From contig JAFGMP010000018.1 of the NCBI GenBank assembly GCA_016927495.1, positions 1 through 36,501 of the forward strand: a stretch of 36,501 nucleotides of DNA. The letters run 5' to 3'. Numbering within the stretch: the stretch's first letter is position 1; each line of letters begins with the position of its first letter. This DNA is from Candidatus Latescibacterota bacterium. GTDB taxonomy: Bacteria; Latescibacterota; Latescibacteria; Latescibacterales; Latescibacteraceae. Position numbers and translations under genes: made by a program. The notes beneath the pieces were generated by a model. The model searched no databases. It saw only the letters and a program-made list of their open reading frames with translations, and was not told the DNA's origin. Shown piece by piece: positions 1-36,501 of the stretch.

Positions 1-2
1 CC

Positions 3-1112
3 TGGGCTGCCTCACTTTCGGGACGCAGACTTCCCAGTCATTCGTATCGAAGGAAAAAATGGTCCGACCTTGAAAAATGGAGAACGGCGGCGAGAAAAAG
101 GGTACTTGACCGCATATCAATGCCGGAAATTGGCGGTTTACCGAAGGTTACGGTCAAAAATCAGTACGAGTATGACAGTCTTCATGTGGAGGAGCTTGAA
201 TGGCAGCTTCCGTACGGCAGGCCGACCGAGGCTTTCCTGTTAAAACCTGTTGAGTCAAAAGGAAAACTTCCCGGTATTATGGCGTTCCACGATCATGGTG
301 GAATAAAGTATTTCGGCAAACGTAAAATCACGATCACTTCAGACAAACGTCATCCACTCATCGAGGAACACCAGAAGGAGTTTTACAGCGGTCTTGGATG
401 GGCGAACGAAATTGCCAGACGCGGCTATGTGGTATTGGTTTCGGATGCTTTCCCCTTCGCGAGTCGCAGAGTGAAAATGTGCGATGTGCCCGAGTTTATG
501 CGCAATGGTCTTACCGATGACGACCCTGAAAAACCGGAGAATATCGAGGCTTACAACGAGTGGGCGGGGGAACATGAATCGATAATGGCAAAATCTCTGT
601 TTTGTTCAAATACGACATGGCCGGGAGTTTTTTGTGCCGAAGACCTGAAAGCGCTCGATATCCTGTGTGCCCGTGACGATGTAAACGCTGACAGGATCGG
701 CTGCGGCGGCCTTTCCGGCGGCGGTATGAGGACAGTATTTGCGGGCGGCCTCGATCCACGGATTAAATGCGCTGTATGTGTCGGTTTCATGACAACATGG
801 AGAGACTTTCTGCTTTACAAGTCGTACACCCATACATGGATGACCTATGTACCGGTGCTGCCGAATGAACTGGATTTCCCGGAAATCCTCGGCCTGCGTG
901 TGCCACTGCCGACGATGGTGCTCAATGATAACGATGACGACCTCTACACGCTGTCGGAAATGAAACGGGCGGACGATATCCTTCGCTGGATTTTTGAGAA
1001 AGCCGGTGCGGGTGATAAGTATAAATGTTCCTTCTATCCCGGCGAGCATAAGTTCGATAAAGCTATGCAGTGCGAGGCTTTCGACTGGTTCGATCGCTGG
1101 CTGAAAAGCTGA
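3..1112 (+). CDS. Alpha/beta hydrolase (dienelactone hydrolase / acetyl xylan esterase-like), 5'-truncated by the window edge
   Basis: Serine esterase of the alpha/beta-hydrolase fold, probably removing acyl groups from a carbohydrate. The first in-frame ATG is at 120, but the frame is open back to base 3. The upstream residues (YRRKKWSDLEKWRTAARKRV, 42-101) look like the N-terminal helix usual in this family, so the true start lies outside the window and ATG 120 is internal. The nucleophile elbow is GCGGLSGGGM, with the serine codon at 714-716. An acidic stretch NDNDDD follows, and the histidine of GEHKF is at 1047-1049, giving a plausible Ser-Asp-His triad. No signal peptide can be judged because the N-terminus is missing. 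A second hydrolase follows on the same strand after 171 bp. The exact substrate cannot be told from sequence. Confidence 0.85.
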   Translation, partial: WAASLSGRRLPSHSYRRKKWSDLEKWRTAARKRVLDRISMPEIGGLPKVTVKNQYEYDSLHVEELEWQLPYGRPTEAFLLKPVESKGKLPGIMAFHDHGGIKYFGKRKITITSDKRHPLIEEHQKEFYSGLGWANEIARRGYVVLVSDAFPFASRRVKMCDVPEFMRNGLTDDDPEKPENIEAYNEWAGEHESIMAKSLFCSNTTWPGVFCAEDLKALDILCARDDVNADRIGCGGLSGGGMRTVFAGGLDPRIKCAVCVGFMTTWRDFLLYKSYTHTWMTYVPVLPNELDFPEILGLRVPLPTMVLNDNDDDLYTLSEMKRADDILRWIFEKAGAGDKYKCSFYPGEHKFDKAMQCEAFDWFDRWLKS

Positions 1113-1167
1113 ACATTGATGTATGGATGGAATAACTCTTCCTGCACCAATCCGAATTATTTAAAAT

Positions 1168-1235
1168 TCCACCGTGAAGGTCATGAAGTTAATGAAGATT
1201 TTATCTTCTCGTATTTTATGGTTTTTATGGTTGAA
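1168..1235. repeat. Diverged CACGAAG-type dispersed repeat
   Basis: The gap between the first two esterase genes holds a run rich in GAAGG / CATGAAG / AATGAAG words followed by TTTTATGG words, with a small perfect hairpin GAAGAT-TTT-ATCTTC. It resembles the non-coding CACGAAG...CTTCGTG repeats common in many bacterial genomes; that resemblance is from memory. An in-frame extension of the next gene would run through it, which argues against a start at 1116. Confidence 0.4.
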
Positions 1236-1283
1236 AAACTACATGTTCATATACGCCCGGTTTATTCAAAGGAGACCACATAC

Positions 1284-2198
1284 ATGCCAAACATGAAAAC
1301 CACACCGAAACACACGATATATATGGCTTCATTTTTCTGCGGCATGCTGTTGCTCTGTGCGATCTGTAATGCAGAAGGAACCCGTGAACTGCTCTGGCCG
1401 GATGGCGCTCCCGGCGCGAAGGGTACCACTGACGATGACAAACCCACGCTTACTGTCCATCGCCCTGCGGCAAACGCAGCAACCGGAACAGCCATTGTGG
1501 TCTGTCCCGGCGGTGGTTACGGTCATCTGGCCACAGTGCACGAGGGTGACGATATCGCGAACTGGCTCAATTCCATCGGGATCACCGCTGCAGTGCTCGA
1601 ATACCGTCATCGAAACCGTGGGTACGGCCATCCCGCACCGCTGCAGGACGCACAGCGTGCAATTCGTACTATCCGTGCACGGGCCGAAGAGCTGAACATC
1701 GATACCAACCGGATCGGCATCCTCGGTTTTTCTGCGGGAGGCCATCTCGCATCGACCGCTGCTACACATTTCGACTCCGGTAATCCTGACGCATCCGACC
1801 CCATCGAACATGTAAGCTGCCGCCCGGATTTCGCTGTCCTGTGCTATGCGGTGATAGCGTTTGACGAGCCTTATACACATAAAGGATCACAACGAAACCT
1901 TATCGGTGAAAACGCCCCCGCAGAGCTGATCAGGAGTCTGTCGAACGAGAAGCAGGTCACCGCTGAAACACCGCCGACATTCATCTTCCAGACAGATGAA
2001 GACACAACCGTCCCCGCAGAGAACAGCGTGTACTTCTACCTTGCACTAAGGAATGCCGGAGTACCGGCTGAAATGCATATCTATCGCACCGGCAAACATG
2101 GAGTCGGGCTGGCTCGCGACATTCCGGGCACCTCCGATTGGTCGCATGCCTGCGAACGCTGGATGAAGGGGATGGGATTGTTAGAACGGAAGAAATAA
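1284..2198 (+). CDS. Exported alpha/beta hydrolase (acetyl esterase-like)
   Basis: Predicted exported serine esterase of 304 aa. The start at ATG 1284 is chosen because AAAGGAG lies 10 bp upstream and the next residues form a Sec signal peptide: basic start, hydrophobic core MASFFCGMLLLCAICNA (residues 14-30), cleavage near ALA/CNA-EG. An in-frame start at 1116 would add 56 residues of intergenic repeat and bury the signal. Family hallmarks are the oxyanion-hole motif CPGGGYGHLA (74-83), the nucleophile elbow GFSAGGHLAS (Ser150), an acid in QTDEDTTVP (Asp238 or Asp240) and His272 in GKHG. These fit the carbohydrate acetyl-esterase type. It sits directly downstream of another esterase, and together they suggest removal of ester substituents from a polymer or oligosaccharide. 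Confidence 0.88.
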   Translation: MPNMKTTPKHTIYMASFFCGMLLLCAICNAEGTRELLWPDGAPGAKGTTDDDKPTLTVHRPAANAATGTAIVVCPGGGYGHLATVHEGDDIANWLNSIGITAAVLEYRHRNRGYGHPAPLQDAQRAIRTIRARAEELNIDTNRIGILGFSAGGHLASTAATHFDSGNPDASDPIEHVSCRPDFAVLCYAVIAFDEPYTHKGSQRNLIGENAPAELIRSLSNEKQVTAETPPTFIFQTDEDTTVPAENSVYFYLALRNAGVPAEMHIYRTGKHGVGLARDIPGTSDWSHACERWMKGMGLLERKK

Positions 2199-2236
2199 TA
2201 GCGTAGAGACACGTTGCGATGTGTCAACTGTATCTT

Positions 2237-2373
2237 CACTCACCCCCTCGATCCCCCTCTCTCGCCTGCGAAAGAGGGTGAAAACTGTAATCCCCAGACA
2301 TTATCAGCGACCTTTGAGGCATGTAAAGTGTCCCCTCTCTAAAGGTTAGAGAGAGGATTTAGAGGGTGAGTTT
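2237..2373. repeat. Inverted pair of CTCACCCCC-type hairpin repeats
   Basis: Two diverged copies of one repeat face each other in the gap between convergent genes. The left copy (about 2237-2282) contains the stem CCCTCTCTCGC / GCGAAAGAGGG. The right copy (about 2329-2372) contains CTCTCTAA-AGG-TTAGAGAG and ends in GAGGGTGAG, the complement of the CTCACCC start of the left copy. A third, stronger copy lies at 7015-7055. Each copy can form a hairpin, and the pair could form a large cruciform or act as a bidirectional transcription barrier; that role is inferred. Confidence 0.6.
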
Positions 2374-2417
2374 CGGGATGTGTGGGTGGGAACACAATTT
2401 CTGTCAAAAACCTCTCC

Positions 2418-3833
2418 TCACCAATCCTCCTGCCGTTCCGTTTCGGGAATTTCTACCACTATGAGCGATGGATGCCCGTAGGTTTTACCTTTGCCCTGAA
2501 ATGTGCCGTTGACACACATCACAATGAACGAACCATCCTTCGAAATTTCGAGGCCGTAAATGGACATATAGTAGTAGCCGTACTTTTCGAAGTAATAATC
2601 CTGGAGCCAGCAGAGCGCCTTTTTTTTGCCGGTTCTGACATCGTACTGGACAAGCGGTGAAGTAAACGTTCGGGGCTGGTAATACACATACCGTCCACCC
2701 GGACTTACCGGCATCTGGAGCACATCCTGTCCCTCGCCCCAGGTTACACCGAGCGGTACGATTTCCGGGCCGTTTTCACCTTCGGATTTGAATTTGAACA
2801 TGGCGCCGTTGTAAGTACCTCCATAAAAATAGCCGTCGGCGGCCTTGTGGTCGGTATATCCCCGCATGGCGGCGACTTTGTTGTTCTGGTACGTATTCGG
2901 CGGCATTGCAACCTCATACCGTTCGAATTTATTTAATTCCGGATCGAAGCTCATGAGCCTGTGGTTGCCGTCACTGTTGTCCGATGTCCAGAATTTACCG
3001 GTGTCCTCATCACAAAGCATTGCCCGCCGCCACCATTCCCAGCCGTTGGGCGGATAACCCGCGTAGGTCACTTTCTTGTTGAAACAGTCCCAGCACAGCA
3101 CCGTATAGTTAGCGCCGGTGCCCACCAGCCGTCCACGCTTCGTATCGACATTGAAGCAGGGCAGCATATTACCGATAAGCGGCACACCCCAGTTTTTCGA
3201 TTCGTGGGTGTTGATGTTGTAGCTGATGAGCCAGCTTCCGCGATAGCCGTTAGCCCACCAGGTCGAATCGGGATGGACACCGTAATGTGTCGCCGCCCAC
3301 ATGGTGCCGTCCGGCATGATTCCCATATGGCCGTGGATTTTGCCGTCGGTGTAGGACTGATCTGTCCAGCCCACAATCTCGCCGACCGAGGTCAGTTTGA
3401 ACACCACATTCCTGCCGGGATTGTACTCGTAGATGTTTATGTGGCACCCGAAACCGAGATGGTCGCTGACCGAGAAAAAGAACCGGTTGTCTTCGCTCCG
3501 TGTCACCCGTGCCCAGTTTGCCCAGGCGATCATGTATGCCTCGTCGTGCTCGTCGAAGTATTCCGGTTCCATGTTGGGAACGATCATGAATTTGACTTCG
3601 GGAGCGACTTTCGCGATGGTGAAATCCTCCGCTGTGGTGTCGTCCTTAGGTCGTTTCAGGAATGTATCGGATGTATCGACAAGGAATTCGTGTTTATGCC
3701 TGATTTTCTGCTTATCGAATTTATCGTTCAGTTTTTGACGTTCTTCCTCGGTAATTTCTTTCTCTGCCGAAAAAGCGTTCAAAGATATAACACAGAGAAG
3801 TGACAACATTATTCCGTAGCGGATAAGTTTCAT
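2418..3833 (-). CDS. Exported beta-propeller-like protein of unknown function
   Basis: A 471-aa protein with a clear Sec signal peptide (MKLIRYGIMLSLLCVISLNA, cleavage after AFSA near residue 23). AAAGGA lies upstream of the ATG. The mature part is rich in Trp, Tyr, Gly and Asp and has repeated blade-like segments such as GRNVVFKLTSVGEIVGW, GTMWAATHYGV, GKFWTSDNSDGNHRLMSFD, GYFYGGTYNGAMFKF and GGRYVYYQPRTF, each like a strand pair of a propeller. A charged stretch (residues 24-70) precedes it. No catalytic motif was recognised; the fold resembles oligogalacturonate-lyase or YncE-like propellers only in general shape. It converges on the esterase pair and may act on or bind the same substrate. 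Function left open. Confidence 0.75.
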   Translation of the reverse strand: MKLIRYGIMLSLLCVISLNAFSAEKEITEEERQKLNDKFDKQKIRHKHEFLVDTSDTFLKRPKDDTTAEDFTIAKVAPEVKFMIVPNMEPEYFDEHDEAYMIAWANWARVTRSEDNRFFFSVSDHLGFGCHINIYEYNPGRNVVFKLTSVGEIVGWTDQSYTDGKIHGHMGIMPDGTMWAATHYGVHPDSTWWANGYRGSWLISYNINTHESKNWGVPLIGNMLPCFNVDTKRGRLVGTGANYTVLCWDCFNKKVTYAGYPPNGWEWWRRAMLCDEDTGKFWTSDNSDGNHRLMSFDPELNKFERYEVAMPPNTYQNNKVAAMRGYTDHKAADGYFYGGTYNGAMFKFKSEGENGPEIVPLGVTWGEGQDVLQMPVSPGGRYVYYQPRTFTSPLVQYDVRTGKKKALCWLQDYYFEKYGYYYMSIYGLEISKDGSFIVMCVNGTFQGKGKTYGHPSLIVVEIPETERQEDW

Positions 3834-4031
3834 AGCGATTCCTTTCGTAAAAAGCAGGTGAAATAGTGATTTATATGTTGTTTTTGTTTAATTAATGCAG
3901 ATTGGGTGGAATGTGCAAGGGGAATGTGGGGGGAAGAGAAGGGGAAATGGGATGGGAGAAAATTGTATAAGTGATATGGTGGCGTGAAGTTTGGTAATAA
4001 ATAGAGAGAACACCTCCATACAAGGGTTTTT

Positions 4032-4676
4032 TTATGGAACTTCTTTAATTACCAGATGATGTGACATCTCAACATCACCATCATCCCATTTGCCATCCCA
4101 TGCAATCTTGAATCGTACGATAGCTGATTCTCCTTCATTACTTTTAGCTTGTAGACTAACTACGAGAGTTGTCGCAATACTTTTCTTCATGGGAAAGTTA
4201 TTGGGAATAATAATCGGATGTAATTGTATCCATTTATCCTTCAGAACACTACAAAGGTCACAATATGCTGTTGGGCCTATTGTTCGATTAAATGGATGTA
4301 TAGTTTGGTGTGTCCACTGGACAGGAAGTTCTCCTGACCAAGTTATTTGAAGTTCGCCATCAGGTCCGGGTTCTTCGATACTCAGCAGAAAAACGCGTGT
4401 TTGACTTGCAATTGGCCACCGAACTGCATTTGACACTTTCACATGATAATAGCGTGCATCCACATTTTGCGTTTGTTGACCTTGTTCAGTTTGCAACTGA
4501 AATGTCACTATGGTCTTTTCGCCTTTATTATTTCTTAAGCTCAGCACCAACTTCGGTGAAAAGAGATGAGACTTGATCCAATCACCGAAAAGTGCAATTA
4601 ATACAGCAGCAAAGGTTGCAATCGTTGCGCCAAATTTTACCCACCAATTCCACCAGAATTGACTATCCTCTCTCAT
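4032..4676 (-). CDS. Membrane-anchored hypothetical protein
   Basis: Protein of 214 aa with one N-terminal membrane segment (about residues 13-33, KFGATIATFAAVLIALFGDW) followed by a soluble domain of about 175 residues rich in beta strands. It has no export-type cleavage site, so it is probably inner-membrane anchored. A short polar N-terminus rich in Trp precedes the membrane segment. No family was recognised with certainty; proteins of this plan are common as accessory genes. The start has a weak GGGAA ribosome site. Base composition is lower in G+C than the flanking catabolic genes, and the leader upstream is shared with the GNAT gene, so horizontal origin is likely. Confidence 0.6.
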   Translation of the reverse strand: MREDSQFWWNWWVKFGATIATFAAVLIALFGDWIKSHLFSPKLVLSLRNNKGEKTIVTFQLQTEQGQQTQNVDARYYHVKVSNAVRWPIASQTRVFLLSIEEPGPDGELQITWSGELPVQWTHQTIHPFNRTIGPTAYCDLCSVLKDKWIQLHPIIIPNNFPMKKSIATTLVVSLQAKSNEGESAIVRFKIAWDGKWDDGDVEMSHHLVIKEVP

Positions 4677-4728
4677 ATTGTATTCCCGTTTTAATAAAAA
4701 ACAAATTATAGTTTATTCAATACTGACA

Positions 4729-5101
4729 TAATAACCTATATACAATAAACGATACTGTATAATACTCCAAAGGCACATCATTGTATATAAATAATTTGCA
4801 TATTTGAGTTTATGTAATTTACAATAAAATCTATCACTTTTATCATTCATTACTACACACCAATAAACATGCTCTTATTTCAAAAATCAATCAGTATTTT
4901 AGATTTTTTGTATTAACAAATTTATTGTTTTTGCAAGACATAAAAAAACAGGGCGAACACACGGGTTCGCCCCTACAAAAAAACTGCACGGCATCAGGTA
5001 AACGGTAGGGGCAGACCCATGTGTCTGCCCAATTTTGAACAAAGGATCTCGCTCCCTTATTTGTCTGAACCTTGATTTGCCTGATTAACATGATTTCTTG
5101 A
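4729..5101. repeat. Long island repeat, copy A (double hairpin plus AT-rich leader)
   Basis: This fills most of the 457-bp gap upstream of the membrane-protein gene. Its parts are an AT-rich leader (4729-4933) related to 5646-5810; hairpin 1 (GGGCGAAC 4951-4958, GTTCGCCC 4965-4972); a spacer; hairpin 2 (GGGCAGAC 5009-5016, GTCTGCCC 5023-5030); and a tail to about 5101. Hairpins 1 and 2 are also roughly inverted relative to each other. Bases 5005-5074 are identical to 6865-6934 (70 bp), and 4901-4933 are identical to 5778-5810. No transposase or convincing terminal inverted repeat is seen, so it may be a non-autonomous element of MITE or REP/BIME type. Confidence 0.85.
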
Positions 5102-5133
5102 TTTTCAGCTTAAACAACTTGTTAAACGTGTAC

Positions 5134-5586
5134 TTACGTTAGTTCCAGATACAGGCGCAGCATATCTTTGAGTTGAATACCCTGCTCAAACAATGGTTCT
5201 TCATAATTGTCTAAAAAAAAGTCTTTTATGACTGACTCAACACGAAAACCCAGACGTTGATAAAACGCCAATTGATACCCAAATGTACCAGTGCCGAGCA
5301 TGACTACCTTGATCGATTTAGCAGCTAATTGAGCGAGGGTGTATTTGATTAACTGAGTACCGATTCCTTTTTTCTGTGACTCGGGTCGAACAGCAATATT
5401 AAAGATTTCACCGATTCCAGGATGAATCTGCTTGGTAACACAAACACCAACCATTGTATTGTCAACAAATGCAGCAAAACACCATGAGTCAGATAAATAC
5501 TCATTAACACGCGCTTCCGATGGATCTGCTTCTGTCAATAACTCCATGAATATTGATTTGGGACTAACTTCTCTTAATGTAACCAC
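5134..5586 (-). CDS. GNAT N-acetyltransferase, YvbK-like
   Basis: Acetyl-CoA-dependent acetyltransferase of the GNAT superfamily. The acetyl-CoA loop is FNIAVRPESQKKGIGTQLI, followed by the GTG motif, LAFYQRLGF and a C-terminal FEQGIQLKDMLRLYLEL. This order closely resembles Bacillus YvbK as I remember it. The frame is open to ATG 5652, but the GTG at 5584-5586 is preferred: AAAGGA lies 9 bp upstream, family similarity begins at VTLREVSP just after it, and it gives a normal length of 150 aa. It also places the conserved leader inverted repeat at the same distance as in the neighbouring gene (68 versus 63 bp). Starts at 5643 or 5652 remain possible. The acceptor is unknown. It lies in an AT-rich island between repeat copies, typical accessory cargo. 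Confidence 0.85.
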   Translation of the reverse strand: MVTLREVSPKSIFMELLTEADPSEARVNEYLSDSWCFAAFVDNTMVGVCVTKQIHPGIGEIFNIAVRPESQKKGIGTQLIKYTLAQLAAKSIKVVMLGTGTFGYQLAFYQRLGFRVESVIKDFFLDNYEEPLFEQGIQLKDMLRLYLELT

Positions 5587-5645
5587 TACCGGGAATCCTT
5601 TGTGATCGAATAGAATATAACTTGTATTTATACCGAACTTCATTA

Positions 5646-5966
5646 ATAACATATATACAGCAAATGATACTGTATAAGAATCTTAATAAAAGTAAGCAAT
5701 GTCAAATAATTTATCTTTATTGTTCATTACCACACACTAATAAACATTGTCTTATTCCCCGGATCAATTATTATTTCAGATTTTTTGTATTAACAAATTT
5801 ATTGTTTTTGTGCACATAAAAAAAAACAGGGCGAACACACGGGTTCGCCCCTACAAAATCTACACGACATACGTTATACTGTAGGGGCAGACCCATGTGT
5901 CTGCCCTCCCTATGTCTGCCCTTGTCTATGCTGTGATTATTTGTCCGAACCATGATTTGCTGGGTG
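5646..5966. repeat. Long island repeat, copy B
   Basis: Second copy, upstream of the GNAT gene. The leader is a shortened relative of 4729-4933 and contains the inverted repeat TATACAG (5654-5660) / CTGTATA (5670-5676). Hairpin 1 is 5829-5836 / 5843-5850 and hairpin 2 is 5885-5892 / 5899-5906. Right of hairpin 2 the sequence departs from copies A and C, except for a short TTTGTCCGAACCATGATTTG segment near 5940. It accounts for most of the gap between the GNAT gene and the toxin-antitoxin pair. Confidence 0.8.
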
Positions 5967-5992
5967 GTGAGTTATTCCATAAAAATTTTCAT

Positions 5993-6021
5993 TTGCAATC
6001 ATACAAATAAACACATATATT
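5993..6021 (+). promoter_or_regulatory. Candidate sigma-70 promoter of the PIN toxin-antitoxin operon
   Basis: TTGCAA (5993-5998) and TATATT (6016-6021) are separated by 17 bp, giving a transcript start near 6028, about 44 bp before the antitoxin ATG. A perfect 8-bp palindrome GTGTACAC at 6033-6040 lies just downstream and could be the antitoxin operator. A second TATAAT at 6052 is too close to the ribosome site to be used for this gene. Confidence 0.5.
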
Positions 6022-6071
6022 ACACAATAATCGTGTACACTGTATTCGTGTTATAATACACCGGAGGAAAT

Positions 6072-6293
6072 ATGCTAAAAAATATTACCATGAGCGCTGA
6101 AGAAGAGCTTATCAGAAAAGCCCGGGAAAAGGCAAACAAAGAGCATACTACACTGAACGCATCGTTCAGACAATGGTTGAAACAATATATTAACAGAAAT
6201 ACAAAAACAATAGACTTTGATACCTTTATGGAACAGCTTAACTATGCTGAACCCGGCCGTAAATTTTCCAGAGAGGAATTAAATGAACGATAA
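6072..6293 (+). CDS. Antitoxin of a PIN-domain toxin-antitoxin pair
   Basis: Small (73 aa), highly charged protein starting MLKNITMSAEEELIRKAREK. The beta strand followed by two helices (residues 1-45) fits a ribbon-helix-helix DNA-binding antitoxin, and the tail (FSREELNER) would be the toxin-binding segment. GGAGG is 5 bp upstream of the ATG. It overlaps the PIN toxin by 11 bp, the usual arrangement for translational coupling. As an RHH antitoxin it would neutralise the toxin and repress its own promoter, perhaps at the GTGTACAC palindrome. The RHH assignment is by pattern and position, not by a diagnostic motif. Confidence 0.75.
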   Translation: MLKNITMSAEEELIRKAREKANKEHTTLNASFRQWLKQYINRNTKTIDFDTFMEQLNYAEPGRKFSREELNER

Positions 6294-6714
6294 ATATTTT
6301 ATCGACACGAATATCTTTGTATACACCTTCGACAGTTCCGACAGGGAAAAACAAAAGCTTTCAAGAGAAATCGTGACTCAAGCCCTTGAAAACTCGACCG
6401 GTATTATCAGTTATCAGGTAATTCAGGAATTCCTGAATGTTTCAACGAAAAAATTCCAATCTCCTTTAACACCGACGGACTGTCAAAAATATTTAACCGT
6501 TATTCTTGAACCTCTCTGTGAAATATTTTCAAACATTGAATTATATCATCAGGCGTTGGATATAATGGAACGATGGCACTATTCATTCTATGACTCATTA
6601 ATAATTTCTGCTGCATTAAAAGCAGATTGCAAAACTATATACTCTGAAGATCTTCAACATAATCAAAAAATTGAGCACTTAACTATCATTAATCCTTACA
6701 TCCATACGCCATAA
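6283..6714 (+). CDS. PIN-domain ribonuclease toxin (VapC family)
   Basis: Metal-dependent ribonuclease toxin of 143 aa. PIN-domain acidic residues are visible: Asp8 in FIDTNIFVY, Glu49 in QVIQEFLNVS, Asp104 in SFYDSLIISAAL and Asp123 in YSEDLQH, spaced as in VapC proteins. It overlaps the antitoxin gene by 11 bp and is therefore expressed with it. VapC-type toxins usually cleave tRNA or rRNA; the target here cannot be told. It is intact, with all expected acidic positions present, and lies between copies B and C of the island repeat. Confidence 0.88.
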   Translation: MNDKYFIDTNIFVYTFDSSDREKQKLSREIVTQALENSTGIISYQVIQEFLNVSTKKFQSPLTPTDCQKYLTVILEPLCEIFSNIELYHQALDIMERWHYSFYDSLIISAALKADCKTIYSEDLQHNQKIEHLTIINPYIHTP

Positions 6715-6797
6715 CTAAACATTAATAAATTACTTCCTGCTCAGAAATTAATACACTATTTGACATTCTCCGTGTCTACAAAATTCCAGTTTTTTAC

Positions 6798-6960
6798 AGA
6801 CATAAAAAACAGGGCGAACACACGGGTTCGCCCCTACAAAAAACTGCACAATATTCGATAAACCGTAGGGGCAGACCCATGTGTCTGCCCAATTTTGAAC
6901 AAAGGATCTCGCTCCCTTATTTGTCTGAACCTTGTTTTGATTGATTAACATGACTACTTG
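6798..6960. repeat. Long island repeat, copy C
   Basis: Third copy, downstream of the PIN toxin. Hairpin 1 is 6812-6819 / 6826-6833 and hairpin 2 is 6869-6876 / 6883-6890. Bases 6865-6934 match copy A without a difference. The AT-rich leader of copies A and B is absent; similarity begins at GACATAAAAAACAGGG. With the hairpin at 7015-7055 it explains the 342-bp gap. Confidence 0.85.
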
Positions 6961-7014
6961 AAAAAAATATCCCGCCGCACGGCTTTGTGGTTTTCTAACC
7001 ATGTCCGAACCAAG

Positions 7015-7055
7015 TCCCCCTTCTCCCGCTTGCGGGAGAGGGGCCGGGGGTGAGG
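7015..7055 (-). repeat. Strong G+C-rich hairpin repeat next to the oxidoreductase stop codon
   Basis: Stem CTCCCGC (7023-7029), loop TT, GCGGGAG (7032-7038), extended by CCCC / GGGG outside with one bulge, then GGGGGTGAGGG. It is the best-preserved copy of the family at 2237-2373, a type widespread in bacterial intergenic DNA. It lies two bases beyond the stop of the - strand oxidoreductase and lacks a T-run, so it could stabilise the mRNA 3' end or slow transcription rather than be a classical terminator. Confidence 0.65.
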
Positions 7056-7056
7056 G

Positions 7057-8358
7057 TTAGCTAATCACCTTCTCATTTGCCGCATCCCACTTCATGGTCT
7101 TTTGCTGACGGTATGCTTCCACACCCATCTTGATGGCAACCATGGTGGAGCAGCCGAGGTCGACGTTGCAGTACAGTTTCTCGCCGTTTCTGATCGCATT
7201 GATGAAGTTCGCTTTCATCATGGAATGATCGCCGTTCTGCCGTTCGGAATGGAGCGTGACTTCGTCATAGCCCCTGAAGTTGTCTCTGAATTCCTGCTTG
7301 TAATCGCCATTACCGGTCAGAATCGGGCTGCCGTGATGCGAAAGGTCGAGCGTCGCATACTGTGCATATATGCGGTTCGGCTGCTGCGTGTCGTTGGTCA
7401 GCACGCTTGAGAGACGGATCATATAGTCTCCCGGATATTCGACAGACATCGAGAATACATCGGGAATATCCCTGCCGTCATCTTTATATATATACAGGCC
7501 GCCGTTAGCGGTTACGCGGCGCGGATAGGCACCGTTTTCTCCGGCGATAGCGATCTGCAGCGGTGCAAGAATATGATACAGAAGGTCGGTCGCTACGCCG
7601 CCGTTATACTGGAAGTACTTGCGGAAACGGAAGAAGTGCTCGGGATTCCAGGGAATTCGCGGTGCCAGTCCCCACTTATGGCCGAGCCACATATCCCAGT
7701 CGATAAAGTCGTCTCCGGGGTAACCCGGGCCGGCGGATTCGTCGATCTTGAACCAGATATTGAAAGCGCCTCCTTTAAAATTACGGTTATAGCTGCCCTC
7801 TGCCCAGGTAACTTTACCGACTTTGCCTTCGGTGATGAGTTTATGTGCGTTCCAGTACTGATCTTCCGATGTGTATTGCGGCCCTACCTGAAATACTTTG
7901 TTGGTGCGTTTTACACAATTACGAACCTCTATGGCCTGTTCGACAGTGAGTGTCATCGGTTTTTCGCAGTACACATGTTTTCCTGCTTCCATTGCATCGA
8001 TACACATCTTGGAGTGCCAGTGGTCGGGCGTTGCGATCAGAACGGCATCGATGTCTTTATTGTCTATTACTTTACGGTAATCGATGACACCTTCTCCGTT
8101 GCATATGCCGATAGCTCTGGTCAGACGGCGGCGGTATACGTCGCAGACCACAGGAACCTGCGCGTTCCACTCGGTGGCATGTTCCGTCAATTGCCTGAGG
8201 TGGCCGGTACCCATACCACCTACACCGATTACACCGAAATTGATCTTGTCGTTTGCGCCAAGTACTTTTGACGGTGTCAGACCGCCCAGCGATGCAACTC
8301 CTGCTACAGCCGCGGTTGTTTTTATAAAATTACGCCGCGAAGGTTTTCCTGAACTCAT
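7057..8358 (-). CDS. Tat-exported Gfo/Idh/MocA-family oxidoreductase
   Basis: NAD(P)-dependent sugar or sugar-acid oxidoreductase of 433 aa. The N-terminus carries a textbook twin-arginine signal, SRRNFIK (7-13), then a hydrophobic segment TTAAVAGVASLGGLTPSKVLG. The Rossmann motif GVIGVGGMGTGH starts at residue 42, the catalytic-type lysine is Lys133 in CEKP, and the C-terminal domain has GGVATDLLYHILAP (Asp258, His262). Length and order match the family. AAAGGAG precedes the ATG. Tat export, which carries folded cofactor-loaded proteins, is common for this family in Planctomycetes- and Bacteroidetes-like genomes. It is transcribed away from the RraA-to-sulfatase run across a 427-bp spacer, so it may share regulation and substrate with it. 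The substrate is unknown. Confidence 0.92.
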   Translation of the reverse strand: MSSGKPSRRNFIKTTAAVAGVASLGGLTPSKVLGANDKINFGVIGVGGMGTGHLRQLTEHATEWNAQVPVVCDVYRRRLTRAIGICNGEGVIDYRKVIDNKDIDAVLIATPDHWHSKMCIDAMEAGKHVYCEKPMTLTVEQAIEVRNCVKRTNKVFQVGPQYTSEDQYWNAHKLITEGKVGKVTWAEGSYNRNFKGGAFNIWFKIDESAGPGYPGDDFIDWDMWLGHKWGLAPRIPWNPEHFFRFRKYFQYNGGVATDLLYHILAPLQIAIAGENGAYPRRVTANGGLYIYKDDGRDIPDVFSMSVEYPGDYMIRLSSVLTNDTQQPNRIYAQYATLDLSHHGSPILTGNGDYKQEFRDNFRGYDEVTLHSERQNGDHSMMKANFINAIRNGEKLYCNVDLGCSTMVAIKMGVEAYRQQKTMKWDAANEKVIS

Positions 8359-8785
8359 TGAATACTCCTTTCATAATGCAAAAGATATTGGCGCCGGTGG
8401 GGAAAATGTCATTGAACTCAATATCAAATTTATCCCCGAAGCGCCTGTCTATATTTGTTAAAATATTATTCAGGTATGCTTGAAGATATGCTATAAAACA
8501 TCGGAATGCAAGTGTGGAATAATCGTAACAGAATTGTGGATTCAGCGCTGTATTGAATAAGCTCTTATCAATACATGAATTACAAATCGCCCGATGAGTA
8601 TCATTTTATTCGATTTTGTATATTCACCGGCCTGTAGTGTGTAAGCTGTGCTTGACTCCAAACACGTGAATAGGTATAATGATGCTTAGGGATTTCTGCG
8701 TTTTTTAATAGAGCAAATCCGGTATTAATAAAAATTATTTTTGTATTATTAATTCTGATCGTTGTTAAAACTCAAAGGAGAAAAA
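8359..8785. other. Divergent intergenic region
   Basis: AT-rich 427-bp spacer between the oxidoreductase and the RraA-like gene, with no credible ORF. It contains the + strand promoter described separately; the - strand promoter was not identified with confidence. No riboswitch fold was recognised. Its size leaves room for regulator binding, but no regulator gene lies next to it. Confidence 0.6.
8652..8680 (+). promoter_or_regulatory. Near-consensus sigma-70 promoter of the RraA-to-sulfatase run
   Basis: TTGACT (8652-8657) and TATAAT (8675-8680) are separated by exactly 17 bp, with only the last base of the -35 box off consensus. The transcript would start near 8687, leaving a leader of about 100 nt before ATG 8786. 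The imperfect palindrome CACGTG (8663-8668) sits in the spacer and could serve as an operator; that role is only a suggestion. Confidence 0.75.
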
Positions 8786-9508
8786 ATGGCTGAGTACCGT
8801 CACCTCGATATCGATCCCATGGAGCGAGTGAAACGTTATAAACGATTTTACGGCGGGCTCATATTTGACGCTCTCTGGTCTCTCGGGGTCAAGGAGACAA
8901 TGTTGTCGCAAAAAATATATCCGCTGCGTGACGACATGATTATTGCCGGATTTGCCCTGACGGTGAAAATCCACAATCATGCCGAATCTGACGAAACAAT
9001 TGCAAATCGCGGTATGGAGGGCTGGGGCGGTGGCCCGAACCAGCGTAAAATCATGAAAGCGGTAACTCCGGGCTGTGTTATTTGCGCTGAAACAGGCCCG
9101 AACAATCTGGTGGCGCAATGGGGTGAAATGAGTTGTCATCTCGCACGTAACAATGGCGCCACTGGTCTTGTTATGGCCGGAAATGTCCGTGACACCCGTA
9201 TCATTCTTCAGATGGAGAATTTCCCGGTATTCACCATGGGAACAACCGCCAATGCACGGACAGGATGGAAGGTAAACGAGATTAACGAAATCATCTTTAT
9301 GCCCGGCCATCTCAAACACTCGGTTCGGGTTTTCCCCGGTGACTTTATTTTCGGCGACACCGATGGCGTTCAGATTATACCGAAGGAAATGACCGATGAG
9401 GTAATGCTTATATGTGAGGAAATTCTCGATAAAGAAAAATACCAGCGCAAAGAAATCGTCGAGGGTCTTCCGGTCGAGGAGGTTTACCGGAAATACGGGA
9501 ATTTATAA
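8786..9508 (+). CDS. RraA-like aldolase/decarboxylase family protein
   Basis: Cytoplasmic 240-aa protein of the RraA / HMG-CHA aldolase fold, a family that cleaves or decarboxylates 4-hydroxy-2-oxo acids using a divalent metal. ATG 8786 is used because AAAGGAG lies 6 bp upstream; the in-frame TTG at 8762 precedes that ribosome site. Family signature: WGEMSCHLARNNGATGLVM followed by AGNVRD, with Arg135 and Asp136 as the conserved metal/substrate pair and Glu114 in the GE motif. The usual DG before xVRD is AG here. It is the first gene after the strong promoter, so it may finish catabolism of a sugar acid made available by the downstream exported hydrolases and carrier. The true substrate cannot be deduced. 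Confidence 0.87.
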   Translation: MAEYRHLDIDPMERVKRYKRFYGGLIFDALWSLGVKETMLSQKIYPLRDDMIIAGFALTVKIHNHAESDETIANRGMEGWGGGPNQRKIMKAVTPGCVICAETGPNNLVAQWGEMSCHLARNNGATGLVMAGNVRDTRIILQMENFPVFTMGTTANARTGWKVNEINEIIFMPGHLKHSVRVFPGDFIFGDTDGVQIIPKEMTDEVMLICEEILDKEKYQRKEIVEGLPVEEVYRKYGNL

Positions 9509-9576
9509 TGATTTATACCGGATAGTAATTAAATCACGGCAATAATGAATCAACGTTCTATTTTTAAGAGACCAAA

Positions 9577-9858
9577 ATGGATACATTTACCAATCCACTG
9601 TTTGATTATTTTCAGTCGATCACCTGGGAAGGCCCGGCAATTGTTGTGGCGCTGTTTCTGGTGGTTTTTATTATTCTCAGGCAGTATAATTTAATTTTTA
9701 TCATTATCATTACGCTGTTTTTCGCGGCTCTGACAAAAAAACTCATGATAATTGACGGGAAAACCGTTGAACCTGTCATAAGTGTGTCCATGGTGATATA
9801 CATTACCGGTTGCGGAGTGATTTTACTGCTTACGTTAAAGAAATACCTGAAGTTTTGA
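9577..9858 (+). CDS. Small integral membrane protein
   Basis: Protein of 93 aa with three hydrophobic stretches: about residues 18-36 (WEGPAIVVALFLVVFIILR), 38-55 (NLIFIIIITLFFAALTKK) and 66-86 (VISVSMVIYITGCGVILLLT). The two intervening short loops are polar, and the C-terminus is basic (LKKYLKF). No known family was recognised. AAGAG lies about 8 bp upstream of the ATG, a modest ribosome site. The position, 68 bp after the RraA-like gene and 95 bp before the esterase, suggests co-transcription. It could be an accessory subunit or a stray small gene; the complementary strand is also open here, so the call rests on hydrophobicity and context. Confidence 0.55.
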   Translation: MDTFTNPLFDYFQSITWEGPAIVVALFLVVFIILRQYNLIFIIIITLFFAALTKKLMIIDGKTVEPVISVSMVIYITGCGVILLLTLKKYLKF

Positions 9859-9953
9859 AGTATTGCTCTCAAAAAAAGTTTTAATGTAATCAAACCGTGA
9901 TCTCAATACTCAAATACATAATCATAAACCATTCTTTCCGTGAGGTATATCGG

Positions 9954-12098
9954 ATGGAACAACGCAAACAGAATCTTTTGATCCGGTCATACATTACTTT
10001 CTGCATTGTTTTTTTGTTTTTTCCCGCTTTTCTCTATACCCAGCAGCAAAAAGACACACGGCATGAAACGCTTAGGGATGCCGATCACTATGAAATCAGA
10101 ATGGCTCCGGTATCGAATCTCGACGAATGGAAAGTCCGCCGTGAAGAGGTTCGTGAAACGCTGCTGCTGCGAGCAGGACTCTGGCCCGAACCGGAACGGA
10201 CACCACTAAATGCCAAGGTGTTCGATGAGAGAAAAGGCGATGGTTTTACCGTATCGAAGGTTTATTTCGAGAGCCTCCCCGGTTTTTACGCGACCGGAAA
10301 CCTGTACCGTCCCACAAAAGGCAAACCACCATATCCGGCAGTGGTAACACCGCACGGGCACTGGCAGTACGGACGTCTTCAGAACTCGGAAATGGGATCG
10401 ATTCCCGGGCGGTGCATAGATTTTGCGCGTATGGGCTTTGTGGTCTTTAGCATCGATATGGTCGGGTATAACGATTCCTTCCAGCTTCCCCATGACCCCA
10501 GTAAAAGTCTTGCGCAGCTAAAAGCCGATAAACCACTGCCCTACGAACCGCGCCAAATGCGTGCGGATTTTCACTTCCCCGAAGCTGAACTGTATGGATT
10601 CAATCTCGGCGGTGTGCAGCTCTGGAATGGCATCAGAACCATAGATTTCCTGTGCAGCATGCCTTATGTCGATCCCGAAAGAATCGGTGTTACCGGAGCA
10701 TCAGGCGGCGCGACGCAGACTATTTTCCTTATGACGGCAGATGACCGTGTCAAGGTTGCTGCCCCGGTCAACATTATCGGTGCAGCTAAACATCCGGGCT
10801 GCGGTTGCGAGAATTTACCGGGACTCTGGCTTGACACGTCGACTGTCGAAATGGCCGCCGCTTTTGCGCCGAAACCTTTGCTCTTGATGTCCGCGACCGA
10901 AGATCCCTGGACAAACAATACTCCCGACCGTGAGTATCCGATGATAAGAAAATATTATTCCCTTTACGGCGCCGAAAATATGCTGAAAAATGTCCATATA
11001 AAGGCAGCGCACAATTATAATGCCGAAACACGGGCTGCCGTGTATGACTGGTTCTGCAAACATCTGAAAAGCTCCGAACCGCCGATAAAAAATCCGGTTG
11101 CTGTGTCCAACGAACTGAAAAATCTCGGCGATCTGCGTGTTTTCCCCGATAAAATACTTCCTGAGAGTGCACTCAACGGATTTCAGATCATAGCGAACTG
11201 GGAAAAGGCATCGGAGGAAAACCTTGAAGGTTATTACCCCCAAGCCGAAAGAGATTATAAGGATTTTGTCACCATATTCCGTAACAAACTGTGCGACATA
11301 CTTGCGGTCGGGATATCACCCGCGAAACATGAACCGAATGATCCGTTCAGCGGATTGAAAAAAAGTGAGATAATAACCAGGCAAGTCGGCGCCTACACGC
11401 ATTATTCGGCATTTTTCGGCAACTATGGAAAGGGTGATTATTTTGAAATCGAGTCGGTTAAACCTCAGGGGCCTGTGAAAGAGTATATTCTTTTGGTATT
11501 CCCTGAAACATGGGGAGGATTGTTTCTCCGGGATACCGATAACCTGAAACCCGAGATCATCAATCTTCTTGAAAAAGGGTATCTGGTAGCCCGTATCCAC
11601 GGCTATGCGTCAGGCAAACTGGCAATCCCGCAGAATACGCTTGATTCATACAATTGGTCGAATGTCTATAACAGGAACAACCGTCTTAACGGCATTCAGG
11701 ATATCGCGACAGCGGTGTACTGCATATCAAACAGCCCAAATCCTGAATCGGCGGGGAAGCCTAAGCTGACTGTAATCGGATGGGGCGAATGCGGAATACC
11801 CACAGCTTTTGCGTGTGCTGCAATTGGAGGCGCCGACCGTGTTATCGTCGACATGAACGGCAGTGATCCGGGATATGACGGCGAACTGGTTAAACTGATG
11901 CCGTATGGCGCTATCAAACGTATCGGTGATTTCAGAACTGCAACTCTGCTGCTTATGCAGAACAACCTTATCCTGTGCAATGCGGGAAGCACTTTTGATA
12001 AGGACTGGTATAAAAACCGGGCAGTTAAACTTGAATTTGAAGACAATCTTAAATTTCGATCGGATGAAACATGTGATAGCATTTGTAAATTATTTTGA
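9954..12098 (+). CDS. Exported two-domain alpha/beta hydrolase (acetyl xylan esterase-like)
   Basis: Predicted exported esterase of 714 aa. ATG 9954 is preferred over the GTG at 9897: GTGAGG lies 8 bp upstream and a Sec signal or anchor starts at once (basic MEQRKQ, hydrophobic SYITFCIVFLFFPAFLYTQ, residues 12-30). Domain 1 (about 60-372) is an active-looking hydrolase with HGHWQYG (134-140), nucleophile elbow GVTGASGGATQT (Ser250), acid near Asp317 in SATEDPW and His353 in AAHNYN. Domain 2 (about 400-714) repeats a hydrolase-like plan, but its elbow reads GWGECGIP (609-616), with no serine at the nucleophile position, so it is probably non-catalytic. In the same run as the MFS carrier and sulfatase. 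Confidence 0.88.
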   Translation: MEQRKQNLLIRSYITFCIVFLFFPAFLYTQQQKDTRHETLRDADHYEIRMAPVSNLDEWKVRREEVRETLLLRAGLWPEPERTPLNAKVFDERKGDGFTVSKVYFESLPGFYATGNLYRPTKGKPPYPAVVTPHGHWQYGRLQNSEMGSIPGRCIDFARMGFVVFSIDMVGYNDSFQLPHDPSKSLAQLKADKPLPYEPRQMRADFHFPEAELYGFNLGGVQLWNGIRTIDFLCSMPYVDPERIGVTGASGGATQTIFLMTADDRVKVAAPVNIIGAAKHPGCGCENLPGLWLDTSTVEMAAAFAPKPLLLMSATEDPWTNNTPDREYPMIRKYYSLYGAENMLKNVHIKAAHNYNAETRAAVYDWFCKHLKSSEPPIKNPVAVSNELKNLGDLRVFPDKILPESALNGFQIIANWEKASEENLEGYYPQAERDYKDFVTIFRNKLCDILAVGISPAKHEPNDPFSGLKKSEIITRQVGAYTHYSAFFGNYGKGDYFEIESVKPQGPVKEYILLVFPETWGGLFLRDTDNLKPEIINLLEKGYLVARIHGYASGKLAIPQNTLDSYNWSNVYNRNNRLNGIQDIATAVYCISNSPNPESAGKPKLTVIGWGECGIPTAFACAAIGGADRVIVDMNGSDPGYDGELVKLMPYGAIKRIGDFRTATLLLMQNNLILCNAGSTFDKDWYKNRAVKLEFEDNLKFRSDETCDSICKLF

Positions 12099-12158
12099 TT
12101 GGCCAAACGGGGGAAAGAGCTCTCATCAATAGAATCATCCGGTAAAAAAGAGGATATC

Positions 12159-13526
12159 ATGAATGAGAAAAATGAAGTCAGTCCGGAACTGAATTTTGCT
12201 AAAGCCAATATATACCAGTTTTTACGCGGAGTTGGCGGGCCTGTATGGGGTTCAGGGGCTGCTTATTACGGGCCGCTTATGGCGCTTCTGGGATTCCTCG
12301 GGGCGTCTGAATTCTACAACGGTGTCGTAAATGCATTGTTCTGGCTCGGATTTATACTTACCCAGGTACCGGCAGCATATTATTCCGAACGTCTTCGCTA
12401 CAAAAAATGGGCCATGGGTTTCATTTTTATCCTTGCCGGGGCAAGTATGTTCGTTTTCGGTTTCACTCTCTTTATAACCGGCGGAACCAACCTTAAACTG
12501 ATGCTCATTCTCTTTATAATCTGTTATGGTATCGCAACCATCATTTCAGGCTCGGCGACACCCCTCATATTCAGCCTTCTGTTCAAGATTATTCCTCCGA
12601 AAAAGCTGGGAAGCTGGCTCGGTGTTTTTTTTATGATGATGTCTGTCGGCGGCCTTCTCGGCGGGCCTGTGGTAAAAAAAATTCTCCAAATGGGTTATCC
12701 CGCAGCATTCGAAATTCTCTTTATGTCAACGTTTGCCTTTGCCGTAGCAATGGCTATTGCCACATGGCTCATAAATGAGCCGGAAGGAGAACTGGCACCT
12801 CAAAAAGAAAATTTCGGCGTCTACATAAAGCATATTATCTCGATCATGAAAAACGATAAAAACCTCGTACGGTTTTTTGTCGGAATGTGGATAGTTGTCG
12901 GGCATTACATCTGTGTGACATTCTACAGCAGATACGCCCTTACCGGAGGATTCGGTATAAACGAGGATCAGGCTGGATTATTTGTCAGCATGAACCTTCT
13001 CGGTTACCTCATGGCAAGCCTTGGCCCCCTGTTCATTGTCCTTTATCCGCTGAGCCTGATTACGAAGATGATTGGCGCGAAACTGCCCTTATCGGTTAAC
13101 ATATTCGGCGCGGGCTGGATCGCCGACCGTTTCGGGCCCAAGTATACGCTGATTACATTTCAGATCGTCGCTTTTCTTGGTGTGACTATCGCCATGATGG
13201 CACGAAATGTCTATATGTTTTATGTAGTCTGGGTTTTCGCAGGTTTCGCGCAGATTTGCAATAACATCGGCTATTCCAACATGACCCTGCTCAGTTGTCC
13301 GATTCAGGATAAATCATCCTACGTGGGACTGGTGAATTTTGCGGTATTCCCGTTTGTTGTGATTGTGCCTATGGTTGTCGGCGCGCTCATTGAGCGGAAC
13401 ATTCTGAACTATACGAGCACATTTATTATTTCGATGATCATGATGGTCATCGCAATTCTGTATTTTGTCTTTTTTGTCGATAATCCCCAGGGATATAAAG
13501 ACATGAAAGCTCAAAAGTCAGCATAA
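12159..13526 (+). CDS. MFS transporter
   Basis: Major facilitator superfamily carrier of 455 aa with about twelve membrane helices. ATG 12159 follows AAAAGAGGA by 6 bp; the in-frame TTG at 12099 precedes that site. N-terminal half: helices from about residue 30, ending in ATWLINEPEGE. A cytoplasmic loop of about 30 residues follows (QKENFGVYIKHIISIMKNDK), then the C-terminal half with the MFS loop motif GWIADRFGPKYTL. It lies 60 bp after the exported esterase and 96 bp before the exported carbon-nitrogen hydrolase, so it probably imports their product. Substrate not assignable from sequence; a sugar, sugar acid or related small organic anion is likely. Confidence 0.9.
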   Translation: MNEKNEVSPELNFAKANIYQFLRGVGGPVWGSGAAYYGPLMALLGFLGASEFYNGVVNALFWLGFILTQVPAAYYSERLRYKKWAMGFIFILAGASMFVFGFTLFITGGTNLKLMLILFIICYGIATIISGSATPLIFSLLFKIIPPKKLGSWLGVFFMMMSVGGLLGGPVVKKILQMGYPAAFEILFMSTFAFAVAMAIATWLINEPEGELAPQKENFGVYIKHIISIMKNDKNLVRFFVGMWIVVGHYICVTFYSRYALTGGFGINEDQAGLFVSMNLLGYLMASLGPLFIVLYPLSLITKMIGAKLPLSVNIFGAGWIADRFGPKYTLITFQIVAFLGVTIAMMARNVYMFYVVWVFAGFAQICNNIGYSNMTLLSCPIQDKSSYVGLVNFAVFPFVVIVPMVVGALIERNILNYTSTFIISMIMMVIAILYFVFFVDNPQGYKDMKAQKSA

Positions 13527-13622
13527 ACCATTATACTGTAATGACTTTCATCCCGGTTTGAGGGCAATGACAATTACATAACCAATAACCCAAACATGCG
13601 GTTATCCGCGGAGGGCAGGATA

Positions 13623-14720
13623 ATGAAGTTACGGCAATATACGATCCCACTTGTGATAGTCACTGTTATTATGGTTCTGTCTCATCCGGCTTATGCACAA
13701 TTCAAACGTCCCAGCGAATTTACGCCCCGTAAAGTCGTTGTCGGTACGGTCATCCACGGTTACTACGGAGTCCCATACCCCGGCCTTGACAAGCGTTTGA
13801 CGGAAGTGGAAAACCTGATCGACAAGGTTGCAACCGAAAGCGAAAAAAAATACCCCGGTGAGGGTCTCGATCTGGTTGTTTTGCCCGAGGAAGTCATCAC
13901 CATCGGGAAAGGACGGACTGCAAAAGACAGGTCGGTACCGCTCAGGGGGCCGGTACTCGACCGTATGGGGAAAAAAGCGCGACAGTACTCGACCTATCTG
14001 GTGGTTCCGCTCGATCTTACAGAGGAAAACGGGACAACAACAAATGCAGCGGTTCTCCTCGACCGTGGGGGGAAAGTAGTGGGTATTTACCGCAAGGTAC
14101 ATCTTGTCGATGCCCAGGGGAAAACGCCGCTCGAGGGAGGACACACACCGGGCACGGAATATCCGGTGTTTGACTGCGATTTCGGACGGCTTGCCGTGCA
14201 GATATGCTATGATCTCAATTTCCCCGAAGGATGGCAGACGCTTTTTGATAAGGGTGTAGAGATCATTGTGGTGCCAACCATGTCGCCCCAGACGGTCCGT
14301 CCTACTGTTTATGCATCAAACGGCCATTGTTATATAGTCACCAGTAATCACCGTAATAATGCCACTATTTTCAATCCCGGCGGCCGTATCGTTGCCCAGA
14401 TAGATGATGGCGACAACGAACTGGTATCCGGCACCCTCAGACTGACCCAGAATGCGGTCCTGGTGCATCGTATCGACCTGTCCTACGCTATTGTTTCATG
14501 GTCAGCTACACTCGGTGATGGCCGTCTGTTTACGGAAAAATATGGCGACAATGTCGGGTATTCCTACTACCGTGATGAGGATTACGGCATATTCTGGTCG
14601 AACGACCCGATTTTACCTGTCAGACGTATGGTACAGGAACTCGGTCTTGTCGAAATGGATGAGCAATTGAAACGTTCAAAACAGGTACAGGATGAAGTAC
14701 GGGGTGGACCCGCGAAATAG
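13623..14720 (+). CDS. Exported carbon-nitrogen hydrolase (nitrilase superfamily)
   Basis: Amidase/nitrilase-fold enzyme of 365 aa that should break a C-N bond using Glu-Lys-Cys chemistry. Visible residues are Glu89 in VVLPEEV, Lys158 in IYRKVHL, Cys195 in VQICYDLNFPEG and a second glutamate, Glu171, in LEGGHTPG. ATG 13623 has GGAGGGCAGG upstream. Residues 1-26 form a clear Sec signal peptide (basic MKLRQ, hydrophobic core, cleavage after PAYA). Export is unusual, since most members act in the cytoplasm. The C-terminal 60 residues beyond the core (YSYYRDEDYGIFW, then charged helix) are extra. The stop codon is 16 bp before the sulfatase start, so the two are surely co-transcribed and may act on one substrate. 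Confidence 0.9.
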   Translation: MKLRQYTIPLVIVTVIMVLSHPAYAQFKRPSEFTPRKVVVGTVIHGYYGVPYPGLDKRLTEVENLIDKVATESEKKYPGEGLDLVVLPEEVITIGKGRTAKDRSVPLRGPVLDRMGKKARQYSTYLVVPLDLTEENGTTTNAAVLLDRGGKVVGIYRKVHLVDAQGKTPLEGGHTPGTEYPVFDCDFGRLAVQICYDLNFPEGWQTLFDKGVEIIVVPTMSPQTVRPTVYASNGHCYIVTSNHRNNATIFNPGGRIVAQIDDGDNELVSGTLRLTQNAVLVHRIDLSYAIVSWSATLGDGRLFTEKYGDNVGYSYYRDEDYGIFWSNDPILPVRRMVQELGLVEMDEQLKRSKQVQDEVRGGPAK

Positions 14721-14736
14721 AATCGGAGGATACTAC

Positions 14737-16158
14737 ATGAGTTATATCACACGGCGTTATTTTGCGAGCAGGTCGGCAAAAGTGCTTGCCGGTTCGGTCG
14801 CTGCGGTTTCGTTGTTCGGTTCGGCGCTTCCGGTATCGGCGCAAAAGCGGAAACCCAATTTCATCATTCTGTTTGCCGATGATATGGGCTATGGCGACTG
14901 GGAGGGCGGTGGCCATCCGACTATCAGGACACCGAATCTGATGAAAATGGCGCGTGAAGGCGTTACAATATCCCAGTTTTACTCGGGCTGCGCGGTGTGT
15001 TCACCCTCACGGGCTGCACTGCTTACCGGGCGAAATTATATCAGAACGGGTGTAACGAAGGTATTCTTCCCAGGCGATGAGCGCGGTATGCCGGTCAGTG
15101 AAATAACGATTGCAGATGCGTTGAAATCCCATGGTTATACCACAGCCTGCATCGGTAAATGGCACCTCGGCGGCGAACCTGCATTCCGCCCGGATAAACA
15201 GGGATTTGATTTCTACTTTGGGCTTCTTCACAGCAACAATATGTTCGATTTCAAGTTGTACCGTAACAATGAGATTATCGAGGACCCCGTGGATCAATCG
15301 ACCTTAACAAAACGATACACTGAAGAGGCTATCGGATTTATCGAACGTGAGCAGGAAAGGCCGTTTTTCCTGTATCTGCCCTACACTATGCCCCATGTGC
15401 CGGTGTATGCGTCTGAAAAATTTTTAGGTAAATCGCTTAACGGTATCTATGGCGATGCTGTCGAGGAAATCGATTGGAGCGTCAAGCAACTTATAGACTC
15501 TCTTAAAAGGCTGGGATTGAGTGAGAATACACTGGTAATGTTCACAAGCGATAACGGCCCGGCATCCTATAAGCCGGTGCCCAGAGGCACTGCTGGTATT
15601 TTCAGAGGCTGCAAGGGTGACACATGGGAAGGTGGCATGCGTGTGCCATTCATTGCATGGTGGCCGGGCACATTACCGGCTGGTACGGTTTCACATGCTG
15701 TCGGTTCCGTGGTCGACCTGTTCCCGACATGCCTTGCCGCAACTGGTATACCGCTTCCGGATGACCGGCCATATGATGGTATAGACCTTTCACCCGTTTT
15801 CGACGGCAACTCACGACCCGAAAGGACAATTTATTATTACAGGGAGGATGAGTTGTACGCTGTCCGTCACGGCAAGTGGAAACTACACTTTAAGGTATAC
15901 GATTATCCGGGAGGGGACTATCATTCTGAACCCAGAAAAGTCAGGACACCGGAACAACCGTTGTTGTTCGATCTTGAAATTGATCCCTCAGAGCAGTACG
16001 AATGTGCGTCTGAAAATCCCGACGTAGTAAAAAGGTTAATAACAATTGCTGACAACTACAGCGCTGAAATCGTCCATAACAACGAAAACAGGGATTTAAT
16101 CGTTTGGTTTAACAATGAATTTACGAAAAAAGATCATAAATTGACGGGTAAAAACTGA
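14737..16158 (+). CDS. Exported sulfatase, formylglycine (cysteine) type
   Basis: Sulfate ester hydrolase of the alkaline-phosphatase-like fold, 473 aa. ATG 14737 follows GGAGG by 7 bp; an in-frame ATG at 14692 overlaps the previous gene. The N-terminus (ITRRYFASRSAKVLAGSVAA) looks like a twin-arginine signal, cleavage near VSA-QKR. The core begins PNFIILFADDMGYGDW with metal-binding Asp48-Asp49. The maturation signature CSPSRAALLTGR gives Cys88 as the residue converted to formylglycine. TSDNGPASYK is the second metal motif. It resembles arylsulfatase A / GalNAc-6-sulfatase types. A maturing enzyme is not in this window. Cytoplasmic FGly formation before Tat export of the folded protein would be consistent. 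Last gene of the run. Confidence 0.94.
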   Translation: MSYITRRYFASRSAKVLAGSVAAVSLFGSALPVSAQKRKPNFIILFADDMGYGDWEGGGHPTIRTPNLMKMAREGVTISQFYSGCAVCSPSRAALLTGRNYIRTGVTKVFFPGDERGMPVSEITIADALKSHGYTTACIGKWHLGGEPAFRPDKQGFDFYFGLLHSNNMFDFKLYRNNEIIEDPVDQSTLTKRYTEEAIGFIEREQERPFFLYLPYTMPHVPVYASEKFLGKSLNGIYGDAVEEIDWSVKQLIDSLKRLGLSENTLVMFTSDNGPASYKPVPRGTAGIFRGCKGDTWEGGMRVPFIAWWPGTLPAGTVSHAVGSVVDLFPTCLAATGIPLPDDRPYDGIDLSPVFDGNSRPERTIYYYREDELYAVRHGKWKLHFKVYDYPGGDYHSEPRKVRTPEQPLLFDLEIDPSEQYECASENPDVVKRLITIADNYSAEIVHNNENRDLIVWFNNEFTKKDHKLTGKN

Positions 16159-16308
16159 ATTTGTCCTTTATGTAAACCTGCAGGGGCTCAGAATTCTGGG
16201 ATCCAACCAACAAACATAAATAATAATCCGCCGGTTAATCCATTCCCCGTATTGACCTCATCCGGTAACTTTCGTACATTATGGCAAACGATATACACAG
16301 GAGAAATT

Positions 16309-17103
16309 ATGTCAGCATTTGATAAACTTGTCGATGTAATGAAAAAGCTCCATGCGCCGGGGGGCTGCCCCTGGGACCGTGAGCAGACCCATGTAAGTCT
16401 CAAACCGTACCTGCTCGAGGAAACCTACGAAGCGCTCGAAGCCATCGATTCCGGTTCCGATGAAAAGCTTCAGGAGGAATTAGGCGATGTGCTGATGCAG
16501 GTGGTATTTCATGCCGAAATCGCAGACCGTGAGGGAAGATTCACCATAGACGATGTCATCGGGGGTATTGTGGAAAAACTCATACGGCGTCACCCGCATG
16601 TTTTCGGTGATACAACCGTGGACGGCTCCGATCAGGTGATAAAAAACTGGGAAGAAATAAAACGCCGTGAGAAACGTGAGAAAAAAGGTGGCGGATCTGT
16701 TCTCGACGGCCTCCCCAAAAGCCTGCCTGCACTTATCAAGGCACGTCGCATTCAGGAAAAGGTTTCACGGGTCGGATTCGACTGGGAGCGAACCGAGGAG
16801 GTCATGCTGAAAGTCGATGAAGAACTCAATGAACTCAAAGAAGCTAACCTGGCTCAAAACAAAGCGGCAATAGAGGAGGAACTCGGCGACCTGCTATTCG
16901 CTATCGCTAACCTTGCCAGATTCGTAAGCCTCTGCCCGGAGGATGCCCTCAGGAAAACCATCGACAAATTTCAGCGGCGGTTTCAGTATATCGAGAGTGA
17001 ACTTCCCAAACGCGGCATGAAACTCGGCGAGGCTTCACTCGAGGAAATGGACAAGCTCTGGGATGAGGTAAAAAAGGAAGAACGTACGGGTATGGATACA
17101 TAA
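16309..17103 (+). CDS. mazG: Nucleoside triphosphate pyrophosphohydrolase MazG
   Basis: House-cleaning enzyme that hydrolyses NTPs to NMP and pyrophosphate, 264 aa, close to the full two-domain length. ATG 16309 follows AGGAGAAA. First MazG domain: CPWDREQTH, EETYE (Glu37, Glu38, Glu41) and EELGD (Glu56, Glu57, Asp60), the EExxE/ExxD magnesium set. Second domain: GFDWERTEEVMLKVDEELNELKEA and EEELGDLLFAIANLARF. A lysine-rich linker (KRREKREKKGGG) separates them. It lies 150 bp beyond the sulfatase and 23 bp before the dihydrolipoyl dehydrogenase, which suggests co-transcription with the latter rather than with the catabolic run. Confidence 0.95.
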   Translation: MSAFDKLVDVMKKLHAPGGCPWDREQTHVSLKPYLLEETYEALEAIDSGSDEKLQEELGDVLMQVVFHAEIADREGRFTIDDVIGGIVEKLIRRHPHVFGDTTVDGSDQVIKNWEEIKRREKREKKGGGSVLDGLPKSLPALIKARRIQEKVSRVGFDWERTEEVMLKVDEELNELKEANLAQNKAAIEEELGDLLFAIANLARFVSLCPEDALRKTIDKFQRRFQYIESELPKRGMKLGEASLEEMDKLWDEVKKEERTGMDT

Positions 17104-17126
17104 AAACATCTCCATGGAGTTTGTAC

Positions 17127-18524
17127 ATGGCCAATACCAAATCTCTCGTTATAATCGGTTCCGGCCCCGGCGGATATGTAGCAGCCGTCCGGGCTGCCCA
17201 GTTAGGATTGAAGGTCACTGTTATCGAAAAAAACGGCCTTGGCGGTGTCTGCCTGCAACACGGATGCATACCGACAAAATCAATCCTACATTCGGCCCGT
17301 GTCTACAACACCGTTCGCAACGCATCTTCGTATGGTATCAACTGTTCCGAGATTGGCTTCGATTTTTACACCATAATGAAACGTAAAGATGATATGGTGG
17401 CGTTGAATGAAAAAGGTATAGCCAATTTAATCGAAAAACACAAAATAAAAATCATCCGTGGAGAGGCAAGACTTCTTTCACCGAACCGGATTGAAATTAC
17501 GGCCCAAAACGGCTTAACCTCAGAAATAGATGCGGATTATATTATAATAGCGACAGGAAGCAGTTCAACAATACCATCATTTATACCTGCTGACAGAGAG
17601 AGAATATTCGACAGCGAGGGTGCGCTTTTGCTGCAATCTCTTCCCGAAAGTCTGATCATTCTTGGCGGTGGGGTTCTTGGGTGTGAGTTTGCTTCGTTCT
17701 TCAATGCGCTCGGCAGCGAGGTAACCATTGTCGAACAGCTTCAAACGATCTTACCCGGCTGGGATCAGGATATATGCCGTACCGTGGCGTCATCTTTCCG
17801 CAAGCGTGGAATTATTGTAAAAACAGGTGCCAGGGTTGTAGATGTCCAAAGTACCAATGAATCGGGAGATGTAACTGTCTCACTCGAATCGGGCGAAAAA
17901 GTTTCTGCAAAATGCTGTCTTGTCGCTTTTGGGAGAACACCTAATATCGAGAATATCGGCCTGGAAATAGCAGGTATAAAGCTGTGGAATGGAAAATTCC
18001 GGGGAATACAGGTGAATGAATTTCTGCAGACAAATGTCCCTTCGATATATGCAATCGGGGATGTAACCGGTATACGGCAGCTTGCTCATGTGGCTTCACA
18101 TCAGGGGATAACAGCAGTAGAGCATATGTGCGGAAAAGCGACACCGATGATTTACGATGAAATCCCGGATTGTTATTACGGTGAACCCGAATGCGCTTCC
18201 ATAGGTCTGACCGAACAGGAAGCTTTGGAATCAAAGAATGAAATCGCAAAATCAAAAATTTTCTACCGGTCGTTCGGTATCACTCATGTTCTTGGTGAAA
18301 CCGATGGTTTTGTCAAAGTTATCGCCGAAAAGGAATCGGGTAAAGTACTCGGAGTTCACATTTGCGGACATGATGCTCCGGTAATGATTTCCGAAGCATC
18401 GGTTATAGTAGCAAATGGGCTTACGGTTGATGACATCGGTGAAGTGATACACCCTCATCCGACCCTGGGTGAGATACTCATGGAAGGGATACAAGCAGTC
18501 CGGGGTATGAACATTCATGGGTAA
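17127..18524 (+). CDS. lpdA: Dihydrolipoyl dehydrogenase (E3)
   Basis: FAD-dependent disulfide oxidoreductase of 465 aa that reoxidises protein-bound dihydrolipoamide with NAD+. ATG 17127 is used because GGAG lies 7 bp upstream; the TTG two codons earlier is less likely. The FAD Rossmann motif is GSGPGGYVAAVRAAQLG (11-27). The redox disulfide is Cys42-Cys47 in GGVCLQHGCIPTKS. The NAD motif is ILGGGVLGCEFASFF, the second FAD motif YAIGDV, and the C-terminal active-site pair HPHPTLGE gives His444 and Glu449. These mark it as E3 rather than mercuric or glutathione reductase. No E1, E2 or glycine-cleavage genes are nearby, so it probably serves complexes encoded elsewhere. A terminator follows. 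Confidence 0.93.
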   Translation: MANTKSLVIIGSGPGGYVAAVRAAQLGLKVTVIEKNGLGGVCLQHGCIPTKSILHSARVYNTVRNASSYGINCSEIGFDFYTIMKRKDDMVALNEKGIANLIEKHKIKIIRGEARLLSPNRIEITAQNGLTSEIDADYIIIATGSSSTIPSFIPADRERIFDSEGALLLQSLPESLIILGGGVLGCEFASFFNALGSEVTIVEQLQTILPGWDQDICRTVASSFRKRGIIVKTGARVVDVQSTNESGDVTVSLESGEKVSAKCCLVAFGRTPNIENIGLEIAGIKLWNGKFRGIQVNEFLQTNVPSIYAIGDVTGIRQLAHVASHQGITAVEHMCGKATPMIYDEIPDCYYGEPECASIGLTEQEALESKNEIAKSKIFYRSFGITHVLGETDGFVKVIAEKESGKVLGVHICGHDAPVMISEASVIVANGLTVDDIGEVIHPHPTLGEILMEGIQAVRGMNIHG

Positions 18525-18614
18525 GAATCAATGCTGAATTTGTCATAAAATAAGCCAAATAGTTGAAGACACAGAAAATGACATAAATCCTATAAAATGC
18601 TGTTTATTAATAAT

Positions 18615-18653
18615 ATAGCGGAGACATTTATTGCAATTCCCCGCTATTTTTTT
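18615..18653 (+). terminator. Intrinsic terminator after the dihydrolipoyl dehydrogenase gene
   Basis: Stem ATAGCGG (18615-18621) pairs with CCGCTAT (18641-18647) around a 19-nt loop and runs into six T residues (18648-18653). It lies 90 bp past the E3 stop codon and separates this gene from the convergent fucosidase gene. Confidence 0.7.
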
Positions 18654-18673
18654 ATTTCCGATTTTCCAAAGCT

Positions 18674-19996
18674 TCAGGGCATACGGTCAAGCTCCACAAC
18701 AATTACGGTGTCGTTTGGGTCACGGTTACTCTCCGGCAGTTTAATCACTGTCCCCATGTTCGTCGTTTCAAATACAACAGGTGTGCCGTCGAATAACGAA
18801 ACTTTTTTGATTGACGACTTTAACTCCGGCAGAGCGATAACGGAACCGGTATCAGAAAGCACATGGACATAAAGTGTATTACCTTTATGAGTTGTAACCC
18901 CCCAACTCTGCGGAGGAATAGGTCCGCCATTGGTGCCGTAAATACTTTCACCATTCTTTTCGAGCCAGTCACCGATTTCTTTGAGACGGTCGACCTGACG
19001 CTGCTCGATCTTTCCGTTCGGCATTGGACCGACATTAAGAAGCAGGTTGCCACCGCCTCCGACTGTACTTACCAAAATGTTGATACACTCCTTTAAGGAT
19101 TTCATGGTATCATCAGGTTTCCATGCCCACTGTCTGCAGATTGTCATGCATGTTTCCCAAGGCCGGTTAACCTGGTAATTGCCGACACGCTGTTCGGGAG
19201 TGTCGAAATCACCTGTATAATCCTTATCGGATTCGGTACTACCCTCCATTCCCCTGCGGCCTTTGTCGACTCGGTTGTTGATGATAATCCCCGGCTGCAA
19301 ACTGCGGATATACTTGTATAGATCCAGCCCACGATCATGTGTCCAGGGTTCTTCCCACTCACCGTCAAACCACATAACCCCGAGCGGCCCGTAATTGGTG
19401 ATCAACTCTCGCAGATGAGTCTTCATGTACGTTACATACCTGTCCATATCAGGTTTTTGCCCTGCCGGTAACTTGTAGCCGGGACCGCCGCGTGACGAAA
19501 TATTATAATCCGGCTGATACCAGTCGAGGATGGAATAATAGGTGCAGAATGTAATGCCACTCTGTTTACAAGCTTCCGAAAGCTCTTTTATCACATCTCG
19601 TTTGAATGGTGTCGACAAAATATTGTAGGATGTGGTCTTTGTATTCCACAGGCAGAATCCGTCATGGTGTTTCGAAGTGATTACAACGTATTTCATTCCG
19701 GCGGCTTTTGCAACATTTACCCATTCGACAGCGTTAAATTCTGTCAGATTAAACTGCTTGTACAGATTGTCGTATTCCTCAACAGACACTTGTTGACCCC
19801 GCGACCAACCTATCTCGGTTCCTTTCAGACTGACAGGCCCCCAGTGGATAAACAAACCGAATTTCGCGTCCTTCCACCACTGCATTTCCTCAGGAGTTGT
19901 TTGTATCGAAGATTGTGCACTTGCATGTAGTGGTAAAAGGATACACAAACAAATGGTAATAATAACACCTTTAAAAATCTTATTTTTTACTTTCAT
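18674..19996 (-). CDS. Exported GH29 alpha-L-fucosidase
   Basis: Retaining fucosidase of 440 aa releasing L-fucose from glycans outside the cytoplasm. A Sec signal peptide (hydrophobic GVIITICLCILLPLHASA, cleavage after ASA near residue 27) and a GGAG site 8 bp before the ATG support the start. GH29 landmarks: KFGLFIHWGP (45-54), TSKHHDGFCLWNT (107-119), nucleophile Asp211 in VMWFDGEW and the probable acid/base Glu268 in DFDTPEQR, 57 residues later, as in the broad-specificity subfamily. GGGGNLLLNVGP and a C-terminal beta-sandwich complete it. It is downstream of L-fucose isomerase on the same strand (89 bp), so one transcript would release and begin to metabolise fucose. Confidence 0.95.
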   Translation of the reverse strand: MKVKNKIFKGVIITICLCILLPLHASAQSSIQTTPEEMQWWKDAKFGLFIHWGPVSLKGTEIGWSRGQQVSVEEYDNLYKQFNLTEFNAVEWVNVAKAAGMKYVVITSKHHDGFCLWNTKTTSYNILSTPFKRDVIKELSEACKQSGITFCTYYSILDWYQPDYNISSRGGPGYKLPAGQKPDMDRYVTYMKTHLRELITNYGPLGVMWFDGEWEEPWTHDRGLDLYKYIRSLQPGIIINNRVDKGRRGMEGSTESDKDYTGDFDTPEQRVGNYQVNRPWETCMTICRQWAWKPDDTMKSLKECINILVSTVGGGGNLLLNVGPMPNGKIEQRQVDRLKEIGDWLEKNGESIYGTNGGPIPPQSWGVTTHKGNTLYVHVLSDTGSVIALPELKSSIKKVSLFDGTPVVFETTNMGTVIKLPESNRDPNDTVIVVELDRMP

Positions 19997-20085
19997 GGAT
20001 TACTCCATATGTTGAGGAAAACTATAAAATGTTTGTTTAATTACACCTTTATTTCTTCGTGGTAAATTTATTTTGTACTTAATTT

Positions 20086-21951
20086 TTACCCGTACAGCGG
20101 GCCAAGTTTCTCACAGACCCTGAAATCATCGCCTCCGTAACGGTCCCACATAGTCGGCCTGAAGATATCTTTACTATCAACATTATGCATGTCCACCGGA
20201 ATACGAAGCATGGAGTTCAGGGTAATCATATCTGCGGCGATGAGGCCGAATGAGTTGCCGTCATGGTTCGGGCCGATTTTCGACATATACTCGAAAGAGG
20301 ACATTCCGCGTGGCGCCCAGAACGTTTCGGGCCAGGTCGGATCGGTACGTTTACTTACATGGTCGGCCACTTTGTCAGGTAGATCCACAGTTTTGCCCTC
20401 CACAACCGAGAAGGTTAGCTGTTCACCTACTACATTATAACGATAAGCTGTCATGGGAATTCCACCCGGTGTCCTGTAATGGCTCGAAAGTCCGTCACCA
20501 AGAAAATATTCAAGGCTGGCGGCTATATAACCTGTTCCTTTGATTGCCGAATCGATAAGTTTCTGCTGAAGTTTCTTATCGGAACGGAAAGCTTCTGCAA
20601 CTTCCAAAATATCGATACCCTTTTTTCCTGCTACCAGCTTGATTACATCCAGCGCATAATCGAGTGCCCCGGCGCCTGAATTTCGTTTGTCAATGAAACC
20701 ACCCGGTGCAATTGAACTGATATTGACTTTAGTCGCTTTTTTAATGCTTTCGGCAGTCCAGTTCGTACGGATATCGGCAAAAAGCTGCGGCAGACCGGTA
20801 AGAAGATACGCCACAAGCATTCCGATGGCGTTTTTGCTGTCATTTTCCGTCGCGACGATGAATGGCGGACGGTATCCGTTCCAGTCGAACGAACTATTCA
20901 GCACAGATTCTGTAAGGTCAAAATTCGGGTAGAGATCAGTCCATGCACGTTGCCCCTGTGTTCCCGATGCTATGGCATTATATCCCTGAGCATGTTCCAC
21001 ATCGGCTTTGAATCCCTGGCGTTTACCGATTTTCGGGTCGGCAAGTTTCGGATTTCCTATCATCATATCGCGAACTATCAAAGTCATTTTAAGACATTCG
21101 CGGAGAAGATCATCCGGCGGAAGCGGTCTTGTTCCGGCGCCAAAATCAAAGGTAAACTTCTCTTTCATGAACCTGAATGCACGGTCGAGTTCGTCATGGT
21201 CGTAAAATCCACGATCCATTCGTCCTTTAATGGCAACCATATCAACCGATACAGTACCCATCCCAAGGCTTTTAAGGAAGATATTTCGGCGGACATCGGA
21301 ACCGATTATTCCCATTGACACACTTCCGAGAGAAAGGTAATTCTTTCCCCTCATTTCACCAACGGAAGCAGCAGCCCGTGCAAAACGTAAAATTCGCTCG
21401 GCTACATATGGAGCCAAATCGTTGTCTTCAGTCTCGAGATCGGGATTATAAATCGAAAAAATCGGCCGTTCCTTCTCATCCATAGCCGCACAGAACGCTT
21501 TGAGCCAGACTGCTCCGGGCCGGTCTGTCTGATTGAGGCCGTACGCAGCCTGCTGCCACTCGCTGCTGCCGATTCCCTGCGCAGCCGACATAAGTTCATC
21601 GCTGTAAGCCCATGAGCGGCTTACCCATATATTGGCGCAGACACCTTCCTTTGCATAGTATTCCTGGGCAATCGCACCGGTTCGCGCTCCATAAACGATT
21701 TCCGGTGCAGTAATAACCCGCACCGGTGTCCCGTCGGGGAGTTTCACCTTGCTGCTGATCAATCTGTATACCCTTTCAACCATACACCAGGTCTTTTCAG
21801 TATTACTTTCATATGCTCCGGTTCTGCCATCCGCGACCGGTGTTATGGCAATCGTAGGAACAGGGCCGACAAGACTTCTCGGAGTCTCTGTAAATGACCG
21901 TATGGATGAAGAAAACGTTTTGAAATCGGGCAAAGTACTGCTTGTTTTCAT
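20086..21951 (-). CDS. fucI: L-fucose isomerase
   Basis: Isomerase converting L-fucose to L-fuculose (also active on D-arabinose in the family), 621 aa, slightly longer than the roughly 590 aa of the E. coli enzyme. AAGGAG precedes the ATG. Candidate Mn2+ ligands have the family spacing: Glu369 in VATENDSKNA, Asp393 in LFADIRTNW (24 residues apart, as between the E. coli Glu and Asp ligands) and His563 in GPNHDGNS. Early motifs include APEIVYGARTGA and WVSRSWAYSDE. The order is typical of FucI rather than AraA. It is followed by the GH29 fucosidase. Fuculokinase and fuculose-phosphate aldolase genes are not in this window. Confidence 0.93.
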   Translation of the reverse strand: MKTSSTLPDFKTFSSSIRSFTETPRSLVGPVPTIAITPVADGRTGAYESNTEKTWCMVERVYRLISSKVKLPDGTPVRVITAPEIVYGARTGAIAQEYYAKEGVCANIWVSRSWAYSDELMSAAQGIGSSEWQQAAYGLNQTDRPGAVWLKAFCAAMDEKERPIFSIYNPDLETEDNDLAPYVAERILRFARAAASVGEMRGKNYLSLGSVSMGIIGSDVRRNIFLKSLGMGTVSVDMVAIKGRMDRGFYDHDELDRAFRFMKEKFTFDFGAGTRPLPPDDLLRECLKMTLIVRDMMIGNPKLADPKIGKRQGFKADVEHAQGYNAIASGTQGQRAWTDLYPNFDLTESVLNSSFDWNGYRPPFIVATENDSKNAIGMLVAYLLTGLPQLFADIRTNWTAESIKKATKVNISSIAPGGFIDKRNSGAGALDYALDVIKLVAGKKGIDILEVAEAFRSDKKLQQKLIDSAIKGTGYIAASLEYFLGDGLSSHYRTPGGIPMTAYRYNVVGEQLTFSVVEGKTVDLPDKVADHVSKRTDPTWPETFWAPRGMSSFEYMSKIGPNHDGNSFGLIAADMITLNSMLRIPVDMHNVDSKDIFRPTMWDRYGGDDFRVCEKLGPLYG

Positions 21952-21984
21952 GATGGATACTCCTTATAAAATTCTAATAACAGC

Positions 21985-22040
21985 GAACTCAGTCTAAAAT
22001 ATTTTCTTTGTGTCTTTATAACTTTGTGGTAATTATTCAA
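21985..22040. repeat. Diverged CACAAAG-type repeat upstream of fucI
   Basis: On the - strand the fucI leader reads ACCACAAAGTTATAAAGACA then CAAAGAAAATATTTT, resembling the CACAAAGACACAAAG words scattered in many genomes. A weak TTGAAT-N16-TAAAGA promoter could overlap it. The similarity is from memory and the copy is short. Confidence 0.3.
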
Positions 22041-22045
22041 TTTTT

Positions 22046-22420
22046 TTATTTCATGTCAATAGCTTCCTGCGCGGCATCTTTATATGCTCGTTTTAATCTG
22101 CCGGGACCGAGCTTTACCCCACCCCAGTATCGGGTAACCGTCACCAGTATATTGGTAATATCCCGTCCCCTAAGTATATTGAGAATCGGGAAACCGCCGG
22201 TACCACGGGGTTCGCCGTCATCAGACATACCCTCTGAAACAGGATTACCCGCAATACGGAACGCAAAGACGACATGACGTGCTTTTCTGTCGCTTTGTTT
22301 AATATCTTTCACTATCGACCGTGCAGTCTGTTCGTCCGATACCTCTATAACTGATCCGACAAAGGTTGATTTCATTACTTTGATGCGCGGCCCGCTTTTT
22401 ATATCATATTGTAATTCCAC
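22046..22420 (-). CDS. IMPACT/YigZ family protein (UPF0029), single domain
   Basis: Protein of 124 aa matching the N-terminal IMPACT domain of YigZ-like proteins: ARHVVFAFRI, SDDGEPRGTGGFPILNIL and the closing YWGGVKLGPGRLKRAY, the family signature. The usual C-terminal ferredoxin-like domain (about 80 residues) is absent, so this is a short form. The start appears to be GTG 22420, with AAGG a few bases upstream; an internal ATG for MKSTF is the main alternative. IMPACT proteins are linked to translation control, but the molecular role in bacteria is uncertain. It lies 23 bp after the PH-domain gene and 94 bp before fucI. Confidence 0.87.
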   Translation of the reverse strand: MELQYDIKSGPRIKVMKSTFVGSVIEVSDEQTARSIVKDIKQSDRKARHVVFAFRIAGNPVSEGMSDDGEPRGTGGFPILNILRGRDITNILVTVTRYWGGVKLGPGRLKRAYKDAAQEAIDMK

Positions 22421-22443
22421 ACAAACCTTTTTACGTCGTTTTA

Positions 22444-22953
22444 TTACTGGTTTAGTTTTCGGATTTCTTTGAGTTTTGATACAAAGTCTTCAGGCTTTTC
22501 AGGAGTTACGACAACCGTGTGACCGGAAAATCTCAAAATCACCGATCTTTTTTGATCTGTTGCAAAAGCACGGTATGGACCGAGTTTTTTGTTACGGAAC
22601 GATCCTGCATAACAGAACAAACCACCGTTACCGAAGGTACGGATGGAATTTGCCATCGCCCGCGGGTCCGCTTCAACGGATTCAAGACCGTTCAGATCAA
22701 CCTTTGAACTCCAGCCAGGTCGCAATACAACCAGAGTATCACCTGTAATAACATAACCCCGGATGATGAAAAAGATGGCAACGATCAGCATAGCAAGAGG
22801 CATTATAATCATGCTGAGATTCCAGACAAGATAATACCTCGGTCCGGTGAACAATCCGATGAGCGAGATACCGACAAGGATAAATATGGCAAAACCTGTC
22901 ATCATCCTGAGTGGTGTACCCCAGGGTGCACCAAATGTATAACCTGCTTCCAT
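22444..22953 (-). CDS. Membrane protein with bacterial PH domain
   Basis: Protein of 169 aa. Two membrane helices (about residues 16-36, MTGFAIFILVGISLIGLFTG, and 42-65, YLVWNLSMIIMPLAMLIVAI) are followed by a cytoplasmic beta-rich domain (about 66-165). That domain's YVITGDTLVVLRPGW, YAGSFRNKKLGPYRAFATD and VVVTPEKPEDFVSKLKEI resemble bacterial PH-like domains (PF10882 type). GAGGAAAT precedes the ATG. Role unknown; such proteins may sense or scaffold at the membrane. It shares the strand with the IMPACT gene at a gap of 23 bp. Confidence 0.75.
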   Translation of the reverse strand: MEAGYTFGAPWGTPLRMMTGFAIFILVGISLIGLFTGPRYYLVWNLSMIIMPLAMLIVAIFFIIRGYVITGDTLVVLRPGWSSKVDLNGLESVEADPRAMANSIRTFGNGGLFCYAGSFRNKKLGPYRAFATDQKRSVILRFSGHTVVVTPEKPEDFVSKLKEIRKLNQ

Positions 22954-23071
22954 ATTTCCTCACTTTCATTGAAACAGCAATAATCTTAAAAATAATCGCT
23001 CGATATAAGGAAGTAATTTTAATATTCGCTTTCAAGGAAAATTTATAAAATGGTGTTTCAATACTGCAATA

Positions 23072-23467
23072 TTATTCTGTAAATTGAGCCAGAATTTCTA
23101 TCGCTTCTTCAGCTTTTGGGGAAGGCACAAACAGATAGTCATGAAAATAGGCAGATACCGGGTTGACACTGATACCATGTTCGGCAAGTTTACCGGTAAC
23201 CGCCGCAAGAAAACCCACAGCATCGAGCGAGGAATGTACAGTCAGCACAATCATACGGGAAATATAATTATAAGATATTCCAAACTGTTCTGCCTGTTCA
23301 CGAGACAGAACCACTGAAACACCCTCGTTCTCACGGAACACACTGACAGGCTTAACAGGTAATCTATCGGCCTGATTCTGAGATAATGTACAAAACACAA
23401 ATTCACCGTCATGCAATACCGGATTCATGGATTTAAGAAGATAGTTGAGGTCAGACTCAGATGACAT
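23072..23467 (-). CDS. ACT-domain protein
   Basis: Cytoplasmic protein of 131 aa with two ACT-like halves. The N-terminal half opens DLNYLLKSMNPVLHDGEFVFCTL (residues 5-27) as in ACT_3/DUF2241 proteins. The C-terminal half, MIVLTVHSSLDAVGFLAAVTGKLAEHGISVNPVSAYFHDYLFV, is a regular ACT fold that usually binds an amino acid. ATG 23467 is preferred; a TTG five codons upstream is the alternative, and neither has a strong ribosome site. No catalytic domain is attached, so it is probably a small-molecule sensor or regulator. It is 75 bp downstream of the histidine kinase. Confidence 0.8.
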   Translation of the reverse strand: MSSESDLNYLLKSMNPVLHDGEFVFCTLSQNQADRLPVKPVSVFRENEGVSVVLSREQAEQFGISYNYISRMIVLTVHSSLDAVGFLAAVTGKLAEHGISVNPVSAYFHDYLFVPSPKAEEAIEILAQFTE

Positions 23468-23542
23468 GAGGAATATTTCCAAAGTTTTTAAGGAAAGAAT
23501 ATGTTGCTTTCGGTATAAATTTTAATAACTTGAACTGGAGAT

Positions 23543-26500
23543 TTATATTTTCCCGAGCATTTCACTGACTTTTCGGGATAAGTCATTTAAAGTGAACGGC
23601 TTATGAATGAAGTATACCCCTTTTTCAAGTACGCCATGATGTACTATGACATCTGATGTATAACCGGACATAAACAACACTCTGATTCCCGGTCTCAATG
23701 CTTCTATTTTATCACGTAATTCCGCACCACTCAATCCCGGCATTACCACATCGGTAATCAACAGGTCAATGGAGATATCCTTCTTTTTACATAAAACCAG
23801 AGCTTTTTCAGGGTTTTCCGCAGCCAGAACTTTATAGCCGATCGATTTCAACATCGTTTTAGCCACTCGACGTACCATATCGTCGTCTTCCACCAGCAAA
23901 ATCGTACCTGTCCCGTAAACAATACTGATTTCATCGGATGTTTCGGCTAATTCGGCATCTTTTTCTAAGATTCCCGGGATGTATATTTTAAACGTTGTAC
24001 CTTGTCCCGGTTCACTATAAATGTTAATGAATCCGTTATTTTGTTTAATAATGCCATAAACGGTGGCCAAACCGAGACCGGTACCTTTTCCGACTTCTTT
24101 AGTTGTGAAAAATGGTTCAAAAATATACGACATGGTTTCTTTGTCCATACCAATTCCATCATCGCTTACTGTAAGAACAACATAATATCCGCATTTAAAT
24201 TCGGGGTGATCATGGCAATAGTCCTCATCAAGATGGATATTAGTAGTTTCAATTGTCAGTTTGCCACCGTTGGGCATTGCATCACGAGCGTTAACGGACA
24301 AATTAATAAGGATTTGTTCGATCTGAGAGGGATCAAACTTTATTTTCCAGAGTTCTTTGCCGGAAATGAACCGTAAATCAATATCTTCCCCAATTAACCT
24401 GGATAATGTCTTTCTTGTTGTATTGATCAGTGTGTTCAGATCCAGAACGGTGGGAGTTATTATCTGCTTTCTGGAAAAAGCGAGGAGTTGGCTGGTAATG
24501 TCTTTTGAGTGAATTGCCGCATTTTCTATTTCCAATACATCTTTCATCAGCGGATCCTCGGCCGATAAATGTAATTTTATCATTTCCGTATAGCCTATAA
24601 TCACACTGAGCATATTATTAAAATCATGAGCCACACCTCCGGCAAGACGGCCAATGGACTCCATTTTCTGAGCCTGAATAAGTTGGGATTCCAGCTTTTC
24701 TTTTTCCTCCTCAGCACATTTACGTTCAGTTATGTCGCGGACATATGCGATACGAGCTACATTTTCATCTATTTCAATGTGGTTTGAAGTTATCTCAACC
24801 GGAAACAAAGTACCATCTTTTCGACGATGTTTCGTTTCAAAGACTCGTTTTCCAATTTTTTTCACGTCTTCCCATTGAATTTGCCATTTTTCTTTAGGAA
24901 AATGAGGATCGATATCCCAGAGATATAATTGTAATAACTCATCTCGTGAGTAACCAAGTGAACGGCAAGCCTGTTCATTTACATAAGTGATACCACCTTC
25001 ACGCGTCATCCAAAATACTGCCTCCGAAGCTTTGTCGATTGATAGTTGAAAACGCTTGACCTTTTCTTCTGCTTCTTTACGTTTAGTTATATCCGTATGC
25101 GTTCCCAGCATTCGCAGAGGGTTGCCATCGGCATCCCAGGCAACGATTTTCCCTATAGAAAGAATCCATAACCAGCCGCCAGTTTTTGTTTTCTGTCGGA
25201 ACTCAACTTCATATTCAGGAATGTCACCCCGAATGTAAGCTTTAAAAACTTCCACAATATTGTCACGATCATTGGGATGCAGCGATTCAACCCAGCTATT
25301 GAATGTTAGCTTGAACTTCACCGGATCATAGCCCAGCATTGAGGCGTATTCGGGACTGACTTTCGTTTCACCGGTCTGGATATTTAAATCATAAAGCCCC
25401 TGATTAGCCGCCATAAGAGCAAGCCTGAGTCGTTCTTCGCTTTCCCGCAGGTCACGAAGGGTTAATAAACCGGTCAGCGCATCTGAAATCTGCCGTCCTA
25501 TCTCACAAAAAAGACTCTTTTCCTCCTGTGTCCACTCACGGAGATATGAACACTGATGTAATCCCAATATCCAGGGTCTGCCAGATTTTGGATACAAAGT
25601 AGTCAACAACTGAGATTGTATTTTAAACCGCTTTCTATCTTCCTCTGCAACAGGAAGTTGACCTTTGAGCCCGAATTCAACAGGTCCATCAGCTTCCAAT
25701 ACAATATGAATTATTTTTCTTATTTCCTTATTGAAAGGAATTTCGATTCCCATCGCCCTCGCTCCGGGATATTCCTCCACAGTGCGTTCCATGGGTACCT
25801 GCCATGACTGAGCATCAGGATCACAGGGATATAAAAGAAATGCACGGTCGCAGCTGAATATTGTTAAAAGAGCGTCGAGAGCGTCGCTCATCATCTGACT
25901 AAGTTCGGAAGTCCTCCGGGTAGCCTGGTCGATATGTTCCAGGCTTTCGAGGAACCGTATATGTGCTATACGCTCTTCTTCCGCTTTTTTCCGTTCGGTT
26001 ACGTCACGACAAAAAGCAACATGAAACTCGATATCGCCAATCCAGATGTGTTTTGAAAACACTTCAACAGGGAATTCTCTTCCATTTTTGCGGCGTTGTA
26101 TAGTCTGTATGTGCTGATGACCTAACTGTCCCTTTCGATAAGAAGTCCATTCCTCATCAAATCTGTCTTTTGGGAAATAAGGATCGATATCCCAGAGATA
26201 CAGGTGCATCAGTTCTTCCCGTGTATAACCAAGCGTTTGACAGGCCTGCTCGTTTACGTATGAAAACATACCTTCGGCATTGATGAATAATACCATGTCG
26301 GATGCTTTGTCTATTGAGAACTTGAACATCTGAAGCACTTCATCCGCATACTTGCGGTCAGTAATATCTTCGATGGCCAGAAGGATTAATGGAGAGCCAC
26401 CCGAATTTGTTTTCAAACAACTGCCATTTACGAGCATTGTTCGTTTGCCGAGATGTTCAAACTCATGTTCAATTTTATGGCCTTCAAATGAAGTATGTGA

Positions 26501-26746
26501 AGAAAGAATCCGGTCAATTTTATCCCGAAGCTTCGGAATATCCCATTGCCGGTCGTTGAGGTCGTACAGTAAACTTCCTACCGCATGCTCCGGTAACAGT
26601 TGAAACTCGCTGTAAAAAGCGTTACTGGCACTGATGACACGTAAATCGCTGTCCAGCACTACCAAAGGTTCCCGAATCGTATCGACAAAACCGGCAACTG
26701 ATAACAATTCTTTTTCCGGTGTTACTGTATCGTCTTTTTTATCCAT
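23543..26746 (-). CDS. Soluble hybrid histidine kinase (PAS-PAS-GAF-PAS-PAS-HisKA-HATPase-REC)
   Basis: Sensor kinase of 1067 aa with no membrane segment, so it senses cytoplasmic signals. Approximate domains: PAS 20-130, PAS 138-252, GAF 270-425, PAS 437-557, PAS 565-675, HisKA 690-765 with phospho-acceptor His707 in [17 protein letters not shown], HATPase 800-925 ([28 protein letters not shown]) and a receiver 946-1065 with Asp999 in [10 protein letters not shown] and Lys1049 in HKPFT. All key residues are present. PAS 2 and PAS 4 are close relatives (both carry [13 protein letters not shown] and LYLWDIDP), an internal duplication. The receiver has no output domain, and no response regulator or phosphotransfer gene is adjacent, so the target lies elsewhere. 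Confidence 0.95.
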
Positions 26747-26996
26747 TATATCAAAATACTCTTTGTTGTATATTTATTTATGAATTAAATTAATCAAAAT
26801 CAGAATTGATAAATATATATAACGCTTATGAACTAATCCGGAAACGAAATAAAGTGACGAATAAAACATAAATAAATTCAAACAGTGCTTATAGCAAGAA
26901 TTTTTTATGTTTCGGAAACATTATAAATGACTTTTTAAATAGGGTAAACTAAGCTGTTTTGCCGGTCAGATAATGTAAGTGAATCATGAGGTGAAA

Positions 26997-27383
26997 TTAC
27001 CAGATTCTTTTGACAGTATATGCATCGAATATACTATCTGAACTTAATATCGGTATATCTTTTTCGATAGACTGTGCAATTATAAGCCTGTCAAAAGGGT
27101 CACGATGGAAAAATGGTAACGTTTCAATCTTTATTACATCCTGCAAATCAATCATTAGTATTTCGATATTGCTACCTTTAATATATTTATCAATAAACTT
27201 ATCGAGAGGTTGGTCAATAAATATTTTTCCTAAGCTTATTTTTATAGCCATTTCCCATATACAAGCAAGACTGAAAAAGATTTCATTTTCAGAATTCAAA
27301 TATATTTGCTTTACAATATCACTAAGTTTTTTATCTTCTGTGATTATCCACAGTAATACATGCGTATCTATTAAATACTTCAT
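26997..27383 (-). CDS. PIN-domain ribonuclease toxin
   Basis: VapC-like toxin of 128 aa. Acidic positions are Asp6 in YLIDTHVLLW, Glu44 in CIWEMAIK, Asp95/Asp98 in FFHRDPFDRLIIAQ and Asp116 in LSSDSIFDAY. The THVLLW and HRDPFDRLIIAQ forms mark the subgroup usually paired with Phd/YefM-type antitoxins, which is what lies upstream here. Its ATG overlaps the antitoxin stop by 4 bp (ATGA). It differs strongly from the PIN toxin at 6283, so the two modules arrived separately. Confidence 0.9.
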   Translation of the reverse strand: MKYLIDTHVLLWIITEDKKLSDIVKQIYLNSENEIFFSLACIWEMAIKISLGKIFIDQPLDKFIDKYIKGSNIEILMIDLQDVIKIETLPFFHRDPFDRLIIAQSIEKDIPILSSDSIFDAYTVKRIW

Positions 27384-27607
27384 TGTATATAATCCACAAA
27401 GTCTTCAATCGGTGCATCGAAATCGCTCGATATTTTTATTTTCCCCTTGGCAGCACCTAAAATTCGTTTTGGTTTTGGTTTATTGATCGATATTATTTTT
27501 GCAATCGGTTTATTGCTTTTTGCAATAACTATTTCCTCACCATCAATGACTTTTTTGATCAATTTGGAAAAATGTGTTTTTGCTTCATGAATATTAACTT
27601 GCAACAT
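27380..27607 (-). CDS. Phd/YefM-family antitoxin
   Basis: Antitoxin of 75 aa opening MLQVNIHEAKTHFSKLIKKV then GEEIVIAKSNKPIAKI, the standard Phd/YefM DNA-binding domain (1-55). A disordered basic stretch (KPKPKRILGAAKGKIKI) and an acidic tail that would cover the toxin follow. GGAGG lies about 7 bp upstream of the ATG. It is translated just ahead of the PIN toxin with a 4-bp overlap and probably represses its own promoter. Confidence 0.9.
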   Translation of the reverse strand: MLQVNIHEAKTHFSKLIKKVIDGEEIVIAKSNKPIAKIISINKPKPKRILGAAKGKIKISSDFDAPIEDFVDYIQ

Positions 27608-27640
27608 TTATTACCTCCAAAGTTAGTCTACTATTTAGTC

Positions 27641-27669
27641 ATAATATAAATAATTATAGAAAAAGTCAA
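27641..27669 (-). promoter_or_regulatory. Sigma-70 promoter of the Phd/PIN module with possible operator
   Basis: On the - strand, TTGACT (27669-27664) and TATTAT (27646-27641) are separated by exactly 17 bp, giving a start near 27634. Two direct TTAGTC words on the + strand (27623-27628 and 27635-27640), 12 bp apart, flank the start site and could be the antitoxin operator. Confidence 0.6.
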
Positions 27670-27722
27670 TATTTATTGTGCTATTGATAGGTTGGTTGAC
27701 TGTTTTTTATAAACGAATATAT

Positions 27723-28430
27723 TCACCAGCTATCTCGTTTTCTCGCATAATACCGTCTCCTCATCTCCAGTATCGTCCATACGATTCCCACAACAAAGCC
27801 CGCAACATGGGTAATCCAGGCTACACCGCCATGCCCTGCGGAATCGGCTGAGGTTGCAACACTCGTCATACTTGCGCTGAGTTGCACAACGAACCAGAAT
27901 CCGAGCATAATAAATGCCGGCAAGGGGATTATCCTGATGAAAATAAACAGTATGACAAGGCAATAAATCCGCGAAAAAGGGAAACGAAGAAAATAAACTC
28001 CGAGAACACCGGCAATTGCACCCGATGCTCCGACAAGCGGTATGGTGCCTGAGGGAAATGCCGCAGCAAATGCAAGGGAAGCGAGTATACCTGCTGACAG
28101 GTAAAACAGAAGGAACCGTACGCGCCCGAAATCATCCTCTACGTTACGGCCAAACACCCAGAGGTATAGCATGTTTGCAGCAAGATGCAAAAAACCGCCG
28201 TGGGAAAACATACTGCTGATTACTGTCAGCGATGTAGGTATTCTCCCCGGGACATCGGCCCAGCCGGGATGAAAAATGTCGTATGGGATCATACCGTAGA
28301 GCATAACCGACCGTGTAACCGAACCCTCTCCCGTCATTTGCACGACAAAAACAACGGTATTGGCAATTATAAGAAGCAATGTTACAAACGGAAATCGCGA
28401 CAAGGGTCTGTCGCTGTAAAGAGGGAACAT
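27723..28430 (-). CDS. Rhomboid-family intramembrane serine protease
   Basis: Six-helix membrane protease of 235 aa. Catalytic Ser136 is in GASGAIAG and His208 in ITHVAGF, and the helix-2 motif HLAANM supplies His82 and Asn86. N-terminal PLYSDRPLSRFPFVTLLLI and WADVPGRIPTSLTVISSMFSHGG match the subgroup with an early loop. GGAGG is 11 bp upstream of the ATG. The gene begins 18 bp after the carbon-nitrogen hydrolase stop on the same strand, so the two are co-transcribed. The substrate is a membrane protein not identifiable here. Confidence 0.93.
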   Translation of the reverse strand: MFPLYSDRPLSRFPFVTLLLIIANTVVFVVQMTGEGSVTRSVMLYGMIPYDIFHPGWADVPGRIPTSLTVISSMFSHGGFLHLAANMLYLWVFGRNVEDDFGRVRFLLFYLSAGILASLAFAAAFPSGTIPLVGASGAIAGVLGVYFLRFPFSRIYCLVILFIFIRIIPLPAFIMLGFWFVVQLSASMTSVATSADSAGHGGVAWITHVAGFVVGIVWTILEMRRRYYARKRDSW

Positions 28431-28448
28431 ATCAGGTCGATCCTCCGG

Positions 28449-29252
28449 TTATGGTGAATCGGTAATTGCACCGTAAAATTCGGTTCTGCGACATTCAAAC
28501 AGATCGTTGAATCTATTGATATGTTTGTCGCTGGCAACCGTCGGATCGATATCGACCACTGCTATATGGTCGCCTTCTCCGGGTGCACTGGCAAGTACCG
28601 AACCATCGGGCGCTGTTATCTGGCTTGCTCCTGTGAAGGTGAAGGATCTGTCGCCAAAAGATTCTGTGCCGTAACGATTGGCCGTTATTGCAAAGACTCT
28701 GTTTTCGAGGCATCTGATTACCATGGCACGCTGTCCCCACGGGAGAATGAAATTCACGGGATGACAGATTATCTGAGCGCCCTGTAAAGCCAGAACACGG
28801 ATCGATTCCGGGAAAAACCAGTCGAAACAGACTATTATGCCCAATTTTACTCCATTGAAATCATACACCTGAAAGGGAATATCACCCGGCTTAAAAAAAA
28901 GGTTTTCGGCACCGAACAGATGATTTTTACGGTATAGTTCACGGCTGCCGTCTGGCCTGAGCAGCGCCGCCGAATTGAAAATGCTGTCTCCTGAAGATTC
29001 GGCAAATCCCACAACAAGCCCGCAGGACTTTTCACGAGCTAATTTCTGCAGTGAATCGAGGGTCGGTGATGAATCGAACGGTTCGGCCATACCGGCTAAT
29101 TCTTCCTTTGCCGAAAACGTGTATCCGGTGTTAGCGAGTTCCGGAAGAATAAGCAGTTCCGCATCAGCTTTTTTTATGAGATGTTTCATTGTTCCAAGAT
29201 TTGCTTCGATATTCTTTAATTCAGGTTTAAATTGGATATAACCCGCTTTCAT
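28449..29252 (-). CDS. Carbon-nitrogen hydrolase (nitrilase superfamily), cytoplasmic
   Basis: Amidase-fold enzyme of 267 aa with Glu38 in LILPELANTGYTF, Lys109 in LYRKNHLFG, Glu116 just after, and Cys142 in IIVCFDWFFPES. There is no signal peptide, in contrast to the exported member at 13623. Length is normal for omega-amidase, N-carbamoylputrescine amidase and related branches; the exact branch is not assignable. AAGGA precedes the ATG. It shares a transcript with the rhomboid protease gene, an association that may be only operonic convenience. Confidence 0.9.
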   Translation of the reverse strand: MKAGYIQFKPELKNIEANLGTMKHLIKKADAELLILPELANTGYTFSAKEELAGMAEPFDSSPTLDSLQKLAREKSCGLVVGFAESSGDSIFNSAALLRPDGSRELYRKNHLFGAENLFFKPGDIPFQVYDFNGVKLGIIVCFDWFFPESIRVLALQGAQIICHPVNFILPWGQRAMVIRCLENRVFAITANRYGTESFGDRSFTFTGASQITAPDGSVLASAPGEGDHIAVVDIDPTVASDKHINRFNDLFECRRTEFYGAITDSP

Positions 29253-29370
29253 AATAAAATCCTTCGCGATGCAATTATGTTAAAATAATAGCTGACAGTT
29301 CATTATAACAAAAATTCATAACTATTCCAAAATAATCGTATAATTCTAACCACATCACAATACCGACGAT

Positions 29371-29402
29371 AAAAAAGGCGAGTTATGATAAAAACCCGCC
29401 TT
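29371..29402 (-). terminator. Intrinsic terminator of the transketolase-ferredoxin operon
   Basis: Read on the - strand, AAGGCGGGTT (29402-29393) pairs with AACTCGCCTT (29384-29375), with one G-U pair, around an 8-nt loop. The transcript then runs into a U-rich tail (A-run 29371-29376 on +). It begins 26 bp beyond the ferredoxin stop codon. Confidence 0.85.
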
Positions 29403-29427
29403 ATAACATCATGTTACCCAATTCATA

Positions 29428-29613
29428 TCACTTATGGGAAATTGCCTCCACAGGGCAACCTTCTTCAGCACTGAGTGCACAGTCTTCATATTCCGGAGGA
29501 ACGGGGTCAGCGATAACCTCGGCACAATCCTCCCCCATTTCAAATACATCGGGACATTCATCCACACAAAGCCCACAGGCTGTACACAGTGTCGGGTCGA
29601 CAGATACTCTCAT
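29428..29613 (-). CDS. Single-cluster [4Fe-4S] ferredoxin
   Basis: Electron carrier of 61 aa. The start ATG 29613 has AAGGAG upstream; a longer frame to 29649 has no such site. Cluster ligands are Cys10, Cys13 and Cys16 in CTACGLCVDECP, and Cys53 in GCPVEA. Cys20 and Cys45 are placed where one-cluster ferredoxins of the Thermotoga/Desulfovibrio type carry a disulfide. The acidic mid-section (EMGEDCAEVIADPVPPEYED) fits partner docking. It is the last gene after the split transketolase (50-bp gap), with a terminator behind it. The redox partner is not nearby. Confidence 0.92.
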   Translation of the reverse strand: MRVSVDPTLCTACGLCVDECPDVFEMGEDCAEVIADPVPPEYEDCALSAEEGCPVEAISHK

Positions 29614-29663
29614 CGTATTCTCCTTGCAACGCGGTGAATTGTGAAACATAAATTTCGTTACAA

Positions 29664-30593
29664 TTACTTATCAAATATTTCTTTTACAACTGACACAATT
29701 CCTTCGGCATCCAAACGATATTTCTTGTAAAGATCCTGATACGTGCCTGACTCTCCAAATGCATCTTTCAGACCGTGACGGTTAAGCTTACCCGCACCTG
29801 ATTCGGCCAGAACTTCGGCCACAGCGCTTCCCAGCCCGCCGATAGTGTTATGATCCTCAACCGTAATGACGTGACCTGTTAATTTTGCATATTTATTGAT
29901 TGCTTCGACATCGATGGGTTTTATCGTATGAATATTTACCACACCGGCAGAAATCCCTTGTTTTTTTAGTAACCCGGCAGCATCAACCGCATGATATACC
30001 GGCCCTCCCGTTGCCATAATAGTAATATCCGAACCCGGTACAAGTTCGACTGCTTTGCCTATCTTGAAAGTATAGTCCGGCCCATTTACGTCTTTTACAT
30101 TCTGACGGGTCAGCCGAATATAGCTCGGAACATCGTTTTCCGCCATCCAGGTAACCGCCTGACGAGTTTCGATATCGTCCGCAGGTTGAATTACCGTCAT
30201 ATGGGGAAGCCCACGCATCAGGCCTAAATCTTCGAGACCCATTTGGGAGTTACCGTCCTCTCCGATTCCGATACCGGCGTGAGTGCCCACGATACGGACC
30301 GGAGCTTCCGAGTAAGCGACCGATATTCTGATGGTATCATAACGCCCGGTAACAAAACAGGCGAATGAGCAGATAAACGGTTTTTTTCCTGCCAGTGCAA
30401 GGCCCGATCCAACTCCTATCATATTAGCCTCGGAAATGCCCATTTCAAAAAAACGGCCGGGATATTTGTCGGCAAACATCTTCGACATGGTAGATTTTGA
30501 AAGGTCGGCGTCGAGAACAACTATGTTCTCGTCTTTGCCGCCAAGCTCAAGGAGAACCTGGCCGAATGATTTTCTCGTAGCTGTCGTTGCCAT
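29664..30593 (-). CDS. Transketolase, C-terminal subunit
   Basis: Second half of a split transketolase, 309 aa: pyrimidine-binding and C-terminal domains. FFEMGISEANMIGVGSGLAL contains the catalytic glutamate that activates thiamine diphosphate, GTHAGIGIGEDGNSQMGLEDLGLMR is the conserved substrate loop, and the C-terminal domain has TVEDHNTIGGLGSAVAEVL. It begins 21 bp after the N-terminal subunit. GAGGAGAT precedes the ATG. Together they transfer two-carbon units in the non-oxidative pentose phosphate pathway. The split form is common in archaea and many bacteria. Confidence 0.93.
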   Translation of the reverse strand: MATTATRKSFGQVLLELGGKDENIVVLDADLSKSTMSKMFADKYPGRFFEMGISEANMIGVGSGLALAGKKPFICSFACFVTGRYDTIRISVAYSEAPVRIVGTHAGIGIGEDGNSQMGLEDLGLMRGLPHMTVIQPADDIETRQAVTWMAENDVPSYIRLTRQNVKDVNGPDYTFKIGKAVELVPGSDITIMATGGPVYHAVDAAGLLKKQGISAGVVNIHTIKPIDVEAINKYAKLTGHVITVEDHNTIGGLGSAVAEVLAESGAGKLNRHGLKDAFGESGTYQDLYKKYRLDAEGIVSVVKEIFDK

Positions 30594-30614
30594 TATACTA
30601 AATCTCCTCTATAT

Positions 30615-31439
30615 TTAAGCGCCCAGTTCTTTAAGCGCCTGTTCAGCTTCTTCCTTGTTCGGGGCTACCCCGTGCCAGTCAATAAGACCTTCCATAAAGG
30701 AAACGCCTTTACCCTTAACCGTATCGGCTAATATAAACGTCGGTTTACCTTTTATCGAAGCAGCTTCTTCAAATGCCCGGATTAACTCATCTATATCATG
30801 GCCGTCAACTTTAATCACATGCCATCCGAATGCTTTCCATTTATCGGCAATCGGTTCCAAAGGCATGACATCTTTCACAAATCCGTCAATCTGTCCTTTA
30901 TTATAATCCAGAATACATACGAGATTGTCAAGTTTGAATTTCGGTGCGGAAAGCGCGGCCTCCCAAATCTGGCCCTCCTGGCTTTCACCGTCACCGATCA
31001 CACAGTACACCCTGTATGCATCGTTATCCAGTTTGGAAGCAAGTGCATAACCGATTGCTATGCTCAGACCCTGACCTAAGGAACCGGTAGATGCTTCAAG
31101 GCCGGGGAGCCTGACACGGTCGGGGTGTCCCTGGAACCGGGAATTGACCGTCCTGAGCGAGAGCAGGTCTTCACGGGGCCAGTAGTCGAGGTTTGCCATA
31201 ACAGCATATAATCCGGGGATACCATGCCCCTTTGAAAGTACAAATCGGTCACGGTCTTTCATATTGATATTATCATTATCATGTTTCATTACATGGCCAT
31301 ACAAAGCAACAAGTATTTCTATTTCGGAAAGTGAGCCGCCGGGATGGCCACTTTTTGCCGCCTCGAGCATCTTGATAACATCTATCCTCGATTGACGGGC
31401 CAGTTCCCTGAGGTACTCGATATCATAGCACTGAGCCAC
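30615..31439 (-). CDS. Transketolase, N-terminal subunit
   Basis: First half of the split transketolase, 274 aa, binding the diphosphate end of thiamine diphosphate. Landmarks: AKSGHPGGSLSEIEILVALY, SKGHGIPGLYAVM, FQGHPDRVRLPGLEASTGSLGQGL and the metal motif GDGESQEGQIWEAALSA ending in DYNKGQ. The start codon is GTG 31439, preceded by AAAGGAGGC, a strong ribosome site. It heads the operon with the C-terminal subunit and ferredoxin. A 790-bp upstream region separates it from the divergent purine permease gene. Confidence 0.93.
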   Translation of the reverse strand: MAQCYDIEYLRELARQSRIDVIKMLEAAKSGHPGGSLSEIEILVALYGHVMKHDNDNINMKDRDRFVLSKGHGIPGLYAVMANLDYWPREDLLSLRTVNSRFQGHPDRVRLPGLEASTGSLGQGLSIAIGYALASKLDNDAYRVYCVIGDGESQEGQIWEAALSAPKFKLDNLVCILDYNKGQIDGFVKDVMPLEPIADKWKAFGWHVIKVDGHDIDELIRAFEEAASIKGKPTFILADTVKGKGVSFMEGLIDWHGVAPNKEEAEQALKELGA

Positions 31440-32230
31440 GATTTGCCTCCTTTAAATAATAAACGTTAGATATACATTATCCGATTTTCCTGAATATACA
31501 AAAAGTAATACTGAAATAAAATTAAAAAATAATTCTAAATACGTTTGAAATGTCATTATGTCGCCATAAATCCGAATATAATTAAGTTGCCGCAACTCTC
31601 CGAAAGACATCATTTTGAAACGTTGAAAGCATGTTGAAACCTCAGTTGTAAGACAACTCTGATTTAATATCAGGTGCATTAAATAAATTCAAAGGTTTAG
31701 TGCAAATCAAAAAAAATTCATGTTATATTATCTAAACGGCGACACAACTCCAATACGTCATAAACATATAAATAAACAGGGATTCCGGCCTGATGTCTTC
31801 ATAAAAAAGACCGCTTTAACAAGAACTGTTTTTCAGGAATATCGGTAGTGGCATTATTCAAATTTATAAAAAAACCTTATGGGACGGTTAAGTTACGGCA
31901 TATGTGGAAAAGTCAGATTTGTTATATATGCAAAAAATATGGTTATTATTAAACATGTAACAATATAAAGCGACAATATGTGACGTTATAATTTCGTTAT
32001 ATTTATAGTGTAAAATAAAATATCAATCCTGCATAATGAGTTAATAAAAATGAGTTGATCTTTTTTCGCTCATTGATTTTCTTGATGAATCACCCGTATC
32101 ATAATTAGTATCAGGAATATATGTAAAACTATATTTGTTTTAAGATTCAGCAGGCAAATAAAAAATCGATATATTTGTTCTATCATACCATTCATGTAAA
32201 ATAATTTTGTATATAAACAGGAGATATACA
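31440..32230. other. Long AT-rich divergent intergenic region
   Basis: A 790-bp stretch between the split transketolase and the permease with no convincing gene on either strand. It holds small hairpins such as AGTTGT-AAG-ACAACT (31644-31658) and a cluster of GTTGAAA words near 31615-31640. No tRNA, purine riboswitch core or CRISPR repeat was found. A weak promoter for the permease is listed separately. A decayed gene or small RNA cannot be excluded. Confidence 0.5.
32175..32202 (+). promoter_or_regulatory. Possible promoter of the purine permease gene
   Basis: TTGTTC (32175-32180) and TAAAAT (32197-32202) are 16 bp apart. The start near 32209 would give a short leader of about 22 nt that still contains the AGGAGA ribosome site. 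Both boxes are imperfect in a very AT-rich region, so this is tentative. Confidence 0.3.
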
Positions 32231-33906
<1,676 letters not shown>

Positions 33907-34056
33907 TTACCCTATTGAAAAGCCCCGAGTGAACAAGGCTTTTCCGGAAAAGAAGCGCAGCATGTCTGAACCGCCTAAGCCATGGCTTAGGCGGTGAGTT
34001 CTGCGGTTCCCGGAAAAACGAAGTAAACGAGGACTCAGGCTTTTCATGAAGGCGCG
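33907..34056. repeat. Dispersed repeat with a 26-bp perfect palindrome
   Basis: Bases 33970-33995 are a perfect palindrome with half-site ACCGCCTAAGCCA. The flanks are partly complementary: CCGGAAAAGAAGCGCAG on the left and the reverse of TTCTGCGGTTCCCGG on the right. The whole block resembles intergenic repeats seen in many environmental bacterial genomes. It is non-coding; a 73-codon frame across it is not believed. Confidence 0.7.
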
Positions 34057-34063
34057 CTTTCTT

Positions 34064-34103
34064 TTATTACTTTTCTTTGCAGCGAAACAAAGAAAAGTAA
34101 TAA
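34064..34103. repeat. Perfect 16-bp stem-loop repeat
   Basis: TTATTACTTTTCTTTG (34064-34079) and its exact complement (34088-34103) flank the 8-nt loop CAGCGAAA. The A/T-rich ends mean a transcript from either side would meet a stem; a T-run is lacking, so a terminator role is unproven. It is of the TTACTTTT...AAAAGTAA repeat type common in intergenic DNA. Confidence 0.75.
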
Positions 34104-34133
34104 GGTAAGTGATGAAACAACACCACATTTGCT

Positions 34134-34215
34134 GCCTGCGGGGGCAGACACGCGGGTTTGCCCGTTATTTATATCCAATGAGATTGCTTCGTCATTCTAT
34201 TCTTCGCAATGATAA
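34134..34215. repeat. Partial island-type hairpin followed by a TTGCTTCGTC-type repeat
   Basis: GGGCAGAC (34142-34149) pairs with GTTTGCCC (34156-34163), one G-U pair, and is a single diverged arm of the double hairpin found three times at 4.9-6.9 kb. Directly after it, GAGATTGCTTCGTCATTCTA then TTCTTCGCAATGATA (about 34180-34214) is another widespread intergenic repeat type. With the two blocks to the left this explains the whole 33892-34260 gap. Confidence 0.6.
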
Positions 34216-34260
34216 TCAAATCGAAAAAAAAATCTTAATAGAAGCATTCCGTACAATTTT

Positions 34261-35979
34261 TTACGGATACTCCACCTCCGCCCACCATTTCGGATTAATA
34301 TGTTTAAACAGGCTGTCACGTTCCGAAATCTCTTTTACCGATTCCCGTTCTTCTCTGGAAAGCGCTTTGCCTTCCGCCGCTCTATTGAGCAAATCGAGAA
34401 CTTTCAGGAAGTCCGAATGGTGGTTGGAGAAACGCATTTCCGCATAATCACGCGCCGACCAGGTGCTTATCAGAAACTGCCAGTCAGAGCTTTCGAGAAG
34501 CACCAGTTCACGGGCAAGCAGCCTGAGAAGAGACGGTACCGGTTCGTCGTGACGATCTCCGTATTTACGGGCAGCTTCCTGCATAAGCCGTTCGTCATTA
34601 TAGATGTGCTTCCATGTCCATTTCGTCCAGTCATTGAGCCATATCCAGTGAAATCCGCCTTTACCCCATGATCCTTCGGGAAGAGATACCACCTCGACAG
34701 CAGGATTTTCATCCCGGTATTCGCCCATGGTTGCCGCTTCGATTTCAGGGTCATTGGCGACTTCTTTCAGGACATAATAGAGCCAGCGCGGCCCCTCGAA
34801 CCACCAGTGGCCGAACAGTTCCGCATCGAACGGAGCGCATATTATCGGTGGATGGCCGTCTGAGTTGCCTTCACCATTGGATATATCACGGACGAGGTTT
34901 TTAAAATGATAGGCGTTCTCACGGATTCTTGCCTCAACCATTTCAGGTTCATACACATGTTTATCCGCAAGGTCCGCTTTTGAGGAGGTTACCCGCCAAT
35001 AGCGGTGGCCACCCGGAAAATGCTTTTTGTGAAAGTCAAGGTAAGCGCCGTCACCGGGATAACCATGCTCTCCGCTCCAGACCTGCAGGCCGGTATCGGG
35101 GTCACGGGTAAATATTGTCACCGGCGCTTTTCCCTCAACGCTCGCGGCATAATACAGCTTGTGGGAAGATTTGGCGCTGTCCTCGTCGAGAGGTTTGTAC
35201 TGGCTTTCGAAGTTTTTCCATAACTGTTTCAGGGAACTGAAACGGTCAAGATATACACCGATTGCTTTTCCGCCTTTCAGAAGATGCGTATCGATGATAA
35301 AATATTCGATACCGTTTTCGCTGAGGAACTCCTCGACTCCTTTGCGCTTTCTGGGACCACCAAAACCTTCTATAGGCGGAGTCCAGTCATACGAGGGACG
35401 GTATGCGCATTCAGGCAGCCATATGCCCCGTGGTTTACGACCGAAATGTCTGATATAAGTGTCCACACCAAGTTTGACCTGTGCCTGGACTGCCGAGTCT
35501 TCGCCCAAAAGCGGAAGATAACCGTGTGTGGCGGCACAGGTTATAATCTCTATGTGCCCCTGATCCTGGAGACGTTTGAATGCTGCCGGAATGTTTCTAC
35601 CGAGTGAATCAATAAAATACGTCCTGATATCACCGTAAAATGTTTCCCACATGCGGGCTACATCATGACGGGCGTTATCCCCTATACGGAAAAATTCTCC
35701 GGCATCATGTTGAGCGGCTTCGATTTTCTGGTCGAGATATATCGCGAATTCATCCTTGAAAACCTGATCGCCAAGCATCTCCGAGAGAACAGGTGTAAGA
35801 CCGACCGTTATTTTCGGCGATATACCCTCGGATATGAGCTTGTCAAACATTTGCAGAAGAGGCAGATATGTTTCGGCAGCCGCCTCATTAATCCAGTCCA
35901 TTCCATGTGGCCATCTTCCGTGGGAGATAACATACGGCAGGTGACTGTGAAGTACAAATACAAGTTTTCCCATTGCCAT
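34261..35979 (-). CDS. GH57 1,4-alpha-glucan branching enzyme
   Basis: Glycoside hydrolase family 57 enzyme of 572 aa that makes alpha-1,6 branches in glycogen. N-terminal HSHLPYV is the GH57 opening motif. The nucleophile is Glu190 in GIWLPECAY and the acid/base Asp385 in CAPFDAELFGHWWFEG, both at positions close to those in the Thermococcus and Thermus branching enzymes. The C-terminal DUF1957-type helical domain is present (GSWGKGGFHWIWLNDWTKWTW). The start is ATG 35979, because GGAGG lies 7 bp upstream; a second ATG two codons later is too far. It overlaps the preceding gene's stop by one base, implying translational coupling. Confidence 0.94.
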   Translation of the reverse strand: MAMGKLVFVLHSHLPYVISHGRWPHGMDWINEAAAETYLPLLQMFDKLISEGISPKITVGLTPVLSEMLGDQVFKDEFAIYLDQKIEAAQHDAGEFFRIGDNARHDVARMWETFYGDIRTYFIDSLGRNIPAAFKRLQDQGHIEIITCAATHGYLPLLGEDSAVQAQVKLGVDTYIRHFGRKPRGIWLPECAYRPSYDWTPPIEGFGGPRKRKGVEEFLSENGIEYFIIDTHLLKGGKAIGVYLDRFSSLKQLWKNFESQYKPLDEDSAKSSHKLYYAASVEGKAPVTIFTRDPDTGLQVWSGEHGYPGDGAYLDFHKKHFPGGHRYWRVTSSKADLADKHVYEPEMVEARIRENAYHFKNLVRDISNGEGNSDGHPPIICAPFDAELFGHWWFEGPRWLYYVLKEVANDPEIEAATMGEYRDENPAVEVVSLPEGSWGKGGFHWIWLNDWTKWTWKHIYNDERLMQEAARKYGDRHDEPVPSLLRLLARELVLLESSDWQFLISTWSARDYAEMRFSNHHSDFLKVLDLLNRAAEGKALSREERESVKEISERDSLFKHINPKWWAEVEYP

Positions 35980-36501
35980 TATTCGACCTCCATGATTATC
36001 TCTACATTGATTTTTCTATCCTTTTCGGCGCTTATATTCCAAATCGGCATTATACAGGTGCTCTGATAATTGTGCTCAACGCCTCCCTCGGATTGAGACA
36101 CCGTTTCAACCGGCATTCGCCACAATATCGCCGGCTGTGAAAAGTGTATTTTTACAGTAAGCGGCATCCATTCCAATGTCATACACACTGAACTGACATC
36201 AGCCTCAACACCTTTTGAAGCCAGAAACGTTTCTTTCAGGGTTCGATCGGGAATCTCAAAGGATGAATCAGTCGATCGTCCGCTTTGTAATCCGAAATTC
36301 ATTTCCACTCCGAATAGAACATTTTCCGTATCACCCTTCAGTAGAACCGTATATTCGGCTTTCAACCGTGACCCGGATACCGGCATCGAGAAAGTCTTAC
36401 GGACAACCACCGGTACCATACCGCTGTTGGGATATATTCCACCTTTACGCGATAGGCATAAATAAGGTTCGGGTTTTTTATCCACCGACTCCACTTCATA
36501 A
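35979..36501 (-). CDS. C-terminal part of a probable GH57 alpha-amylase / 4-alpha-glucanotransferase (partial)
   Basis: The frame is open from the right window edge to the stop at 35979, so the 5' part is outside; the GTG at 36494 is internal. The visible 173 residues are all beta-rich: YLCLSRKGGIY, VVVRKTFSMPVSGSRLKAEYTVLLKGD, FGVEMNFGL, and an ending with VKIHFSQPAILWRMPVETVSQSEGG and YQSTCIMPIW. This resembles the DUF1926 C-terminal domain of GH57 amylases and glucanotransferases, and the gene is coupled to the GH57 branching enzyme. The catalytic domain cannot be checked here. Confidence 0.65.
   Translation of the reverse strand, partial: YEVESVDKKPEPYLCLSRKGGIYPNSGMVPVVVRKTFSMPVSGSRLKAEYTVLLKGDTENVLFGVEMNFGLQSGRSTDSSFEIPDRTLKETFLASKGVEADVSSVCMTLEWMPLTVKIHFSQPAILWRMPVETVSQSEGGVEHNYQSTCIMPIWNISAEKDRKINVEIIMEVE

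Follow-up and report, generated by a model that had tools for sequence, protein, structure and literature searches.

Gene order and surroundings of the cluster

The DNA analysed here (the window) comprises positions 1–36,501, forward strand, of contig JAFGMP010000018.1 from Candidatus Latescibacterota bacterium (GCA_016927495.1). Between positions 8786 and 16158 lie six open reading frames, all on the forward strand and each with a good Shine-Dalgarno-like sequence, which encode an RraA-like protein, a 93-aa membrane protein, an esterase, an MFS carrier, a C-N hydrolase, and a sulfatase, in that order (Table 1). The same-strand arrangement and the family calls of a first-pass annotation were borne out by these reading frames and by Pfam matches. 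Its intergenic gaps of 60–96 bp hold for the first four (68, 95, 60, and 96 bp) and not for the last and shortest, which leaves 16 bp between the C-N hydrolase and the sulfatase. That annotation also took terminators between the genes as evidence against a shared operon, and we found no terminator-like hairpin in any of the five gaps; the genes are probably co-transcribed. The single near-consensus promoter described ahead of the six genes is present as a sigma70-like match ~105 bp upstream of the RraA start codon. Such matches are expected by chance ~0.02 times in the AT-rich intergenic region that holds it, and across the whole window 1.25 are expected at random and two were observed. Export had been predicted for three products, and each indeed has an N-terminal signal: a Sec-like hydrophobic segment in the esterase and in the C-N hydrolase, and a twin-arginine start (TRRYFA) in the sulfatase.

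Table 1. Features of the cluster and its flanks, in window coordinates
Feature	Position	Strand	Evidence
Gfo/Idh/MocA oxidoreductase, divergent, Tat signal SRRNFIKTT	7057–8358	-	GFO_IDH_MocA 86.5 bits; TAT_signal
Sigma70-like promoter TTGACT-17-TATAAT	8652–8680	+	consensus match only, 11/12
RraA-like protein, 240 aa	8786–9508	+	Pfam PF03737, 83 bits
Membrane protein, 93 aa, ~3 TM segments (hydropathy)	9577–9858	+	no family
Exported esterase, 714 aa, BT1017-like	9954–12098	+	phmmer to 6goc, E 2e-38
MFS carrier, 455 aa	12159–13526	+	Pfam PF07690 (MFS_1), 104 bits
Exported C-N hydrolase, 365 aa	13623–14720	+	Pfam PF00795 (CN_hydrolase), 106 bits
Tat-type exported sulfatase, 473 aa	14737–16158	+	Pfam PF00884, 223 bits
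GH29 alpha-L-fucosidase	18674–19996	-	Pfam 302 bits
L-fucose isomerase	20086–21951	opposite to operon	

The flanks hold genes that the first-pass annotation left out of the unit or overlooked. Just beyond the RraA end is a divergent Gfo/Idh/MocA gene. We considered it as a GH109 N-acetylgalactosaminidase and rejected this, as it matches 2ixa weakly (30 bits), below DgpA and other oxidoreductases. Fucose-catabolism genes lie 2.5 kb downstream of the operon, past two housekeeping-type genes (MazG, separated from the sulfatase by a 150-bp gap, and a dihydrolipoamide-dehydrogenase-like gene). Because one of them encodes a fucosidase, the earlier statement that no other glycoside hydrolase is present holds only within 8786–16158 and not at the scale of the window. 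Inside the operon there is no uronate isomerase, KDG kinase, lyase, or sugar-acid dehydratase, and none of the window ORFs scanned gave a SusC/SusD-type match, which sets the locus apart from SusC/D-type polysaccharide utilisation loci.

The esterase, the RraA-like protein, and the membrane proteins

By the residues in its sequence and the fold of its model, the esterase belongs with BT1017, an RG-II pectin methylesterase, in what is presumably CAZy family CE19. It matches 6goc by phmmer (E 2.1e-38) and by profile (E 9.5e-46), and this structure is also the best Foldseek match (E 6.7e-20) of its AlphaFold model (pLDDT 82.5); Bacteroides acetyl-xylan-esterase-like structures and CE15 glucuronoyl esterases rank next. 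The Pfam match to AXE1 (24.6 bits) barely passes its cut-off. BT1017 has its catalytic residues at S282/D352/H388 and binds Zn through H201/H244/C315/C317 (PMC7939467). These map onto S250/D317/H353 and H136/H180/C283/C285 of the esterase, all in its catalytic N-terminal alpha/beta-hydrolase domain, and neither this Ser-Asp-His triad nor the Zn site varies among 19 homologues. As in BT1017, from the RG-II locus of Bacteroides thetaiotaomicron, an alpha/beta-hydrolase serine esterase is predicted whose oxyanion His also binds Zn in a site of two His and two Cys. Unlike BT1017, with which it shares ~24% identity, the esterase has an alpha/beta-hydrolase-like second domain that lacks the serine, where BT1017 has DUF3826, and its gene lies outside any pectin/SusCD locus.

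The RraA-like protein belongs by profile to the RraA fold family. When aligned with the HMG/CHA aldolase 3noj, its metal/catalytic motif reads E114-X20-R135-D136, so that the Arg-Asp pair that serves metal and enolate in RraA/HMG-CHA aldolases is kept, whereas Glu replaces Asp at the other acidic position, ahead of X20-R-D, and the +3 position holds I or Y. The class II pyruvate aldolase motif is reportedly D-X20-R-D or G-X20-R-D-X2-E/D, as set out by Mazurkewich et al. in 2014. The RraA-like protein falls well short of all NCBIfam equivalog cut-offs, including those of the curated LigK/HMG aldolase equivalog (54.8 bits versus 179) and TIGR02798 (45 versus 304.5). It shares a sugar-acid gene neighbourhood with family members such as FlDet, a KDGR dehydratase/decarboxylase of alginate assimilation that acts on 2-keto-3-deoxy-D-glucarate and is encoded beside an alginate lyase gene (PMC8563752). 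Paralogues at 45–48% identity have nucleotidyltransferase-like and sugar-kinase-like neighbours, which gave no direct clue to function.

No PDB entry is significantly related to the MFS carrier, and models of named sugar-acid carriers match it weakly. The 93-aa membrane protein matched nothing in Pfam or NCBIfam.

A conserved front half and a lineage-specific 3' end

The six-gene order, whose conservation had been proposed as a check on the operon, is not found in any of three comparison genomes, G001 (same genus), G002, and G003, nor at any of the six loci (one being G002's own contig) returned by a search of genome contigs with the esterase. Relatives share only the front half, namely the esterase, RraA, and transporter. 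On contig C107 of G001, the RraA-esterase-MFS order and strand are kept (identities of 76, 64, and 69%; ~69–70% for the carrier at its corresponding position), two Tat-exported Gfo homologues (66–69%) occupy the same divergent position, the 93-aa membrane protein is missing (weak paralogues occur elsewhere), and a SASA-type acetylesterase follows the carrier in place of the C-N hydrolase and sulfatase. G002 retains only the RraA-esterase pair, and in G003 the RraA, esterase, and MFS genes are scattered and unlinked, with a SASA gene near the esterase. RraA-like orthologues are 67–76% identical across the three genomes. The G003 Gfo homologue (58–59%) adjoins a beta-helix protein with a GH141 insertion domain, a SASA gene, and an HpaI/GarL-type aldolase, the last scoring 164 bits to 4-hydroxy-2-oxoheptanedioate aldolase and 162 to 2-dehydro-3-deoxyglucarate aldolase, well under every NCBIfam equivalog cut-off. 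Judged by these comparisons, the conserved unit is the divergent Gfo gene with RraA-esterase-MFS, joined in relatives by a SASA acetylesterase.

The C-N hydrolase and sulfatase are, on the same comparative grounds, lineage-specific additions at the 3' end. The C-N hydrolase carries the triad E89-K158-C195 of the nitrilase/C-N hydrolase superfamily, invariant in eight aligned sequences. The sulfatase has the type I (S1) formylglycine site C/S-x-P-S-R as CSPSR, and shares this CxPSR site, the sulfatase core, and a C-terminal domain with its closest solved relative, human N-acetylgalactosamine-6-sulfatase (GALNS, E 1.2e-82), from which it differs in its bacterial Tat-type secretion signal. A paralogue in its own genome is 59% identical. 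The first-pass annotation had the esterase, amidase, and sulfatase act on one sulfated, acylated, amide-bearing molecule. Gene order lends this no support, because the C-N hydrolase orthologue of G001 (57–60%) is on a separate contig, the sulfatase has no orthologue in G001–G003 (best match 41%), and the other C-N hydrolase loci fetched across the phylum have no sulfatase, MFS, RraA, or esterase gene within ~1.5 kb. Our literature search found nothing on RraA and sulfatase operons or on C-N hydrolase and sulfatase clusters. Since only the front half is shared and the amidase and sulfatase are this lineage's own addition, the cluster is not a new kind of system.

Candidate substrates

The RraA-esterase-MFS order in the same-genus genome, the invariant esterase residues, and the tie to Gfo support the proposal that these genes form a catabolic operon, in which an exported esterase and a carrier are combined with a cytoplasmic enzyme of the sugar-acid type. 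We give about an even chance to its serving the uptake and breakdown of ester-protected sugar acids, most likely uronate-type sugars of algal or plant glycans. In this scheme, the BT1017-like serine esterase, once exported, would strip the ester from the sugar acid, the Tat-exported Gfo/Idh/MocA enzyme would oxidise the sugar, and the carrier would bring the free sugar acid into the cell. There the RraA-like protein, as we infer from its sequence, would cleave the derived 2-keto-3-deoxy sugar acid as a pyruvate aldolase or keto-acid lyase that uses a divalent metal. The activity of FlDet on 2-keto-3-deoxy-D-glucarate and the HpaI/GarL-type aldolase gene next to the Gfo homologue of G003 also favour this reading. 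The C-N hydrolase and sulfatase would be accessory hydrolases in the slot held by SASA in G001, and may let this strain also handle amide- or sulfate-bearing versions of the substrate. From single-cell genomes, Latescibacteria have been predicted to break down pectin, alginate, ulvan, and fucan and to carry esterases, up to 14 sulfatases, and sugar symporters (PMC4454575); unlike the genes described there, our operon lacks a lyase or glycoside hydrolase and has RraA as its cytoplasmic enzyme.

An operon for N-acyl amino sugars or sialic-acid-like nine-carbon keto acids is the less probable alternative that we rank next. Here, SASA or the esterase would deacetylate, the carrier import, RraA replace neuraminate lyase, an epimerase (AGE) act next, and the C-N hydrolase take off the N-acyl group. 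The G003 MFS orthologue (68%) begins ~25 bp after an N-acyl-D-glucosamine 2-epimerase gene (AGE, 437 bits), but each genome has 10–18 AGE-family matches, so this single pairing may be chance, and the AGE orthologue of G001 lies away from the operon locus. SASA genes after the carrier in G001 and near the esterase in G003, and a BNR/neuraminidase-like gene that overlaps the C-N hydrolase orthologue in G001, also fit; however, both names span many non-sialic substrates, and uronate-ester esterases are among the relatives of the esterase. Latescibacteria single-cell genomes are reported to contain AGE, SASA, and neuraminate lyase (PMC4454575). DHDPS-family genes, present in all four genomes, confound any neuraminate lyase call.

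Slightly less probable still is that there is no shared substrate, an independent C-N hydrolase and sulfatase having landed 3' of a small conserved operon, which would make the six-gene pathway an artefact of orientation. The G001 locus without either gene, the different partners of the C-N hydrolase orthologue, and the many sulfatases in this genome (36 matched stretches versus 12, 12, and 2 in the relatives) agree with it, whereas the 16-bp gap, the lack of a terminator-like site after the carrier, and the predicted export of both proteins, like that of the esterase and Gfo, speak against it. Use of sulfated, acetylated fucan, in which the operon would act together with the downstream fucosidase and L-fucose isomerase, the sulfatase desulfating, the esterase deacetylating, and fucose and uronic acid both being catabolised, is improbable: the fucose genes at 18674–21951, the operon's sulfatase, and the fucan use predicted for the phylum (PMC4454575) favour it, but the two housekeeping-type genes intervene, the fucose genes are on the opposite strand and absent from the G001 locus fetched, and neither RraA nor the C-N hydrolase has an obvious role.

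Some observations sit poorly with a sugar-acid substrate. The pairing of the G003 carrier with an epimerase points to amino sugars, the expected uronate enzymes are missing from the operon, and the carrier's sugar-acid matches are weak. The RraA-like protein falls below the equivalog cut-offs, the G003 genes are unlinked, and BT1017-type esterases may, according to the authors of the BT1017 study, have substrates besides methylated pectin (PMC7939467).

Returning to the sugar-acid operon, we doubt its boldest extension, an undescribed route in which the esterase, exported amidase, and sulfatase unmask amidated or sulfated uronates for a new RraA-type Glu-X20-Arg-Asp lyase. Should the proposed role of the core prove correct, it would connect esterases of the BT1017 type with sugar-acid lyases of the RraA type outside Bacteroidota, and RraA homologues, commonly annotated as RNase regulators, would gain a testable function. 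It would also mean that uncultured Latescibacterota vary their accessory hydrolases (SASA, or amidase and sulfatase) about a fixed uptake core.

Layout of the gene cluster

The first-pass annotation had proposed a catabolic operon of six genes under one near-consensus promoter, acting on a shared substrate. The window is one whole contig of G000, a draft genome of 6.1 Mb, and the six genes are real as claimed, lying on the same strand and belonging to the families to which they were assigned. They are separated, in gene order, by 68, 95, 60, 96, and 16 bp. The N-terminus is of Sec type in both the esterase and the C-N hydrolase, whereas that of the sulfatase carries a twin-arginine start; all three are predicted to be exported. 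Terminator-like hairpins were sought in all gaps of the cluster and in the 150 bp 3' of the sulfatase, and none were seen. For the candidate promoter, about 0.02 such sites would be expected by chance within its intergenic stretch, yet 1.25 are expected and two found across the whole window; chance origin is thus unlikely within the intergenic stretch, while the site is unremarkable at the scale of the window.

Coordinates of the gene cluster and of other features in the window
Feature	Position	Strand	Remark
Two alpha/beta-hydrolase esterases	120-2198		contig start
Gfo/Idh/MocA oxidoreductase gene	7057-8358	divergent	one copy vs two in G001
Candidate promoter	8652-8680		11/12 consensus matches
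RraA-like, 93-aa membrane protein, esterase, MFS carrier, C-N hydrolase, sulfatase (in this order)	8786-16158	all same strand (+)	cluster under study
Alpha-L-fucosidase (GH29) and L-fucose isomerase	18674-21951	-	adjacent; 2.5 kb 3' of operon
Second C-N hydrolase	28449-29252		adjoins rhomboid gene

The fucose genes are separated from the operon by MazG and dihydrolipoamide-dehydrogenase-like genes. A lack of any other glycoside hydrolase, which had been part of the initial description, does not hold at the scale of the window, given the GH29 fucosidase. In a rival, less likely reading, the operon would act on fucan together with the fucose genes.

Conservation among relatives

The order of the six genes did not hold up across relatives. 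In G001, a genome of the same genus, the RraA, esterase, and MFS genes occur in the same order and strand (76, 64, and 69% identity), accompanied by a flanking pair of divergent Gfo/Idh/MocA genes (66 and 69% identity), with a tandem-cupin gene 5' of RraA and a SASA-type acetylesterase gene 3' of MFS; the membrane protein, C-N hydrolase, and sulfatase are not in this locus. The RraA-esterase pair is kept in G002, of the same family, on a contig of 5453 bp (matching JABHYP010000717.1), and in the third relative, G003, the three genes are scattered over three separate contigs. There, a SASA gene 55% identical to that of G001 lies near the esterase, and MFS starts ~25 bp after an N-acylglucosamine 2-epimerase gene. 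Between the G003 esterase and SASA, we noted an AAA-type ATPase gene with a small partner, by eye an ATPase/RloB-like pair (fetched locus L060:4408-6284, G003:C223).

The two genes at the 3' end are distributed differently. Among 100 genomes, a genome search found one close orthologue of the window C-N hydrolase (60%), on a different contig of G001, where this enzyme, also predicted to be exported, overlaps a BNR/neuraminidase-like gene by one base (L057:9831-12070, G001:C102). Such a neighbour would fit a rival, less likely reading of the operon as one for an amino-sugar or sialate substrate. The second C-N hydrolase of the window is apparently cytoplasmic. The closest relative of the sulfatase is a 59% paralogue within G000, and no relative above 41% was found in G001, G002, or G003. 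Among the C-N hydrolase loci retrieved from the phylum, only the one in the window had a sulfatase, MFS, RraA, or esterase gene within ~1.5 kb. Based on the gene orders in the three relatives and on the distribution of the C-N hydrolase and sulfatase, the six-gene unit is specific to G000 among the genomes searched, and its front half is an older unit.

The esterase and the RraA-like protein

The Pfam AXE1 match of the esterase is only marginal, and the enzyme is closely related to BT1017 (PDB 6goc), which in Bacteroides thetaiotaomicron serves as the pectin methylesterase for RG-II. The catalytic residues of BT1017, S282/D352/H388, and its zinc ligands, H201/H244/C315/C317 (PMC7939467), correspond to S250/D317/H353 and H136/H180/C283/C285 in the window esterase, with H180 placed in a loosely aligned stretch, and all seven are invariant in 19 homologues. 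An AlphaFold model (pLDDT 82.5, pTM 0.85) has 6goc as its best structure match, followed by Bacteroides acetyl-xylan-esterase-like structures and CE15 glucuronoyl esterases. The substrate of the operon may therefore be of uronate type, mainly because two of these neighbouring families hydrolyse uronic acid esters. The part C-terminal to the catalytic domain, about half of the protein, looks like another alpha/beta-hydrolase domain, in which the GxGxxG turn is without a serine in nearly all homologues. Of the two esterases at the contig start, one is AXE1-like below cut-off and the other belongs to the BD-FAE family.

Aligned to the Pseudomonas putida HMG/CHA aldolase (3noj), the RraA-like protein has the catalytic Arg (R135), the metal-binding Asp (D136), and, at the acidic position 21 residues N-terminal to the catalytic Arg, a Glu, and the same pattern occurs in seven homologues from four genomes. 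The protein passed none of the curated equivalog cut-offs. In alginate assimilation, an RraA-family enzyme has 2-keto-3-deoxy-D-glucarate as its substrate (PMC8563752). In G003, the gene next to the Gfo homologue encodes an HpaI/GarL-type aldolase, and close by are a SASA gene and one for a beta-helix protein that has a GH141 insertion domain (L133:5762-8165, G003:C82); a role of RraA as a pyruvate aldolase would be consistent with the neighbouring aldolase, a fit rather than a proof. A second RraA paralogue, 45-48% identical to that of the window, lies in a conserved cluster of G000, G001, and G003 (loci L062, L063, and L064); by eye, its partners there resemble a GHMP kinase in one case and nucleotidyltransferases in two.

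Function of the cluster

Overall, the genes of the first-pass annotation are sound and its claims are weaker. Set against amino-sugar or sialate use, fucan use, and the lack of a shared substrate, the most likely function, which we hold at about even odds, is that of an operon for the scavenging of sugar acids, in which the accessory hydrolases are interchangeable. The cluster is not a new kind of system but a variation on a known one.
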